64,000 nucleotides of DNA from Winogradskyella sp. PG-2 (GTDB lineage Bacteria; Bacteroidota; Bacteroidia; Flavobacteriales; Flavobacteriaceae), in the NCBI RefSeq assembly GCF_000828715.1, contig NZ_AP014583.1:3284001-3348000 (forward strand). The letters are read 5' to 3'. Shown here piece after piece: positions 1 through 64,000 of this stretch. Position 1 is the stretch's first letter. Each line of letters starts with the position of its first letter. The position numbers and the translations under genes are program-made. Under the pieces are notes generated by a model. That model saw nothing but the letters and a program-made list of their open reading frames with translations, had not been told where the DNA came from and ran no database searches.

Positions 1-825
1 TTATTTCTGAAGTTCTTCTAAAACTTTTTGACTCGTTATTTGAAGGTGTTTAGGCAATTTGTTAAACTTTGGTAATACAGCTAAATAACGATCTTCATTT
101 GTGGTGTAAACATGTTTTAATAAGACTTTCTTTTTAGAAATAAAAGCGATAATGTCTTTTATAAACTCATCATGATGCACCAAGTCTGTACTTCCTAAAT
201 GAAATACACCAAATTTATTGCGATTTATTATATAATGAATTTGTTGGGTTACTTTCTTATCTAGTGTAACATTCATTATTAAATTCGGAAAAATTTCTAC
301 CGATTCATTGGCAGATATTAATTGTTTCATTTCTTGAATCCTTGGGCAGTTTACACCAAAAATCATTGGTAACCTTAATACAGCTACTTGCTTTTTAGGT
401 AAACGCAAAAGCATATTCTCAATCTTTATCTTAAAATGCCCATAAACACTGTGACTTAGTGTTTTATCTTCTTCGTAGCTTGGGTATTTGCTATAAGCAT
501 CAAAAGCATTCGCAGAGGATAAGAAAATGATTTTGCAACCAGATTCTATAACATATTCTGCTATATGTTGATGCGCTATTATTTGTGCATTAAAGTCTCC
601 ACGAAGTGCTGAGATGATAATAGATGGTTTACAGGCTTCTAGGATTTCGTAGACGTCGTCTTCTTCTACATTATAATGAAAGAATTGTTTATTTTTTTCA
701 AATTCCTTCTTTGGAGTTCTGTAGGTTCCAAAAGTTCTAAAATAAGGACCTAGCTCTTTATAGATGGAATTGCCAATGTAACCACTGGCTCCAAGTATTA
801 GTATGCGGTGTTTGCTATTTACCAT
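1..825 (-). CDS. NAD(P)-binding SDR epimerase/reductase (RmlD-like)
   Basis: This is an extended short-chain dehydrogenase of 274 residues. The N-terminal Rossmann motif G12-A-S-G15-Y-I-G18 binds the nucleotide, and Y128-x3-K132 fits the catalytic YxxxK pair, preceded by S103-S104. The fold resembles dTDP-4-dehydrorhamnose reductases and nucleotide-sugar epimerases, so a sugar-nucleotide substrate is likely but cannot be read from the sequence. No signal peptide is seen, so the protein is probably cytoplasmic. The stop codon lies on the first three bases of the window, so the gene is complete but its downstream neighbour is unseen. A 192-base gap separates it from gcvT on the right, so it is probably transcribed separately. 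Confidence 0.75.
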   Translation of the reverse strand: MVNSKHRILILGASGYIGNSIYKELGPYFRTFGTYRTPKKEFEKNKQFFHYNVEEDDVYEILEACKPSIIISALRGDFNAQIIAHQHIAEYVIESGCKIIFLSSANAFDAYSKYPSYEEDKTLSHSVYGHFKIKIENMLLRLPKKQVAVLRLPMIFGVNCPRIQEMKQLISANESVEIFPNLIMNVTLDKKVTQQIHYIINRNKFGVFHLGSTDLVHHDEFIKDIIAFISKKKVLLKHVYTTNEDRYLAVLPKFNKLPKHLQITSQKVLEELQK

Positions 826-1017
826 TTCTGCTTTGAAATTGCAATAAAATAAAATGATGATTTTTTTCTTTATATGAAATAGAAAAATATAGCATAGCCT
901 TAGTTACGGTTTCTTGTTATATTGAAGTAGAAAGGGAAAAAGGGTATTTTATTATTGTCATTTTAATGTAGTAATGGTAAGGGTCTTTCTTCATTAATCT
1001 ATCTCCAATCCTAAATT

Positions 1018-2100
1018 TCACCCTTTATAGAATGGTAACTTTACAACCGTAGCCGGAATTGCTTTTTTACGCACCTGAATATTAATTTTGCTATCGAATT
1101 TAGAAAACACTTTCGGTACATATCCTAAACCAATACCTACTCCTAAACTAGGACTCATGGTACCTGAGGTGACATTACCGATTGTTTTTCCACTGCCATC
1201 AACAATATCATAGCCTTGACGAGGAATGCCACGATCATCTAATTTAAAAGCGACTAATTTACGTTCTGGTGTGCGTTCTTTTTCATCCTTTAAAGCTTCA
1301 CTGTTGGTAAAGTCTTTATTAAACTTACAAACCCAACCTAAACCTGCTTCTATTGGTGAGGTAGAATCATCGATATCATTTCCGTACAAGCAGTAACCCA
1401 TTTCTAAACGTAATGTATCTCTTGCGGCTAAACCAATTGGCTTAATACCAAAATCTGCACCAGCTTTTAGTACGTTATCCCAAACTTGTTTTACTTCATC
1501 GTTTTTGCAATAGATTTCAAATCCACCACTACCAGTATAACCCGTTGCAGAAATAATAACATGCTCAATACCTGCAAAATCACCAACTACAAAATTGTAG
1601 AACTTAATATCAGATAAATCATGACTAGATAGTGATTGCATAGCTTCAACAGCCTTTGGGCCTTGTATGGCTAAAAGCGAATAGTCCTCAGTTAAATCGC
1701 GCATCTCGGCACCAACATCGTTCTTAGACGAAATCCAATTCCAATCTTTTTCAATATTACTTGCGTTAACAACTAACAAGTATGTCTCGTCCTTTATTTT
1801 GTAAATAATTAAATCATCTACAACACCACCATCATCATTTGGCAAACAACTGTATTGTGCCTTTCCAATATCTAATTTAGAGGCATCATTACTCGATACT
1901 TTTTGGATTAAGTCTAAGGCATTTGGGCCTTCAATTAAAAACTCACCCATGTGAGAGACATCAAAAACGCCAACAGCATTTCTAACGATTTCATGCTCTG
2001 CATTAACGCCTTCGTATTGTACAGGCATATTATAACCGGCAAAAGGGACCATTTTAGCACCTAATGCTTCGTGAGTAGAAGATAACGCTGTGTCTTTCAT
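1018..2100 (-). CDS. gcvT: Glycine cleavage system T protein (aminomethyltransferase)
   Basis: GcvT transfers the methylene group from aminomethyl-lipoyl H protein to tetrahydrofolate and releases ammonia, in the cytoplasmic glycine cleavage complex. The 360 residues match the family length (about 364 in E. coli). Visible family landmarks are the N-terminal FAGYNMPVQY and GVFDVSHMGEF segments, ATGYTGSGGFEIY in the folate-binding half, and ARDTLRLEMGYCLYGNDI near residue 235. The protein ends in LPFYKG. The other glycine cleavage genes are not in this window, so the system is dispersed here. A hairpin terminator upstream isolates it from the preceding minus-strand gene, and a Bacteroidota-type promoter sits just ahead of the ATG. 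Confidence 0.96.
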   Translation of the reverse strand: MKDTALSSTHEALGAKMVPFAGYNMPVQYEGVNAEHEIVRNAVGVFDVSHMGEFLIEGPNALDLIQKVSSNDASKLDIGKAQYSCLPNDDGGVVDDLIIYKIKDETYLLVVNASNIEKDWNWISSKNDVGAEMRDLTEDYSLLAIQGPKAVEAMQSLSSHDLSDIKFYNFVVGDFAGIEHVIISATGYTGSGGFEIYCKNDEVKQVWDNVLKAGADFGIKPIGLAARDTLRLEMGYCLYGNDIDDSTSPIEAGLGWVCKFNKDFTNSEALKDEKERTPERKLVAFKLDDRGIPRQGYDIVDGSGKTIGNVTSGTMSPSLGVGIGLGYVPKVFSKFDSKINIQVRKKAIPATVVKLPFYKG

Positions 2101-2114
2101 TTAATAAGAATTTT

Positions 2115-2143
2115 CAAATTTATGATGTGCAAAATTAAACAAA
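2115..2143 (-). promoter_or_regulatory. Candidate gcvT promoter
   Basis: On the minus strand this reads TTTG (2143-2140), 17 bases, then TAAATTTG (2122-2115), matching the Bacteroidota consensus TTTG-N17-23-TAnnTTTG. Its -7 box ends only 14 bases before the gcvT ATG, so the transcript would have a very short leader. A second partial match (TAATTTTG) overlaps further upstream. Confidence 0.4.
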
Positions 2144-2174
2144 TTTTATGGCTTATTCTTTAACTATTAATCAT

Positions 2175-2206
2175 AAAAAAACCACCTTATTTAAGGTGGT
2201 TTTTAT
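2175..2206 (-). terminator. Rho-independent terminator of the 2223-2699 gene
   Basis: The arms AAAAACCACCTT (2177-2188) and AAGGTGGTTTTT (2193-2204) are perfectly complementary around a 4-base loop, with a T tract on either strand. It lies 17 bases beyond the stop of the minus-strand barrel gene and upstream of gcvT, so it separates the two transcripts. Confidence 0.8.
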
Positions 2207-2222
2207 AAATTGTTTATTTATT

Positions 2223-2699
2223 TTAAAATTGATATCTAATGCCTATAGCAATGTCAAAATCTACATCGTCCCTAAAATCGCCAAAGCCAAGTTCTGGCCT
2301 AAAATCTAAGGATAGTAACAACGGAATATCAAAACTATATTCTATACCAATGTCACCAGCAACAAAGAAAAAGGTTTCGTCATCTATGGCATTGTTATCA
2401 AAACCATAAGAACCAAAACCACCACCAGCACCAGCATACCAGTTAAAATCACCATCTAATTCCCAAACCCATTGGTAAAGACCAGTAAGTTTAAAGCCAT
2501 CATAACCATTTCCACTGCGCCAACCTAAGTCAGCTTCTAAACGATTGTTATCACCCAAAGCTCTTTGGTATGATATTTCTCCACCAAATCCATCGCTATC
2601 ACCTAATCTAAGGCCAATAGCATTGTCAGCAATCTCTTGTGCATTCATAAATGCAAATCCTACAAAAACTGCTAATGTTGTTAAAACTAATTTTCTCAT
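2223..2699 (-). CDS. Small outer-membrane beta-barrel protein
   Basis: The 158-residue protein starts with a signal peptide (MRKLVLTTLAVFVGFAFMNA, cleavage before or after Q21). The mature part is a chain of alternating hydrophobic/polar beta strands with many Gly, Tyr, Trp and Asp residues. It ends in IAIGIRYQF, a terminal aromatic of the kind recognised by the BAM machinery. This is the pattern of an eight-stranded OmpW/OmpA-like barrel. No ligand or enzymatic function can be assigned. It is monocistronic: a TAnnTTTG promoter motif lies about 38 bases upstream and a strong terminator lies just after the stop. Confidence 0.72.
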   Translation of the reverse strand: MRKLVLTTLAVFVGFAFMNAQEIADNAIGLRLGDSDGFGGEISYQRALGDNNRLEADLGWRSGNGYDGFKLTGLYQWVWELDGDFNWYAGAGGGFGSYGFDNNAIDDETFFFVAGDIGIEYSFDIPLLLSLDFRPELGFGDFRDDVDFDIAIGIRYQF

Positions 2700-2736
2700 A
2701 ATGTTTACGTTTTTTTATTGAATGGATTAATCTTTA

Positions 2737-2744
2737 CAAAAATA
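2737..2744 (-). promoter_or_regulatory. Candidate -7 box for the barrel gene
   Basis: The minus strand reads TATTTTTG, matching TAnnTTTG, about 38 bases before the ATG at 2699. No clear TTTG was found at the expected upstream spacing. Confidence 0.4.
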
Positions 2745-2970
2745 ACTCCAAAAGCATTTTTATAATTAGAACTTGTTAAAATTTTTTGGATTTAAGGGAA
2801 AATTAAAGATTTTGTGACATGTTGAAGTCATTATTTATGTGCATAGCATTGTTACGTAAATAAAAAATGATAAAAGCAGGTTGCAAAAGATAAATTCTTT
2901 AGCAAATTGAAAAAGTTTGAACAAGTTCTTAAATTTCTTTATAGTTTTATAAACATATTTTTCTACTTAA

Positions 2971-5898
2971 ATGAGTCAAAACGTATTATTGGAGCAACTA
3001 AAGTCTAAACTAGAGGGTGAGCTTTATTTTGATGATTTAATGCTAAAAATCTATGCTACAGACGCTTCTGTATATAAGATGATACCTACAGCTGTTGCGC
3101 TTCCTAAGTCGATAAATGATTTTAAGCTATTAATTGAGTATGCTAATAAAAATAATACTTCACTTATTCCTAGAACAGCCGGAACTTCACTAGCAGGTCA
3201 AGTTGTCGGAACAGGAATAGTAGTGGATGTCTCAAAATATTTTACCAAAATTCTAGATGTTAATGAAACTGAAAAAACTGTAACAGTTCAACCAGGAGTT
3301 GTAAGAGATGAACTTAATAACTATTTAAAGCCTTTCGGTTTATTCTTCGGACCTAATACATCCACTTCTAATCGTTGTATGATTGGTGGTATGGTTGGCA
3401 ATAATTCTTCAGGCACCACATCTATACAATATGGTGTCACTCGCGATAAGGTTATTAGTTTAAAGACGCTTTTAAGTGATGGAAGTGAGGTTGAATTCTC
3501 TAATCTATCTATTGAAGAATTTAAAAACAAGCAACAATTAGAAACACTTGAAGGCGAAATATATAGAACTATACATAGAGAATTAAAGCCTGAAGAAGTT
3601 AAGAAGCAAATTCAGGATAATTTCCCTAAACCAGAAATACACCGTAGAAATACGGGTTATGCTATTGATGAATTATTGAAATCTGACGTTTTTTCAGGTT
3701 CAAGTACGCCTTTTAATATGTGTCAGCTTTTAGCAGGAAGTGAAGGTACACTTGCATTTACAACCGAAATCACACTGCAGTTAGATCTATTACCTCCAAA
3801 AGAAAGTGCTATGGTTGCATTGCATTTTGAAAGTGTTGCCAAGTGTATGACATCAGTTGAGAGATTGATGCAACATAACCTGCACACCTGTGAGATGATG
3901 GATGATTCCATTCTAAATCTTACAAAACATAATAAAACACAACAAGCCAACAGGCAATTTATTGAAGGGCAACCTGTAGCCATTTTAATGTGTGAGTTAA
4001 AAGCAAGTACAACTGTAAAACTTCAAACTGAAATCAATAGTTTTTTGAAGACAGTCGATGACTTAAATCTTAGTTATGCAGCTCCAATACTAAAAGGGAA
4101 CAATATCTCTAAAGCATTAGAGTTGAGAAAAGCAGGTTTAGGTTTATTAGGTAATATGGTTGGTGATAAAAAAGCGGTTGCTTGTATAGAAGATACAGCA
4201 GTAGCCTTAGAAGATTTAGATAGCTATATTAATGAGTTTACAGCTTTAATGGCCTCATATAATCAAAACGCTGTGTATTATGCGCATGCTGGTGCAGGTG
4301 AGTTGCATTTAAGGCCAATACTAGATATAAAACAATCCGCTGATGTAGAATTATTTAGAAAAATAACTACAGATGTTGCTAAACTTGTTAAGAAATATAA
4401 AGGATCTATGTCTGGTGAACATGGTGATGGCATTGTAAGAGCTGAGTTTATACCACTTATGATTGGTGATGCTAACTATCAAGTTTTAAAACGTATAAAG
4501 TCTACTTTCGATATAAATAATATTTTTAATCCTGGTAAGATTGTAGATGCCTTTCCTATGGATAAGAGTCTACGTTATGAGATTGATAGAAAAGAGCCTG
4601 AGATTGCTACACTCTTAGATTTTTCAAACTCTCAAGGAATTCTTCGTGAAGCTGAAAAATGTAATGGCTCTGGTGATTGTAGAAAACTACCCGAATTTGG
4701 TGGTACTATGTGTCCTAGTTATAGAGCTACTCGAAATGAAAAGGATACTACTAGAGCGAGAGCAAATGCATTAAGAGAATACCTTACAAATTCCGATAAA
4801 ACGAATAAGTTTAATCATGAAGAGTTAAAAGAGGTTTTCGATTTATGTCTAAGTTGTAAAGCCTGCTCATCAGAATGTCCTAGTAGTGTTGATGTAGCGA
4901 GTCTAAAGGCAGAATTTCAGTATCAATACCAAAAAGCTAATGGTTTTAAGTTTAAGGATAAGTTCTTTGCTAATTCTACTAAATATAATAGAATGGCTTC
5001 GTATGCACCAGGTTTTTATAATGCGTTGTTTCAAACAAAATTTGTATCTGGTTTTTTAAAGATTTTATTAGGTATTCATTCCAAGAGAAGTTTCCCAAAA
5101 ATGACAATGTCGTACTCAGATTCTATATTTTATATGGATAGAGTATTTAAAGAGAATGGAACAAAAAAACCAATTAAAACGGTCTGTCTTTTTGTAGATG
5201 AATTCACTAATTACCTAGAATCTGACCTTGGTTTAGATGCTACATTTTTACTCGAGTCATTGGGTTATAAAGTTCTTAATATCAGTAATATAGAAAGCGG
5301 GAGAAGTTTTTTATCTAAAGGCTTTTTAGAAGAAGCTAAAGTCATTGCAGATAATAATATTGACTATCTAAAGGAAGCAGTAAATAATGGTTATGATATA
5401 TTAGGAATTGAGCCTTCTGCCGTGCTTACGTTTAAAGATGAATATCTAAGATTAGCGGATAATAAAGATGCTGCAAAATTATTAGCTATACAAACGTTTT
5501 TAATTGAAGAGTTTATTCAACAAGAGATTGAATTGGGTAATATTAAATCTGATCAATTTTCTTCTGAATCTAAAACAATCAAGTTTCATGGTCACTGTCA
5601 CCAAAAGGCATTAGCGAATCAAAAATCTAGTTTTGATATACTCAACCTTCCCGAAAATTATAACGTTACCATTATTCCGAGTGGTTGTTGTGGTATGGCT
5701 GGAAGTTTTGGCTATGAAAAAGAACATTATGAGGTAAGTATGCAAATTGGCGAACAAACGTTGTTTCCTGCAGTAAGAAAAGCTTCTGAGGATACTATAA
5801 TTTCGGCTAATGGAACTAGTTGTAGACATCAGATAAAAGATGGAACAGGTAGAGTTGCAAAGCATCCAATTACAATTCTTAAAGAGGCTTTAATCTAA
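2971..5898 (+). CDS. FAD-linked oxidase fused to Fe-S/CCG domain (YdiJ-like 2-hydroxyacid dehydrogenase)
   Basis: This 975-residue protein fuses a GlcD-type flavin dehydrogenase to a GlpC-type iron-sulfur module. Residues about 35-230 form the FAD-binding PCMH domain (PRTAGTSLAGQVVG; GGMVGNNSSGT). Residues about 270-530 form the FAD-oxidase C-terminal domain (SGEHGDGIVRAEF; NIFNPGKIVD). Two Cys clusters follow, at about 564-590 and at C626 (CLSCKACSSECP), and they would hold 4Fe-4S centres. The C-terminal CCG domain has GHCHQKA (about 874) and GCCGMAG (about 905). Family members oxidise D-lactate or D-2-hydroxyglutarate and pass electrons to the membrane chain; the substrate here is not determined. 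It is monocistronic, and its 3' end overlaps the convergent phosphoesterase gene by 9 bases. Confidence 0.9.
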   Translation: MSQNVLLEQLKSKLEGELYFDDLMLKIYATDASVYKMIPTAVALPKSINDFKLLIEYANKNNTSLIPRTAGTSLAGQVVGTGIVVDVSKYFTKILDVNETEKTVTVQPGVVRDELNNYLKPFGLFFGPNTSTSNRCMIGGMVGNNSSGTTSIQYGVTRDKVISLKTLLSDGSEVEFSNLSIEEFKNKQQLETLEGEIYRTIHRELKPEEVKKQIQDNFPKPEIHRRNTGYAIDELLKSDVFSGSSTPFNMCQLLAGSEGTLAFTTEITLQLDLLPPKESAMVALHFESVAKCMTSVERLMQHNLHTCEMMDDSILNLTKHNKTQQANRQFIEGQPVAILMCELKASTTVKLQTEINSFLKTVDDLNLSYAAPILKGNNISKALELRKAGLGLLGNMVGDKKAVACIEDTAVALEDLDSYINEFTALMASYNQNAVYYAHAGAGELHLRPILDIKQSADVELFRKITTDVAKLVKKYKGSMSGEHGDGIVRAEFIPLMIGDANYQVLKRIKSTFDINNIFNPGKIVDAFPMDKSLRYEIDRKEPEIATLLDFSNSQGILREAEKCNGSGDCRKLPEFGGTMCPSYRATRNEKDTTRARANALREYLTNSDKTNKFNHEELKEVFDLCLSCKACSSECPSSVDVASLKAEFQYQYQKANGFKFKDKFFANSTKYNRMASYAPGFYNALFQTKFVSGFLKILLGIHSKRSFPKMTMSYSDSIFYMDRVFKENGTKKPIKTVCLFVDEFTNYLESDLGLDATFLLESLGYKVLNISNIESGRSFLSKGFLEEAKVIADNNIDYLKEAVNNGYDILGIEPSAVLTFKDEYLRLADNKDAAKLLAIQTFLIEEFIQQEIELGNIKSDQFSSESKTIKFHGHCHQKALANQKSSFDILNLPENYNVTIIPSGCCGMAGSFGYEKEHYEVSMQIGEQTLFPAVRKASEDTIISANGTSCRHQIKDGTGRVAKHPITILKEALI

Positions 5899-6741
5899 CT
5901 TTTCTTTATTTGGTTGTTCTACAATGGTAATGGCTGCTATTAAATCTTTAGTATCCATATTTTTCAATTCTTCATCGGCAAAAAATGGTGATAATTTATC
6001 ATGATTGTAGTTGTAGATTTTCCAACGTTTAAATTGGTATTCTAATGCTGTAAAATTTTCAACCCAATCACCAGAGTTTAGATAGGTCGTTTTACCATTT
6101 TTATTCTCTTTAACTAACATTTTAGGTTGGTGAATATGTCCACATACTACATAGTCGTAACCATTTTCAATAGCAAGATCAGTAGCTACTGCTTCAAAAT
6201 CATTAATATACTTAATAGCTCCTTTAACGCTATTTTTTATCTTTTTAGATAGCGAGTAACGTTCTTCACCCATTTTTGCTAAACACCAATTTACATAGCG
6301 ATTAATGAGTATTAATAAATCATAACCATAGCCTCCAAGTTTTGCTAACCATTTGGCATTTTGTATTGCAATATCAAATACATCGCCATGAAAAAACCAA
6401 GCTTTCTTTCCGTCTAAGTTTAAAACCAATTTATTGACGATTGAAATATTACCAATTTCGGTATCTGTAAATTTACGGAGCATTTCATCATGATTTCCAG
6501 TGATGTAAACAACTTCAGTGCCATTGGCAGCAAAGTCCATTATTTTTTTAATTACACTGAGATGAGACTTTGGGAAGTACCGTTTCTTAAACTGCCAAAT
6601 ATCAATGATATCTCCGTTAAGAATTAATTTCTTTGGCTCAATACTATTAAGATAGGTTAATAGCTGTTTTGCATGGCAGCCAAAAGTACCAAGATGAACG
6701 TCAGAAATGACAGCAATTTCAACTTTTCGTTTGAGATTCAT
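5890..6741 (-). CDS. UDP-2,3-diacylglucosamine diphosphatase-like metallophosphoesterase
   Basis: The 283-residue calcineurin-type phosphoesterase carries the full set of metal-binding motifs: D14-V-H16, G43-D44, GNHDE at 82-86, H118-G-D and GHIHQPK near residue 197. The spacing and the FHGDVFD segment resemble the LpxH/LpxI-alternative group used in lipid A synthesis, which removes UMP from UDP-2,3-diacylglucosamine at the inner membrane. No signal peptide is present. Family assignment is firm. The lipid A role is inferred from similarity, because many Bacteroidota carry several such paralogues. The gene is convergent with, and overlaps by 9 bases, the FAD/Fe-S dehydrogenase gene. Confidence 0.82.
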   Translation of the reverse strand: MNLKRKVEIAVISDVHLGTFGCHAKQLLTYLNSIEPKKLILNGDIIDIWQFKKRYFPKSHLSVIKKIMDFAANGTEVVYITGNHDEMLRKFTDTEIGNISIVNKLVLNLDGKKAWFFHGDVFDIAIQNAKWLAKLGGYGYDLLILINRYVNWCLAKMGEERYSLSKKIKNSVKGAIKYINDFEAVATDLAIENGYDYVVCGHIHQPKMLVKENKNGKTTYLNSGDWVENFTALEYQFKRWKIYNYNHDKLSPFFADEELKNMDTKDLIAAITIVEQPNKEKLD

Positions 6742-6897
6742 GACTAGCTATTATTACTGCAAATAACAACATCTATTATTAATTAATTGTAAAACGATAA
6801 TTACTATTTTATGAGTAAAATGTTATTGAAATGTTACCAAAAAAGGCATTAGTTTCAAGTTGTTAACGCTACAATAACATTTTAAAAATTGCGATTC

Positions 6898-6905
6898 TAT
6901 TTTTG
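6898..6905 (+). promoter_or_regulatory. Candidate -7 box for aroC
   Basis: TATTTTTG matches TAnnTTTG and predicts a start of transcription near 6912. That lies after the possible TTG start at 6903 and about 36 bases before the ATG at 6948, supporting the shorter protein. Confidence 0.45.
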
Positions 6906-6947
6906 TTTTTGTTATTTAAAAATTATTTTAGCCTAAAATATATTTTA

Positions 6948-8012
6948 ATGGCAGGAAATTCCTTCGGAAAGTTATTTAAACTCACCACTTTTGGTGAATC
7001 TCATGGTGTTGCAATTGGTGGAATTATTGATGGTTGTCCTTCAGGATTAAAACTAGATTTAGATGCTATTCAGAATGAGTTAGATCGTCGTAAACCAGGA
7101 CAGTCAAAAATTGTTACACAGCGTAAAGAGCCTGATACAGTAGAATTCTATTCTGGTATTTTTGAAGGTGTTACAACTGGTACTCCCATTGGTTTTGCTA
7201 TTCATAATACCAATCAGAAATCAAAAGATTATTCGCATATAAAAGATGTGTATCGTCCAAGTCATGCAGATTATACTTACGATCAAAAATATGGAGTTAG
7301 AGATTATAGAGGTGGTGGTAGAAGTTCAGCAAGAGAAACGGCTTCTCGTGTAGTTGCTGGTGCCATTGCTAAGCAAATGCTTACGTCTATTAAAATAAAT
7401 GCATTTACATCTTCTGTTGGTGATATATTAATAGATAAACCTTATCAAGATTTAGACTTCAGTAAAATTGAATCTAATGTTATCCGCTGTCCTGATGAAG
7501 CTTCGGCAGATAAGATGATAAGCAAAGTTCAAGAAATTAAAAAGCAAGGTGATACCATTGGAGGAACAATTACCTGTGTGATACAAAACGTTCCTGTTGG
7601 ACTAGGTGAACCAGTGTTTGATAAATTACATGCTGAACTCGGAAAAGCGATGCTTTCTATAAATGCTGTAAAAGGATTTGAATATGGAAGCGGATTTTGT
7701 GGCGCAAAAATGAAAGGTAGTGAGCATAATGATTTATTTAATGAAGATGGAAGTACAAAAACCAATTTATCTGGTGGAGTACAAGGAGGAATAAGTAATG
7801 GGATGGACATCTATTTTAGAGTAGCGTTTAAGCCGGTTGCGACTGTGATTCAAAAACAAGATGCTTTAGATAGTTCTGGAAATATTGTTGAGATGCAAGG
7901 GAAAGGCCGTCACGACCCTTGTGTTGTGCCTAGAGCAGTACCTATTGTTGAAGCTATGACAGCTTTAGTTTTGGCAGATTCTATTTTATTAGATAGAACT
8001 ACCAGATTATAA
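6948..8012 (+). CDS. aroC: Chorismate synthase
   Basis: AroC converts 5-enolpyruvylshikimate-3-phosphate to chorismate, the last step of the shikimate pathway, using reduced FMN. From the ATG at 6948 the protein is 354 residues and begins [20 protein letters not shown], which contains the first AroC signature. The central [22 protein letters not shown] motif (here with VVAGA) and the C-terminal [18 protein letters not shown] signature are intact. The frame is open upstream to a TTG at 6903, but that adds 15 residues absent from the family and would start before the predicted transcript. It appears to stand alone: the next gene starts 71 bases downstream behind its own promoter match. Confidence 0.97.
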
Positions 8013-8019
8013 ATTATAG

Positions 8020-8054
8020 TTTGCTTATCTAAGTGTATTGTTGCATTAATTTTG
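8020..8054 (+). promoter_or_regulatory. Candidate promoter of the M14 peptidase/amidohydrolase pair
   Basis: TTTG (8020-8023), 23 bases, TAATTTTG (8047-8054) fits the Bacteroidota consensus and lies 29 bases before the ATG at 8084. Confidence 0.5.
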
Positions 8055-8083
8055 ATTAACTTTAATACAACTAACTAATCACT

Positions 8084-9316
8084 ATGAAATTTTCTTCACA
8101 ATACGTTGTATTGTCAATCTGCATTGCTTACCTATTTTTAGGTTGCTCATCTGTAAAAACGGTTCCATTTGAGAATTATGTAGATACAGATTCTAAAAAA
8201 GTTTACCCACAAGTAAAAACAACCTATAGTCTCGAAGATAAAGGTGTTTTTGTAAGTAATGAATTTGATTGCGCACGATTAAATGGATTTAATCAACTCA
8301 ATGACAGTATTGCAATCATTGATATTTATCCAGAAAACGGACCTATTAATAATAGTACTTATTATGCTTTTAAAGCGTGGTCTAAATTACCTAAAGATTA
8401 TTACTTTCAATTTAAATATCCGAAAGGGTACAAACATCGCTATATTCCAAAAATTAAACGAAATAATGTCTGGTCGGTTTTAGATGCTTCTAAAATGTAT
8501 AAGCAGGATAGTATAGTAACTGTAAAATTAAGTTTGACTTCAGATCCCATTATAGTTGCTGCTCAAGAATTACAATCATCAAAGGAAGTTAAGGATTGGT
8601 ATACTAATCTAATGAAAGGTAAAGAGGACTATGTAAGATTAGAATCATTTGGGAATTCTGTGTTAGGAAGAAATTTGCCAGTTTTAGACATCTATAAAGG
8701 AAGTGCGCAAGGAAAAGAGCTTATAGTTTTGCTAACTCGTCAACATCCACCAGAAGTAACCGGTTTTTTTGCATTTAAAGCGTTTTTAAAAACAGTTTTA
8801 GAAGATTCTAAATTATCTGAAGCGTTTTTAAATAAGTATAGAATTATTGCTTTTCCTATTATGAATCCTGATGGTGTTGATTTAGGGCATTGGAGACATA
8901 ATGCTAATGGTGTAGATACTAATAGAGATTGGTCTAAATACAATCAACCAGAAATAAAGCAAGCTGTAAAGTATATTACCAAACAAGCTAAGAAATATGA
9001 TAATAGAATAATTCTTGGTCTAGATTTTCATTCGACCTGGCATGATGTTTTTTATACTAATAAGATTAGAGAAAACACAACCTTACCAAATTTTATCGAG
9101 GATTGGTTTGCTGCATTAGAACACGAAATACCAGATTATAAAGTGAATGAAGCATCTGGTAATAGTACAAAACCTGTTTCTAAAGGTTGGTTCTTATACG
9201 GCCATAATGCTGTTGGAATAACATACGAGATAGGTGATAAAACACCAAAAGGTAGTATAGATCGTATGGGAAAAGTGTCAGCAAATGAAATGATGAAAAT
9301 TTTAACCAATAGATAA
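8084..9316 (+). CDS. M14-family zinc carboxypeptidase, lipoprotein
   Basis: The 410-residue protein begins with a lipoprotein signal (hydrophobic core then FLGCSS, so the lipidated Cys is about residue 21). An N-terminal immunoglobulin-like segment precedes the M14 catalytic domain at about 190-400. Zinc ligands are visible as H221-x2-E224 (HPPEVTGFFAF) and H316 (LDFHSTWHD). TYEIGD near the C-terminus supplies the likely catalytic Glu. M14 enzymes remove C-terminal residues or cleave gamma-D-glutamyl bonds; the group with this layout often acts on peptides or muropeptides at the cell surface. The stop overlaps the start of the next gene by one base (TAATG), so the two are translationally coupled. 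Confidence 0.85.
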   Translation: MKFSSQYVVLSICIAYLFLGCSSVKTVPFENYVDTDSKKVYPQVKTTYSLEDKGVFVSNEFDCARLNGFNQLNDSIAIIDIYPENGPINNSTYYAFKAWSKLPKDYYFQFKYPKGYKHRYIPKIKRNNVWSVLDASKMYKQDSIVTVKLSLTSDPIIVAAQELQSSKEVKDWYTNLMKGKEDYVRLESFGNSVLGRNLPVLDIYKGSAQGKELIVLLTRQHPPEVTGFFAFKAFLKTVLEDSKLSEAFLNKYRIIAFPIMNPDGVDLGHWRHNANGVDTNRDWSKYNQPEIKQAVKYITKQAKKYDNRIILGLDFHSTWHDVFYTNKIRENTTLPNFIEDWFAALEHEIPDYKVNEASGNSTKPVSKGWFLYGHNAVGITYEIGDKTPKGSIDRMGKVSANEMMKILTNR

Positions 9317-10866
9317 TGCGTCAACTCTATTTTCTTTTTGTATTGCCAGTTTTATTTTGTTTTTCCTGCGCTAATGAAAGCCTTGAACTAGATATTTTAA
9401 TACTAAATGGAACTGTTTATGATGGTTCTAGTTTACAAGCTTCAAACCAATCAATCGGAATAAAGGATGATAAAATTGTTTATTTTGGTAATGGTACAAC
9501 GACTAACTTCATTGCGCAAAAAACAATTGATGCTACAGGCTTAATTGTTTCACCAGGTTTTATTGATCCTCATACACATGCAGATAGAGAGTTAAAAGAC
9601 AAAGAAACATCTTATAACCTACCCTTTTTGTTTCAAGGCATAACGACTGTTGTTGTTGGTAATGATGGTGATAGTTTTTATCCTACTTCAGATTATAAAA
9701 ACTTATATGAGTCAAATGGTATAGGAACAAATGCTTTACTATTATTTGGACATGGCACCATTCGCGAACAGGTTATGGGTAAAAGTGATAGAAAAGTAAC
9801 ATCAAAAGATATTGCAAAAATGAAAGCTTTGGCACAACAAGAAATGAATGCTGGAGCTTTTGGAATGTCAACAGGTTTATTTTATGCACCTGGAAGTTAT
9901 TCTAATACAGAAGATGTTATTGCTTTAGCACAAACCGTTTCTGAAAATGATGGTATTTATGACACACATTTAAGAGATGAAAGTTCGTATACAGTAGGCT
10001 TAATTCCTGCAATAGAAGAGGCTATAGAAATTGGTAGGCAAGCGAAACTGCCAATTCATATTTCACATATTAAATGTTTAGGTGTTGATGTTTGGCACCA
10101 GAGTGATTCTATACTAAAGCTTATCGAAAGTGCCCAAAACGAAGGTATAGAAGTTACAGCAAATCAATATCCATATGATGCTTCTGCTACAGGATTAAAA
10201 TCTGCTGTTGCACCACGTTGGGCTGAAAGTGGAGGTAAAGATTCTCTTTTAATAAGGTATAATACTAAAGACTTGAAACAAAGAATCCTTGCGGATACAA
10301 AAAATAATATAACGAGAAGAGGAGGACCAGACAAATTGTTAATTGTAAAATCTGAAGATTCAGCTTTTGTTGGAAAAACACTTTTAGAAATATCTCAATT
10401 GCTAAATACCTCACCAGAAGAAGCAGTTTATATAGCTTTGAATAGCGGTTATGTTCGTGTAGCTTCATTTAATATGAATACAAAAGATATTCATAATTTT
10501 ATGAAACAATCATGGGTTGTTACAGGTTCTGATGGTAATACAGGGCATCCAAGGAAGTATGGCTCATTTCCTAGAAAGTATCATAAATATGTGAAGGAGG
10601 ATAAGGTTATTGATATAGCAACTTTTATAAATAATAGCACGTCTAAAACAGCAAAGATTTTTAAAATTAAAAATAGAGGAAAATTGCAAAAAGGCAATTT
10701 CGCAGACATTATTATTTTTAATCCTAAGACTTTTAAAGATGTAGCAGATTACAAAGATGCATTTCAGCTTTCTCAAGGCTTAGAGTATAGTATTATTAAT
10801 GGGAGAATTTCTATTGATAATGGTATTTATAATAATGAATTAAATGGATGCGTATTAAAAAAATAG
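9316..10866 (+). CDS. D-aminoacylase/N-acyl-D-amino-acid deacylase-like amidohydrolase, lipoprotein
   Basis: This is a 516-residue amidohydrolase-superfamily enzyme with a lipobox (LFCFSC, Cys about residue 18). H86-x-H88 in IDPHTHADRE binds the metal, and MSTGLFYAPGSY, ISHIKCLG and VTGSDGNTGHPRKYG are typical of the D-aminoacylase branch, which releases D-amino acids from N-acyl forms. The C-terminal KNRGKLQKGNFADIIIFNP segment is the usual closing strand of the composite domain. Coupling to the M14 carboxypeptidase suggests a periplasmic or surface pathway that trims peptides and then deacylates D-residues, for example from cell-wall material. That substrate is inference; dihydroorotase-like hydrolases are less likely. 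Confidence 0.82.
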   Translation: MRQLYFLFVLPVLFCFSCANESLELDILILNGTVYDGSSLQASNQSIGIKDDKIVYFGNGTTTNFIAQKTIDATGLIVSPGFIDPHTHADRELKDKETSYNLPFLFQGITTVVVGNDGDSFYPTSDYKNLYESNGIGTNALLLFGHGTIREQVMGKSDRKVTSKDIAKMKALAQQEMNAGAFGMSTGLFYAPGSYSNTEDVIALAQTVSENDGIYDTHLRDESSYTVGLIPAIEEAIEIGRQAKLPIHISHIKCLGVDVWHQSDSILKLIESAQNEGIEVTANQYPYDASATGLKSAVAPRWAESGGKDSLLIRYNTKDLKQRILADTKNNITRRGGPDKLLIVKSEDSAFVGKTLLEISQLLNTSPEEAVYIALNSGYVRVASFNMNTKDIHNFMKQSWVVTGSDGNTGHPRKYGSFPRKYHKYVKEDKVIDIATFINNSTSKTAKIFKIKNRGKLQKGNFADIIIFNPKTFKDVADYKDAFQLSQGLEYSIINGRISIDNGIYNNELNGCVLKK

Positions 10867-10969
10867 CTAAAGTTTTAAAGTCAAAAAACACTATTATATC
10901 TTCTTTTAGTAGAAACAAATATTTAACTTGTTGCCAATTTCTAACTAAGATATATTAATAACACCAACT

Positions 10970-12277
10970 ATGAAAAAACTAGCCTTACATTGGAAGATCA
11001 TAATAGGAATGATTCTAGGTATACTCTTCGGATTGGGTTTTACAACTTTTGAATCAGGCCCACAACTTATAGCGGACTGGATTAAACCTTTTGGAACCAT
11101 ATTTATTAATTCTTTAAAGTTAATTGCTATACCATTAATTCTTGCAGCTTTAATTAAAGGGATTTCAGATTTAAGAGATATTTCTAGTCTTTCAAAAATG
11201 GGATTGAGAACGATTGTAACATATATAATCACAACGATAATAGCTGTTTCCATTGGATTGTTTGTAGTTAGTACAATTCAACCGGGAGATTCTATTGAAG
11301 AAGATACCAGAAATGAGTTGATTGAAGCTTATGGAGGAGATGCTGAAGCTAAGCGACTTGCTGCCAAAAATCAGGAAGAAGCAGGTCCATTGCAGGCTTT
11401 AATAGATTTGGTACCTGATAATATTGTAAGTGCAGCCTCTAGTAATAGAAATATGTTACAAGTAATTTTCTTTGCTGTGTTTTTCGGTGTTGCTTTAATT
11501 CTTATTCCTGAAGAGAAGTCAAGAACAGTTAAAAACTTTTTTGATGGCCTCAATGAGGTTATACTAAAAATGGTAGACTTAATTATGCTGGCCGCACCTT
11601 ATGGAGTATTCGCTTTAATGGCAGCATTGGTAGTAGAAGCACCAAGTGCCGATTTATTTGCAGCTTTAGGTATGTATGCTATATGTGTAGTTTTAGGATT
11701 AGCATTAATGGTTGTATTTTATATTTTCTTAGTCAAATTATTCACTAAAAAATCACCTAGTTTTTTCTTAAATGGTATTGCACCTGCCCAATTACTTGCG
11801 TTTTCTACAAGTAGTAGTGCAGCAACATTACCAGTAACTATGGAAAGAGTTACTGAACATTTAGGTGTAGAAGAAGAGGTTTCAAGTTTTGTATTGCCAA
11901 TAGGTGCTACGATTAATATGGATGGAACTAGTTTATACCAAGCCGTTGCTGCAGTTTTTATTGCCCAAGCTTTTGGTATGGATCTTTCTTTCGGTACCCA
12001 ATTAGGTATTATTGCTACTGCAACCTTGGCTTCTATTGGTTCTGCAGCTGTTCCAGGAGCAGGAATGGTTATGCTCGTAGGTGTATTAGGTTATGCTGGG
12101 ATTCCGGAAGCAGGTCTGGCTCTAATATTTGCTGTAGATAGACCATTAGATATGTGTCGTACAATAATTAATGTTACTGGTGATGCTACAGTTTCAATGC
12201 TAGTTGCAAAGTCTCAAGATAAGTTGCATGAACCAAATCCTAAAAATTGGGATGACAATTATGATGATGTAAAATAA
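10970..12277 (+). CDS. Dicarboxylate/amino acid:cation symporter (GltP/DctA family)
   Basis: The 435-residue polytopic protein belongs to the DAACS family, which imports glutamate, aspartate or C4-dicarboxylates with Na+ or H+. It has about eight hydrophobic segments. The serine-rich re-entrant loop TSSSAATLPVT (about 278-288), TINMDGTSLYQA (about 313-324) and the C-terminal VDRPLDMCRTIINVTGDA carry the substrate and cation-binding residues. The Arg in the last motif (R-T-I-I-N-V-T-G-D) is the residue that in characterised transporters favours acidic amino acids. A 56-base gap separates it from the following ATP-grasp operon, so it may be co-transcribed, which would link glutamate uptake to that operon. 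Confidence 0.9.
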   Translation: MKKLALHWKIIIGMILGILFGLGFTTFESGPQLIADWIKPFGTIFINSLKLIAIPLILAALIKGISDLRDISSLSKMGLRTIVTYIITTIIAVSIGLFVVSTIQPGDSIEEDTRNELIEAYGGDAEAKRLAAKNQEEAGPLQALIDLVPDNIVSAASSNRNMLQVIFFAVFFGVALILIPEEKSRTVKNFFDGLNEVILKMVDLIMLAAPYGVFALMAALVVEAPSADLFAALGMYAICVVLGLALMVVFYIFLVKLFTKKSPSFFLNGIAPAQLLAFSTSSSAATLPVTMERVTEHLGVEEEVSSFVLPIGATINMDGTSLYQAVAAVFIAQAFGMDLSFGTQLGIIATATLASIGSAAVPGAGMVMLVGVLGYAGIPEAGLALIFAVDRPLDMCRTIINVTGDATVSMLVAKSQDKLHEPNPKNWDDNYDDVK

Positions 12278-12333
12278 TTTTCAAGACTCACAAAAACAAT
12301 TTAACTTTATATCATCAACCAAAATATAAAAGG

Positions 12334-13371
12334 ATGAATATTTGTTTTATAATGTATCCTTGGGAAGACATTGACCCAGAAAATGATACCAGTTTAGCTC
12401 TAATAAGAGAATGTGTTAAACGTAATCATGGTGTAGCTATGTGTACACCTGCTAATCTTACAATTAGAGATAGTGTAACCAATGCATTTTGCAATGTTAT
12501 TGGTCGCATGGAAAAAGCACCATCAACTTTAAAATCGTTTTATAATAAAGCAAAACTTAGAGAAGAAATGCTGCCTTTGGCTGGTTTTGATGCTATTTTC
12601 TTTAGAGCAAATCCTCCTTTAGATCCTTTAATGCTTAATTTTTTAGATTCTGTAAAAGATGATGTGTTTATCGTAAACTCATTGCAAGGGATGCGAGAAG
12701 CTAATAATAAGCTTTATACAGCAGCATTTGGTGATGCACATAGTAATATCATCCCAAATACGCATGTATCTAAGAATAAAAAATATTTGGTTCAGCAGAT
12801 TAAAGAATCTAAAGCAGACAAAATGATTTTAAAACCATTGAATGGTTTTGGAGGTTCTGGTGTGATTTTGATTGAAAAATCTGCAATGAATAATATCAAC
12901 TCACTTTTAGATTTTTATATTAGTGCTGGTGATGGTAAATCTAATTACGTAATACTACAAGATTATATAGAAGGAGCCGATCAAGGAGATGTTAGAATTC
13001 TATTGCTAAATGGCGAGCCTGTTGGTGCTATGAGGCGTATTCCAGGTTCTGATGATCATCGTTCTAATGTGTCTGCTGGTGGAAGCATAGCAAAGCATAC
13101 ATTAACAAAAGCAGAAAAAGCATTATGTAAACAAATTGGCCCAAAATTAGTTAAAGATGGACTTTACTTTGTTGGTATAGATGTTATTGGTGGAAAACTG
13201 GTTGAGGTTAATGTAATGTCACCAGGTGGAATTACATACATCAATAAAGTTTATAAAAATAAACGTAAAGTTGAAGAGAAAGTCATTGACTTCTTAGAAA
13301 GTAAAGTAATAGACCAATTACAAGCCTTTGATCGACGTGCGCGATTACGTAAAGCAGTTGATGAAGCTTAA
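12334..13371 (+). CDS. GshB-like ATP-grasp ligase (glutathione synthetase family)
   Basis: The 345-residue protein has the prokaryotic GshB layout. The N-terminal pre-ATP-grasp domain opens with CFIMYPWEDIDPENDTS. The ATP-grasp domain has KPLNGFGGSGV (about 168-178) for the ATP phosphates, DYIEGADQGDVRIL, and the Mg-binding FVGIDVIGGKLVEVNVMSPGG. The family joins a carboxylate to an amine through an acyl phosphate. The name glutathione synthetase should not be taken literally: no gamma-glutamylcysteine ligase is nearby, and the co-encoded enzymes suggest another dipeptide or amide product. It is the first gene of a five-gene operon, followed after 6 bases by the rhodanese. Confidence 0.88.
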   Translation: MNICFIMYPWEDIDPENDTSLALIRECVKRNHGVAMCTPANLTIRDSVTNAFCNVIGRMEKAPSTLKSFYNKAKLREEMLPLAGFDAIFFRANPPLDPLMLNFLDSVKDDVFIVNSLQGMREANNKLYTAAFGDAHSNIIPNTHVSKNKKYLVQQIKESKADKMILKPLNGFGGSGVILIEKSAMNNINSLLDFYISAGDGKSNYVILQDYIEGADQGDVRILLLNGEPVGAMRRIPGSDDHRSNVSAGGSIAKHTLTKAEKALCKQIGPKLVKDGLYFVGIDVIGGKLVEVNVMSPGGITYINKVYKNKRKVEEKVIDFLESKVIDQLQAFDRRARLRKAVDEA

Positions 13372-13377
13372 TATAAA

Positions 13378-14184
13378 ATGAAATTTACGCCTAACTTAAT
13401 TTCTGTGGAATGGCTCAATAAAAATATTGAGAATCCAGACATTATAATATTAGACGCTACAATTAATAAGGTCATAGATGCATCTTCTCAAAGAATTCCA
13501 AAAGCTAGATTCTTTGATATTAAGAAGAGGTTTAGTGATGTTAATGCACCATTTCCAAGCACATTACCAAGTGCAGAGCAATTTCAGAAAGAGGCTAGAG
13601 GTTTAGGAATAAATAAAGACTCATTAATTATTGTCTATGATGATAAAGGTATTTACTCTAGTGCCAGAGCATGGTGGTTATTTAAGACGTTTAGATTTAA
13701 AAATGTTGCCGTTCTAAATGGTGGTTTGCCACAATGGATACTTAACGCATTTAAAGTTGAAGCTTATTCTGATGCTGTTTTTCGGCATGGTAATTTCGAA
13801 GCTAAATACAATTCAGAATTCATGACCGATTTTGTGGGTGTCAATGAGTTTTCTAATAATAACGCAACTTTAATTATAGATGCACGCTCAGAAGAACGTT
13901 TTAATTGTTTAGTAGATGAACCAAGAGCAGGATTGCGACGTGGAACTATTCCGAACTCTACGAACTTACCTTATACAAGATTATTTAATGATTATTTAAT
14001 GAAACCTAAAACCGAACTTACAGTAATCTTTAATAATTTAGTAGATAATAAAGTGAAATTTGTATTTAGTTGTGGTTCTGGTATAACGGCTTGTATATTA
14101 GCTTTAGCAGCCACACTTTGTGACTATAAAAATCTTATTGTCTATGATGGATCATGGACTGAATATGGAACTCTAACAAAATAA
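13378..14184 (+). CDS. Two-domain rhodanese/3-mercaptopyruvate sulfurtransferase
   Basis: The 268-residue protein has two rhodanese domains. The inactive N-terminal one spans about 10-125, and the catalytic one about 150-268 with C232 in the loop CGSGITA. A CG[ST]G[VI]T loop is typical of 3-mercaptopyruvate sulfurtransferases rather than of thiosulfate rhodaneses (CRxGxT). SARAWWLFKTFRFKNVAVLNGG is the standard first-domain signature, split here by the residue count of the loop. It would transfer sulfane sulfur to thiols or cyanide in the cytoplasm. Its place inside the ATP-grasp operon, 6 bases after one gene and 1 base before the next, suggests sulfur handling linked to that pathway, though it may be a general enzyme. 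Confidence 0.87.
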   Translation: MKFTPNLISVEWLNKNIENPDIIILDATINKVIDASSQRIPKARFFDIKKRFSDVNAPFPSTLPSAEQFQKEARGLGINKDSLIIVYDDKGIYSSARAWWLFKTFRFKNVAVLNGGLPQWILNAFKVEAYSDAVFRHGNFEAKYNSEFMTDFVGVNEFSNNNATLIIDARSEERFNCLVDEPRAGLRRGTIPNSTNLPYTRLFNDYLMKPKTELTVIFNNLVDNKVKFVFSCGSGITACILALAATLCDYKNLIVYDGSWTEYGTLTK

Positions 14185-14185
14185 A

Positions 14186-14521
14186 ATGAAAACAATTGAC
14201 TGGACAAGGGATGAACTCGTAGCTTATATTTTATTATTCGCAGCACATTCAGATTTTAAAGAAGATAATCATGAGCGTAATGTGATTATTTCTAAAGTAG
14301 ATATGCAAACCTTTCAAGAAATTCACGATGAATTTGATAGCGATAATGATTATCAGGGCATTCAGAAAATTATGTTGAGTTTACGTCAACATGGTTATGA
14401 TAAGGATGATGTTGAAATTCTATTGGCAGATATTAAGGTTTTGTTTTTCTCTGATGGAGAATTTAACGTTAATGAGCAAAATATGCTAAGGTCACTAGAA
14501 CGTTTATTTAAAACTTTGTGA
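14186..14521 (+). CDS. TerB-like small helical protein
   Basis: This 111-residue cytoplasmic protein is acidic and predicted all-helical. The pattern of paired helices with DFKEDNHERNVI and FFSDGEFNVNEQNML, both of the form D/S-D-G/x-x-x-x-E that precedes a helix, resembles the metal-binding repeats of TerB/tellurite-resistance-like domains. I do not recognise a precise family and assign no enzymatic function. It sits in the middle of the operon, 1 base after the rhodanese and overlapping the next start (TGATG), so a regulatory or scaffolding role in the pathway is possible. Confidence 0.7.
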   Translation: MKTIDWTRDELVAYILLFAAHSDFKEDNHERNVIISKVDMQTFQEIHDEFDSDNDYQGIQKIMLSLRQHGYDKDDVEILLADIKVLFFSDGEFNVNEQNMLRSLERLFKTL

Positions 14522-15351
14522 TGCAACGATTATCAATAGATTCTATTATAGCGAAAATTAATGCTGAAGAAGCCTTTTATGCTGTATCAGATGATTATTC
14601 ATTTACACTTAAAATAGATAAGTATGTACCATATGCATGTGCTGCTGTACATGATGGTCATCAGTTTAGAAAAGACCTTTGGGACAATTGCGCACATACA
14701 GAATACGAAAGGTGGTACGAAGAAGATCCAGAAACCAAAAACATGGTAATTTCTCATCCAATTCTTATTGCAGGATGTGATTCTAGATTTGAATATGATT
14801 TAAATCGAGATCCTGAAAACGCTGTCTTTGAAACAGCTTGGGGAAAACAACTCTGGATGCAATCGTTACCAGAATCTGAAAAAGTAAAGAGTCTACAGAA
14901 ACATACCAACTTCTACAAAGTAGTACATGCTTTAATTTCTAAAATCGAAGACAAGTTTGGTGTATGCATTGTTTACGATATGCATAGCTACAATTGGAAA
15001 CGTTGGGATAGGGAAGTGCCAACATGGAATTTGGGTACATCTAACATAGATAATGATCGTTTTGGAGCACAGATTGAATCTTGGAGACAAGCTTTAGCTT
15101 CAATTAAATTGCCAAATGATATCAAACAGTCTGCAAAAATCAATGACACGTTTCAGGGAAATGGATATTTCTTAAAATATATTACTAATAACTTTAAGAA
15201 TACCTTAGTTTTGGCAACCGAAATTGCAAAAGTGTATTGCGATGAGTATAAGCAGATTAATTACCCAGAAGTAGTAGCAGCTGTAGAACAGCAATTAAAA
15301 GTGCTTTTGCCTCATCATGCAAACGAATTTTATAAGACCTATACTAACTAA
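14521..15351 (+). CDS. N-formylglutamate amidohydrolase family protein
   Basis: The 276-residue protein belongs to the N-formylglutamate amidohydrolase family (HutG-like), zinc enzymes that cleave N-formylglutamate to formate and glutamate. Visible signatures are the AAVHDGHQFR segment near residue 40, the central VCIVYDMHSYNW (about 150-160), the conserved TWNLGTSN and the late FQGNGYFLKY. No histidine-utilisation genes are nearby, so the substrate may instead be an N-acyl-glutamyl or peptide amide made by the operon's ATP-grasp ligase. I chose ATG 14521, which overlaps the previous stop by one base; a GTG at 14518 is an alternative. Its stop overlaps the next start (TAATG). Confidence 0.85.
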   Translation: MQRLSIDSIIAKINAEEAFYAVSDDYSFTLKIDKYVPYACAAVHDGHQFRKDLWDNCAHTEYERWYEEDPETKNMVISHPILIAGCDSRFEYDLNRDPENAVFETAWGKQLWMQSLPESEKVKSLQKHTNFYKVVHALISKIEDKFGVCIVYDMHSYNWKRWDREVPTWNLGTSNIDNDRFGAQIESWRQALASIKLPNDIKQSAKINDTFQGNGYFLKYITNNFKNTLVLATEIAKVYCDEYKQINYPEVVAAVEQQLKVLLPHHANEFYKTYTN

Positions 15352-16511
15352 TGTCCCAAATAAAAAAGACAGAAGAGTTTCAAGATTTATTTGATATTGA
15401 TTCCAACCTTAATCGATTGGTAAAGAATATTGAATTACTCAATTATATTAACCCGCTAAATATTGCTTCAGAAAAGAAGAGGTTTTATTCGTCTAAATAT
15501 AATTACGAACCTCAGTTTAAATATCCTAAGATGCGCTTTAATGGTTATAAGCTGCATCGCTTGTTTTTTTCTCAACGTTTAGAACGTATACAAGATGAAG
15601 ATATTAGGCAATTATATGAAGATATTATTTATGAGTATTCTGGTTTAATAGAATGCATAGAAACTATTGGGCAAGGCAGAAAATTTTATTTTAATAGCCT
15701 TAAGAGTTTCGGAACTCCAACGGAGAAGGATATAGAGAATGCTAAATTCATTTTACGTTTTGACGATTCTGAGTTTGACGAGGAAATGCTTCCTATGTAT
15801 AATGCTGATGAAGCTAAAGCGTATTTTGACACCTATTCTAAGCGCTATGATTTTAATTACAATATTAAGATATCTAATAATCTTTCTGCAGCGGCAATGG
15901 TGTTAAATAACACACAAACACTTGTCTTAAGAAAGAGTCATAAATACAGTTTAAATCAGCTTAAAGTATTGACCAACCACGAAATTGGTGTGCATATGGT
16001 GACTACTTTTAATGGTTTAGATCAACCATTAAAAGTGTTTTCAAACGGTTTTCCAAATAATGTTGAAACACAAGAAGGATTGGCTGTATATTCAGAATTT
16101 ATGAGTGGTTGTTTAACCATTGAGCGTTTAAAAGAATTAGCTTTTAGAGTTATTGCTGTAGATAGTTTAAATAAAGGCTATAGTTTTTCAGATACGTTTC
16201 ATTTATTACATAGTCAACACAAAATGAATAGAGACAAAGCTTTCGGAATTACATTACGTGTTCATAGAGGTGGCGGCTTTACAAAAGATCATTTGTATTT
16301 AAGAGGTTTAAAGAAAATTTATAAGCGCGCTCAAAAAGGCAAAGACCTTGGTGTTTTACTGACAGGTAAAGTCACAATGGACTATATTCCAACAATAAAG
16401 AAAATACAAGCTATAGGATTAGCAGTTGAGCCTAAGTTTTTTACTGACGCTTATGAAGAAAACAATAATACTAATCCTAATTTAGATTTTATTCTGAAGA
16501 GTTTAAAATAA
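15351..16511 (+). CDS. DUF1704 / QEGLA-motif HEXXXH metallopeptidase-like protein
   Basis: The 386-residue protein matches the family named flavohemoglobin expression-modulating QEGLA motif protein (DUF1704). It carries H210-E-I-G-V-H215, an HEXXXH zinc-binding site with one more residue between the histidines than the usual HEXXH, and Q241-E-G-L-A245 placed about 30 residues later, whose Glu is the probable third ligand. The animal members of this family (MATCAP) are tyrosine carboxypeptidases of tubulin, so a peptidase that removes a terminal residue is a reasonable expectation. It is the last gene of the operon; its stop codon lies at the edge of the palindromic element 16510-16632. No signal peptide is seen. 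Confidence 0.87.
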   Translation: MSQIKKTEEFQDLFDIDSNLNRLVKNIELLNYINPLNIASEKKRFYSSKYNYEPQFKYPKMRFNGYKLHRLFFSQRLERIQDEDIRQLYEDIIYEYSGLIECIETIGQGRKFYFNSLKSFGTPTEKDIENAKFILRFDDSEFDEEMLPMYNADEAKAYFDTYSKRYDFNYNIKISNNLSAAAMVLNNTQTLVLRKSHKYSLNQLKVLTNHEIGVHMVTTFNGLDQPLKVFSNGFPNNVETQEGLAVYSEFMSGCLTIERLKELAFRVIAVDSLNKGYSFSDTFHLLHSQHKMNRDKAFGITLRVHRGGGFTKDHLYLRGLKKIYKRAQKGKDLGVLLTGKVTMDYIPTIKKIQAIGLAVEPKFFTDAYEENNNTNPNLDFILKSLK

Positions 16512-16632
16512 CCTCAAAGCTAAATGCTTAAGTCTTTACTAATAAGAAGTTAGACTTGCTTCTTAATAGAATTCAATATATTCCTAACTAACTGAAACTA
16601 GGATTGAATTAACTTCACCTTACTTTGAGGTT
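16510..16632. repeat. 123-base folded palindromic element
   Basis: A perfect 10-base inverted repeat closes the element (AACCTCAAAG at 16510-16519, CTTTGAGGTT at 16623-16632). Inside are two further hairpins. The first is AAGTCT/AGACTT (16530-16535/16552-16557), with an overlapping alternative TAAGAAG/CTTCTTA (16543-16549/16559-16565). The second is AATTCAA/TTGAATT (16570-16576/16604-16610), continued by TCCTA/TAGGA (16582-16586/16599-16603). Together they give a three-way-junction shape. It starts inside the DUF1704 stop codon and ends before TTTTC. It could be a 3' UTR RNA structure, a terminator variant or a palindromic DNA repeat; I do not recognise a family. Confidence 0.6.
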
Positions 16633-16986
16633 TTCATTACTAACTGAGCTTAAAATCATTAACTTAAAAAAACTCAGAACTAAAATACTTTTAATGTAAG
16701 ACGTATAAAATCAATATTGAGTGTATTGGTTTTAAAGTTGAGTGAACTATACTGATTGATGAGTTTCAGGTTTTATGCATCTTATAGATGTTATTTACAC
16801 TTTTAAGTTTTAAAACAATTATATGTAGGTTTATATCGATTTTTTTTATTCAAAAGAGAATGACTTCTTATTTTTGGTATAACAAAATATATGCTATTAA
16901 CCAATTAATTATTTCCCTCAAATAATAATTGAAATCAAATTTTGTTTAGACTGCAATAGTTTTAAGTAAATAAGTTGTTAATTTTT
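16633..16986. other. Intergenic stretch without recognisable gene
   Basis: This is very AT-rich sequence between the folded element and the bidirectional terminator. It holds only a weak CTGAG/CTCAG inverted repeat (about 16643-16675). I see no open frame with coding character, tRNA or clear promoter. Confidence 0.5.
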
Positions 16987-17022
16987 AAAAAGCCTTTTAG
17001 AATGGATGCTAAAAGGCTTTTT
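16987..17022. terminator. Bidirectional Rho-independent terminator
   Basis: The perfect 14-base arms AAAAAGCCTTTTAG (16987-17000) and CTAAAAGGCTTTTT (17009-17022) flank an 8-base loop, with T tracts in both directions. It ends the minus-strand DCC gene 47 bases after its stop and would also stop any plus-strand transcript leaving the ATP-grasp operon. Confidence 0.9.
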
Positions 17023-17068
17023 CTATGGACATATATTTCCATTCAATATTTTAAAATTATAAAGATAC

Positions 17069-17491
17069 TTATTCTATAAACTTAGATTTTAATTCTGGTG
17101 TAGGTATCATGCAAGCATCTTTTTTACCGTACCACTTGTAACGATTTTTCGCCACATAATTATAAACCAAATTTCTTATAAATGTTGGCACAACAAAAAA
17201 GACTACCATTAAATTTGAAGGAAAGCCTAAATGCTTTGCTATATGTAAAGCTGCTGATGACTTATGTTTTAGATGATCAGATTTTGGATTATAAAGTAAT
17301 ATAGAATCCATTTTTTCTGTATTTATATCAAATTTATCTATAATGAATTCACCTATATCACTTTGTAGAGGTGCAAAAAGGAACTTATTTTTTTTATCCC
17401 GTTTTATAACATACAGTACACTGTTATTACAAAGGTTGCATACACCATCAAAGAGGATAAGTTGTTTGTTATGAGGTAAAATTTCTATCAC
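17069..17491 (-). CDS. DCC-family (DUF393) thiol-disulfide oxidoreductase-like protein
   Basis: The 140-residue protein opens with LILFDGVCNLCNNSVLYVIKR, split here as ILFDGVCNLC followed by NNSVLYVIKRD, the hallmark DGxCxLC of the DUF393/DCC family. The CxxC pair has a thioredoxin-like setting, but activity has rarely been shown. The C-terminal half keeps the family's PLQS..G and YNYVAKNRYKWYGK segments. It is probably cytoplasmic. A -7-like TATCTTTG lies only 5 bases before the GTG start at 17491, which would imply a leaderless transcript or a later start. MutS2 lies upstream with a 57-base gap on the same strand, so read-through from mutS2 is also possible. Confidence 0.88.
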   Translation of the reverse strand: MIEILPHNKQLILFDGVCNLCNNSVLYVIKRDKKNKFLFAPLQSDIGEFIIDKFDINTEKMDSILLYNPKSDHLKHKSSAALHIAKHLGFPSNLMVVFFVVPTFIRNLVYNYVAKNRYKWYGKKDACMIPTPELKSKFIE

Positions 17492-17548
17492 ATTACAAAG
17501 ATAATGTCTATTTAAATAAGGTCTTAATGATTAACAAGTAATTAGTAA

Positions 17549-19717
17549 TTATTTCTTTTTTGCCTCAACTAATTCTAATAAATCTAAACTCACATTAGTA
17601 GTAAACATGCCATAGTTTACATTAGCTTTTCCTTTTTCAATAGAATCAATACTGCCGATGGCTCTGCCATCATGCATGCGAACCCGATCACCAACTTTTA
17701 ATATTGGTTTTGGTTTCTCAATTTTAACTTCTTTTTTCTTAGCAGCTTTTTTCTTTTTACGGATCACTTCAACTTTTTTATCGGCCTCAGCTTTTACTTG
17801 TCTTTCTTTATGCTTCTCAGCTTTTTTTTGTTTTGCAGTTAATTTTTTGCGTTTAGAGTTTTCAATTTGAACTAATTTAAATAACTCAGCCATTAACTCT
17901 CGCTTCTTTTTATTTTCGAAGTATTTTTCTGAAATATCATTAACTTTTTGACCTAAATAAATGAGTCGTTGATTACTGTCATATAACTCTTGAAAATTTT
18001 CTAATTTTTTCTGAACCTTTGCATTGATTTCTTCTAGCTTATCTGCTTCTGATATTTTCTTTTTTTCGTTTTCTTTTAGTGAGCGTTCTGTTTTTTCGAG
18101 CTTGCTACGTTGTTTCTGAAGTTTAGCTATTGTCGCATCAAAGCGTATTTTGCCGCGTTCTATTTTCTTCTTAGATTTATTGATTAAGCTATATGGTATG
18201 CCGTTTTTTTGAGCCACTTCAAATGTAAATGAACTACCAGCTTGTCCAATAACCAACTTATACATTGGTTCTAAGCTTCGTTCATTAAAAAGCATATTGG
18301 CATTTTCCATATATGGTAACTCGTTAGCCAACAGTTTTAAGTTAGAGTAATGGGTTGTTATAATACCAAAGGCTTCTCGTTCATAAAAGACCTCTAAAAA
18401 GGTTTCTGCTAAAGCACCACCAAGCTCAGGATCACTACCTGTTCCAAATTCATCAATTAAGAATAATGTTTTGTTATTACATTTCCTTAAGAAGTAATTC
18501 ATTTGTTTTAAACGATAGCTGTATGTACTTAAATGATTTTCTATAGATTGATTATCACCAATATCACTTAGAATTCTATTAAATAAACATACTTTACTTC
18601 GTTCGTGTACAGGAATTAGCATACCACTTTGTAACATCGTTTGTAATAATCCAACGGTTTTTAAAGTGATACTTTTTCCACCAGCATTTGGGCCAGAAAT
18701 AACAATAATTCTGCTTTCCTTTTCTAAACCTATAGTTTGGGGAAATGTATGTTCTCCTTTTTCTTTATTAGTTAAATAGAGTAAGGGATGATAGGCATCT
18801 CTCAAGAACATCGTTCGTTCTTTTGAGAATTCTGGCAAAATGGCATCCATGCTTTGTGCATATTTAGCTTTTGCAGAAATAACATCAATTTTAGTTAGAA
18901 ATTCTTGGTAATTTTTAAGAAGTGGTGAAAATAACCTAATGTAATCGGTCAATTCCTTTAGAATTTTTGTAACTTCTTCTTTTTCTTCGTATTCTAAATT
19001 ATTAAGTTCTCTAGTATATTGTAAGGTAGTTTCTGGCTCTATGTAAACAATGCTTCCAGTTTTACTACCTCCCATTATGGCACCTTTGACTTTTCTACGA
19101 TACATAGCTTTTACTGCTAGTACACGCTTGTTTTCAACTACAGATTCTCTAATATCATCTAAATAATCTAAGTTATGACAAGTGTTTAATGCTGAAGAAA
19201 AGCTAGTGTTAATTTTCCCTTTTAGTTTGTTGATAGTTTTCCTTATATCTAAGAGTAGAGGTGAAGCATCATCTTTAACATCTCCAAATCGATCGACTAC
19301 AGCATCAACTTGTTCTATAATTACTTTAGTGAATTCTATATGTTGGCAAGATTGCTTTAAATTAGGGTAATAATCTTTAAACTTTTCTAAAAACTTTAGA
19401 ATTGAATTTACAGTTAGCGATAAGCTTACAAGCTTTTGCAAACTAGAAATTTCTAAATATGTATTTTCAATTTTAAGAAGCTTTAATTCTTTAGATATAG
19501 TCTCAAAACCATGATTAGGAATACGGTTGTCATTATCAAAAGAGGATAAGTATTCATTAACGTATGCCAATTCTAACATAAGTCCTTCTTCTTCAGAAAA
19601 TGGTAGTATTGCCAATGTAGCTGTCTTACCTAAAGTGGTAATACAATGTTCGCTAATTTGATCTAAAACCCTAAAAAACTCTAGGTCTTCTAAGGTTTTC
19701 TTATGTATACTTATCAT
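17549..19717 (-). CDS. mutS2: MutS2-family ATPase lacking the Smr nuclease domain
   Basis: The 722-residue protein has the MutS2 core/lever helices (1-300), then the MutS ATPase with Walker A GPNAGGKSIT (about residue 341), Walker B TLFLIDEFGTGSDPELGGALAE, and THYSNLK. A long basic coiled coil (about 520-670, very rich in Lys and Glu) follows, then a KOW-like segment (KVGDRVRMHDGRAIGSIDSI) at the C-terminus. Bacillus MutS2 (about 785 residues) continues into a C-terminal Smr endonuclease domain; that domain is absent here. Known roles of the family are suppression of recombination and, more recently, rescue of collided ribosomes. It is divergent from ung with a 99-base spacer carrying promoter matches for both. 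Confidence 0.9.
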   Translation of the reverse strand: MISIHKKTLEDLEFFRVLDQISEHCITTLGKTATLAILPFSEEEGLMLELAYVNEYLSSFDNDNRIPNHGFETISKELKLLKIENTYLEISSLQKLVSLSLTVNSILKFLEKFKDYYPNLKQSCQHIEFTKVIIEQVDAVVDRFGDVKDDASPLLLDIRKTINKLKGKINTSFSSALNTCHNLDYLDDIRESVVENKRVLAVKAMYRRKVKGAIMGGSKTGSIVYIEPETTLQYTRELNNLEYEEKEEVTKILKELTDYIRLFSPLLKNYQEFLTKIDVISAKAKYAQSMDAILPEFSKERTMFLRDAYHPLLYLTNKEKGEHTFPQTIGLEKESRIIVISGPNAGGKSITLKTVGLLQTMLQSGMLIPVHERSKVCLFNRILSDIGDNQSIENHLSTYSYRLKQMNYFLRKCNNKTLFLIDEFGTGSDPELGGALAETFLEVFYEREAFGIITTHYSNLKLLANELPYMENANMLFNERSLEPMYKLVIGQAGSSFTFEVAQKNGIPYSLINKSKKKIERGKIRFDATIAKLQKQRSKLEKTERSLKENEKKKISEADKLEEINAKVQKKLENFQELYDSNQRLIYLGQKVNDISEKYFENKKKRELMAELFKLVQIENSKRKKLTAKQKKAEKHKERQVKAEADKKVEVIRKKKKAAKKKEVKIEKPKPILKVGDRVRMHDGRAIGSIDSIEKGKANVNYGMFTTNVSLDLLELVEAKKK

Positions 19718-19740
19718 TAGTTATTGGTAAATTGAAGTTG

Positions 19741-19748
19741 CAAATTTA
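19741..19748 (-). promoter_or_regulatory. Candidate -7 box for mutS2
   Basis: The minus strand reads TAAATTTG (TAnnTTTG), 23 bases before the mutS2 ATG at 19717. No obvious upstream TTTG at standard spacing. Confidence 0.4.
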
Positions 19749-19797
19749 GGGTAATTGTGTTTATATGCCTAATGCCTTTATTTATTGTGTTTATTCT

Positions 19798-19805
19798 TAT
19801 TTTTG
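19798..19805 (+). promoter_or_regulatory. Candidate -7 box for ung
   Basis: TATTTTTG lies 11 bases before the ATG at 19817. If used, the mRNA is nearly leaderless and the upstream in-frame GTG at 19757 cannot be the start. Confidence 0.35.
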
Positions 19806-19816
19806 ATAAAAAATTA

Positions 19817-20488
19817 ATGGATATAGATATTCATCATAGTTGGAAACCTTATTTACAGTCAGAAATTGAAAAGCCATATTTTAATGACTTAACCGAATTT
19901 GTAAAGATGGAGTATGCATCTTTTAAATGTTTCCCAAAATGGCCAGATATTTTTAATGCCTTTAATTATTCTCATTTTGATGACACAAAAGTAGTTATCA
20001 TAGGCCAAGATCCTTATCATGGAGTTGGTCAAGCAAATGGGTTATGTTTTTCTATTAATGATGGAGTCTCACATCCTCCTTCATTAATAAATATCTTTAA
20101 AGAGATTGAACAGGACTTGGGAATTCCCTATCCTAAAACAGGCAACTTAATGCCTTGGGCGAACCAAGGTATACTGCTTTTAAATGCTACGCTTACAGTA
20201 AGAGCCCACAATGCTGGAAGTCATCAAAAGAAAGGTTGGGAGCGATTTACCGACTCCATAATTAAGGCTATAAGTGAAGAGAAAACAAATGTAGTCTTTT
20301 TACTTTGGGGTGGATTTGCAAAAAAGAAAAAGAAGCTAATTAACACAACTAAACACTTTGTTTTAGAAACTGGTCATCCATCTCCATTAAGTGCTAATAG
20401 AGGGTGTTGGTTTGGTCATAAACATTTTAGTAAAACTAACTCCCTGTTGCGGCAAGTTGGCGAGTCTGCAATGGAGTGGAAACTGTAG
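19817..20488 (+). CDS. ung: Uracil-DNA glycosylase (family 1)
   Basis: Ung removes uracil from DNA to start base-excision repair. From the ATG at 19817 the protein is 223 residues, the usual length. The water-activating motif G63-Q-D65-P-Y-H-G is intact, as is the uracil-reading loop around CFSINDG, and the DNA-intercalating H187-P-S-P-L-S near the C-terminus. The frame is open upstream to a GTG at 19757, but the extra 20 hydrophobic residues are not part of the family and precede the predicted promoter. The 3' end overlaps a convergent small membrane-protein gene by 53 bases. Confidence 0.95.
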   Translation: MDIDIHHSWKPYLQSEIEKPYFNDLTEFVKMEYASFKCFPKWPDIFNAFNYSHFDDTKVVIIGQDPYHGVGQANGLCFSINDGVSHPPSLINIFKEIEQDLGIPYPKTGNLMPWANQGILLLNATLTVRAHNAGSHQKKGWERFTDSIIKAISEEKTNVVFLLWGGFAKKKKKLINTTKHFVLETGHPSPLSANRGCWFGHKHFSKTNSLLRQVGESAMEWKL

Positions 20489-20621
20489 TTGGCTTGTTAT
20501 TTCGTATAACACGAGGTTTTCTTTCCTCAACAATTTTAGATGTTTTATTACAGCTAAAAAATAAGAGTAAAAAATTAAACGCAACTAAGAAAGACAAAAT
20601 CAGAATAATAGTTAATAGCAT
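20436..20621 (-). CDS. Small membrane-anchored protein
   Basis: This 61-residue protein has one N-terminal transmembrane segment (residues 1-23, nearly all Leu, Ile, Phe and Val) followed by a basic, Thr- and Arg-rich tail ending QLAATGS. The Cys after the hydrophobic stretch (FFSCNK) could also be a lipobox, which would make it a small lipoprotein. I do not know its function. Support for it being real: an ATG start, a TACATTTG promoter box 44 bases upstream, and protein-like composition. Against: its last 53 bases overlap ung on the other strand, so the tail sequence is constrained by ung. Confidence 0.55.
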   Translation of the reverse strand: MLLTIILILSFLVAFNFLLLFFSCNKTSKIVEERKPRVIRNNKPTTVSTPLQTRQLAATGS

Positions 20622-20664
20622 ATAATCTGTAAATTATATCATAAGTATAGCATACTTACTTACT

Positions 20665-20672
20665 CAAATGTA
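20665..20672 (-). promoter_or_regulatory. Candidate -7 box for the 61-residue protein gene
   Basis: The minus strand reads TACATTTG, a full TAnnTTTG match, 44 bases before the ATG at 20621. Confidence 0.4.
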
Positions 20673-20855
20673 ACGAAATTTTTGATATACTGAAAGTTGT
20701 CGATGAAAATATGATTACGCAAAATACATTATGTCTTACGTATATTCAGTTTTTATCGATAATTATTGATTTTTAACGATGTTTTAAGTCAATCTATATT
20801 AGCAAATAATAGTATATTTTACAATAATTTGTTAATAAAGTAATATGTTTTTAAC

Positions 20856-21722
20856 TTAAAATGAGCCTTCTAATGGATGAATTAAATCCAGGTAATCTAC
20901 TTTTTTAGGGATAATTTTTAAATTGAAGAGTTGATTCTGAACATTAGTAATAGTCTTTTCATCTATGAGTTCTTGTGACCATGAAGTTAGAGAAAGCCAT
21001 TCTTTGACATCTTCTAATTCTTGTTCGTATCGATTTGCAATTGTTTTATCAATTGAGGGAATTGCTTTAAAATCTGTTGTTGTGTTATTTATAATATTTA
21101 AAATCGTTTTTAAATCATCTTTATTATTATCTATAAATTCTTCCCTAACGGCAATGACAAAACAAGGCCAAGGAGAAGGGCAATTATCTATTCTTCTAAA
21201 AATACCATCATCTACTAAAGGCTTTGTAGTAAACTTTTCCCACATAAAATAATCAGCATCACCCTCAGTAAGTCCTTTTACTGCTCCATCTAAGTTTTTA
21301 ATCACTTCAAAATTTAGATCTTTTTTTAAGTCCCAGTCATTATTTTTTGCATTAATGTAAGCCATTAGGTGAGAACCAGATCCATATCTGCTAATAGCAG
21401 CTCTAGTGCCTTTAATATCTTTAATAGTTTTAAACTTTGAGTCTGCAGCAACGTGAATTCCCCAAATTAGAGGTGTTTCTACAAACGTTTGTACAATTTT
21501 TGAAGGGTTACCAGCTATAATGTCTTTTATGATACCCTCGGTAAGAATAACAGCAATATCAATATCACCAGACCGTAACCCTTTGCACATGGCACCTGTA
21601 CCACCATAATAATCGTGCCATCTAAGATTTATATCTTCAGCTTTATATTCACCATTTTTAAGGGTTAAGTACCATGCTAAGTTAAAGTGTTCAGGTACAC
21701 CTCCTATATTTACTTTTTTCAT
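20856..21722 (-). CDS. Periplasmic-binding-protein-like protein without signal peptide (NMT1/THI5-like)
   Basis: The 288-residue protein has the fold signature of ABC-transporter solute-binding proteins of the NMT1/SsuA type: VNIGGVPEHFNLAW at the N-terminus, DYYGGTGAMCKGLRSGDIDIAV (here broken at GTGAM), and VAADSKFKTIKDIKGTRAAI. Unlike transporter subunits it starts directly with the first beta strand (MKKVNIGG), with no signal peptide or lipobox, and no ABC permease or ATPase lies nearby. It may therefore work in the cytoplasm as a ligand-binding or biosynthetic protein, as THI5-like proteins do, or the family may be a lineage-specific enzyme. It is last in a five-gene operon, 28 bases after the nucleoside phosphorylase. 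Confidence 0.7.
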   Translation of the reverse strand: MKKVNIGGVPEHFNLAWYLTLKNGEYKAEDINLRWHDYYGGTGAMCKGLRSGDIDIAVILTEGIIKDIIAGNPSKIVQTFVETPLIWGIHVAADSKFKTIKDIKGTRAAISRYGSGSHLMAYINAKNNDWDLKKDLNFEVIKNLDGAVKGLTEGDADYFMWEKFTTKPLVDDGIFRRIDNCPSPWPCFVIAVREEFIDNNKDDLKTILNIINNTTTDFKAIPSIDKTIANRYEQELEDVKEWLSLTSWSQELIDEKTITNVQNQLFNLKIIPKKVDYLDLIHPLEGSF

Positions 21723-21750
21723 TTATGCTGAACTTAATACAGTAACTTAA

Positions 21751-22623
21751 TTAAATATTGACAATACGCTCTAATGCATACTTTATTAGTATTTCTACAG
21801 TTTTCTTAGGATCTTTACTGAAATCACCATTAGCTCTGTTTGCTATAATTGCATTTAAAGATAATGCCTCATGTCCTAGTAATTTTGAAAGCCCATATAT
21901 TACAGAGGTTTCCATTTCAAAGTTTGTAATTCTAAAATCTTTATAACTAAAAGAGTCTAACTTATTGTTTAGTCCAGCATCTTGAAGTGGAAGCCTTAAT
22001 ACTCGTCCTTGAGGACCATAAAAACCTCCAGCTGTACCTGTCATACCTTTATATACAGAATCGCTTTCAAAGTACTTTTCTAAGTATTTACTATTATTTA
22101 TAATAATTGGTCTCGCTTTATTTTTGTCCCAATCTGTGTGCTTAATAAATGCATCTTCAATTTCTGGGTTGCTAATACCATCTATTTGATAAAAATGTAG
22201 CATGCCATTAACATCCAGAGCATGAGTACTTATTAAAAACGCGTCAACCGGAATATCTGCTTGTAATGAGCCAGAGGTTCCAATTCTAATAATATTAAGG
22301 CTTGATAATTCCGTTTTTGGTCGTCGAGTTTTTAAATCAATGTTTACTAATGCATCAAGCTCATTAAGTACAATGTCGATGTTGTCTGGACCAATTCCTG
22401 TGGATAAAACCGTAATTCTTCGATCCTTATAATATCCTGTTTGTGTTTTAAATTCTCGTTTTTGAGTACTAAATTCAATACTATCAAAGTGCTTGGTGAT
22501 TTTCTCTACACGATCTTGGTCACCAACAAAGATAATTGTATCCGAAATATCTTCGGGTTTTAGATTTAAGTGATAAACACTTCCATCTGGGTTTAAGATT
22601 AACTCAGAGTCTTTAATTGCCAT
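21751..22623 (-). CDS. Nucleoside phosphorylase (uridine phosphorylase-like)
   Basis: The 290-residue protein belongs to the PNP/UDP phosphorylase family, which splits nucleosides with phosphate to a free base and (deoxy)ribose-1-phosphate. Landmarks are IIFVGDQDRVEKI near residue 30 (phosphate-binding GD.xR), STGIGPDNIDIVLNEL (about 80), RIGTSGSLQADIPV (about 120) and the substrate-side ITNFEMETSVIYGLSKLLGHEALSL, broken here after NFEMETS. The NFEMET motif is typical of uridine-phosphorylase-type members. Length slightly exceeds E. coli Udp (253). It overlaps the upstream DUF1835 gene by 11 bases, showing tight coupling. Confidence 0.87.
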   Translation of the reverse strand: MAIKDSELILNPDGSVYHLNLKPEDISDTIIFVGDQDRVEKITKHFDSIEFSTQKREFKTQTGYYKDRRITVLSTGIGPDNIDIVLNELDALVNIDLKTRRPKTELSSLNIIRIGTSGSLQADIPVDAFLISTHALDVNGMLHFYQIDGISNPEIEDAFIKHTDWDKNKARPIIINNSKYLEKYFESDSVYKGMTGTAGGFYGPQGRVLRLPLQDAGLNNKLDSFSYKDFRITNFEMETSVIYGLSKLLGHEALSLNAIIANRANGDFSKDPKKTVEILIKYALERIVNI

Positions 22624-23554
22624 TTATAATGGTTTTTACAAGTTTGTTCTGTTCTACACTAAATTGAAATTCTAAACGCTCAACACCACCATAGGTCATA
22701 TCATTACCCATTTCGGTGGCAAAATTATGCTGTCTTAATAAGGCTTCATGCCCTTTTCTATTAAGCTTAATATCTTTATCTGTAACATCCAAAAATATGG
22801 AAAGCTTATCGATAATACGTTTCATTTGAGTATCACCAAACCCATAATAACCTTGATAATTAAGACTATAGCCCAATAGATGATGATGCGAATTGATTTG
22901 ATTATCTCTTACCAATCTAAGGATATTATCTTCTAAAACACTTAGTCCACTTTTTTGATGAGGAAAGCGTTTTAAATGTGCCTTTAAGCAATTAGTCATA
23001 TATTTAAAGCTAGATGGTCTGACAATATATGGCTTAAGAATATTATGATCTGTACCGCAATAGGTTCTCCATAAAGCTATACATAGATCAATATCTTCTT
23101 GTGTTAATAGAATTTTATTATTGTAATGCGATTTTAATTGTTCAGGGTTTAATTCGCCCAGGCCTTTTAAATTTTTTTCACCCTCTACACGTCCACTGCA
23201 AATAAGATATAAAGGCTTGTTAATTTTCTTTTGGTGTAATAGATTAATAACACCTATGAGATTGATGTGACAGAATAAATCATATTCAAACCATAAGTTA
23301 ATTTCTGAATAGTCCTCAGCAGAATCTAATTTAGATAACTCACTTTTAAGTTCATCAGTATTCACTTCAATATCGTAACTAGATTTAAGAAATTCTGTTC
23401 TTAGTTCAAAAAATTCATCAGAAGCTATGGCGGGAATTGTTGGTCCTTCGCACAACATTTCTTGCCACGTTAAAATATCATCTGTAAAATCTAATTCTAG
23501 CAAATAATCTGTTAAGGCATTACCATTTGTAATGTGTAGAATATTTTTACCCAT
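22613..23554 (-). CDS. DUF1835 domain protein
   Basis: The 313-residue cytoplasmic protein begins with the DUF1835 signature (LHITNGNALTDYLLE, then WQEMLCEGPT) and keeps the family's central helical segment and C-terminal region with GYGDTQM-like residues (here GFGDTQMKRII). The family is widespread in Bacteroidota and Firmicutes and has no established biochemical role, so none is proposed. It sits between the SUI1-like gene (3-base gap) and the nucleoside phosphorylase (11-base overlap), which suggests a role connected with nucleotides or translation at most by context. Confidence 0.82.
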   Translation of the reverse strand: MGKNILHITNGNALTDYLLELDFTDDILTWQEMLCEGPTIPAIASDEFFELRTEFLKSSYDIEVNTDELKSELSKLDSAEDYSEINLWFEYDLFCHINLIGVINLLHQKKINKPLYLICSGRVEGEKNLKGLGELNPEQLKSHYNNKILLTQEDIDLCIALWRTYCGTDHNILKPYIVRPSSFKYMTNCLKAHLKRFPHQKSGLSVLEDNILRLVRDNQINSHHHLLGYSLNYQGYYGFGDTQMKRIIDKLSIFLDVTDKDIKLNRKGHEALLRQHNFATEMGNDMTYGGVERLEFQFSVEQNKLVKTIINGN

Positions 23555-23557
23555 AAA

Positions 23558-23887
23558 TTAACCTCCGACGCGTTTAACATTAAATCCTTTTTCCTTTAGC
23601 ATTTCCATGATCTTATCTCTGTAATCTCCTTGAATTATAATTTTATCATCTTTAAAACCACCACCAACACTCAGTTTAGTTTTAAGTTCTTTGGCTAATT
23701 TTTTGAAATCTTCTTTTGCACCTGTGTATCCTTCGAGAATAGTAATTGGTTTTCCTTTTCGTTTTTCGTACTTACAAAGTATTGGATCGTCTTGTAACCA
23801 AATACTATTTTTAGTATTATCAGAGTCGTCCTTAGGCTCAGGAGTGTGATCTGGGAATAAATTTTTTAGTTGATCTTGTAAATCCAT
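23558..23887 (-). CDS. SUI1/eIF1-like translation factor (YciH family)
   Basis: This 109-residue protein is the bacterial homologue of eIF1. The C-terminal SUI1 domain carries RKGKPITILEGY, KKLAKELKTKLSVGGG and IIIQGDYRDKIMEMLKEKG, the standard core that in eIF1 helps start-codon selection on the small ribosomal subunit. The bacterial form (YciH) can discriminate against non-standard initiation complexes in vitro and is not essential in E. coli. The Gly-rich loop and the terminal VKRVGG are intact. Its start overlaps the stop of the oxygenase gene by one base (TAATG). It is interesting that this window also contains a gene apparently starting with ATT. Confidence 0.9.
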   Translation of the reverse strand: MDLQDQLKNLFPDHTPEPKDDSDNTKNSIWLQDDPILCKYEKRKGKPITILEGYTGAKEDFKKLAKELKTKLSVGGGFKDDKIIIQGDYRDKIMEMLKEKGFNVKRVGG

Positions 23888-24837
23888 TATTTTTTAATCA
23901 ACCCAAGCTCAATTAAGCGTTCGTTTAAAAACTCACCTGCAGTAATATCATCAAATTGTTTTGGGTTTTTATCATCAATACAGCTTTCTAATACATTCAG
24001 TTTCATTTCGCTAATAGGATGCATAAAAAACGGAATAGAATAACGAGAAGTTCCCCAAAGTTCACGAGGTGGGTTTATAACTCTGTGTATAGTTGATTTT
24101 AACTTGTTGTTTGAGTGTCTAGATAACATGTCACCTACATTAATCATTAACTCATCTGGCTCAGCAATAGCATCAATCCATTCTCCGTCATTGCGCTGTA
24201 CTTGTAAGCCACGCCCTTGTGCTCCCATAAGAAGTGTTATTAAGTTGATATCTCCATGAGCTGCGGCTCTCACTGCATTTTTTGGTTCTTGTGTAATTGG
24301 TGGATAGTGAATTGGTCTTAAAATTGAATTTCCATTATGAATATAATTATCAAAATAGGTTTCTTCTAAGTCCAAAAATAAAGCTAAAGCACGTAAGACA
24401 TACTTAGCTGTTTTTTCTAACATAGCATAAGTTTCTTTACCAGTCTTATTAAATTCAGGAAGCTCTTTAACTTCTACATTTTCCGGATATTCCTTTCTGC
24501 GTTCTTCATCGTCTTCTACATACTGACCAAAATGCCAAAACTCTTTTAAATCTCCTTCCTTTTTACCTTTAGCACTTTCTTTACCAAAAGATATATAACC
24601 ACGTTGTCCTCCAATACCAGGAATCTCATAGCTTTCTTTTGTTTCTATCGGTAAGTTGAAAAAGTTTTTTACCTCACCATATAAACTATCTACTAATTCA
24701 TCGTCTAAAAAGTGACCTTTTAAAGCGACAAAACCAATATCTTGGTATGCTTTTCCTATTTCATCTATGAACTTTTGTTTTCTATTTGGATCACCAGAAA
24801 TGAAATCCTTTAAATCTACGCTAGGTATTCTATCCAT
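23887..24837 (-). CDS. Isopenicillin-N-synthase-like 2-oxoglutarate/Fe(II) oxygenase
   Basis: The 316-residue protein has both domains of the plant/fungal-type 2OG-Fe(II) family: the N-terminal DIOX_N region (IPSVDLKDFISGD, DIGFVALKGH) and the C-terminal jelly-roll. The iron site is AAHGDINLITLL (H and D of HxD) plus the distal H in LKSTIHRVINP, and R..S after it (SRYSIPFFMHP) would bind the 2-oxoglutarate carboxylate. The members of this family oxidise small molecules or close rings; the substrate is unknown here. It is the first gene of a five-gene minus-strand operon and is preceded by a TAGATTTG promoter box. Confidence 0.88.
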   Translation of the reverse strand: MDRIPSVDLKDFISGDPNRKQKFIDEIGKAYQDIGFVALKGHFLDDELVDSLYGEVKNFFNLPIETKESYEIPGIGGQRGYISFGKESAKGKKEGDLKEFWHFGQYVEDDEERRKEYPENVEVKELPEFNKTGKETYAMLEKTAKYVLRALALFLDLEETYFDNYIHNGNSILRPIHYPPITQEPKNAVRAAAHGDINLITLLMGAQGRGLQVQRNDGEWIDAIAEPDELMINVGDMLSRHSNNKLKSTIHRVINPPRELWGTSRYSIPFFMHPISEMKLNVLESCIDDKNPKQFDDITAGEFLNERLIELGLIKK

Positions 24838-24868
24838 CGGAATTTTATTTTAAATATTTGTCAATATA

Positions 24869-24876
24869 CAAATCTA
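24869..24876 (-). promoter_or_regulatory. Candidate -7 box of the oxygenase-SUI1-phosphorylase operon
   Basis: The minus strand reads TAGATTTG, a full TAnnTTTG match, 31 bases before the ATG at 24837. Confidence 0.45.
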
Positions 24877-24954
24877 AAGAAAATAGTGCTAAAATATTAG
24901 TCCAGAATTATTGATATTTTGAAGTTATTGATACAATATTGAGTCAAATTTATT

Positions 24955-24962
24955 TACATTTG
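24955..24962 (+). promoter_or_regulatory. Candidate -7 box for the fused E1 dehydrogenase
   Basis: TACATTTG lies 23 bases before the ATG at 24986; a TTG at 24928-24930 is 24 bases upstream, at the edge of the accepted spacing. Confidence 0.45.
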
Positions 24963-24985
24963 AAGTAATACTGAAACACGAACTT

Positions 24986-26986
24986 ATGCCTACCATAACG
25001 AAAAGCAACATTGATTACGATAAGCGTAATCTTAGTGATAAAGCTTTATTGAAGCTTTATTATAATATGTTGAAACCTCGATTAATTGAGGAAAAAATGC
25101 TTATTCTTTTACGTCAAGGTAAGATTTCAAAATGGTTTTCTGGAATTGGCCAAGAAGCTATTTCTGTAGGAGTTGCTATGGCTTTAAAGCCAAGTGAGTA
25201 TATTCTGCCAATGCATAGAAATCTTGGAGTTTTCACAACACGTGGTATTCCATTGCACCGTTTGTTTTGTCAATGGCAAGGAAAAGCGAGTGGTTTCACA
25301 AAAGGTAGAGATCGTTCATTTCATTTTGGCACCCAAGAGTATAATATTGTGGGTATGATATCACATTTAGGGCCACAATTGGGTGTAGCAGATGGTATTG
25401 CTTTAGGAAACTTGTTGAAAAAAAACGGAAAGGTAACAGTAGTATTTACTGGTGAAGGAGGAACAAGTGAGGGTGATTTTCATGAAGCTTTAAATGTGGC
25501 TTCTGTATGGCAATTACCTGTTATTTTCTGCATTGAAAATAATGGCTATGGATTATCAACACCAACCAGTGAGCAATATCGATGTAAGAATCTAGCAGAT
25601 AGAGGTAAGGGTTATGGTATGGAATCTTTTATACTAGATGGTAATAATGTTATTGAAACTTATACTAAAGTTAAAAAACTGGTAGAAAGCGTTAGAAAAC
25701 GACCTAGACCAATTTTAATTGAGTTTAAAACCTTTAGACGTCGTGGACATGAAGAAGCAAGTGGTACTAAATATGTGCCTAAGAAGCTGATGCAAGAATG
25801 GGAAGCTAAAGATCCGATTGAAAACTTTAGAAGTTATTTATTTAGCAAAAAAATTCTAACACAAGAAATTGAAGAAACCTATACTAACGAAATTAAAGCA
25901 GATATTGATACCTCACTAGAATCTGCGTATGCTGAAGACGATATAGTCCCTAGTAAAACTAATGAATTAAATGATGTATACAAATTGTTTGATTATAAAG
26001 ACATTAAGCCAAATAAAGATGTTAAAGAACTTCGTTTGATTGATGCTATTTCTGAAGGCTTAAAACAGTCTATGGAAAAACACAAAGACTTAGTAATTAT
26101 GGGACAAGACATTGCTGAATATGGTGGTGTTTTTAAAATTACTGAAGGTTTTGTAAATCAATTTGGAAAAGATAGAGTTCGTAATACTCCGATTTGTGAA
26201 TCTGCTATTATTGAAGCCGGAATGGGCTTATCTATTGCAGGTATGAAAGCGGTTGTAGAAATGCAATTTGCTGACTTTGCAACCTCGGGTTTTAATCCTA
26301 TAGTTAACTATTTAGCAAAATCTCATTATAGATGGGGGCAACAAGCAGATGTCGTTATTAGAATGCCTTGTGGTGGTGGAGTAGCTGCTGGACCATTTCA
26401 CTCACAAACTAATGAAGCTTGGTTTACTAAAACACCTGGCTTAAAAGTAATTTACCCTGCTTTTCCTTATGATGCTAAAGGTTTGTTAGCTACAGCTGTT
26501 AATGATCCAAATCCTGTGCTATTCTTTGAACATAAAGCATTATATAGAAGTATACGACAAGAAGTGCCAACAGATTATTACACCTTGCCATTTGGTAAAG
26601 CTTCAATTTTAAGAGAAGGGGAAGCCGTAACAATTATAACTTATGGTGCTGGCGTAAATTGGGCTTTAGAAACCTTAGAAAATAACTCAGATATTTCTGC
26701 GGACTTAATTGATTTAAGATCATTACAACCTTTAGATAAAGAAGCTATTCTAAACTCAGTTAAAAAAACAGGAAGAGCAATTATTCTTCAAGAAGATTCT
26801 CTATTTGGTGGTATTGCTAGTGATATTTCAGCAATGCTTATGGAAGAATGTTTTGAATATTTAGATGCACCTGTAAAGCGTGTAGCTAGCATGGAAACAC
26901 CTATTCCATTTCTTGGCAATTTAGAAGACCAGTATATGGCGAAAGGTAAGTTTGAAGGGGTTTTGAAAGAATTGTTAGATTATTGA
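24986..26986 (+). CDS. 2-oxoacid dehydrogenase E1, alpha and beta subunits fused (branched-chain type)
   Basis: This 666-residue protein fuses E1-alpha (about 20-325) with E1-beta (about 345-666). The alpha half carries the thiamine-diphosphate motif, starting GEGGTSEGDFHEAL and ending in IENNGYGLST, and a phosphorylation-loop-like HEEASGTKYVP. The beta half has MGQDIAEYGGVFKITEG, the FADFATSGFNP region and DLRSLQPLDKEAIL. The enzyme decarboxylates a 2-oxoacid and acylates the lipoyl domain of E2; this fused form in Flavobacteriaceae is usually annotated as 2-oxoisovalerate dehydrogenase, feeding branched-chain fatty acid primers. E2 and E3 are not in the window. It is monocistronic with its own promoter match. 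Confidence 0.92.
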   Translation: MPTITKSNIDYDKRNLSDKALLKLYYNMLKPRLIEEKMLILLRQGKISKWFSGIGQEAISVGVAMALKPSEYILPMHRNLGVFTTRGIPLHRLFCQWQGKASGFTKGRDRSFHFGTQEYNIVGMISHLGPQLGVADGIALGNLLKKNGKVTVVFTGEGGTSEGDFHEALNVASVWQLPVIFCIENNGYGLSTPTSEQYRCKNLADRGKGYGMESFILDGNNVIETYTKVKKLVESVRKRPRPILIEFKTFRRRGHEEASGTKYVPKKLMQEWEAKDPIENFRSYLFSKKILTQEIEETYTNEIKADIDTSLESAYAEDDIVPSKTNELNDVYKLFDYKDIKPNKDVKELRLIDAISEGLKQSMEKHKDLVIMGQDIAEYGGVFKITEGFVNQFGKDRVRNTPICESAIIEAGMGLSIAGMKAVVEMQFADFATSGFNPIVNYLAKSHYRWGQQADVVIRMPCGGGVAAGPFHSQTNEAWFTKTPGLKVIYPAFPYDAKGLLATAVNDPNPVLFFEHKALYRSIRQEVPTDYYTLPFGKASILREGEAVTIITYGAGVNWALETLENNSDISADLIDLRSLQPLDKEAILNSVKKTGRAIILQEDSLFGGIASDISAMLMEECFEYLDAPVKRVASMETPIPFLGNLEDQYMAKGKFEGVLKELLDY

Positions 26987-27004
26987 AATTATCGTTGTTT
27001 AATT

Positions 27005-27901
27005 TTACTTTTCAATTTTATCATAATTTTTCAATACTTTCAGTGACCACAATGTTTGAATGCCTGCCCATTCTAATTTTGTTCCTTCACTAATTCCATA
27101 CCAAGTATCCCAACGTCCGTCATTTTTTTGTCTATTGATTAATTCTGCTAAATCAGCTTCAATAGTCTCTTTAGCAAATAGAGAATAAAGAATGCTTTCC
27201 GAAGAAGGAGCATAATTTAAACTATGCGGTTTTTCGTAAAGGCTCCAACCATCATCTGATTTATCATTACAAAGGACTCCATCAGCTAAGATCCATTTCT
27301 TTAAGTCGCTAATTACTTTTTTTGCTTTATCCTGACTTGTAGTATGTTTCAAGAACATTAGCCATCTAGGTATGCATAGATAACAAAAAACATGTTTTTC
27401 TTTTATTCGATCAAATTCATTCCAAACAAATTGTTCAGCATTCGTCATCCATGGAATATCTACATTATATTTTTCTAAAATGCCCAATAGCGGTGCTGTA
27501 GTGCTCAAAGCTGCCCATTCTTTTACTGTTTTAAAATGTTCTTCACACGGATAATCACTTTTAGGTCTTAACATCCATGGTATTCCTCCTTTTTCAGTAG
27601 TTACACTTTCAAAGTAAGGCATAAAATCTTTTTGTATTAACTCGGCACTCAAATAGCCAACTTCATCCAAGATTTCAAGAGCCATTATGCTAAATAGTGG
27701 TTGACTTTCTGGTGAAGCTGTGTCTGGTTCCATTCCATGACCAAAACCTCCGTCTGAATTTCGGTAAGCATAAACGGAATGAAATACACCTTCATTATTG
27801 CCATTTTCAAAATAGAATTCAAATAAACGTCTTTCTATCATTCTCGCATTAGACAAAATAAAGTCTTTTGCTTGTAGATAGTTGCTTTTAGATAGTTTCA
27901 T
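27005..27901 (-). CDS. Prenyltransferase/squalene-cyclase-like alpha-toroid protein
   Basis: The 298-residue cytoplasmic protein has repeats of the (alpha/alpha) toroid seen in terpene cyclases and prenyltransferase beta subunits: YAYRNSDGGFGHGMEPD near residue 45 and the C-terminal NRQKNDGRWDTWYGISEG followed by EWAGIQTLWSLKVL, which resemble QW motifs. No DxDD acid motif of squalene-hopene cyclases is visible, so cyclase activity is doubtful. It may be a toroid-fold hydrolase or binding protein. It converges on the E1 gene (18-base gap), and no neighbouring isoprenoid gene supports a terpene pathway. Confidence 0.65.
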   Translation of the reverse strand: MKLSKSNYLQAKDFILSNARMIERRLFEFYFENGNNEGVFHSVYAYRNSDGGFGHGMEPDTASPESQPLFSIMALEILDEVGYLSAELIQKDFMPYFESVTTEKGGIPWMLRPKSDYPCEEHFKTVKEWAALSTTAPLLGILEKYNVDIPWMTNAEQFVWNEFDRIKEKHVFCYLCIPRWLMFLKHTTSQDKAKKVISDLKKWILADGVLCNDKSDDGWSLYEKPHSLNYAPSSESILYSLFAKETIEADLAELINRQKNDGRWDTWYGISEGTKLEWAGIQTLWSLKVLKNYDKIEK

Positions 27902-28094
27902 TTTGGTTTTTCATGATAGTTAAAATGACTTAAAAGTTAATAGAAAAAATACTAGAACAAAGTACTAATACAGTGTAAATATATTTACTTTAATCGAATA
28001 AATATGCATATAGTCGATTTGTAATAGTACTAGTTTGATAATTCTTTTCGACCATGTTTAAAAATATTACATTTAAAAAAAATATCTATTAACT

Positions 28095-30413
28095 ATGAAA
28101 AATACTTTACTTTTTGCTTTTATTTTTATGTTCTCACTGTGCTTTGCGCAAGAGATTCCAGAAGATGTTAAGCCACCTAGTTGGAACTTAGACAACTTAT
28201 CAAATGTAATTCCTTTTAAACTCGCTCCTTTTAATTTAAAAAACCTTCAAGATGAAGATGAAATAAATGATAAAGACCAATCAAAACCATGGAGATTTGG
28301 GCACGATATCTATGTAGATCACAGTTTTAATGATGTTGGTGAATGGACAACCTTAGAAAATGGAGATCGTATCTGGAGAATGTCTTATAAATCTAAAAAT
28401 GCTCATACTATAAACTTTATGTTCGATGTTTTTAGAATACCTGTTGGCGCTAAACTTTATGTATATAATAACGAAAAAACAGACATATTAAGACCTTTTA
28501 CACATCATAATAATAATCCAGAGGAAATATTGGGAACTTGGTTAGTTGAGGGTGATCAAGCTTGGATTGAATATTATCAGCCGGCACATGTAACTGATAA
28601 AGCAAAGATTGTTGTTGGTTCTGTAGTTCATGGTTATCGTACTGCAGAAACTTACCAAAAAGGATTAAATGATTCCGGTGCTTGTAACCAAGATGTAGAC
28701 TGTGATATTACACCAAGTGGTGCAGATCCTTTTGATTTAGATACCGTAAAAGAAAATGTAAAAAAGGCAAATGCTATGATGGTGACTGGATCTAATGGTT
28801 TTTGTTCGGGTACGCTTATTAATAATTCAAATAATGATGGTACACCATATTTTATGACTGCTAATCACTGTGGTGGTGGTGAGGCAGGCTGGGCTTTTAG
28901 ATTTAATTGGAGAAGTCCAAACCCATCATGTTCAACTAATGTTAATAGTACTAATGGTACTTTTAACCAAACAGTAAGTGGAGCAATTTTGAGAGCCAAT
29001 AGTTCAGAATCTGACATGGAGTTAGTGGAAATTACTGATACTAGTTTTTTTAGTAATAACTCAGATCTTGTTTGGGCAGGTTGGAATAGATCTACAACGG
29101 ATCTTCCTGCTCTTAATTTCGGTATTCATCATCCAAATGGGGACATTCAAAAAACATGTAGAGATGATGAAGGTGCTACAAGAGTTGTGTCTCCATTTAA
29201 TGGAAATTCTACTGCAAAAATGTGGTTGATAGACGATTGGGATTTAGGTGTCACTTCTCAGGGATCTTCAGGATCTGCCTTATATAATGAAACAGGCCAC
29301 CTAATAGGAGTGTTGTCTGGTGGCGGTGCTCAGTGTTCTGGAACAGTTGACAATGGCTTATCAGATATTTATGGCCGATTTGGGGTTGCATGGGACTTTG
29401 GAAGCACACAAGCAAGTAGACTTAAAGAATGGTTAGACCCTTCAAATTCTGGAGTCAATGTATTGGATCAATATCCACCATTAGAGACTTTTGGTCTAGA
29501 TGCTCGTGTTAGTGCAGGTTCTGGTAATGATTCAGAAATATGTAATGAAGCCTTTTCTCCTGAAGTGACGCTTATAAATCCAGGAAACTTAACGTTATCA
29601 TCGGCAGATGTAACATACTATATTGATTCAGAATCTAGTACTACTGTTAATTGGTCAGGTTTGTTAACAAGCGGTGGAAGTGTAGTTGTAGCAACACCAA
29701 CATTTAGTAACCTCAGTTCTGGAGATCATACATTTACTATTAGTGTGAACAATCCCAACGCTGGTTCTGACGAAAACACATCAAATGATAATTTTGTTTT
29801 CAATTTTAATGTGTCACCTTCTTATTCAACTTCTGAAATTGTATTTAACATTTTGACAGATAATTATGGATCTGAAACGACCTGGGAATTGAGAAATAGT
29901 TTAGGTGCAATAGTTAGTAGTGGACCTTCAACGCCTTATGCTAATGCTACTACATATCAAGAAACAATAACAATACCTAGTTTTAACGAATGTTACACTT
30001 TTACTATTTCTGATTCAGCGGATGATGGAATTTGTTGCGGTTATGGTATTGGTAATTATAATATTGAAGATGCTAATGGTAACGTAATCATTAATTCTAG
30101 TGGTAATTTTGGTACTTCAGAATCCATATTGTTTAAAGCTCAAGATCCATTAAGTTTAAATGAATTTGGTTTAGATGATTTAGTTAATATATTTCCTAAT
30201 CCTGTAAAAGATAATCTGGGTATTGTTTTAACCAGTATTAGTGAAAATGTTAAGTACCAAATTTTTAATACACTTGGTCAAAATATTGCAAATGGAAATT
30301 TAGAAGGAAATATGATGCATAATATTAATATGTCTCAATATTTAAGTGGAATTTATTTTATTAAGTTAAGTACTTCTTCTAGTACTATAACTAAAAAGGT
30401 CATTAAGAAGTAG
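28095..30413 (+). CDS. Secreted trypsin-like serine endopeptidase with T9SS type A sorting domain
   Basis: The 772-residue protein has a signal peptide (ends CFAQ, residue about 19), a propeptide region, then a trypsin-fold protease domain (about 225-455) resembling lysyl endopeptidases. The triad is visible as H258 (MTANHCGGG), an Asp near 305 (SESDMELVEI) and S394 in QGSSGSALYNETG. Two Ig-like/CARDB-like segments follow (about 470-690). The last 75 residues form a T9SS type A sorting domain (NIFPNPVKDNLGI, then LSGIYFIKLS, ending KKVIKK), so the protein is exported across the outer membrane and lost to the medium or anchored. It is monocistronic with a strong terminator 22 bases after the stop. 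Confidence 0.9.
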   Translation: MKNTLLFAFIFMFSLCFAQEIPEDVKPPSWNLDNLSNVIPFKLAPFNLKNLQDEDEINDKDQSKPWRFGHDIYVDHSFNDVGEWTTLENGDRIWRMSYKSKNAHTINFMFDVFRIPVGAKLYVYNNEKTDILRPFTHHNNNPEEILGTWLVEGDQAWIEYYQPAHVTDKAKIVVGSVVHGYRTAETYQKGLNDSGACNQDVDCDITPSGADPFDLDTVKENVKKANAMMVTGSNGFCSGTLINNSNNDGTPYFMTANHCGGGEAGWAFRFNWRSPNPSCSTNVNSTNGTFNQTVSGAILRANSSESDMELVEITDTSFFSNNSDLVWAGWNRSTTDLPALNFGIHHPNGDIQKTCRDDEGATRVVSPFNGNSTAKMWLIDDWDLGVTSQGSSGSALYNETGHLIGVLSGGGAQCSGTVDNGLSDIYGRFGVAWDFGSTQASRLKEWLDPSNSGVNVLDQYPPLETFGLDARVSAGSGNDSEICNEAFSPEVTLINPGNLTLSSADVTYYIDSESSTTVNWSGLLTSGGSVVVATPTFSNLSSGDHTFTISVNNPNAGSDENTSNDNFVFNFNVSPSYSTSEIVFNILTDNYGSETTWELRNSLGAIVSSGPSTPYANATTYQETITIPSFNECYTFTISDSADDGICCGYGIGNYNIEDANGNVIINSSGNFGTSESILFKAQDPLSLNEFGLDDLVNIFPNPVKDNLGIVLTSISENVKYQIFNTLGQNIANGNLEGNMMHNINMSQYLSGIYFIKLSTSSSTITKKVIKK

Positions 30414-30434
30414 ATTTCTTATTACATACAACTA

Positions 30435-30470
30435 AAAAAGTCAGTTTTTCTATTATAAAACTGACTTTTT
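30435..30470. terminator. Bidirectional Rho-independent terminator
   Basis: Perfect 14-base arms AAAAAGTCAGTTTT (30435-30448) and AAAACTGACTTTTT (30457-30470) flank an 8-base loop. It ends the endopeptidase transcript and, on the minus strand, lies 38 bases after the last micro-ORF, so it would also end that array. Confidence 0.9.
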
Positions 30471-30507
30471 GCATTTAATAACGAATGTGATTAGCATTTG
30501 AATCATA

Positions 30508-30579
30508 TTACATTTTAATATTTTCTAAGTCATCATCTAAGCTATTGGATGTATCGACTATTTTTGATAAAGTTCTCAT
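30508..30579 (-). CDS. Micro-ORF 3 of a tandem array (23 residues)
   Basis: Read on the minus strand, this frame starts with ATGAGAACTTTA like the two copies upstream of it, but then diverges. The peptide begins MRTLSKIVDTSN, continues with an acidic stretch (LDDDLEN) and ends IKM. The leader before the ATG is nearly identical to that before micro-ORF 2. It has no known family. It could be a real peptide gene or the diverged end of a non-coding repeat; the terminator 38 bases downstream suits the end of a short transcript. Confidence 0.4.
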   Translation of the reverse strand: MRTLSKIVDTSNSLDDDLENIKM

Positions 30580-30615
30580 AATTGATTTGATTTTTTTGAT
30601 TGATGAAATGTTATA

Positions 30616-30702
30616 TTACCTATAACGTCTTTTGCAGTTCCAAGTATAACTTTTTGTGTCTGTCGATGTACTTGATAATTGGTTGCTGTTTAAAGTTCTC
30701 AT
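30616..30702 (-). CDS. Micro-ORF 2 of a tandem array (28 residues)
   Basis: The peptide begins MRTLNSNQLSST, contains one Cys and ends TWNCKRRYR, so it is basic at the C-terminus. It differs from micro-ORF 1 at eight bases over 87. Two of these are synonymous and six give conservative changes (N/S twice, E/D, G/S, F/Y, S/C). That pattern is compatible with coding, but the spacer between copies is conserved just as well, so it is not proof. No known family is recognised. Confidence 0.45.
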   Translation of the reverse strand: MRTLNSNQLSSTSTDTKSYTWNCKRRYR

Positions 30703-30736
30703 AATTGTTTGATTTTTTGATTGATGAAATGTTATA

Positions 30737-30823
30737 TTACCTATAACGTCTTTTGCTGTTCCAAGTAAAACCTTTTGTTTCTGTAGATGTATTTGATAAT
30801 TGATTGTTGTTTAAAGTTCTCAT
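30737..30823 (-). CDS. Micro-ORF 1 of a tandem array (28 residues)
   Basis: The first unit of the minus-strand array encodes a peptide that begins MRTLNNNQLSNT and ends TWNSKRRYR. The start ATGAGAACTTTA is shared by all three copies, each preceded by an A-rich leader containing ATCAATY-AAAAAA. The MRTLNxNQLS start loosely resembles leader peptides of small secreted or modified peptides, but there is no double-glycine site and no modifying or export enzyme beside it. Function unknown. Confidence 0.45.
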   Translation of the reverse strand: MRTLNNNQLSNTSTETKGFTWNSKRRYR

Positions 30824-30944
30824 GTTTTTTCGTTTTTTAATTGATTTATACTTTATAGACGACATTAAATATAAAATGTTACAGTACTTTGTATAACATA
30901 GTATTGATTTAACAATTTTTAACTAAAAATGTATCTTTATACTT

Positions 30945-31361
30945 ATGAAGAAACCTATATGTTGTATTTTATTTATAGCCATACTAATATTTTCTTGCAA
31001 GAAAGAAGTGGAGAAGGTGTGCTATAATAAGATATTTCAGGTTACTGCGACTGCCTATAATTCTTTAGCATACCAAACGAGCTCTAATCCGCATATTACG
31101 GCTTTTGGTGATAGCTTAAAACCAGGGATGCGATATATAGCTGTATCAAGAGATTTATTAGATTCTGGATTAGTGCATAATACCAAAGTGAAGCTTGATG
31201 GTTTTGATAGTCTATATATCGTTAAGGATAAAATGAATAGACGTTGGAGAAAACGTATCGATATTTATATGGGTATTGATGTGAAGAAAGCAAAGCAATG
31301 GGGAAAAAGGAAGGTCAACATAGAATATTGCACCCCTTTGAAAGACTCAATTAGTCATTAG
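30945..31361 (+). CDS. 3D-domain lipoprotein
   Basis: The 138-residue protein has a lipobox signal (LIFSCK, Cys about residue 18). The mature part is a 3D domain (the double-psi barrel named for three conserved Asp, as in the C-terminal part of MltA lytic transglycosylases and in resuscitation-type proteins): FQVTATAYNSLAYQ, ITAFGDSLKPGMRYIAVSRDLL and IYMGIDVKKAKQWGKRKV, each here under the length of a full domain. It would be attached to the inner or outer membrane and bind or cleave peptidoglycan; the catalytic Asp cannot be confirmed by eye. It converges on and overlaps the ExbD-like gene by 11 bases. Confidence 0.82.
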   Translation: MKKPICCILFIAILIFSCKKEVEKVCYNKIFQVTATAYNSLAYQTSSNPHITAFGDSLKPGMRYIAVSRDLLDSGLVHNTKVKLDGFDSLYIVKDKMNRRWRKRIDIYMGIDVKKAKQWGKRKVNIEYCTPLKDSISH

Positions 31362-31875
31362 TGCGTTTTACTGGTACCTCAGAAACTATGAAAGGATATA
31401 CTTTTTTAACTACTTCTAATTCTTGTTTAGTCAATGCAATTGGTGTTTTGTTAAACTTTAATTTAGTGTAACGCGCTCTTAAATCGTAATATGCTTTTGA
31501 AATTTCATTTTGAACTTCAATAAATAAACTATATTTAGTTAGAGCATCATGGCTAAGTGAGATTACAGCATCTTTTGGGTGATCTGAAGATTCACTAGAT
31601 TGTTCCCCTTCACAATAATCACAAGCTGATTTACCATCGTTCTCAACAAATGATTTCACTAGCTGTTCTACTTCAGATAGTTCAACAATGTCGTCATTGA
31701 TCATAATTTTTTGGTTTGCATTTAAAGCAATTTTTAAAATATTACGTTCAGGAATATTCTCTTCACAATTATCAGTTTGACAAATACAGGGCAGTTTGCG
31801 TATCATGCCTTTATCAGCTGAAATGGTCGTTGTTACTAAAAAGAAAATGAGTAACAAAAAGGCAATGTCTGCCAT
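31351..31875 (-). CDS. ExbD/TolR-like protein with Cys-rich insert and missing N-terminal start
   Basis: The 174-residue protein has the ExbD transmembrane segment (MADIAFLLLIFFLVTTT, with the proton-path Asp at residue 3) and the periplasmic domain ending VKKVYPFIVSEVP. ExbD works with ExbB and TonB to couple the proton gradient to outer-membrane uptake or gliding; neither partner is nearby. Family members have a short cytoplasmic tail before SMADIAF. The frame upstream of this ATG does encode such a tail (RRHSATVNAGS) but runs into TAA with no ATG, GTG or TTG. The periplasmic part has five Cys (CICQTDNC and CDYC), not typical of the family. It may be functional from this ATG, or have lost its original start. 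Confidence 0.75.
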   Translation of the reverse strand: MADIAFLLLIFFLVTTTISADKGMIRKLPCICQTDNCEENIPERNILKIALNANQKIMINDDIVELSEVEQLVKSFVENDGKSACDYCEGEQSSESSDHPKDAVISLSHDALTKYSLFIEVQNEISKAYYDLRARYTKLKFNKTPIALTKQELEVVKKVYPFIVSEVPVKRTND

Positions 31876-32018
31876 AGATCCTGCATTGACCGTCGCAGAA
31901 TGTCTTCTAAATTATTTCTTAATATATTATTTAAATGTTAATGATTTAGAAGTCACAATAACGATACCAATGTTGTTAAATGTTGTTAACAATTTATTTT
32001 AAAACCCATACAATGTCC

Positions 32019-32026
32019 TATTTTTG
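32019..32026 (+). promoter_or_regulatory. Candidate -7 box for the DEAH helicase
   Basis: TATTTTTG matches TAnnTTTG and lies 29 bases before the ATG at 32056. Confidence 0.4.
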
Positions 32027-32055
32027 CAAAATTAATGTCTTGCTAAACTAATTTT

Positions 32056-33570
32056 ATGTCTACAGAAATAGGAACAATATCACAAAATGCCACTGAGAAA
32101 AGTCTTTATGATTATCAAATTAAAGATCTCAATCGCATTTTTGATGTTATGCGAGACGAGCCTGACAATTTTAATCTCTTATATCAATTACCAACTGGTG
32201 GTGGTAAAACAGTAATCTTTTCTGAAATTGTTAGACGTTATATAGAGCAACATAAAAAGAAAGTCGTTATTCTTACACACAGAATAGAATTGTGCAAGCA
32301 AACTTCTACAGTGCTCTCTGGTTTTAACGTAAAAAATAAAGTTATAAATAGTAAAGTGAAAACTTTACCAGACCAAGATGAATACGAATGCTTCGTAGCC
32401 ATGGTAGAGACTTTAAATAATCGATTATCTGATAATGATTTTGAATTAAAAAATATTGGTCTTGTTATAATTGATGAGGCTCATTATAATTCCTTTAGAA
32501 AACTCTTTAAGTTTTTTGAAACCTGTTTTATACTTGGTGTAACAGCCACGCCTTTGAGTAGTAATATAAAACTACCAATGAAAGATAACTATTATAAGCT
32601 TATTGTTGGTGATGATATTTCTACGTTAATTAAAAATGGGTTTTTAGCAAACGCAGATGTTTACCATTATGATGTAGGTTTAACAACATTAAAAATTGGT
32701 ATTAATGGTGATTACACTGTTAAGTCTTCTGAAGCATTATATACCAATAGTGTAATGCAATCTAAGTTATTATTGGCTTATGAAGAGTTAGCAAAAGGTA
32801 AGAAGACGCTTATTTTTAATAATGGTATATATACGTCTAAAGAAGTCTTTTATACCTTTAAGAAAGCTGGATATAATGTGCAGCATTTAGATAATACAGC
32901 AAGCAAACAAGAACGAAAAGATATTTTAAAGTGGTTTAATGAAACACCAGATGCAGTTTTGTCTTCGGTAAGTATTTTAACCACTGGTTTTGATGAACCA
33001 TCTGTTGAATCCATTATACTCAATAGAGCTACACGTTCATTGACTTTATATTTTCAGATGATTGGTAGAGGAAGTCGTATTTATAATGATAGAAATAGCT
33101 TTCAGGTTATTGATTTAGGAAATAATATTGCACGTTTTGGACCTTGGGATCAGCCAGTAGATTGGCAACACATTTTTAAATTTCCTGATTTTTATTTAGA
33201 AAACATTGTAGATGATGAGTCACTAGAACGTGATTTTGTATATATAATGCCAGATTCATTGAAGCATAAATTTAAAAAATCAATGACTTTGGATTTTGAT
33301 GTTAAGGCAGAATATAAAGATGTTATTAATTTAGGTAAAAAATCATTTACAGTGATTGAGCGTTCTATTGCACAACACTCTCAAATTTGTATCGATAATA
33401 GTGAAGACGTCTACGATGCAAGAGAACTCATTAAAGACCTTCAAGACGAAATAGCTTACCGTATTAAACAATATTGTTATTGTATAATGAATAGCACTCA
33501 AAATTATAAAGATTGGCTTTTTGAAGAGTATAATAGAAAGTTGCGTATAAGTTTTAATGGAAAGTTTTAA
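32056..33570 (+). CDS. DEAH-box superfamily 2 helicase (SSL2/type III-like)
   Basis: The 504-residue protein has both helicase domains. Motif I is LPTGGGKTVIF (about 45-55), motif II is IIDEAHYNS (about 140), motif III is GVTATPL, and the C-terminal domain has STLTTGFDEPSVE-like residues (here SILTTGFDEPSVE) and motif VI QMIGRGSR. It resembles the Ssl2/XPB and restriction-enzyme-like group of DNA helicases, but no nuclease or methylase domain or neighbour is present. It may act in DNA repair or RNA metabolism; the role is unassigned. It is probably monocistronic, with 100 bases before the next gene. Confidence 0.87.
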   Translation: MSTEIGTISQNATEKSLYDYQIKDLNRIFDVMRDEPDNFNLLYQLPTGGGKTVIFSEIVRRYIEQHKKKVVILTHRIELCKQTSTVLSGFNVKNKVINSKVKTLPDQDEYECFVAMVETLNNRLSDNDFELKNIGLVIIDEAHYNSFRKLFKFFETCFILGVTATPLSSNIKLPMKDNYYKLIVGDDISTLIKNGFLANADVYHYDVGLTTLKIGINGDYTVKSSEALYTNSVMQSKLLLAYEELAKGKKTLIFNNGIYTSKEVFYTFKKAGYNVQHLDNTASKQERKDILKWFNETPDAVLSSVSILTTGFDEPSVESIILNRATRSLTLYFQMIGRGSRIYNDRNSFQVIDLGNNIARFGPWDQPVDWQHIFKFPDFYLENIVDDESLERDFVYIMPDSLKHKFKKSMTLDFDVKAEYKDVINLGKKSFTVIERSIAQHSQICIDNSEDVYDARELIKDLQDEIAYRIKQYCYCIMNSTQNYKDWLFEEYNRKLRISFNGKF

Positions 33571-33670
33571 CGTTTTTTTGTAAGGAAGTACATTATTTTC
33601 CGTTTATTTTGAAAAAGGTATAGTTTTTGTACCACAAGTTTATAGATATAAACTAGTCTAAAGTTTTATA

Positions 33671-34405
33671 GTGAGAACAATCAAAACCATATTAATTTTA
33701 TTCTGCATGATGTGTGGAATACTGGTTTTTGCTCAAGGCCCAGATAAGGAAAAGAAATCAATACGAATTCCTGCTGAAATTTCTCCGAAGAAAAAAGATT
33801 CTGCTTTAGTTAAAATTAAGGTTGCTCCTAAACCAAAAAAAGAAGACGATAAATCAAAAGGTAGTTCTAAAATTACTGACAAAAGATTTGTAATGAAGGA
33901 AACTAAAAAACCATTTTCTATGACAGAAAAAGATGGTTTAAGAAGCCCGAGTGAGATTTATGAAAAACGTTGGACTAAAGAAGCTGAGAAAGGTGGTATT
34001 ATTAGAACAATGTCTGATCAATTTTTAGGAGAACATAATGTAGATACTAAATTTGTAAATATTGTTTGTCGAGATCATGAATATCCTGATGGTGATCGTG
34101 TACAAATACAAGTCAATGGTTACATTGTTAAAGCAAATTTATTATTGACAACTAGTTATAGGCGTGTAGAAGTGAATCTTGCTCAAGGTAAGAACACTGT
34201 AGATATAACCGCTTTAAATCAAGGTGATTCTGGCCCTAATACAGCTGAGTTTGTGGTGTATGATGATAAAGGTAAAGTGATTTCATCTAAAGAATGGAAT
34301 CTTCTCACAGGTGTAAAAGCAATTATTGTTTTTAATAATGAAAAGACAGTTATAAAATCAAAATCTTCAGAAGATAATAAAGAAGATGAAGCTTCTAATA
34401 ATTAA
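33671..34405 (+). CDS. Secreted protein of unknown function
   Basis: The 244-residue protein has a signal peptide (from GTG, ending VFAQ at about residue 24). A Lys-rich linker (about 28-75) follows, with PKPKKEDDKSKG, then a globular beta-rich domain (about 95-225) containing YPDGDRVQIQVNGYIVKANLLL and GKNTVDITALNQGDSGPNTA, split here at NGY and at GDS. It ends in a Ser/Glu/Asn-rich tail. I do not recognise a family. The GTG start is chosen because it gives a complete signal peptide. It converges on and overlaps the pseudouridine synthase gene by 11 bases. Confidence 0.75.
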   Translation: MRTIKTILILFCMMCGILVFAQGPDKEKKSIRIPAEISPKKKDSALVKIKVAPKPKKEDDKSKGSSKITDKRFVMKETKKPFSMTEKDGLRSPSEIYEKRWTKEAEKGGIIRTMSDQFLGEHNVDTKFVNIVCRDHEYPDGDRVQIQVNGYIVKANLLLTTSYRRVEVNLAQGKNTVDITALNQGDSGPNTAEFVVYDDKGKVISSKEWNLLTGVKAIIVFNNEKTVIKSKSSEDNKEDEASNN

Positions 34406-34958
34406 TAGGTAATACTTCTGAGGGTTTCATCGTTTCTAATTTATAATTACCAATTCTTACCCTTACTAATCGTAATGTAGGTAGTCCTACTTTTGCAGTC
34501 ATTTTTCTTACTTGTCTATACTTACCTTCAGTTAATGTTACTGATAACCAAGACGTTGGTCCATGTCGTTCATCTCTAACAAAACGCTCGATGATATGCG
34601 ATGTATCATTTAAAATTGCAGCTTTACAAGGTTTTGTCTTATATGGTTTGCCCTCAACAGATATATAAAGTCCTTCTTTTATTTCGGAAATAATTTCTGG
34701 CGTAATTACCCCATCTACCATAACATGGTATTCTTTATCAATTTTAGAACTTGTAATATGGTTACTAAATTTACCATCTGTAGTTAATAGAAGTAGACCT
34801 TCAGACTTTTCGTCTAAACGACCAACAGCCATAACTCCTTCAGGTAAATTCACTAATTCTCCTAAAAGTTTTTTGGACTTCCTCTTGTTTTGATGGTTAA
34901 TAAATTGACTTAAATAACCATATGGTTTATATATTTTAAAGTATTGAAAATTTGTAAT
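34395..34958 (-). CDS. Pseudouridine synthase (RluE/RsuA type), probable ATT start
   Basis: The catalytic core is clear: GRLDEKSEGLLLLTTDG with D49, the nucleophile that attacks uridine in 16S/23S rRNA, then LTEGKYRQVRKMTAKVG and LRLVRVRIG. From GTG 34853 the protein would be 152 residues and would lack the N-terminal part that holds the first active-site strand. The same frame is open further upstream and encodes FKIYKPYGYLSQFINHQNK and KKLLGELVNLPEG, the expected family N-terminus. It contains no ATG, GTG or TTG. ATT at 34956-34958 is the best candidate start, 187 residues. It lies 5 bases after the stop of the transglutaminase gene, which suits translational coupling. GTG 34853 is the conservative alternative. 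Confidence 0.72.
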   Translation of the reverse strand: MTNFQYFKIYKPYGYLSQFINHQNKRKSKKLLGELVNLPEGVMAVGRLDEKSEGLLLLTTDGKFSNHITSSKIDKEYHVMVDGVITPEIISEIKEGLYISVEGKPYKTKPCKAAILNDTSHIIERFVRDERHGPTSWLSVTLTEGKYRQVRKMTAKVGLPTLRLVRVRIGNYKLETMKPSEVLPINY

Positions 34959-34963
34959 AACTT

Positions 34964-37051
34964 TTATTTATTAAGGTTTCTAATTCTAAGAATATAAATT
35001 AATAGCACTGCAATAAGCACAACTAAAAGGAGAACAATTACCACAACAGAACTGTTATTTTTATTGTCTTCATATTTTCGAACAAAAGTGTTGGAATTTG
35101 ATTCCACATAATTCTTGGGTATGAATATGTAGTAAGAAATTCTATTCTCTAGTTTTTTTATATCATTATAATACTCATCAAAATTATCTATAAGCACGTC
35201 ACTATTTTGATTCTTATAGAAATGATTTAAATGAAAAATATTTTTACTCTTAATATATTTAGCTTCAAATTCATAATAGAAATCATTAGAACTAATAGTG
35301 TATTCTTCATTTTCAATTCCCCATTTACGAGGTAGACGTACTGTGATATTGTGTCGTTTTGAACTAGGATAGTATAATGAAACTGGTTTTGTTCTTGTCT
35401 TTTCAGTTGGAATATAAAGAGCATCACCAATACTAGATGGATAAAAGGAAACGGCTATTTGGTTCTCTTCTCCAACCATTGGTTCCCATATATTATTTAA
35501 TTTATAATGCTCTTTAATCGTTATTGTATTTTCAATGCTATCATCTACAATAATTGGTGATTCAATAACTTCTATATCGTCGTGATAAGCTGTATAATAA
35601 TTTTTAAAATTGTCTTCTATAGTTGAGATGCTATTTGCTTTATAATAGCTACGCATCACGTCTGCTTCGTAATCATAATAAATTGTTTTTACTTTTAAAT
35701 CAGCCCCATTGCCTACAGGCTCTAAATCATATTCATCAAATACTTCAATTAAATTTGTAGCGAAAGTTTGTAGCTCTTCCAATTCAGTCGCACCTTCTTT
35801 GATAACCAAGCCATATCTGTAATTTGGGAAAAAGACATTTTTAAAATCCCCTTTTTGATTCGTAATAGTTGGGTCAAAAAATAAAGGAGTACCATTTTCA
35901 TCAACTGCTTTTACTACCACATGATCAAACGCTTTTGGTGTTGGTAATAATTCAGGTAAAGATTTACCGTAAATAGTATTCACTAACATTGGGTACGCTT
36001 TTATATCCAATGCATTGAGCATTGTAACCATTAATAAAGATTTGTCTTTGCAATCTCCAAATCTTTGGTTAAAAACTTTGCTAGGAGTGAAAGGTTTGTA
36101 ACTACCAATACCATCTTCTAAACCTAAATAACGTATTTCATTTTGAATAAAATTCAGTATGGCTTCTATACGTTTACCACGAGTTTTATGCTTTGCCTTA
36201 ATAGACTCAACTTTTCTCTTTAATTCTGGTGATAGTGCTTTATTTATATCATAAACGTCTATTGCCCAATTAACAACTTCCTCCCAGGATTGGTAGTCTG
36301 AAACGAATAGAATTTGATACTCCATAAACCAGCTCGGAGCGTTCTCTTCAAAATTTGCTGGTTTAACATTATTGGCACTCCAGTCGTAAATATATTGGTT
36401 TGTAGTCTTAACAATATTTGGAGCAATATTAGAATTAAACACTTTATGAACTAACTCTTTGTTACTGATAATTCTTAAATGAATTTTATTTACGTATACA
36501 TAATCATTTAGATAAAATGCACCTGAAAAATTGCCTTCATGTATTGGGTTAAACCCCTTAATTGTATAGCTATAATCAATAATATCACCTTTTCTAATAT
36601 CTGCTAAATTTATCATAGCTGTTAGGCTGCCATCATAGATATAGCTTTCAGAATTTGATTCTTTCCGTAGTACTTGAAAATTATTAATAATTAGCTTGTC
36701 AATAGTTTCATCATTTCTAATAACATCTATTTTATGAATAACTAAGCTTTGATATGTTGGGTCATAATTTATAGAAATTTCAGAGGCGCTTTGTATACCA
36801 ACATTATCAGAAATTTTAGTTACAATACGTCTATATTGGTGCTTTTTTATTGCATGAGTCTGCTCATCTGAAAGCAAGGTAACAAGACCATATTCTATGT
36901 CATCTTCTGAGATGCTTATTGTTTCATTATAGGATTGTAAGTCTATCCAATTTCCCTCTTTTTCCGATTTTAATTGCCCATGAATAGTGTTAGAGATAAA
37001 ACAAAGAATAATTAAGCCTATTGATTTAGAAATAGTATTGATATGAAGCAT
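34964..37051 (-). CDS. DUF3857/transglutaminase-like membrane protein
   Basis: The 695-residue protein has a signal peptide (ending HGQ, about residue 26), a DUF3857 N-terminal beta domain (about 60-230) and a transglutaminase-like domain (about 270-400). The papain-fold triad is visible: C334 in RFGDCKDKSLLM, H377 in FDHVVVKA and D near 393 in FFDPT. A C-terminal beta region follows, and one transmembrane helix near residues 667-690 (VVVIVLLLVVLIAVLL) anchors it, with a short basic end. This architecture is common in Bacteroidota. The domain is probably periplasmic and may cross-link or cleave proteins; the substrate is unknown. It is followed by the pseudouridine synthase. Confidence 0.87.
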   Translation of the reverse strand: MLHINTISKSIGLIILCFISNTIHGQLKSEKEGNWIDLQSYNETISISEDDIEYGLVTLLSDEQTHAIKKHQYRRIVTKISDNVGIQSASEISINYDPTYQSLVIHKIDVIRNDETIDKLIINNFQVLRKESNSESYIYDGSLTAMINLADIRKGDIIDYSYTIKGFNPIHEGNFSGAFYLNDYVYVNKIHLRIISNKELVHKVFNSNIAPNIVKTTNQYIYDWSANNVKPANFEENAPSWFMEYQILFVSDYQSWEEVVNWAIDVYDINKALSPELKRKVESIKAKHKTRGKRIEAILNFIQNEIRYLGLEDGIGSYKPFTPSKVFNQRFGDCKDKSLLMVTMLNALDIKAYPMLVNTIYGKSLPELLPTPKAFDHVVVKAVDENGTPLFFDPTITNQKGDFKNVFFPNYRYGLVIKEGATELEELQTFATNLIEVFDEYDLEPVGNGADLKVKTIYYDYEADVMRSYYKANSISTIEDNFKNYYTAYHDDIEVIESPIIVDDSIENTITIKEHYKLNNIWEPMVGEENQIAVSFYPSSIGDALYIPTEKTRTKPVSLYYPSSKRHNITVRLPRKWGIENEEYTISSNDFYYEFEAKYIKSKNIFHLNHFYKNQNSDVLIDNFDEYYNDIKKLENRISYYIFIPKNYVESNSNTFVRKYEDNKNNSSVVVIVLLLVVLIAVLLIYILRIRNLNK

Positions 37052-37101
37052 TAGTTATGAAATTTCAAATTGAAATATACTAAAAGCCTTTTATTTTAGT
37101 A

Positions 37102-37911
37102 CTACCAAAAGGTTATAAAATACTTATAAAGATTATCCTTGTTATTTTTTATCCAAACTAAAGGAGAACGCCTATCATTTATTTTGTTTTTAATAAGTTC
37201 TATTGCCAAATTATAGGATATCCAATTTACATTTAAATGCGGAATGACTAACCAATCTAATTTCTCTGGAAAATAAAATTCATAATTTTTTAATACTTCA
37301 ATCTTATTGAATGTTATATGATAACCAATTATACAACCTGGATTTAATGGTTTTATATCTATTGATAAATTATTATGCGGTAAAAATAATTGTGCTTTAA
37401 AGCATAATTTTTGAGCTATTGTTTTCGCTTTTAGATTATAATTATCGAGATAAGCCTTAGTTGACTTATGATGCAAAAGAGGTAATTGCTTATTATGAAG
37501 TTTATCTAGTTTGTATAATAAGCTATCTTTTCGATTGGGGCCAATCCAATAGGCTAGAGGTGATTTATAAGTTTTAAGTGTATCGTATAGATAAAATTTA
37601 TAGACGATTTCTATGTGAATTGGTAGATCTTTAAAATAGTACAAAGCATCAATCTCACCTACGGTTTGTTTACCTTCTTGAATTTGAAGATTGTTGCAAA
37701 TCCATGTATAAGCACTTTCTTGCTTGATTTGATGATTTACAAACTCTTCTACAAGTTTGCCTAAACGTTTGTTTTTAAATTTATCGGAGTTATCTATTAT
37801 TTCAGAATTATCACTTAATATAACCTGGTTATATTGAGACACGTCATTGTCTTTCCAAAGTGGAGGTGTAGCTAGATAACCTTTATAACGTAATTTTGTG
37901 ATTAAATCCAT
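37102..37911 (-). CDS. DUF1853 family protein
   Basis: From the ATG at 37911 the protein is 269 residues and begins MDLITKLRYKGYLATPPLW, matching the family start. The frame is open to 37974 but that would overlap the helicase start. The middle carries EIDALYYFKDLPIHIEIVYKFYLYD, split here after YYF, and PLAYWIGPNRKDSL (about 140-155), which define DUF1853. The E-I-D...H-I-E-I-V-Y-K pattern resembles the core of PD-(D/E)XK nucleases, and a nuclease-like fold has been suggested by that resemblance; I do not treat it as established. It is divergent from the DEAD-box helicase with a 45-base gap. Confidence 0.82.
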   Translation of the reverse strand: MDLITKLRYKGYLATPPLWKDNDVSQYNQVILSDNSEIIDNSDKFKNKRLGKLVEEFVNHQIKQESAYTWICNNLQIQEGKQTVGEIDALYYFKDLPIHIEIVYKFYLYDTLKTYKSPLAYWIGPNRKDSLLYKLDKLHNKQLPLLHHKSTKAYLDNYNLKAKTIAQKLCFKAQLFLPHNNLSIDIKPLNPGCIIGYHITFNKIEVLKNYEFYFPEKLDWLVIPHLNVNWISYNLAIELIKNKINDRRSPLVWIKNNKDNLYKYFITFW

Positions 37912-37931
37912 TGAATATCGAAAGTACAAAT

Positions 37932-37939
37932 TACCTTTG
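37932..37939 (+). promoter_or_regulatory. Candidate -7 box for the DEAD-box helicase
   Basis: TACCTTTG matches TAnnTTTG and lies 17 bases before the ATG at 37957. Confidence 0.4.
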
Positions 37940-37956
37940 TCCCAGAATATTAAAAT

Positions 37957-39075
37957 ATGACAACATTTTCTCAACTAGGCCTTAATAAAGCTTATATAAA
38001 AGCATTAAAAGAACTGAATATTATAAATCCTACAGATATTCAGGAAGCAGTAATACCAATACTTTTGGAATCTAGAACGGATTTAATTGGTTTGGCGCAA
38101 ACTGGTACAGGTAAAACAGCAGCTTTTGGGTTACCGATTTTAAATTTAATTGATACTAATATGTCTGAGGTACAAGGTTTAATAATTGCACCAACTAGAG
38201 AGCTTGTACAACAAATTAAGAAACAACTTTTTAAGTTTACAAAATACGTAAATCATAAGATTTTTGTAGAAGGCGTTTATGGTGGAGAGAAAATGGATAG
38301 GCAGATTAAAGCATTGAATAGAACAACACATATCGTTGTGGCTACACCAGGACGTTTACTAGATTTAGTAGAACGTGGAGCTGTAGATATTTCCAATGTA
38401 AAAACTTTAGTTTTAGATGAAGCAGACGAAATGCTAAGCATGGGTTTTAAAGAAGATTTGAGTAAAATTTTAAAGTATAATACTTCCAAAAGAAATACAT
38501 GGTTATTCTCTGCAACTATGCCAGATGAAATAAAACGTATTATTAAAACCTACATGTCCGTTGATGCAATTAGAATTGAAGTAAACAAAAATGCTTTAGT
38601 AAATGAAAATATTTCACATCATTTCATTAATACAAGCATTAAAGATAAATCGAATATAATTATAAGACTCCTTGACAAAAGACAAGAGGAGCGAGGTGTT
38701 ATATTTTGTAGAACTAAGGCAGGCACAAAAACTTTAGCAAAACAATTACAAGATGAAGGCTTTGCGGTTGGAGCTCTAGAAGGTGATATGCAACAAAAAG
38801 AGAGAGACAAGGTAATGCGTGCGTTTAAGAATGAGAATTTGCAAGTACTAGTTTCTACTGATGTTTCTGCTAGAGGGATAGATGTTAATAATTTGGCGTT
38901 TGTATTGCACCATCAATTACCTGAGCATTTAGAGTATTATACTCATAGAAGTGGCAGAACTGCTAGAGCAGGGAAAACAGGACAATCTATTGCTTTGATC
39001 ATTCCTGGAGAAATGCAAAAAATTAGCGATACTCAGAAAGCTTTAGGTATTACATTTAGAGAAATGGCAATGTAA
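37957..39075 (+). CDS. DEAD-box RNA helicase
   Basis: The 372-residue protein has the full DEAD-box set: Q motif (NIINPTDIQEAVIP), motif I AQTGTGKTAAF (about 47-57), Ia APTRELVQQI, II LDEADEMLSMG (D154-E-A-D), III SATMPDE, IV VIFCRTKAGT, V STDVSARGIDVNN and VI HRSGRTARAGKTG. It ends soon after the second RecA domain (residues 1-372). The usual basic RNA-binding C-terminal extension of RhlE/DbpA/CsdA is absent, so it is a minimal-core enzyme. It is likely to remodel rRNA or mRNA in the cytoplasm. It is monocistronic. Confidence 0.93.
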   Translation: MTTFSQLGLNKAYIKALKELNIINPTDIQEAVIPILLESRTDLIGLAQTGTGKTAAFGLPILNLIDTNMSEVQGLIIAPTRELVQQIKKQLFKFTKYVNHKIFVEGVYGGEKMDRQIKALNRTTHIVVATPGRLLDLVERGAVDISNVKTLVLDEADEMLSMGFKEDLSKILKYNTSKRNTWLFSATMPDEIKRIIKTYMSVDAIRIEVNKNALVNENISHHFINTSIKDKSNIIIRLLDKRQEERGVIFCRTKAGTKTLAKQLQDEGFAVGALEGDMQQKERDKVMRAFKNENLQVLVSTDVSARGIDVNNLAFVLHHQLPEHLEYYTHRSGRTARAGKTGQSIALIIPGEMQKISDTQKALGITFREMAM

Positions 39076-39094
39076 AGCTATTTAATAATAGTAG

Positions 39095-39952
39095 TTATTG
39101 AATAATTATTTTCTGTGTTCGATTTTCAGAATTTTTATTTGAAAGTTTTACTATATATACACCAGTATTTACTGAGCTAGTGTTAATTGTGTGTTCTGTA
39201 TTTACTTTATCTAAAACAAGGTAATTTATCAATCTTCCATTAATATCAAATAATCTTAATTCTGTATCACTTTCTAAATTTCCTTTAACAATAAAAGTGT
39301 TATTGGTATGGTTTGAGTAGATTTTTAACTCATCTAAAGCTTGTTCTGTAGGACTTAGCACATCAGCCTCAAACTTTATATAAAAGCGTCCTGTGCCAGA
39401 CAAATTAGTTGAAGGAGTAAAACTATATGTGCTTTCATTTAAGAGTATTAATGTATTTGCCTCTCTATCCTCTAAATAGATATTAATGGATTCTAGTATA
39501 TCAGTTTGTGCAATACTAAATACAATCTCTTGCCCTTGACTTGCATTAATACCTATTGGTATCGTTATGTTATTCATATCAGTATCGCTCAATGATTGAA
39601 CTGAATATGCAATTCCAGTATCACCTTGAACTAAATGAGAATAAATTGAAAAGGACGATGGTAAATTACCATATAATGATGCGTCATACCCTGGGTCTAA
39701 TCCTTGTGAAGCATTACTATTAAAATAAAACTCGGTAAAAGATATTAAATTGTTAGAGACTAAATTTAGTTTTAAATACCCATAATGAGACATTGCGTAA
39801 TTCTGATTATTTATCGATAAATCTTTTGAAGGAAAAGCATTTAAAAGAAGTAGAAAAATTAAAATACTTAATACTATATTAAAAAATGCTAGTTTGAATT
39901 TCACATGTGAGATTAAACTTCTTATAAGTTTTTTGGAATTATAAGGGGTCAT
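39095..39952 (-). CDS. Secreted protein, stand-alone T9SS C-terminal module
   Basis: The 285-residue protein has an N-terminal hydrophobic export segment (about 20-43, long and preceded by a basic stretch), then a beta-rich module (58-210) and a T9SS type A sorting domain (about 210-285; LRLFDINGRLINY, TGVYIVKLS, ending QKIIIQ). From residue 58 to the end it is colinear with the last 230 residues of the neighbouring 1642-residue protein: shared motifs include LDPGYDA, NASQGQ, YLEDR, NLSG-x-GRFY and DINGR. It therefore looks like a duplicate of that C-terminal region with its own signal. Function unknown; it may be a small secreted partner or a decayed copy of a larger gene. Confidence 0.8.
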   Translation of the reverse strand: MTPYNSKKLIRSLISHVKFKLAFFNIVLSILIFLLLLNAFPSKDLSINNQNYAMSHYGYLKLNLVSNNLISFTEFYFNSNASQGLDPGYDASLYGNLPSSFSIYSHLVQGDTGIAYSVQSLSDTDMNNITIPIGINASQGQEIVFSIAQTDILESINIYLEDREANTLILLNESTYSFTPSTNLSGTGRFYIKFEADVLSPTEQALDELKIYSNHTNNTFIVKGNLESDTELRLFDINGRLINYLVLDKVNTEHTINTSSVNTGVYIVKLSNKNSENRTQKIIIQ

Positions 39953-40019
39953 TTTTTTAACGAATAATAATTAATAGCTGAATAAATATACCTATTAAAT
40001 TTGTAAGCCTTAATATCTT

Positions 40020-40043
40020 TCGATTAAGATGCTTTATCTACGA
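40020..40043 (-). promoter_or_regulatory. Shared upstream element, copy 1
   Basis: On the minus strand this contains TCGTAGATAAAG (40043-40032) followed by ATCTTAATCGA, whose reverse is TCGATTAAG. It lies about 68-91 bases before the ATG at 39952. Matching elements lie upstream of 45093 and 62818. Confidence 0.5.
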
Positions 40044-40110
40044 CTAAATTCAATACCAAGAGATTACATTGGCTTATTTCTGCCTCAGGAAACTACAAAT
40101 TCCTTCTAAC

Positions 40111-40143
40111 AAAAAAGCGTAGCAGCATCGTTACTACGCTTTA
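40111..40143 (-). terminator. Rho-independent terminator of the 1642-residue protein gene
   Basis: On the minus strand the arms AAAGCGTAG and CTACGCTTT (40142-40134 and 40122-40114) enclose an 11-base loop and are followed by a T tract. It lies 22 bases after the stop at 40165. Confidence 0.8.
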
Positions 40144-40164
40144 ATAATTATATATTTAACAGCT

Positions 40165-43100
40165 TTATTTAACAATTAACTTTTCGATTCGTTTTTCATT
40201 GGCACTAGAGCTTAGCTCTGCAATGTAAATACCAGCACTTAATTCTTCTACATTTATAGTTTGCAGAGAATTTGCGACATCTAATTTTATAGATTTTAAT
40301 ATTCTACCATTAATATCATATAATTTAAAGTTTGTAGCATTTTTTATCGAACCTTCAATTACAATCGTTTTTTCTGAATTATTTGTATAAATCAATAATT
40401 CATCCAAAGGTAAATCATTAGTGCTTAACAGATTACTTTCTATACTTAAATAGAAACGACCAATGCCAGATAAATTTGTATCTGCAATTATACTGTAAGT
40501 GTCAGTGTTTAACAATGTAAATGTATTAAGTAATCGATCTTCTAAATATACATTTTTAGAGTCAGGTATGTCGTTTTCATCAACACTAAATATGATGTTT
40601 TGTCCTTGACTAGCATTAACTCCGATATTAATAACAACATTTTCTAGGTTAGAATCATCTATTGATTGAATAGCATATGGAACACCAGAATTACCTTCCA
40701 CTAAATTTGAATAAATTACGAATTCTGGCAAAATACTTGCAAACAACGCAGCATCATATCCTGGATCTAAACCTAAAGTTGTATTACTGTCAAAATAGAA
40801 TTTTGTACTATAACTTAAATCGTCAGTATTAAGTTTAAGACTAAAGTCTTTGTCTTCTATAGGTGATGTACGTCCAAGTATAAAATCATCTGATGAACCA
40901 TTTACACGCATAGCTGGAGTAAATGATATCGTTTGTAAACCGGGTTTATTTTTTACTAAGAAACCTTGTCCTGGGGCTATTGATAAACCAGTAGTTGTAT
41001 TATTGAGGATTGTCCATCCATCACTTGCATTACCATCATATCCATAAATAGCTTGATAAGAAGCTATATCTAACTTATCTTTATTCAAAAGGAAAAATGC
41101 ATCAAAGTCTATATATGAAGGATAAGGATTTCCAATTAAATTCCAACCAGTGTAAGAGGAAGAAGCAGTATCATTAATTTGTATATCAACTGTATTAGTT
41201 TCCATTTCACCTTCAAAAACAAAAGTAGTACCACTTATCGGGTCTTCAGAAGCATCTCTTGCGCCTCTATATCCTTCTCCAGAATTTAAGAGCGTAGTAG
41301 CATTAGAAACTGTAGAATATATTTGATATTCACCTGAAGGCTCGTCAAAAGGACCAAATAGTTTTTGAGTTGGATTACTTGGGTTTTCAAAAATGTTTGG
41401 GTTTTTACTTGCAAAGTCGCCAAAATCTTGCCCTTTTACAGGCGGAGCTAATAAGTCATTACCATTAGATCCATTAAACAAATTAACATGTTTTTTATAC
41501 TTAATATTACCAGTACTAGTACCTGTAACAATTAAACTTGAAAATTTATTTGATGTAGAATTCAACTCAACGGTCCCATTAATTATTAGGTTTCCATTAA
41601 TCGTTACACTACCACCCTCCAAGATTTGTAAACTACCTCCAGTGGCTACTGTATGATCACCATTGATAACTATACTTTCATCAATACCTACCATAATATT
41701 TATACAATCATCAGGTGCAGTAAATAAAACACCATTGCTTTTGTAATTTGTATTGTACCCATCAGTAAATTCAGCTTCTACTTCTACATCAAGTCCATCA
41801 GAGTTTAAACCTGTTAAAGTAACAGTTTGAGGGCTTGTAGTAATAGGAAACGACTGCCCATTAACAACTAGTGAACCTGTAAGTGGTGCATTTGTGTAAG
41901 TAATTGTTACATCTTGAGTATATGTGTTGTCATTGTTATCACAACCTGTTTGAGTTCCAGCGGTTATATTATCGATAGTAGTATAATTATTAAAAGGTAA
42001 AAATTGTATTAAGGATGCTTTTGGTTGAGTATCAACATCAGCACCATTACTAAATTGAGTATTACCACCTCTTCCTCTTAAGTGGATGCGATATAAATCA
42101 TTTACACCATCACTATATAATTGTAACCTTAGAGCTTCAGCATATACAGGAGTTTGATTAGATCCTCCCCATTCATAAATTGCGGTATCACTCCAGCTGT
42201 CACCAGTATTATTATCAATCCAACCACCTTGTCCTTCTTCTATTGTATGCCATGTTCCTTCACGTAGATAGCTCACACGCCACATTGTATTAGGTTGAGG
42301 CTGATTAGGATAAGAACCACCAAACGTAATGTAATTTATAAACTTTGGCTCTGGCCAATCAACTCTCCAAAAGAAGCCATTATCAGCATTTACAGTGCCT
42401 AAATTATTGCTCGTACCATTATAAGGGACACCATATTCAGAGAATTGAGTAATAACCTTATAATCATCAACAGAAGGATCATATAAAATATCTATTGGAG
42501 CACCTCTATTATTACCAAGACCTACATATCCGCTTAGTTGAGCAGATTCTAATAGTGCCAAATTACTAATTGGATTTGGGTTATGTGCTTCTATAAAATT
42601 AGGATCTAATTGATTTATCCATTGTTCAATAACATTTACTGCAGGTTGGTCAACTATTGTTTTTGAAATAGGTGGCATCATAGTTGATGGATCTACACTA
42701 TTCATCCTATGGTATAAAATAGACTTTGAAGCGTCACCTGTATATATTATTTTTTCATTAGGGTCGATTCCTAATGGACTTAAAATGCTGGCTGTTAACA
42801 ATTCAGTAGCTTCTAGACTATTAAAATATCTAAGATCAAAATTTGCCCTATTATTATTATCATGTCTATGACAATATGCACAATTTAAATCTAAATAGGA
42901 TCTTGCTTTTTCATCTAAAGATGCATTAGTATCATCAAGTGATTTATTAGATATTAAATCTACTGTATCCGAATCTGTTATAGTTTCGTCTATAATACCT
43001 AAATGACTTAAGGTAACTAACTGATTTGCCGTCAAACCAGTCTCTGAATATGTGTAATCAGTATTTAAATATCTTGTTTTTAATCCAAGTCCACCTTTAT

Positions 43101-45093
43101 TAGCTTCATTATGACAATCTTTACAATCTGAGTTAGATGGGAAATGCCACGTTTGGGTCCTTGTACCTGAACTAGTTGCTATTTCAATAGGTTCATCTAA
43201 ACTTGTTACTTGCAAAGTTGCGTCGGTTTGTGCCTCATTCCAATTATAAGTAAGAAAGTACATTTCACCATTTTCATCTACAACAGAAATTCTAGTCTCA
43301 ATTTTCCTTGTTACTAAAGGGTTATTATCATCTATTTGTAAATCAAAATGTTTAACTATTACTGTTCCAGGTGGAAATTCCCAATCACTATATTCAGAAG
43401 ATTTAATCTGTTCTGTCGGACCAGAATGGACACCATCTGTATTTGGCACCGCAATCCAACGCTTTTTCAATGCGCCATCAGACCAAAATGATTCATATAA
43501 TTCATAAGGTACAAAACCATCAATGACATCTAATGTGGACATATCAGAGAACACACCTGTATCAGAAAGTAAAATAGGCGGATCTCCTCCATTTAAATCA
43601 TCATCAATTAATTTGTATATGTTTGTATTTGATCCTAGTCTTAAAATAAACAACTCACCTTGATCATCTTCACCAAATGAAATAATATCTTGTGGTAAGA
43701 ATGTTCCAATTTGGACATAATCACCAGTATCTGTTTCTACAGAAAAAATCTCATCTCCACCACCATAATCTGCACATATGTATTTTCCATAAAGTTCTGG
43801 TATTCCTGTTCCTCTATAAACAAAACCGCCAGTTATTGAATTTGCTATATCATGTCCAAATGATTTTAAAGGTTCTTCATGGCTCATGTTATTAAAAAGA
43901 TTTGAGTAACAACCAGGGCCATTTGAAGTACCTTCAAATAATGGCCATCCATAATTTGCTCCAGCATTCAATACATTAATTTCCTCTCTTGAGTTTAAGC
44001 CAACATCTCCTATGTAAAATTCACCGGTTTGACTGTCTTTTGTCATTCTAAATGGATTTCTTAAACCTATACTGTAGTATTCTTCAAAGAAATCTCCTGA
44101 AACATAAACATCAGCAGGATCAGTTGTCGTAAGGTTTAGTTGGCCATAAATATTTGTGCTTGAATTTGGTGTAGTATCTGAGAATGGATTGTCATTAGGT
44201 ATCCAATATTCTACACCAGTAATTTCATCAGAATGTCCTACGTCTGCTGGTTTAGCTCTTACAGGTGCGTGGCTTTTGGTAGGGTCCTTATCAACATCAA
44301 TTCTTATAACTCCACCTTCTAAGTTATTAGCAATGTCCTGAGATCTTTCCCATGATGCCATATCTCCAGTAGTAAGATATAAAAACCCATCATCACCAAA
44401 ATCTAATCCTCCACCATAATGTGTAGTTCCATACATTCTATTTTTTAAAACAGTCGTACGAGAATTAGTTACAACGGTCATAGTTAAAGGATCGACTTCA
44501 AATCTTTCAAGAATTAAAAAGTTACCTTGATGCTCATTGTCGCTATAATTACAACCTTGACCTGTATATTGACCAAATCCAGGTAAATCTTGACCGTTCC
44601 AATTTTTAGTCGCATAATAAACATAAAAATAGTTTTTAGCATTAGATGGCGCATCAAATTCCGGGTGAATAGTAAGGCCTAAGAAACCTCCATCAGAGAC
44701 TAAACCAACTTCTGCTGATAAATCTAATAATGTGTTTTTAGTGGTTGTTGTTTCATCATTATCAAACCAGTATATAATGCCATTAAGTTGACCTAAAATA
44801 ACTTTATTCTGGTTTGGTACCATTTTAAAGGTAATTGGAAAGAAGAATCTTAAATTAGGAAAAGCAATTCTATAAGTTGCATCTAAGTCGGTATCAATTG
44901 TCTGAGGAAAAGCTGCATTTGCATAAGGAGCTATTACTTTTGGCGTTATTAATCCTGGTCCAGAAAAATATGGAAAGGCACTAAAGAATATTACAGAAGT
45001 AAAAAGGATTACAGGTATTATAACCTTAAATGACTTGGGGCTAATACATGGCATTATACTTCCAATAGGTTTTTTGGAAAAAAGATTTTTCAT
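40165..45093 (-). CDS. Secreted PQQ-type sugar dehydrogenase / diheme / T9SS protein
   Basis: The 1642-residue protein is multidomain. Residues about 50-490 form a glucose/sorbosone-dehydrogenase beta-propeller (THYGGGLDFGDDGFLYLTTGD, split after LDFGDD; NPFRMTKDSQTGEFYIGDVG). Residues about 515-830 match the HNE_0200-type domain with two c-type heme sites, CKDCH near 658 and CAYCH near 741, plus Met-rich DPSTMMPPISKT near 804. Residues about 840-1060 are a carbohydrate-binding-like beta region. The rest is beta-sandwich repeats and a T9SS type A sorting domain (about 1565-1642, ending KRIEKLIVK). It would oxidise a sugar or aldose outside the cell with PQQ and pass electrons to heme. The substrate is unknown. 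It has its own terminator, and an upstream element shared with two other genes. Confidence 0.85.
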   Translation of the reverse strand: MKNLFSKKPIGSIMPCISPKSFKVIIPVILFTSVIFFSAFPYFSGPGLITPKVIAPYANAAFPQTIDTDLDATYRIAFPNLRFFFPITFKMVPNQNKVILGQLNGIIYWFDNDETTTTKNTLLDLSAEVGLVSDGGFLGLTIHPEFDAPSNAKNYFYVYYATKNWNGQDLPGFGQYTGQGCNYSDNEHQGNFLILERFEVDPLTMTVVTNSRTTVLKNRMYGTTHYGGGLDFGDDGFLYLTTGDMASWERSQDIANNLEGGVIRIDVDKDPTKSHAPVRAKPADVGHSDEITGVEYWIPNDNPFSDTTPNSSTNIYGQLNLTTTDPADVYVSGDFFEEYYSIGLRNPFRMTKDSQTGEFYIGDVGLNSREEINVLNAGANYGWPLFEGTSNGPGCYSNLFNNMSHEEPLKSFGHDIANSITGGFVYRGTGIPELYGKYICADYGGGDEIFSVETDTGDYVQIGTFLPQDIISFGEDDQGELFILRLGSNTNIYKLIDDDLNGGDPPILLSDTGVFSDMSTLDVIDGFVPYELYESFWSDGALKKRWIAVPNTDGVHSGPTEQIKSSEYSDWEFPPGTVIVKHFDLQIDDNNPLVTRKIETRISVVDENGEMYFLTYNWNEAQTDATLQVTSLDEPIEIATSSGTRTQTWHFPSNSDCKDCHNEANKGGLGLKTRYLNTDYTYSETGLTANQLVTLSHLGIIDETITDSDTVDLISNKSLDDTNASLDEKARSYLDLNCAYCHRHDNNNRANFDLRYFNSLEATELLTASILSPLGIDPNEKIIYTGDASKSILYHRMNSVDPSTMMPPISKTIVDQPAVNVIEQWINQLDPNFIEAHNPNPISNLALLESAQLSGYVGLGNNRGAPIDILYDPSVDDYKVITQFSEYGVPYNGTSNNLGTVNADNGFFWRVDWPEPKFINYITFGGSYPNQPQPNTMWRVSYLREGTWHTIEEGQGGWIDNNTGDSWSDTAIYEWGGSNQTPVYAEALRLQLYSDGVNDLYRIHLRGRGGNTQFSNGADVDTQPKASLIQFLPFNNYTTIDNITAGTQTGCDNNDNTYTQDVTITYTNAPLTGSLVVNGQSFPITTSPQTVTLTGLNSDGLDVEVEAEFTDGYNTNYKSNGVLFTAPDDCINIMVGIDESIVINGDHTVATGGSLQILEGGSVTINGNLIINGTVELNSTSNKFSSLIVTGTSTGNIKYKKHVNLFNGSNGNDLLAPPVKGQDFGDFASKNPNIFENPSNPTQKLFGPFDEPSGEYQIYSTVSNATTLLNSGEGYRGARDASEDPISGTTFVFEGEMETNTVDIQINDTASSSYTGWNLIGNPYPSYIDFDAFFLLNKDKLDIASYQAIYGYDGNASDGWTILNNTTTGLSIAPGQGFLVKNKPGLQTISFTPAMRVNGSSDDFILGRTSPIEDKDFSLKLNTDDLSYSTKFYFDSNTTLGLDPGYDAALFASILPEFVIYSNLVEGNSGVPYAIQSIDDSNLENVVINIGVNASQGQNIIFSVDENDIPDSKNVYLEDRLLNTFTLLNTDTYSIIADTNLSGIGRFYLSIESNLLSTNDLPLDELLIYTNNSEKTIVIEGSIKNATNFKLYDINGRILKSIKLDVANSLQTINVEELSAGIYIAELSSSANEKRIEKLIVK

Positions 45094-45184
45094 TTTATTT
45101 TTGATACAATAAATTAATAGCTATCGTAAATGTATCATTATTAGTCTAACAACTTGCATTGATTTATTTAAATTAACGAAAATT

Positions 45185-45208
45185 TCGATAAAGGCGCATT
45201 ATCTACGA
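45185..45208 (-). promoter_or_regulatory. Shared upstream element, copy 2
   Basis: On the minus strand it contains TCGTAGATAATG (45208-45197) then CCTTTATCGA, whose reverse is TCGATAAAG. It is 104 bases upstream of the ATG at 45093 (nearest edge about 92). It aligns base for base with copy 1 over about 26 positions. Confidence 0.5.
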
Positions 45209-45389
45209 TGAATGTAATTGTCAGATTATTAGATTTTTATATTCAAAAATAAAATACACTAAGCAATGAGGACAATTACTCTGAAATTTATAAAGATTCG
45301 TATTTTTTATTAGGAAAAATTTATAAATAACTAAAATTATTCAAATGTTTCTTTAAATACCACCATGTATTAGTATTTTATATAAATAT

Positions 45390-45986
45390 TTGTGCATTAA
45401 TAAAATTAATTTGGTAGAGAATATTTTTGGTTATATAAAAATACATAGTAATTGTGTATTAGTAATTTCATTTTTACTGCTTTTAAGTTGTGGAAGTTCA
45501 AAACGATCCAACGCATTAGAATTAGAGACTTTTGATGCACAGAAGCTATTGATAGGTTCTGGTAAATTTAAATTTACTGCTGAGACCGCTTTTTCAATGC
45601 AGTCAAATGATGTTATTGATGTTACAAATGCTTTAATACGTCAAACGGAAAATGCTAATGGAAGATTTTCTTTAAGTGCTAATAATGATTATATAATTAT
45701 ATCTCTAAATAAAGTTAAAGCTAACCTCACGTATTTTGGGGAGCTGCGCACTGCAGCTTACTCAGATACAAGAGACACAACTATTATTTTTGACCAAGAA
45801 CCTCAAGCTTATAAGGTTAATGAAAATGAGAAAAAGAAAACGATAACACTTACTTTTAGAATTAAAAATTCAACTGAGCAATTTAATATTAAAATGCTTT
45901 TATTCTCTAATAAAACAGCTAGTGTTTATATCTATAGCTCTAACCGAACTACAATTAGGTACAATGGTAAAGTAAGTAGTTTATAG
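45390..45986 (+). CDS. DUF4251 lipoprotein
   Basis: The 198-residue protein has a hydrophobic segment and lipobox (LLLLSCGSS, Cys about residue 34) and a DUF4251 domain (about 50-195), with YIIISLNKVKANLTYFGELR, split here, and the closing strand TASVYIYSSNRTTIRYNG. The family is a Bacteroidota-specific beta-rich lipoprotein group of unknown role. There is no ATG ahead of the lipobox; I use TTG at 45390, and TTG at 45411 is an alternative. It is divergent from the 1642-residue protein gene with a 296-base spacer that holds shared element copy 2 and no other gene. Confidence 0.8.
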   Translation: MCINKINLVENIFGYIKIHSNCVLVISFLLLLSCGSSKRSNALELETFDAQKLLIGSGKFKFTAETAFSMQSNDVIDVTNALIRQTENANGRFSLSANNDYIIISLNKVKANLTYFGELRTAAYSDTRDTTIIFDQEPQAYKVNENEKKKTITLTFRIKNSTEQFNIKMLLFSNKTASVYIYSSNRTTIRYNGKVSSL

Positions 45987-45995
45987 AATTAGTTT

Positions 45996-46589
45996 TTATT
46001 TATTACAAATATCCGAAGCTAGACTTATAGTATTTAATTCATTCCAAATTTCATTTTTAAAATCTAAACTAGAAATTCTAAAAAACATTAAATACTTATC
46101 CTGTTCTGAGCAATATGATGTTTCTATAGTCACATAGAGGTCTATAATTTCTCTAGTAAAAAAAGAATCGTGTACCTTCATCTTACCTCTAAAACCGGGT
46201 GATTCAGACTTGTTTTCTAGTTTTTTGAATTCTACTTGAGTTTTTGGTACAACAAAACCTCTCTCTTTGTTTACAGCTTCCATTAAACCATCATAATATA
46301 GTTTCATATTTGTTTCAATCATTTCTATTGTTGGCATATCTTTAAGATTGATATTCCAAACAAAAGCATAAGTAAAAAATTCGGTGCCTTCTGGTTTACT
46401 CCAGTTCTTTGCAAATCTCAAGTCTTCGTAACCTTCATAATTAATATCTTGTGCGAAGCTTAAAGGAAATTTAATTACCTCTTTTAGCCAAGTACTATCT
46501 GCGTTTAGCATATACAATTCTTCGTGTTCCTGACCAAAAAGCACTACGGTATAGAATAGTGTTATAATAATTATAATATGTTTCATCAT
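45996..46589 (-). CDS. Secreted protein of unknown function
   Basis: The 197-residue protein has a signal peptide (MMKHIIIIITLFYTVVLFGQ, cleavage after G19 or Q20). The mature part is mixed alpha/beta, with two Cys (SYCSEQDK and ASDICNK) far apart that could form a disulfide in the periplasm. I do not recognise a family. It follows the YceI gene by 4 bases on the same strand, so they form a two-gene operon and may share a function at the envelope. Confidence 0.72.
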   Translation of the reverse strand: MMKHIIIIITLFYTVVLFGQEHEELYMLNADSTWLKEVIKFPLSFAQDINYEGYEDLRFAKNWSKPEGTEFFTYAFVWNINLKDMPTIEMIETNMKLYYDGLMEAVNKERGFVVPKTQVEFKKLENKSESPGFRGKMKVHDSFFTREIIDLYVTIETSYCSEQDKYLMFFRISSLDFKNEIWNELNTISLASDICNK

Positions 46590-46593
46590 GTAA

Positions 46594-47151
46594 TTATAAG
46601 CTTAATGTGATTTCAAAACCAATACCATCTGCAATAGCTCCATCTCTTAATTTACTGTTGTAATCTATTCCCCAACGTTGTCTATCAATTTTAAACTTAG
46701 TCGTCATTAGTTGGGTTTCATAATTCACTTTTGCCTGAAAAGCTATTGGCAAGGTAATATCTTTTATAGTAAGATTAGCATAAATCTTCATACTCGTATT
46801 ATCATGATATTCTACTCTAGAAATTACTAATTTTGCTGTAGGAAATCGATCAACTGCAAAGAAGTCTTCGTTTTTTAGATGAGCTACAAGACTTTTATTA
46901 GCTTCTTCGTCGTCAAGATCATCACAAGTTATAGATGTCATGTCGATAATAAATTCACCTCCAGAAATGACATCTTTGCTTTTTATGAAATAGCCTTTTG
47001 AGACATTAATTTTTCCATTATGACCACCAAAGTAAAAGGAATATTCATCTGACCATTTAATTTCACTTTTATTAGTGTTAATCTTAAGTTGTTCTTGAGC
47101 ATAAATTGTTATGCTAAATAAAAATACGATTAATGTGATTTGTTTTTTCAT
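46594..47151 (-). CDS. YceI-family periplasmic lipid-binding protein
   Basis: The 185-residue protein has a signal peptide (ending IYAQ, residue about 18) and the YceI lipocalin-like barrel. Family landmarks are KINTNKSEIKWSDEY, GKINVSKGYFIKSKD, a FPTAKLVISRVEY strand (about 103-115), and LTIKDITLPIAF. YceI proteins bind long-chain isoprenoids such as polyprenols or quinones in the periplasm. The short Cys-containing loop (ITCDDLDDEE) is not a usual feature. It is divergent from the winged-helix membrane regulator, with 127 bases between the ATG codons, and may be its target. Confidence 0.88.
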   Translation of the reverse strand: MKKQITLIVFLFSITIYAQEQLKINTNKSEIKWSDEYSFYFGGHNGKINVSKGYFIKSKDVISGGEFIIDMTSITCDDLDDEEANKSLVAHLKNEDFFAVDRFPTAKLVISRVEYHDNTSMKIYANLTIKDITLPIAFQAKVNYETQLMTTKFKIDRQRWGIDYNSKLRDGAIADGIGFEITLSL

Positions 47152-47278
47152 CTGATTTTTTCTTTTGAGTAAATGTTTTTGGTAAATCTAGAATCAGAAG
47201 TTTCAAAGAGTATCAAAAAAATGTAAAAGAAGTGTGAACACATGTAAAATGTCGTATAATTATATGTTCTTTGTGATT

Positions 47279-48148
47279 ATGAAGCGAATTATTTTAATCT
47301 TGTTCAGCCGATTCATCTTATGTCTCACTTTTTTGGTTATACTATCATGTGATACATCAGAGGACGCTGACTTTTCTGAGCTTACAAAAATTGCCTTACG
47401 AGATGCTGGCAATCAGCTTTTATTATCGCAAAGAGATTCTACTTCGTTAATTCTTCCAGTAATTGAATTAAATGAGAATACTTATCAATTAGCATTTAAT
47501 GAACCTCTAACTTTCGAACCGACTTCACTTGTTTCAATAGTGCAAGAAAGTATTCGTAGATTAGAATTACCTGAGCATTATATTGTTGAAGTAATGCAGT
47601 GTAATGATAGGGAAGTGGCTTATAGTTATCAAATAAGTGTTGAAGAAGAACAGACTATAATTCCTTGTAGTGATAGATATTTGCCAGAAGCTTGTTATCT
47701 TGTTAAAGTGAATTTTTTTAAATTAGTAAAGCCCTTTACTATAAGTGGTGTATTACTGCCTCTAGGTATTCTTTTAGCCCTAATTGGTATTTCCTTCTTA
47801 ATCCAAAAGCAACTAAAATCTAAAAATTTAAGCCCAAGTCAAAATGATAAAAACATTGAAAAGCTAGGTAGTTTCTATTTTTATCCTGAACAGAATAAAC
47901 TTGTTAAAGAAGCTGAAGAAATTGCACTGTCAAAAAAAGAATGTGAGTTACTAGGGCTTTTTGTAGCTAATCCTAATCAGATTATTAAACGAGATGAACT
48001 CACAAAACGTCTTTGGGAGGATAACGGGGTTTTTGTTGGTCGTAGTCTAGATACTTATATTTCTAAACTTCGTAAAAAGTTAAAGAGTGATACTTCAATT
48101 AAACTTTCAAATGTTCATGGTGTTGGCTATAAGTTAGAAGTAAACTAA
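47279..48148 (+). CDS. Membrane-anchored winged-helix transcriptional regulator (ToxR-like)
   Basis: From the ATG at 47279 the protein is 289 residues. The N-terminal hydrophobic segment (about 1-24) ends in LSCD, a possible signal or lipobox. A periplasmic sensor region (about 25-150) with several Cys follows, then a transmembrane helix (about 157-177, GVLLPLGILLALIGISFLI). The C-terminal OmpR/PhoB-type winged helix (about 190-289) ends LSNVHGVGYKLEVN with the recognition-helix region RSLDTYISKLRKKLK. It has no receiver or kinase domain, so it is a one-component regulator that senses an envelope signal. It is inverted relative to ToxR (DNA-binding end at the C-terminus). It faces the YceI operon. 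An upstream in-frame ATG at 47234 exists but adds no signal-like sequence. Confidence 0.85.
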   Translation: MKRIILILFSRFILCLTFLVILSCDTSEDADFSELTKIALRDAGNQLLLSQRDSTSLILPVIELNENTYQLAFNEPLTFEPTSLVSIVQESIRRLELPEHYIVEVMQCNDREVAYSYQISVEEEQTIIPCSDRYLPEACYLVKVNFFKLVKPFTISGVLLPLGILLALIGISFLIQKQLKSKNLSPSQNDKNIEKLGSFYFYPEQNKLVKEAEEIALSKKECELLGLFVANPNQIIKRDELTKRLWEDNGVFVGRSLDTYISKLRKKLKSDTSIKLSNVHGVGYKLEVN

Positions 48149-48157
48149 AATTTATAT

Positions 48158-49141
48158 TTACCTATAATAACTCTGACTAGTTCCCTTTGTACAAGCACAA
48201 TTACTAGCACTTTGTAGTAAATCTATGCCAATTGTTATAGCATGAGTACCAGAATTAAAGCCTGATAAATCATTTAAAGTCATCTGATATGAGTATGCAA
48301 AATAAAACTTGTTAACCATAACACCAGCCATAGGGCCAATATTAAGGGGTTTTAAGAATTGATCATTTAGGAAACGATAAGATCCTCCAATCCAATAGTA
48401 ATCTCCTTTTCTATTAAATTTTCTATATTTAAAATTGATGTCTGTAGCCGAACGCTTGTCACTATCAAACATTTGATAAAAGACAGAAGGCTCATACTCA
48501 ACGTCTTTGTTACTATTACTTCTAAGTACAAGTCCTGAATATAATTGATAGTTCAAAAGACGATCTGGTTCTAAACCAATATAAGGATCTGTATCTTTTG
48601 AGATTAAATTGTTAGCATTGAAACTCAAATAAAATGAGCGAAATCTGTACAAAATACCAGCGTCAAAATTATTATTTGATATGGCTCTATCACCATTAAT
48701 TGCCGGATCTAAAATTGGAATATCATATGTGGTATTGAAATTTTCAATATCAATTCTAAAACTATTAATGTTATATGACACACCAAAAGATAAAAACTGC
48801 TTTGTTTTATAGTCTAAAGTTAAATGATGGGCAAACGAGAATTTAACACCTTTTTGACGTGTATTACCATTTTTATCATTGTAGGCAGATATGCCAACTC
48901 CAGAACGATTAGCAATTCTAAAATCAGCATAAAGTGATTGATTATCTGGTGCATTTTTTATACCAACCCATTGTGTTAATCCATTAGCTCTAACTTTAAG
49001 GTTATCACCAATACCTGCATAAGTTGGTGATATTACAAAATCATTATCCGCAAGATATTGCGTCCAAACAGGTAAATTTAATTCTTGGCTATAGCTATAA
49101 GACATAACCAAAAGAAATATATATAGTGTGATTTTTTTCAT
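48158..49141 (-). CDS. sprF: PorP/SprF-family outer-membrane protein (SprF)
   Basis: The 327-residue protein has a signal peptide (ending SYSQ, about residue 19) and the PorP/SprF beta-barrel fold, starting LPVWTQYLADNDFVISPTYAG and ending in repeated aromatic strands (KFYFAYSYQMTLNDLSGFNSG, split here after SYQM). The C-terminus is SYYR. In Flavobacterium johnsoniae SprF is needed for secretion of SprB to the cell surface by the T9SS. Here it directly follows the giant adhesin gene (20-base gap), the same order. It is the last gene of the cluster. Confidence 0.87.
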   Translation of the reverse strand: MKKITLYIFLLVMSYSYSQELNLPVWTQYLADNDFVISPTYAGIGDNLKVRANGLTQWVGIKNAPDNQSLYADFRIANRSGVGISAYNDKNGNTRQKGVKFSFAHHLTLDYKTKQFLSFGVSYNINSFRIDIENFNTTYDIPILDPAINGDRAISNNNFDAGILYRFRSFYLSFNANNLISKDTDPYIGLEPDRLLNYQLYSGLVLRSNSNKDVEYEPSVFYQMFDSDKRSATDINFKYRKFNRKGDYYWIGGSYRFLNDQFLKPLNIGPMAGVMVNKFYFAYSYQMTLNDLSGFNSGTHAITIGIDLLQSASNCACTKGTSQSYYR

Positions 49142-49161
49142 ATTGTATCTTTTTATTATGC

Positions 49162-52100
49162 TTATCTATAAAGGGTAAAATGTCCAACAAATTCTTTAAC
49201 ATATTCAGAATCATTAGTTTTTACTACAAACCAATAATCTCCTGTAGGTAACTCTGTACCATTGTATCTTCCATCCCAAACTTCACCAACACGATAGGTT
49301 GCTATTTTCCGACCATAGCGATCAAAAATATCGAAGGTTAAATTTGGATAGTTTTCTACACATCCTGGTGACCAAGTGTCAGTTACACCATCTCCATTAG
49401 GTGTAAACCAATTAGGAATACAGATATCTTCAAACTCTAATTCTATTTGAGCTGTAGCAATACATCCAGCACTATCAGTAACTGTTACTGTATACAAACC
49501 AGATTCAGTAATTGTATAAACATTAACATCACCATAATCTTCACCATTCATAGTAAACTGATAACCACCAGCACCTCCATTAGCAATAGCTGTAAACTCA
49601 TTCAATTCACTTTCAGTAAGAGTTAAAGTAACAGGTTCATAACTCTCTATATCAAATAGTTCTGTCCTCTGAATACAACCATTGGTATGCCTCACATCTA
49701 TATAATAACCATTTCCTATTGGTACATTTGTAAAGATGTTACTGGTTTGGTATGTACCACCATCTAACGAATAATCTAAATCTGAAGGATCAGTAATAGA
49801 ATCATCTACAGTTACGGTAAGAATGTTGCTTTGCTCATTATTTTCACAGATATACTCTAGAGTTAATTCTGGATTAATGATTACAGCTTCCGGGAATGTA
49901 ATATTCCATGATGATTCACAACCCAATACATCACGTACGTATACGATATGGTCTCCACCGCCCAATCCTGTAAATTCGAATTGTGTTTGTGTTGCAGTTC
50001 CTGTTGTATAAGGACCATCATAATTATCTATACTGACACTATATGGTAAACTTCCGCCAGAAATATCTACACTAACTTCTCCGTTACCTTCACCTTCACA
50101 TACCTCAGGGAATAATGAATCCGCTACAATACTCAGAATTACTGGTACAGGCTCAACAATTGTAAAATCAAAAGTTAAATAACAACCCAATTCGTCCTGA
50201 ACAATTATTGTATAATCATCTGGCGAAAGATTTTCAAAAACATTATTTTCAAAAAATTGATTTAATTGCGGTGAAATTGCATATTTGATAATGCCAGTTC
50301 CACCAGATGCTGTAATTTCTACAGATCCATTATCTGTTCCTGGACATGTAATATTATTCACATTAATAGAAGCATCAAGTGGTGCTAAAGGCTCAATAAT
50401 AGTTATTATTGCAGTAGTTTCATTACAATCACCACTTTCTACCATAACTCTATAATCATCAGCAACCAAATCCGTAAAATAACCAGGACTATTTTGTGTT
50501 GCAGGAATAGTGTTTCCTAAACCATCTTGAAGCGTATACACATAATTTCCAAGTCCACCTTGTGCAGTTGCTGAAATAGAGCCATTATTATCACCTGTAC
50601 AATTAATTGTAGGATTAGTAGCATCTAAATTGATCACTAAGTCTGGTAATGGATCTATTGTTATTCCGTTTGAAACACTAGATATACAGCCATTAGCATC
50701 TCTTACATAATATTCATAAGTGCCAGCAGATACAATAAATGTAGTTGATGATGTAAATGTTCCTAATGTTGTAGTAAATGTACTATCATCACTATATGAA
50801 TAAGTTCCTGTTCCACCTGTTGCACTTAAGGTTAAAGATGAAGAAACAGTACATGTTTGTGAGGTAGCTAAAACTAAATTTGCCTCTATTGGTGTTGGCT
50901 CAGTAATTATGATATCTAATGATGTCATTTCACAATTAAAACCATCCGTAATTGTAATAGAGTAAGTACCAACACCTAAATCGGTAAACGTATTAGATGT
51001 TTGCGGCCCAGATGAGCTCACGGTTGGTAAAATAGTATTAAGTGTATACCTATAATTAGTGCCTTGTCCACCAGTAACTGTTGTTACTGTTATACTTGCA
51101 TCCTGATCACCAAAACACGATAACAAAGTTGTACTTGGAGTAAACGTTGCTGTAATTGGTGTAGGTTCGTCTAATGTTATAGTTTCTGAAATAATACAAC
51201 CTTCTGCATCTCTAACATTTACAGTATATGTTCCAGCTGATAAATCCGTAAATACATTGTTTGCTGCATACGTAATAGTTGCATCACCAGTCAATTCATA
51301 CTCATAATCTCCCCAACCACCATTTGCAATAGCAGTAATTGTACCTTGGTTGTTATTACAAGTGACATCAGCAGTTTCAGAAAGTGTGAGTGTTAAGTCT
51401 ACTGTAGGTGAAGCTATAATTACATTTGCTGTGTTAGAACAAAATGGTATTGCAGTTTCAGTTATTACTACTGAAAAGGTACCAGCTAGCATTCCTGTTA
51501 CAGTTTCAGGGTTTGTAGATGTGTTTGCATTTATAACTCCAGTAACCGAAGCACCTAAGTTATCAAAGACCTCATATGTGTAAGCTCCTGAATAATTTGT
51601 AATATTAATATCGAAAGCTCCACTATTATCACCAAAACAAGTGACCACAGTTGGAGTTAATGTAAATGTTGGAATTACAGCCTCTGGAACAGAAATTGTA
51701 ACATCTGTTGTACACAATGTTACAGCATCGGTTACCGTTGCAGTATAAATTCCTGATGGTACTCCTGAATATATATTTCCACTTAAACTTATTGATGCTG
51801 GATTTGGGGAAATAGTATAAGTATATGAACCCGATCCACCAGATTCGTTAATTGTAATTTCTCCATCATCATTATTACATGAAGGTAATGCCGTAACATC
51901 AGCTGTAATATCTATTGGCTCAGAAATATCAACTGAAACTAAGTTTCCACAACCATTAACATCTTGTATTTCTATAGTATGTGTACCAGCAAATAAATTA
52001 GATAATGTAAATGGTGCTGTTTGTGTTTGAAATGCTCCTCCATCAATGCTATAACTGTAAGGAGGAATTCCTGCAGTATCAAGCGTTACGTCTATTTCAT

Positions 52101-55100
52101 AATTACCATCAGTTACTTGACATGTATTAGTTAACACAGCAGAAATTAAAGGTGTTGGATCACCAGGTAATACAAGTACTGGACTAGATACAATACATCC
52201 ATAACCATCTATAGCATGCACATAATAGTTTCCAGCATTCATATTGAATACACTTGTTGAAGCCCAGTTTGTGTCTGATGCTAGTGGAGTAGTAGCTGTT
52301 GTTGTAATTTGATATTGGTATGGTGCTGTTCCATCTTGTGCAATAGCACTTATAACTCCAGAATTTGGATTACAATTTGCATTTTGATCTACAGTAGCAT
52401 CTAAGTTAAGTAGAATTGCAGATTCTGTGATATTAAATGGAGGTGTAACAATACCACAACCAGCATTTGGACCAGAAGTTTCGCTAATTGAAACGTAATA
52501 GTTACCAAAAGATAATGGCCCTAAGTCAGAAACCGTTAATGAGCCATTTGCAGGCACAGAACCAGATCCTGTTACACCAGTGCTTACTTGAGATAAAGAA
52601 TCAAAGATTTCGTAATTTACATTTACAGCACTTGAATAGCTGCTATTAATTGTAAAAGATACATTCCCATCTGCACTACCAGTACAGGTAATATTATTTG
52701 CACTAACTGCTGTAGCTGTTAATGTAGAATTTGTTGGTATAGGTGTAGTTGCAGGTTCATAGTAGCTACAAAGTGTAGACGCATCATAAACAATAAATGT
52801 GTAAGTAACTCCTGGTGTTAAACCTGTAAATGTTGCAGACTGACTTAAAGGAGCATCTTCTGGTAACCAAGATCCTGGTGGGTTTGGATATACAGAAATT
52901 GGTCCTTGATAAATACTGAAGAAAAATGGTCCAGCACTAGATAAAGAAGATCCTACGCTTACAATAGCTTTACCACCTGTTGCACAATCTACTGTTGAAG
53001 TAATATTAATATCTAAATCAGTTGGAGGTGACGCAACTAGAACATCTTGAATTAATACAGAACATCCATTTGCATCAACAACGTTTATTTGATATAAACC
53101 AAAATCAACAACATCAAAGTTTACAGATGTTGACCCTGTAACATTTATTTCTGAATTATTATACCCATTTGATCCTGTAACAAAATAATTATAGGGTGCT
53201 GTTCCACCTGTTACAGAATTTATAATTACTGAGCCTTGAGAAACTCCACCAGCACTACATGTAATATCAACAGTTTGATGATCCACTGCAATAGGATCTG
53301 GTTCATCAATAGTAATAGTTTCAGTTGCTGTACAAGAATTTGCATCAGTTAAAGTTACTGTATAAGTTCCGGCTGGTAAATTTGTTACTTGGGTTCCATA
53401 ATTTGTACCTGTAGTATCATTATTTACATTTATGGTATAAGGTGGTGTACCAACAGTAGTATCTATTGTAATATCTAATCCACTATTTGAATCACCATTA
53501 CATAGTATCAGTTTTCCTTGAACTACCAAACTAATCTCTGGTAGAGATAATGGATTTACCGTTATAACTGAAGATTCTGCTATACATCCATTAGCGTCTG
53601 TGATTTGAATTTGGTACTCGCCAGCAGTAACTGCAGAATATGTAAATGGAGAAACTGTGGCACCTAATGGTGAATAAGAACTACCATTTAAAGACACTGA
53701 GTAAGTGTATGGTGCAGTACCAGTAATAGTTCCAGTAATCACGGCATCAGGATTTACTGTACAATCTAAGCCTTCTGATAATACAACATTTACAGTTGGA
53801 GTAGGAATAGGGTCGATTGTATAAGATTCAGAATAGATACATTCGTTTTCATCTCTAACTTGGAATGTATAGGTTCCTGGTTCTAATACTGAAAATACAT
53901 TTGATGTTTGATATGCTGTTGCAGCGACAGTTGGTGCAATAATTTGATATTCTAATACACCAGTTCCTCCAGTTGTAGATGTAATAGTAACATCTGATGT
54001 GTTTGATGGACATGTTACTGGTGAATTGTCGAATTCTAAATCTGTCGGTGGGTTTAAAGCATCAATTGTAATTTCATTTGTAATCGAAGTACAATCATTA
54101 GTATCTCTAATAGAAATTGTATATGTGCCTTGTGTTAAATCTGAAAATTCGTTACTGGTTTGAAATGTAACTCCATCTATACTATATGTGTAAGGAGCAA
54201 CCCCACCAGTAACATTAGTTACTGTTATAGTTCCGTTTCCTATACATGTAAATCCTGCAGTTAATTCTGCTGTTCCAGAAATTGCTGTATTTTCATTAAT
54301 TGTTACAATTTGCGTATTTGTAGTACATACTGATGATCCTGATGTGTATTGAATTACTACATCATAATCTCCTGTTATAAGTCCTGTGAACACAGATGAA
54401 TTCACAAAAGTTGCTCCACCATCTATGCTATACTCAATGCTATTTCCATTAGGATTTGTCACATTTATAGTTAATGATCCTGTATCTCCTGACCCTCCAC
54501 ACTGAATGTCTTCAGTAGTTATATTAAAATCTGGTTCTGGTATAGCATCTACATTAATTGTTGTATTTGCACTACAGTTGTTAGAATCAACAACAGTAAT
54601 ATTATAGACTCCTGCTGAAGTAACCACTATTTCTGGTACTGACTGAAAAACAGTTGTACTATTTACAAAATAAAAGTAAGGTGGTGTTCCACCTTCTGGA
54701 TACACTGTAATTTCACCATCAGAACATGTTAGTGGTATTGTAATGGCAGCTGTAACTGTTAGTATAGGAGGTTCAACTATAGTAACATCTTCAGAATATG
54801 TACATCCATTTTCAGTTTGCAATGTAACTGTATAAGTTCCAGCATTAAGATTATCAAAAGTGTAATTGTTATCCACAATAGGTCCTACACTATTTACTAA
54901 AGTAGCACCATTATATAATTCATATGAGTATTGTGGATCTGCATCATTGGCAGCAATTTGAATCCTTCCCTTTTCACTAAAACATAACGGCTGATTTACC
55001 GTAGTTGTAGCAGTAAAATCCCTATCTCTTATTAAGACATCTGGTACAGTAAATATACAAGGGTTAGTTGGCACACCAATTTGTCTAATGTAAACTGTAT

Positions 55101-57381
55101 AAGTTCCAGCAGTATTTACTGAGAAGATATTACTTGGTTGGTAAGTCGTTCCGTCTAAACTATATTCGTAATCTGAAGGGACACCACTAACTGTAATGTT
55201 TCCATTTGTAGTACAAATTATATCTGTTGAATTTACAGTTGCATTCAACAAGTTTTCATAAACATTGAAATAGAACTGATTGAAGCAACCACCAGGATAA
55301 TTGATGGTTAATCTAAATTGACCCGCAGAATCTGCTAAAAAACTTGAGCCAGTTCCAACTTCATTCCAATTACAAGCTGCATCTTCGTTAGCACAATCTG
55401 TATCTGTAACTGCAGCACAGCTAGATTCATCGAGGAGTTCCCAAATTATAGATGTTGAATCTGATATATTTGTTTCAATAAACCTTGAATCATCAGCTCC
55501 ACATAAGAAAATATTAGGTAATAACTTCCCATCGTTAGGGCAAATGACCACTTCATCAGCATAGGGAATTACAGGATTAGTAATATCACCACCGAAAAGT
55601 TGAACATTAAACTCTTGCTCTATTGATTGACAAGGAGCAATAGCTGTATTAAACGAATAATATGTACCTTCTGAGTTTACGGTAATGGTTTGTGTAGTTC
55701 CTATTACTGGTGTACCTGAAGGGCTTGAAGACCATGAATAAGAATCGTAATCGTTTGCTGCTGTTAATTCTATACTGTTACCACATAGCACAATATCTTC
55801 TGTAAAAGTACAATCTAAATCTGCTAAAAAATTAGTAGCTTGAGGTGAGAGTAAACACCCAGTATTACTATTTAAACTTGGGTCATCCGTTATTTGAAAC
55901 GAAGGGTTTAAAGTACCATTATATGTTGCAAAGGCTTGATTATTAATAATATTTGAACAGGCATCAGCTAATTGATTACATTCATCAACTACTTGTGCTT
56001 CAATTCGGATTTCATAAGCTGGGTCTCCCTCTTCAACAAGTGAATTATCAATATCAAAAACTAATTCTCTAGTGACTGGATTATAACTTGCAACAGTAAC
56101 ACCAGCAGGTAGAACTAAATCATTTGGATGATCGTAAATTATATTAATCGGAAGAATATCTCTAATCTGAAAATTTGTAGCATCATCATTTCCTGTATTT
56201 TGAAAGCCTATAACATAGTTTAGTGAAGATCCAAGACCAACTAGTTGACCACCAATATCATTTCCAAAATCATCTTCAACGATTTTTGTGAGTACAATAT
56301 TTGGCTCTATTATCTCTACAGCAAATGCAAAGAAATAAGGAAAATAGGTGTCACCGCTAGTTTCTAATCGAATGGTTCCAGAAGTCGCATCGTTGGAAAT
56401 AACTGAATTTCCAGGGTTTGGAATTGCTATTACACCTGTATCAAAACCCAATGTATTTTCACTATTTGGAACTCTATTATTAACAGGTAACGCACTTAAT
56501 TGTGTTACAGAACTATTAAAAAAGTTTCTTTCTGGTCTATCAGCTGTTGATAAACTTACACCATTAAGTCTTAATCTATCACCTAAAATAGGACTATCAC
56601 CCTCTAGAGTAGCAAAAGCAAAGTTTGCTCTTACTGGCGCTGGTGCTGGTATTGTTCTAAATCCAGAAACAGGTACATCTAACGTAGGATTTCCACCAGG
56701 TACACTAATAGCACTGAAACCATCAAAACTTGTAATTGATTTTCCAGGAAGCGTAGGGTCTTCGTAAACAATAAATAATGACCAACCAGCCGATTGGCCG
56801 GTACCGTTAAATGGATCGAATGTTGAAGTCTCACCTTCAGCAGATGATACATTAGCAACAGTATATGTACCTAAATCAACACCGCTACCATAACTCGTAA
56901 CAATAGAAGTAACATCGGCAAAGCAAGCATAAGAAAAACTATCACCACCATCTACAGAACTACCATTAGCATCATATATTACAGTACCAGTTATGTCATT
57001 ATAGTCTCCAATTGGACCTTTAAATTTTACATCAGTTATTGGCTCGCTGCCAGGGTTTACCGCTCCCCAATATAAACCTGCATAGATGATTCTATAACAA
57101 TTTGGGTTTGGTATTTCTAAATCGGCACTCGAGGAGCTAAAGGTTGATATATCAGCATCAATATCAATATATCTCATATCTACGTTATGATTATATACTG
57201 AGTTATTATTAAATGGATTATTATCAGGGCCAAGGATATTGTTTCCAATTAATACAATATCTCCTTTTAAATCTTGATCAAATCTAGGAACAAAAGGTTG
57301 GTAGTTTTGAGCATAAGTATGTACCCCAATACATAACAATATAGCAGTAAATACTAGTCTAGAAAAAGTAGGTTTTTTCAT
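49162..57381 (-). CDS. sprB: Giant T9SS type B adhesin with SprB repeats (SprB-like)
   Basis: The 2739-residue protein has a signal peptide (ending HTYAQ, residue about 25), an N-terminal beta domain (25-350), a DUF11-like domain near 360-480 (NTGNDDATNFQIRDILP), then about 22 SprB-type repeats of some 80-95 residues (710-2645), each with CxxxxG and a Y-x-x-x-(V/I)-x-D-x-x-x-C end. A C-terminal T9SS type B domain (about 2650-2739, NWFTPNGDGVTDTW, ending FVGHFTLYR) targets it through SprF. SprB is the moving surface adhesin of gliding, carried along the cell by the GldLM motor. F. johnsoniae SprB is about 6500 residues, so this one is much shorter. The gene order with sprC, sprD and sprF supports the assignment; related adhesins in other Flavobacteriaceae also have this layout. 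Confidence 0.85.
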   Translation of the reverse strand: MKKPTFSRLVFTAILLCIGVHTYAQNYQPFVPRFDQDLKGDIVLIGNNILGPDNNPFNNNSVYNHNVDMRYIDIDADISTFSSSSADLEIPNPNCYRIIYAGLYWGAVNPGSEPITDVKFKGPIGDYNDITGTVIYDANGSSVDGGDSFSYACFADVTSIVTSYGSGVDLGTYTVANVSSAEGETSTFDPFNGTGQSAGWSLFIVYEDPTLPGKSITSFDGFSAISVPGGNPTLDVPVSGFRTIPAPAPVRANFAFATLEGDSPILGDRLRLNGVSLSTADRPERNFFNSSVTQLSALPVNNRVPNSENTLGFDTGVIAIPNPGNSVISNDATSGTIRLETSGDTYFPYFFAFAVEIIEPNIVLTKIVEDDFGNDIGGQLVGLGSSLNYVIGFQNTGNDDATNFQIRDILPINIIYDHPNDLVLPAGVTVASYNPVTRELVFDIDNSLVEEGDPAYEIRIEAQVVDECNQLADACSNIINNQAFATYNGTLNPSFQITDDPSLNSNTGCLLSPQATNFLADLDCTFTEDIVLCGNSIELTAANDYDSYSWSSSPSGTPVIGTTQTITVNSEGTYYSFNTAIAPCQSIEQEFNVQLFGGDITNPVIPYADEVVICPNDGKLLPNIFLCGADDSRFIETNISDSTSIIWELLDESSCAAVTDTDCANEDAACNWNEVGTGSSFLADSAGQFRLTINYPGGCFNQFYFNVYENLLNATVNSTDIICTTNGNITVSGVPSDYEYSLDGTTYQPSNIFSVNTAGTYTVYIRQIGVPTNPCIFTVPDVLIRDRDFTATTTVNQPLCFSEKGRIQIAANDADPQYSYELYNGATLVNSVGPIVDNNYTFDNLNAGTYTVTLQTENGCTYSEDVTIVEPPILTVTAAITIPLTCSDGEITVYPEGGTPPYFYFVNSTTVFQSVPEIVVTSAGVYNITVVDSNNCSANTTINVDAIPEPDFNITTEDIQCGGSGDTGSLTINVTNPNGNSIEYSIDGGATFVNSSVFTGLITGDYDVVIQYTSGSSVCTTNTQIVTINENTAISGTAELTAGFTCIGNGTITVTNVTGGVAPYTYSIDGVTFQTSNEFSDLTQGTYTISIRDTNDCTSITNEITIDALNPPTDLEFDNSPVTCPSNTSDVTITSTTGGTGVLEYQIIAPTVAATAYQTSNVFSVLEPGTYTFQVRDENECIYSESYTIDPIPTPTVNVVLSEGLDCTVNPDAVITGTITGTAPYTYSVSLNGSSYSPLGATVSPFTYSAVTAGEYQIQITDANGCIAESSVITVNPLSLPEISLVVQGKLILCNGDSNSGLDITIDTTVGTPPYTINVNNDTTGTNYGTQVTNLPAGTYTVTLTDANSCTATETITIDEPDPIAVDHQTVDITCSAGGVSQGSVIINSVTGGTAPYNYFVTGSNGYNNSEINVTGSTSVNFDVVDFGLYQINVVDANGCSVLIQDVLVASPPTDLDINITSTVDCATGGKAIVSVGSSLSSAGPFFFSIYQGPISVYPNPPGSWLPEDAPLSQSATFTGLTPGVTYTFIVYDASTLCSYYEPATTPIPTNSTLTATAVSANNITCTGSADGNVSFTINSSYSSAVNVNYEIFDSLSQVSTGVTGSGSVPANGSLTVSDLGPLSFGNYYVSISETSGPNAGCGIVTPPFNITESAILLNLDATVDQNANCNPNSGVISAIAQDGTAPYQYQITTTATTPLASDTNWASTSVFNMNAGNYYVHAIDGYGCIVSSPVLVLPGDPTPLISAVLTNTCQVTDGNYEIDVTLDTAGIPPYSYSIDGGAFQTQTAPFTLSNLFAGTHTIEIQDVNGCGNLVSVDISEPIDITADVTALPSCNNDDGEITINESGGSGSYTYTISPNPASISLSGNIYSGVPSGIYTATVTDAVTLCTTDVTISVPEAVIPTFTLTPTVVTCFGDNSGAFDINITNYSGAYTYEVFDNLGASVTGVINANTSTNPETVTGMLAGTFSVVITETAIPFCSNTANVIIASPTVDLTLTLSETADVTCNNNQGTITAIANGGWGDYEYELTGDATITYAANNVFTDLSAGTYTVNVRDAEGCIISETITLDEPTPITATFTPSTTLLSCFGDQDASITVTTVTGGQGTNYRYTLNTILPTVSSSGPQTSNTFTDLGVGTYSITITDGFNCEMTSLDIIITEPTPIEANLVLATSQTCTVSSSLTLSATGGTGTYSYSDDSTFTTTLGTFTSSTTFIVSAGTYEYYVRDANGCISSVSNGITIDPLPDLVINLDATNPTINCTGDNNGSISATAQGGLGNYVYTLQDGLGNTIPATQNSPGYFTDLVADDYRVMVESGDCNETTAIITIIEPLAPLDASINVNNITCPGTDNGSVEITASGGTGIIKYAISPQLNQFFENNVFENLSPDDYTIIVQDELGCYLTFDFTIVEPVPVILSIVADSLFPEVCEGEGNGEVSVDISGGSLPYSVSIDNYDGPYTTGTATQTQFEFTGLGGGDHIVYVRDVLGCESSWNITFPEAVIINPELTLEYICENNEQSNILTVTVDDSITDPSDLDYSLDGGTYQTSNIFTNVPIGNGYYIDVRHTNGCIQRTELFDIESYEPVTLTLTESELNEFTAIANGGAGGYQFTMNGEDYGDVNVYTITESGLYTVTVTDSAGCIATAQIELEFEDICIPNWFTPNGDGVTDTWSPGCVENYPNLTFDIFDRYGRKIATYRVGEVWDGRYNGTELPTGDYWFVVKTNDSEYVKEFVGHFTLYR
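49440..55250 (-). repeat. SprB repeat array (about 22 units)
   Basis: The coding region for residues about 710-2645 consists of about 22 diverged repeats counted by eye, each about 80-95 codons, with a Cys near the start and one near the end. Repeats are divergent in DNA, so simple slippage or recombination is less likely than in identical arrays. Confidence 0.8.
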
Positions 57382-57450
57382 GATATTTATTTTAGTTTTC
57401 TTTAAATTTTTCGAGGGCAGTAAAAAGCTTAAAGAAGTGCTTAACTTATA

Positions 57451-59946
57451 TTAATTTTCAATTTTCACGAGGGACATTTTTATGTTATACGGTCTATTTC
57501 CTTTAGATTTCATGGCTTCATTAGCCTGTTCAATACTATTAAACTTGTCGTAATAGATATAATATTTACTTGTAGTAATATCGTAGAAGAAATCCATATC
57601 TGTTCTACCAGAAGCGATGACTTTAGTTACAAATTCATTTCTTTTGTTAACGTCGCTATGAACTGCTATTATTAAATAATAACCGCTTTCTACGTTATTA
57701 ATGTTCTTTAAAATCTTAATATTATTTCCTTGATCTTCACCAAAATTAAAGTCTGATGATTTTAAAGCTTCATTACTGATTGCTGTTGTTCTCTTAATAT
57801 TTTTTAGCATTGATCTGTCTTGGGCATATCTGTCATCTTGATTATCAAAGGCTGCACGTTTAATTCGCCTTCTCTTCTCATATTCAGTTGCTACTTTAAT
57901 AGATTCTAAACGAGTTTCTAATTTCGTTTTTGTTGCTATTGCTGTTAACTGTTCCGATTGTAAACGTTTAATCTCTTTTTTATAATAAAGCGTAACCTCA
58001 TCAGCTGTAAAACCAACAACTTTTGATCGCTCATCATATAATCGCTGAAGTTTCTCAATTTTATCATTGCGATCTACGATAACATTATCTAAGTCTAATT
58101 TAATAGCATTTAGTTTGTTGTTTTCTTCCTTAACACTTTTAAAAGGTTTAGGTTGAACAGTTATACCTTGATCACTTAAATCATTTTCTTCTTTTAAATC
58201 TTTAAGATCCTTGTCTTTAACATTAACAATCTCATCAAATTTCTTTAAAAGATCATTTTGTTCTAATTTAGAATCCTCAGTTGACTTGGCAATATCCTTC
58301 ATAGTTTTACCAAGTTCGTCTTTTGGATTAGAAATTAATTCGTCTTTAGCTTTCTCATCTGCCAATTCTTTAGCTCTTTGAGCAGCTTCTTCTTTTGCTT
58401 TATTTTCTGCTTCCTCTATAACCTTTTGTTGTGCTAACTCTTTGGCTATTGCTTCAGCCTCTTCTTTTGCTTTTTGATCCGCTAATTCTTTTGCTATGAC
58501 TTCTGCTTCCACATCAGCTTTTTGTTGTGCTAGTTCTTTAGCTCTTTGTACAGCTTCTTCCTTAGCTTTTTGGTCTGCTAATTTCTTGGCTTTTGCTTCT
58601 GCAGCTTCTTTAGCAATTTGATCAGCTAATTCTTTAGCTCTAATAGTAGCCTCTTCCTTAGCTTTTTGATCTGCTAATTCTTTTGCCTTAGCTTCTGCTT
58701 CTTCTTTGGCTTTTTCTTCTGCAGCTTCTTTAGCACGTTGCTCTATTAATAGTTTTGCACGTTCTGCTGCTCTTTCCTTAGCCATTTTTTCAGCTTCTAT
58801 CTTAGCTTCTGCCTCAGTTTTTCTTTGAGCTCTTTGTTCTTCTTTAAGTCTTGCTTTTTCTTCAGTTTCCTTTTTAGCAAGTTTTTGAGCTTCTGTATCT
58901 AACTTAGCTTTCGCTCTTCTTTCTGCAGCTCTTTCTCTAATACCTGCTAGTTCTTCTTGTGACATTTCAACTACAGCGTTCTTCTTTTTAGTGAATAATC
59001 CACTAACTTTTTCATCTCCACTATAGTCATATGTTTTCTTAGGAATAAATCTGTAGGCTAAAGTAATTTCATGAGAAGATCCGAATTCTACTAATTCACC
59101 AATAGATTTTTCAATATTGTATTCTAATGCAATCTGTTTTGTTATGTTTAATCCTAAACCAACAGAAACTCCATAAACATTGTTATAACCTACTTGCAAC
59201 CAAAGGCCCTTAGGAACATTTAGCATAGCTAAACCAGAAATAATGGTTTCATCTTTTCTAAATTCTGATTTCAACATTGCAGTAAACTTTGCGTCATCAA
59301 AAAAACCACGACCATTAAAATAGCCTGTATGCATTACATGGGCTTGTATGCCTTGCTTAGGATTATCTTCAATAAGTAGTGAAGACTTGAAATTATAAAG
59401 TACTAAGTTGTTAATTGAGACGCCAAAATCTAAAAACTTTGTACCATAATTAATGCCAGGATTTACAGTAAGTAAAAAGTTTGATGGTGCATTTTGTAAT
59501 GAAGGATCATCAAAATTTGTAATAACATTAGACATGTTAACCCCACTTTTATAGGCACCAACATTAAGTCCAAAAGTTAAGTTGCTATCTGTATTCAATT
59601 TTGCATTATACGCGAAGTTTAATAACCCGCCAAATGTGGTTAATACTCCATAATTTTGTTGAAATACAGCTATTCCAGCTCCAATTTTTTCAGTAAAACG
59701 ACCAGAATAACTTGCCAAATAAGTTTCAGGAGCATTTTCAAATTGCCTCCATTCAGTTTTATTATTTATACTTAAATATTTATGTTGTTCTCTAACAAAA
59801 CTAAACGTAGGATTAATAGCATAGCGATTAAATACTAAAGAATTTCTTATTGGTAAATCTAAGGCTACAATACCATCATCTTCTTGAGGGAAGACCATCT
59901 GCAAAGCGCAGCATATAACTAATATGGTCAAAAGATATCTTTTCAT
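57451..59946 (-). CDS. sprD: PorP/SprF barrel fused to long Ala/Lys/Glu helix and C-terminal domain (SprD-like)
   Basis: The 831-residue protein has a signal peptide (ending VFPQ), an N-terminal PorP/SprF barrel domain (about 25-310, FNRYAINPTFSFVREQHKYLS), then a very long charged helix (332-545) built of repeated AKELADQKAKEEA-like units, a second Lys/Glu-rich stretch, and a C-terminal domain (about 745-831) with YYLIIAVHSDVNKRNEFVTKV and YYIYYDKFNSIEQANEAM, resembling a SPOR-type peptidoglycan-binding fold. It lies between sprC and sprB, the F. johnsoniae sprCDBF order. The helix could span the periplasm from outer-membrane barrel to cell wall. Confidence 0.8.
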   Translation of the reverse strand: MKRYLLTILVICCALQMVFPQEDDGIVALDLPIRNSLVFNRYAINPTFSFVREQHKYLSINNKTEWRQFENAPETYLASYSGRFTEKIGAGIAVFQQNYGVLTTFGGLLNFAYNAKLNTDSNLTFGLNVGAYKSGVNMSNVITNFDDPSLQNAPSNFLLTVNPGINYGTKFLDFGVSINNLVLYNFKSSLLIEDNPKQGIQAHVMHTGYFNGRGFFDDAKFTAMLKSEFRKDETIISGLAMLNVPKGLWLQVGYNNVYGVSVGLGLNITKQIALEYNIEKSIGELVEFGSSHEITLAYRFIPKKTYDYSGDEKVSGLFTKKKNAVVEMSQEELAGIRERAAERRAKAKLDTEAQKLAKKETEEKARLKEEQRAQRKTEAEAKIEAEKMAKERAAERAKLLIEQRAKEAAEEKAKEEAEAKAKELADQKAKEEATIRAKELADQIAKEAAEAKAKKLADQKAKEEAVQRAKELAQQKADVEAEVIAKELADQKAKEEAEAIAKELAQQKVIEEAENKAKEEAAQRAKELADEKAKDELISNPKDELGKTMKDIAKSTEDSKLEQNDLLKKFDEIVNVKDKDLKDLKEENDLSDQGITVQPKPFKSVKEENNKLNAIKLDLDNVIVDRNDKIEKLQRLYDERSKVVGFTADEVTLYYKKEIKRLQSEQLTAIATKTKLETRLESIKVATEYEKRRRIKRAAFDNQDDRYAQDRSMLKNIKRTTAISNEALKSSDFNFGEDQGNNIKILKNINNVESGYYLIIAVHSDVNKRNEFVTKVIASGRTDMDFFYDITTSKYYIYYDKFNSIEQANEAMKSKGNRPYNIKMSLVKIEN
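58330..58950 (-). repeat. Ala/Lys/Glu coiled-coil repeat coding region
   Basis: Codons 332-545 of the SprD-like gene repeat units built on AKEEAxxxAKELADQ. The DNA shows recurring CTTTTG-GCTAATTC-like blocks on the plus strand, with clear heptad spacing in the protein. Confidence 0.8.
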
Positions 59947-59947
59947 A

Positions 59948-61408
59948 TTATTTCACTATAGTTATAGAGCCTTGTTTTGTTTCAAGGTCTTGGGTTGTTA
60001 TGATATAATAGTATAGTGTATTAATACTTGTAAGTTCTAATTGGTTTTCTGGCCAATTGTTTAGATAATTTATGGTTTGAAATACCACTTTTCCACGATC
60101 ATTTAAAATCTGAACTTCTGTATTTGTTCCCATTGTATATTGTTGTGGAATTACCCAAGTGTCGTTTATGCCGTCACCATTTGGACTAATAACATTTGGG
60201 ATTTTTGGAACATCAGGAAAAGGATCTTGTTGTTCTTCTAACACAAATTCATATGCTTTTGAAGCCACGCACCCAGATGTTTCAGTAATTACAACTTTAT
60301 AGTCACCAAACTCAGAAACCTCATATGAATCTGTAGTTTCACTAGAAATTAATGTGTTATTATAGTACCATTCAAATTCAGGACTTGTAGCAGATGTTGT
60401 AACTGTAACCATTATGCTTTCTCCAGATTCTATAGTATTAATGTCATCTACATTTATAGAACTATCAAATAATTCGCTTACCAGATCTATCGAGCCAGAA
60501 GCTGAACAATCTCCAAGATCTACTTGAACAGAAAATGTACCTGATTCATCAGTTTGATACATTTGCCCAGTAGCTTCAGGTATAATGATGCCATCTTTAA
60601 ACCATATATAATTATTACCGCCAATAGTACTTAATGTTGTCATTCCTTGCTCTGGACAATACGGATTACCCAAACTCGATGCAATTGTAATATCCGCTTC
60701 ACCAGAGGTAGCTTCTGATATAGTAACACGATTAGAAAATGAATCTGAAGTACAAGAGCCATAATTTGTTTCTACAAAATATGTGCCTTCAACACTTACA
60801 GATAAAGTGGAACCTTCTGCTACAAAAACAGATGTTGTTGCACTTGTTTCTTTATACCAATTATATGTTAAACTAGGATAGAGTAGTGGTGAATCATTTG
60901 ATCCAGATCCTGGATTGTCAATGGCAAGTAAATAACTTCCACCAGTACAAAAAGCACCAGTTGATACTAAATTATTAATAGTAAAAGGTGAATCTTGTAA
61001 TTTATAATAAGCTGCAAAATCAGCAGATGGAGTACTTGTAGCAACAGGAGAGCTACTTTTTATTCTAATTTTATAATTTTCACCACCTGTAGTTTCAGGT
61101 AATGAGAAAGATAAGGTTGCAGGAGACTCGGTTACAGACCCAGCAGCAGATGTATAAACTACAGTTGGCTCAGAGAAATCACCGACAGCATTTGATAATT
61201 CTATACTAAACTGATTAGTAGAATTTAATTCAGATTCTGGTGAAAATATAAATGTTGCACTAAAAGTATTAAACGATGCACTAGCACAAGCCTGACTAAA
61301 TTCAAGGTTTGGTGTACCAATAACTATTTGAGCATTTATATGCCCTTGAAGAACAAAAGCAAATAAGAACAGGTAAATATATAGTTTTACAATAGTAGGT
61401 TTATGCAT
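59948..61408 (-). CDS. sprC: T9SS type B gliding-associated protein (SprC-like)
   Basis: The 486-residue protein has a signal peptide (ending INAQ, residue about 26), several Ig-like/PKD-like beta domains (30-395) with paired Cys, and a T9SS type B C-terminal domain (about 400-486), with IPNVISPNGDGINDTWVIP and VQILNDRGKVVFQ, ending GSITIVK. Type B domains are found on gliding adhesins and partners exported through PorP/SprF proteins. Its position just upstream of the SprD-like gene (1-base gap between 59948 and 59946) matches sprC of F. johnsoniae. It is probably a partner of SprB secretion or attachment. Confidence 0.82.
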   Translation of the reverse strand: MHKPTIVKLYIYLFLFAFVLQGHINAQIVIGTPNLEFSQACASASFNTFSATFIFSPESELNSTNQFSIELSNAVGDFSEPTVVYTSAAGSVTESPATLSFSLPETTGGENYKIRIKSSSPVATSTPSADFAAYYKLQDSPFTINNLVSTGAFCTGGSYLLAIDNPGSGSNDSPLLYPSLTYNWYKETSATTSVFVAEGSTLSVSVEGTYFVETNYGSCTSDSFSNRVTISEATSGEADITIASSLGNPYCPEQGMTTLSTIGGNNYIWFKDGIIIPEATGQMYQTDESGTFSVQVDLGDCSASGSIDLVSELFDSSINVDDINTIESGESIMVTVTTSATSPEFEWYYNNTLISSETTDSYEVSEFGDYKVVITETSGCVASKAYEFVLEEQQDPFPDVPKIPNVISPNGDGINDTWVIPQQYTMGTNTEVQILNDRGKVVFQTINYLNNWPENQLELTSINTLYYYIITTQDLETKQGSITIVK

Positions 61409-61498
61409 GTAGGTATTATTAAAACTATCTATTTCATAAGTACGTTTAGTTAGGTGTAATACTTATAATATAGATAATATTATGGTAAATTTGGGCTT

Positions 61499-62818
61499 TT
61501 AATCGTCATCATCGTCATCAAATAAATCGTTAGATGCAATAATTTTATTCACTCTTAATCTAAAATCTGGGTATGATTTATTGTCCGATTCTATAAATGT
61601 TTCATAATCTGGACCTTTGGAGTATAGATTATCAAATGCTCTGCTGCCATACCAACTCTCTAAATCGTCATTATTGGTATATCCTTCTCTAAAAATATTT
61701 CCCTCACAATTATTAAAATATGTTCTAGTGAAAGTTATTTTTTCTAGATTTGGTCCATTAATTTTAATCTTGTCATCCAATATTACTGCGGGATTAAATC
61801 CAGAAATCACACTTTTGTCAATTGAAAACGCAGCGTCTTCACCTATATAAATAGCTTCTTGAACTAGACCTACTTTAACATCAGATTCTAAATCATCTGA
61901 AACATTAACTAAAGTTAGGTTTTCAGCATTTACATAAGTTGATTTTTTTATAGAGTTTACATTTTCTAAATTATCAAATGAAGAAACATATAAACATCTT
62001 GAGCCATCAGCACTAGACACATAAGGTGATCTAATTGCTAGTGAGTTAACTATATTACATTGTGTACCATGATTAAACTCATAATCATTTTCATTAGATC
62101 TATAGGAAACCATTTTTGTCATAACTAGGTCACCTCCAAGAATATTAAAAGAGTTTCCTTGACAATAGCTTACCATAATATTGTCTAGAACAGTGTTGAG
62201 ACCTATTCCTGCTATTGTTAATCCATTGAAGTTGCCATATTCTCTTGTCTTCTTACCAGCATATTCAATTCTTACAAATTTTAAAATGCCAGAACTATCA
62301 TCTGCATTATCTCCACCATAGCTGATACTTTCAAATGATGATGGACGTAAACCATAATCGATAGCTGCTTTATTTCCGAATAGGTTAGTTGGTGCTCCGC
62401 CTAGAATAAATAGCCCACCCCAATCTCCGGGTTTCTTATCGCTTTTGTTAGATGTAAAAACTATGGGATCTGTTTTAGTCCCTTCTGCAATTATTTTACA
62501 GCCTCTGCTAATAGTAAGTGATCCTTTAGTTTTAAAATCACCAAATATTATAGTTCCCGGCTCTATTGTTAGTGTTGAGTTATTTGTAACGAACACATCT
62601 CCTAGTAAAAGATAAATATTACTTTTTGTTAGTTTGGTATTTTGAGAAATATTACCACTTAATATTTGAGTCGGTTGGTTATAATCTTTTTTGTTTGGTT
62701 TAAAATCTGTCCAAGTATTAAGCCAATTGTCATAGCCAATGATTCCTTTTTCTTGCTGGGCAAATGAATTGCTTATAAGCAAAAGAAATATGAGCGCGGT
62801 TGTAGTAAATTTTTTCAT
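61499..62818 (-). CDS. Secreted right-handed beta-helix protein with poly-Asp tail
   Basis: The 439-residue protein has a signal peptide (ending SFAQ, residue about 20). The mature part is a parallel beta-helix pattern: STLTIEPGTIIFGDFKTKG, SLTISRGCKIIAEGTKTDPIVFTS (split here), WGGLFILGGAP and GLTIAGIGLNTVLDNIMVSYC are typical right-handed helix turns. It ends in ASNDLFDDDDDD, with six final Asp. There is no T9SS sorting domain, so it probably stays in the periplasm or uses another route. It is the first gene of the gliding cluster and lies at the position of Fjoh_0982 in F. johnsoniae, though I cannot confirm that they are related. Confidence 0.78.
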   Translation of the reverse strand: MKKFTTTALIFLLLISNSFAQQEKGIIGYDNWLNTWTDFKPNKKDYNQPTQILSGNISQNTKLTKSNIYLLLGDVFVTNNSTLTIEPGTIIFGDFKTKGSLTISRGCKIIAEGTKTDPIVFTSNKSDKKPGDWGGLFILGGAPTNLFGNKAAIDYGLRPSSFESISYGGDNADDSSGILKFVRIEYAGKKTREYGNFNGLTIAGIGLNTVLDNIMVSYCQGNSFNILGGDLVMTKMVSYRSNENDYEFNHGTQCNIVNSLAIRSPYVSSADGSRCLYVSSFDNLENVNSIKKSTYVNAENLTLVNVSDDLESDVKVGLVQEAIYIGEDAAFSIDKSVISGFNPAVILDDKIKINGPNLEKITFTRTYFNNCEGNIFREGYTNNDDLESWYGSRAFDNLYSKGPDYETFIESDNKSYPDFRLRVNKIIASNDLFDDDDDD

Positions 62819-62867
62819 AGCCGTTGTATTCTTTGTTTAGATTATTTACGTTTTAACTATATAAATT

Positions 62868-62899
62868 CAAACATAAGGACTTTACCTACGAAATACAAA
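62868..62899 (-). promoter_or_regulatory. Candidate promoter of the gliding cluster
   Basis: On the minus strand, TTTG (62899-62896), 20 bases, TATGTTTG (62875-62868) is a full consensus match. Predicted leader about 43 bases to the ATG at 62818. Shared upstream element copy 3 lies inside its spacer. Confidence 0.6.
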
Positions 62900-62908
62900 T
62901 ATTATCGA
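62880..62908 (-). promoter_or_regulatory. Shared upstream element, copy 3
   Basis: On the minus strand this contains TCGATAATA (62908-62900) and TCGTAGGTAAAG (62891-62880), the same two half-motifs as copies 1 and 2 in the opposite order. The second half lies within the spacer of the predicted promoter, where a regulator would block or aid RNA polymerase. Confidence 0.45.
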
Positions 62909-63032
62909 CGTAATGCACATATTTATTAATTGTTTAGTACTTTTCTTACCAAATTAACTAAACTTAGTAGTATTTAGAACTCACTTATTTCTAACTACAA
63001 ATTAAGAGGTTCTTAAAATTTAGATGAATAAA

Positions 63033-63065
63033 AAAAACCTTGATCAGAATGTGACCAGGGTTTTT
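63033..63065 (-). terminator. Rho-independent terminator of the 152-residue protein gene
   Basis: On the minus strand AAAAACCCTGGTCA (63065-63052) pairs with TGATCAAGGTTTTT (63046-63033), with one mismatch and a G-T pair, and is followed by a T tract. It lies 27 bases after the stop at 63092. Confidence 0.7.
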
Positions 63066-63091
63066 CAAAACAAAACTATATAAACAACTAA

Positions 63092-63550
63092 TTAATCTTT
63101 TTTGAAATCTTCGTAAGTATGCAAGGATTTCAATGTTGATTCATAAAACAAAATAGCCGCAATTAAATCCGTAGTATCGGAATAGGGCAATATTTTCTTT
63201 TGAAATTCTATTGTACTGTCAAAATAATTATCTGAAGCTTCAATATTCTCTTCTAAAGCTTTTTTATTATCTTTTGTTTCAGGTATTCCCAGAGATTCCA
63301 TTGTCACTCCAGGCTTAGTTGCAAAAGCTATATTTGGCAGAATATTTACTATAACTTCTATACGCTCTATATATAAAACAAGTAGCTCTCCTTTAGGCAT
63401 TTTTTCTAAAGTTGATCTATTATGGTATTTAGCGATATTTACTTTACCACTAATTATACTTTGAGATTCTCCTTTTTTCTGAGCAAAACTCATGCTTATT
63501 GTTATTAAAAACATAGCCGAAAATAGGGCAAATTTGGTCTTCATGTTCAC
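63092..63550 (-). CDS. Small secreted protein of unknown function
   Basis: The 152-residue protein has a signal peptide (about 1-23, ending SFAQ) and a mostly helical mature part with no Cys. Segments such as KMPKGELLVLYIERIEVIVNILP and DSTIEFQKKILPYSDTTDLIAA, split here, suggest a small helical bundle; no family is recognised. It has its own promoter match (TTG-N19-TAGATTTG, 63604-63575) and terminator, so it is monocistronic, and it is separated from the gliding cluster by 273 bases. Confidence 0.72.
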   Translation of the reverse strand: MNMKTKFALFSAMFLITISMSFAQKKGESQSIISGKVNIAKYHNRSTLEKMPKGELLVLYIERIEVIVNILPNIAFATKPGVTMESLGIPETKDNKKALEENIEASDNYFDSTIEFQKKILPYSDTTDLIAAILFYESTLKSLHTYEDFKKD

Positions 63551-63574
63551 GTTATTTAATTAATCTAATTGTAA

Positions 63575-63604
63575 CAAATCTAGACAAATTATTGTATAAA
63601 ACAA
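63575..63604 (-). promoter_or_regulatory. Candidate promoter of the 152-residue protein gene
   Basis: On the minus strand TTG (63604-63602), 19 bases, TAGATTTG (63582-63575) fits the Bacteroidota consensus, 25 bases before the ATG at 63550. Confidence 0.5.
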
Positions 63605-64000
63605 TTAAAATATTGCTTTTTTAGAAAAATAATTTTAACACTTTAAGTGCATTTATCATGGATAAACTGTGATAATACTGGATTAAAAGCATATTTAATC
63701 GATGAAATACATAATGAAATTTTAACATAATTCTATTATAAATCTATACAATAAAATCTAAATATTTCATAGAAATTATAACTATTCAGCCAAACTATGT
63801 TACTCAATAATCAACCTTTTTTTAGCTTAATGGGCATGCCATTATTAGTACAACTTTTATCTTCAGATATATAATTTAAACTAAACTTTATATTCTTTAA
63901 AATTAAGCCTTTCAAGATTCTAATTTTTAATGCTTTTAATTAAATATCTTTCTAAGATTGATATTATATGTATTTCAACGATAATATTTACATTATCATT
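63605..64000. other. Intergenic stretch to window end
   Basis: AT-rich sequence with no supported open frame, RNA gene, strong hairpin or clear promoter. It may be the upstream region of a gene beyond the window. Confidence 0.5.

Follow-up and report, generated by a model that had tools for sequence, protein, structure and literature searches.

Tandem genes for small basic proteins behind a predicted ECF-type promoter in Winogradskyella and other Flavobacteriaceae

Background

Leader and arrest peptides of the TnaC type are encoded by a short first cistron, carry conserved C-terminal residues that keep a constant distance to the stop codon and have a hairpin close by. The type I toxins Ldr and Ibs are hydrophobic membrane peptides repressed by antisense RNAs. 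Of the short proteins of the DUF1127 family, those of Agrobacterium and E. coli are reported to bind the sensor kinase PhoR (PMC12501420), a Sinorhizobium member is described as controlled by attenuation via a uORF (PMC12218461), and CcaF1 is referred to as a small RNA-binding protein (PMC10253847). Here we describe an array of very short genes in Winogradskyella sp. PG-2 that recalls each of these systems in part and for which comparison between genomes suggests a family-wide group of small basic proteins.

Organisation of the array

The window is the whole stretch of 64,000 nt analysed here, taken from a 3.81-Mb genome assembled in a single contig; loci of other regions and genomes are cited by number (L). 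On the minus strand, the 12-base start ATGAGAACTTTA occurs at 30823, 30702 and 30579, with intervals of 121 and 123 nt. This threefold repetition had been seen in the original prediction, as had two frames of 28 residues and an acidic one of 23; both observations were confirmed when the sequences and ORF coordinates were rechecked. The 28-residue frames are called A and the acidic one short B. The features of the locus are:

30737-30823 (including stop), minus strand: A, copy 1, gene of a 28-residue basic mini-protein, MRTLNNNQLSNTSTETKGFTWNSKRRYR (ORF, repeat, family conservation)
30616-30702 (including stop), minus strand: A, copy 2, gene of a 28-residue basic mini-protein, MRTLNSNQLSSTSTDTKSYTWNCKRRYR (ORF, repeat, family conservation)
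30508-30579 (including stop), minus strand: short B, 23-residue acidic mini-protein, MRTLSKIVDTSNSLDDDLENIKM, probably the 43-45-residue B with its C-terminus shortened (ORF and weak profile match over residues 1-14)
30858-30883, minus strand: predicted ECF-type promoter TGTAAC-N16-CGTC, with the -35 element at 30878-30883 and the -10 element at 30858-30861 (motif; sigma factor putative)
30885-30903, minus strand: palindrome TACTATG-N5-CAAAGTA touching the -35 element, candidate operator of a putative regulator
30908-30923, minus strand: upstream element GTTAAAAATTGTTAAA, present by eye in most of the upstreams printed (uncounted)
30731-30747, minus strand: hairpin across the stop codon of A copy 1, 6 bp, -3.8 kcal/mol
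30610-30626, minus strand: hairpin across the stop codon of A copy 2, 6 bp, -3.8 kcal/mol
30435-30470, no strand assigned: terminator-like hairpin 3' of the array, which probably also serves the convergent peptidase gene (arm complementarity)

The two full A copies form one 121-nt direct repeat with 89% identity. Copy 1 can also be read as a longer frame that starts upstream, at 30865; because this start lies inside the predicted promoter, it is probably unused. The terminator noted after the array corresponds to a hairpin with 14-bp, 100% complementary arms (30435-30448 and 30457-30470). As a consensus scan of 29800-31600 gave zero terminator sites, its assignment relies on this complementarity. 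Pfam searches on the neighbouring genes identified a trypsin-like protein with a Por secretion tail, an ExbD protein, a helicase and a pseudouridine synthase, and found no match for the frames 27005-27901, 30945-31361 and 33671-34405. Relatives of the last of these, a 244-aa frame, share AQID...KSIAIPA near the N-terminus and adjoin the array in many of the loci examined. Runs of the tetranucleotide ATCA or its complement are frequent in the spacers before small ORFs (L026-L033, L118, L205, L214) and could differ in length between strains.

Conservation and coding capacity of A

A profile of 15 A sequences (E≤0.01) detected A in 132 of 397 sampled Flavobacteriaceae genomes and in 91 of 237 genera; the genomes were an even draw from one collection, and the copies are related by descent. 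In a scan of genome contigs, the best 80 of 310 confirmed stretches were located in Winogradskyella, Psychroserpens, Flavivirga, Lacinutrix, Seonamhaeicola, Mangrovimonas, Bizionia, Ulvibacter and others. Among 296 genomes of the order (family included), 7 matched, 6 from the family and 1 from outside it, the latter with a partial match (E 0.006).

The original prediction had left the coding reading unsettled and proposed frame conservation as a check. A loose filter gathered 164 distinct A peptides, of which 146 are 28 residues long, 15 are 29 and 3 differ from both lengths. The N-terminal part is conserved too. Neighbouring copies (n=60) are spaced by 114-792 nt, in all three phases. Of 171 copies examined over the 121 nt that begin at the A start, none has frame +1 open and 5 have frame +2 open; the second open frame once noticed through the repeat is thus not conserved. 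Raw pN was 0.191 versus a pS of 0.499 over all pairs of 171 distinct A coding sequences, but the copies were collected with patterns requiring parts of the conserved ends, so that pN and the invariance at these ends are partly selected. Given the near-fixed length, pN below pS and closed alternative frames, we reject an RNA-only repeat, and the accidental frames that had been considered are largely excluded. The alternative of real small peptides is supported, and the three frames of the window look like real, overlooked genes. Concerted evolution was also considered as a rule for multi-copy loci and rejected: of 112 copies in such loci, only 43 have their nearest coding sequence within their own locus.

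The mini-protein encoded after A

Two size classes dominate the 98 distinct small ORFs found next on the 3' side of the last A: 56 have 22-27 residues (short B) and 39 have 43-45 residues (long B), the remaining 3 (28, 39 and 42 residues) being unlike B. Long B is basic, usually ends in a sequence like LWKGTKRYAH and follows A in other genera. Its profile matched in 62 of 397 genomes, some of the matches being weak or containing stops. At E≤1e-5 there are 54 hits; 50 of them are preceded on the same strand, at a distance of 30-222 nt, by one of the A copies listed, and the other 4 have no adjoining A among the matches listed. Many short B have a pI near 4.4-6.7, and that of the window is acidic and without the C-terminal core described below.

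The profiles of short and long B align over the first 14 residues, weakly (E 0.0012, probability 19%). The frame of the window is probably a shortened B whose basic C-terminus has been lost, as this weak match suggests. The third frame had been taken for a diverged copy of A, and is better read as such a shortened relative of the 43-45-residue B. Common ancestry of A and B was not established by profile comparison (E 0.076). The predicted structure of B is a single helix (pLDDT 74.6, pTM 0.34), too poor for use, and a sequence search of the PDB gave nothing for long B and one chance match for A (E 6.5).

Promoter, palindrome and candidate regulators

The motif TGTAAC-N16-CGTC, exact in the window, was detected in 105 of 111 distinct A upstreams, where it begins 56-109 nt before the first A. 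In the genome of the window it has 16 sites, compared with 0+2 for the reversed pattern. One of them (2842662-2842687, L165) is situated 49 nt before a gene whose product has sigma-70 regions 2 and 4 (Pfam). Behind the motif this ECF sigma gene stands in one row with a 164-aa frame, which has no match in Pfam, and, two genes on from it, a DUF4252 gene; it is a candidate for the factor transcribing the array. Further sites precede ABC ATPase, MacB/FtsX permease, DUF4870, EI24 and DUF456 genes. A -10 CGT box has been assigned to ECF sigma factors in Flavobacterium psychrophilum (PMC9723704). Sigma genes of the ECF21 type are described as confined to Bacteroidota and adjacent to genes of envelope-spanning anti-sigma factors (PMC13088901). 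On the strength of the motif, the array is probably under ECF control, exerted by a sigma factor for which the gene near 2842662 is a candidate.

The palindrome TACTWTG-N5-CAWAGTA is exact in 64 of the 111 A upstreams and within one mismatch in 94. Exact copies number 3 in the genome of the window versus 0 for the control; within one mismatch, the palindrome is no commoner than its control (7 versus 8). Two exact copies flank an operon encoding an HTH_34 regulator, a membrane protein and a DUF4153 protein (2600908-2601921; L146, L147), which makes HTH_34 a candidate regulator of the palindrome. Out of 30 palindrome loci fetched, 6 have an HTH_34-like motif without A, 7 have A and 17 have neither, by a strict motif.

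A shared C-terminal core behind the promoter

Searching for the promoter alone (GTACTGTAAC-N16-CGTC) gave hits in 162 of the 395 genomes of the family and in 114 of its 237 sampled genera, with 2 forward and 2 reverse hits for the reversed-motif control over the whole table. The loci read comprised part of these hits and 60 further regions, chosen for the most part from genomes lacking a strong A; no promoter is present in one of these regions (L365). Counts were made on 106 distinct promoter loci, A loci included, and compared with the means obtained after dinucleotide shuffling. The first ORF has 20-50 residues in 97 loci (shuffled mean 35.8) and at least two leading small ORFs are present in 80 (12.0). 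At least one small ORF carries W-x3-[RK]-x-[YF] within its last 16 residues in 91 loci (0.15), and at least two do so in 68 (0). After removal of the loci with WNxxRR or WNxxRK peptides, 52 were left, of which 39 had at least one core-bearing ORF and 28 at least two.

The core ends one or two residues before the stop codon. The 181 distinct core peptides have 22-47 residues and a median pI of 11.3, and in 176 of them the tryptophan is located 8 or 9 residues from the C-terminus. By the strict rule, the core is absent from 15 of the 106 loci, which include secreted-type proteins (L277, L310, L318, L336, L372), loci without a recognisable small ORF and a few near misses such as WTEVQHF. In some genomes the promoter drives a secreted-type protein in place of the mini-proteins (L317, L318, L372, L336), twice in tandem in one of them.

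Many peptides behind the same promoter are otherwise unlike A. In several genera they include peptides of 36-37 residues (MKASITKTATESKTGQYFSTFSNSKRAQWAQYRNFNR), others of 43 residues with a likeness, by eye, to both A and B (MTTMKRIFEPVSEKRDNQLLNKRVFLEFCSKRDIWNGRRRFGC), the product of a first cistron, about 38-43 residues long (METLYQHQLRPKIYYTMDLGWATDHWYSQKNKNN...), a 22-24-residue type present as five tandem copies (L347) and one of 29 residues that lacks Trp and is present as four copies (L322). There is apparently a family-wide group in which one promoter precedes about one to five tandem small basic ORFs that differ in sequence between genera and have the C-terminal core in common. A Trp/Arg/Tyr core keeps its register in peptides whose remaining sequence varies from genus to genus, which suggests a common target contacted through the C-terminus.

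Small, strongly basic, Trp/Arg-containing tandem peptides could also be cationic antimicrobial, toxic or signalling peptides acting at the envelope or outside the cell, in line with the position of the promoter motif before ABC and MacB/FtsX-type genes in the genome of the window. The original prediction had likewise thought of secreted or toxic peptides. This idea found no support: by eye, the peptides have no signal sequence and no hydrophobic stretch, Pfam searches on seven neighbouring genes of the window gave no maturation or immunity gene, and conservation across 91 genera is unusual for weapons. We hold this explanation to be improbable.

Constraints on the RNA of A

The last codons of A pair with bases 3' of the stop codon, which is placed in the loop. 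At least 5 pairs from the loop are formed in 46 of 107 representatives, versus 23.4 after swapping the 3' arms between loci, and none of 500 swaps reached 46. The third position of codon 26, synonymous for Arg within CGN, forms the pairs T-A (24), T-G (9), A-T (9), C-G (3) and G-T (1). RNAalifold applied to 60 copies gave no overall fold; since the post-stop arm was broken in its column alignment, the partner-swap tests were relied on for the hairpin. The stability of the latter is -3.8 kcal/mol in the window and reaches -14 to -19 kcal/mol in some genera, where it looks terminator-like (AAAAGACGTTAC-AGATAAG-TAACGTCTTTT). Where at least two A copies precede a long B, the strongest hairpin belongs to the last of them in 18 of 22 loci (3 not, 1 tie); where the B is short, this is so in 14 of 28 (7 not, 7 ties).

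The first codons are constrained beyond the amino acids. AAC is found at codon 5 in 143 of 148 copies versus 27% expected, and AGA at codon 2 in 171 of 171 versus 42% expected, the copies being not independent. The swap tests and the binomial values for the codon constraint ignore relatedness. This synonymous constraint may reflect initiation without a Shine-Dalgarno sequence: in F. johnsoniae, an A at -3 and mRNA structure near the start are reported to matter for initiation (PMC6847099). Together with the co-varying hairpin, the constraint at the start of A indicates RNA-level roles as well, and the remark in the original prediction that non-coding parts are conserved proved right.

Such codon constraint and co-varying hairpin could belong to a small RNA acting in trans, the frames being accidental. 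The coding features of A speak against it, as do the other genera, which keep the promoter and the architecture with a different sequence and the same peptide core. RNAalifold found no overall fold in the alignment described above, and the window gave 0 hits to Rfam at the gathering cut-offs. A small RNA of this kind is highly improbable.

A outside the main array

The genome of the window contains one further A, which has a housekeeping-type promoter upstream and a histidine kinase gene downstream. Among 11 secondary A-like places in the same genus, 8 precede that kinase, 1 precedes an ABC ATPase, 1 stands alone and 1 has no A by the search pattern. In all nine A-kinase loci, that of the window's genome and those 8 (L003, L192, L193, L194, L196, L197, L199, L200, L201), a terminator-like stem of 14-17 bp starts 6-15 nt past the stop codon of A, and the kinase start lies 16-34 nt beyond it. 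The stem has a loop of 29-38 nt and compensated changes in its arms. Its position implies that the kinase is read through from upstream or transcribed from an unrecognised promoter, and the second A with its stem could be an attenuator of the sensor kinase. In other genomes, A stands first and is followed by genes that by eye are of the ABC ATPase, HlyD-like, hydrolase-like or small secreted type; this fits a role in cis. Conversely, three A arrays stand alone (L202, L203, L204), no same-strand gene of at least 60 residues clearly following them in the stretch fetched, and this favours action in trans and argues against a purely cis role.

These arrangements bear on the possibility that the peptides are leader or arrest peptides acting in cis. 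The nascent core would slow the ribosome at the stop codon of A and so control the hairpin or terminator, and thereby B or the next gene. The fixed place of the tryptophan in core peptides otherwise unlike each other would then be accounted for, and so would the co-varying hairpin with the stop in its loop, the strongest last copy before long B and the stem before the kinase. Such a role accords less well with the stand-alone arrays, with tandem duplication of a pure leader, for which there is no evident use, and with the conserved N-terminal part of A; the last-copy effect is weak with short B and the hairpin of the window is of low stability. On the whole, we find a cis-acting leader or arrest peptide unlikely.

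Proposed function

From the coding of A, the promoter motif, the arrays, the core and the hairpin, each established by comparison between genomes, we propose with some confidence that the locus is an ECF-controlled, dosage-amplified operon of trans-acting basic mini-proteins and one form of the family-wide group. Translation, action in trans and a target, like the sigma factor and the operator, are putative parts of this proposal. An ECF sigma factor would probably transcribe the array from 30858-30883. The palindrome by the -35 element may be bound by a second regulator, possibly the HTH_34 protein, whose own operon has the same palindrome. Tandem copies of A would raise the dose of a small basic protein, B following, and the stop-codon hairpin would probably tune polarity between the cistrons and thus the ratio of A to B. 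The products would most likely act in trans as stress-induced basic effectors.

Our best guess for their target, a tentative one that may well be wrong, is RNA or the ribosome, bound through the C-terminal core. A more speculative scheme, which we think rather doubtful, is a ribosome-facing stress device: the core would stall or mark a terminating ribosome, the ECF-induced array would sense or occupy ribosomes in envelope stress, and the stop-spanning hairpin would convert the event into expression of the next cistron.

In the loci read, this promoter is mostly followed by arrays of proteins short enough to be missed by gene callers, and it offers a way to find mini-proteins without knowing their sequence; the core supplies one hypothesis about them. 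If the preferred reading of trans-acting effectors is true, these proteins would be a new class of ECF-stress effectors in Bacteroidota.

Comparison with known systems

None of the peptide types tested reached the Pfam or NCBIfam cut-offs. At E≤10, the only match for A, short B and a long B was bPH_1 for this long B (0.073, below cut-off), and five further peptide types had no Pfam or NCBIfam match at E≤1. A similarity search over about 5.8 billion proteins, which needs shared 5-residue words, returned 2 for the 42-aa frame of the window including itself, 6 for a long B and 2 for a type III peptide. A literature search, beyond whose reach most subscription journals lie, found no description of such arrays. 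The genes listed for the SM6 ECF promoter motif of Flavobacterium psychrophilum are T9SS and envelope genes, and no mini-protein array was seen in that part of the source. As to precursors of RiPPs, Pfam searches on seven neighbouring frames of the window identified no modification enzyme.

The likeness to TnaC-type leader or arrest peptides lies in the short first cistron, the C-terminal residues at a fixed distance from the stop and the nearby RNA hairpin. B or another gene follows A in many loci; unlike such leaders, the arrays are tandem and also exist without a downstream gene, as in the three that stand alone. Ldr and Ibs likewise have very short ORFs in tandem repeats, but the array peptides are hydrophilic (by eye) and basic, with a pI of about 11.

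DUF1127 proteins (YjiS, the small proteins of Agrobacterium, CcaF1 of Rhodobacter) are short and basic, often below 50 residues, and encoded by stress-linked genes. The 181 core peptides agree with them in size and charge, short B being the exception. The DUF1127 Pfam model matched neither of the two A frames of the window, nor short B or a long B (E≤10), nor the five other types (E≤1), and to our knowledge tandem arrays, a W-x3-[RK]-x-[YF] core and a shared ECF-type promoter are not known features of that family. By analogy, and outside membership of the family, the DUF1127 proteins may be regarded as the nearest working parallel to the mini-proteins described here.
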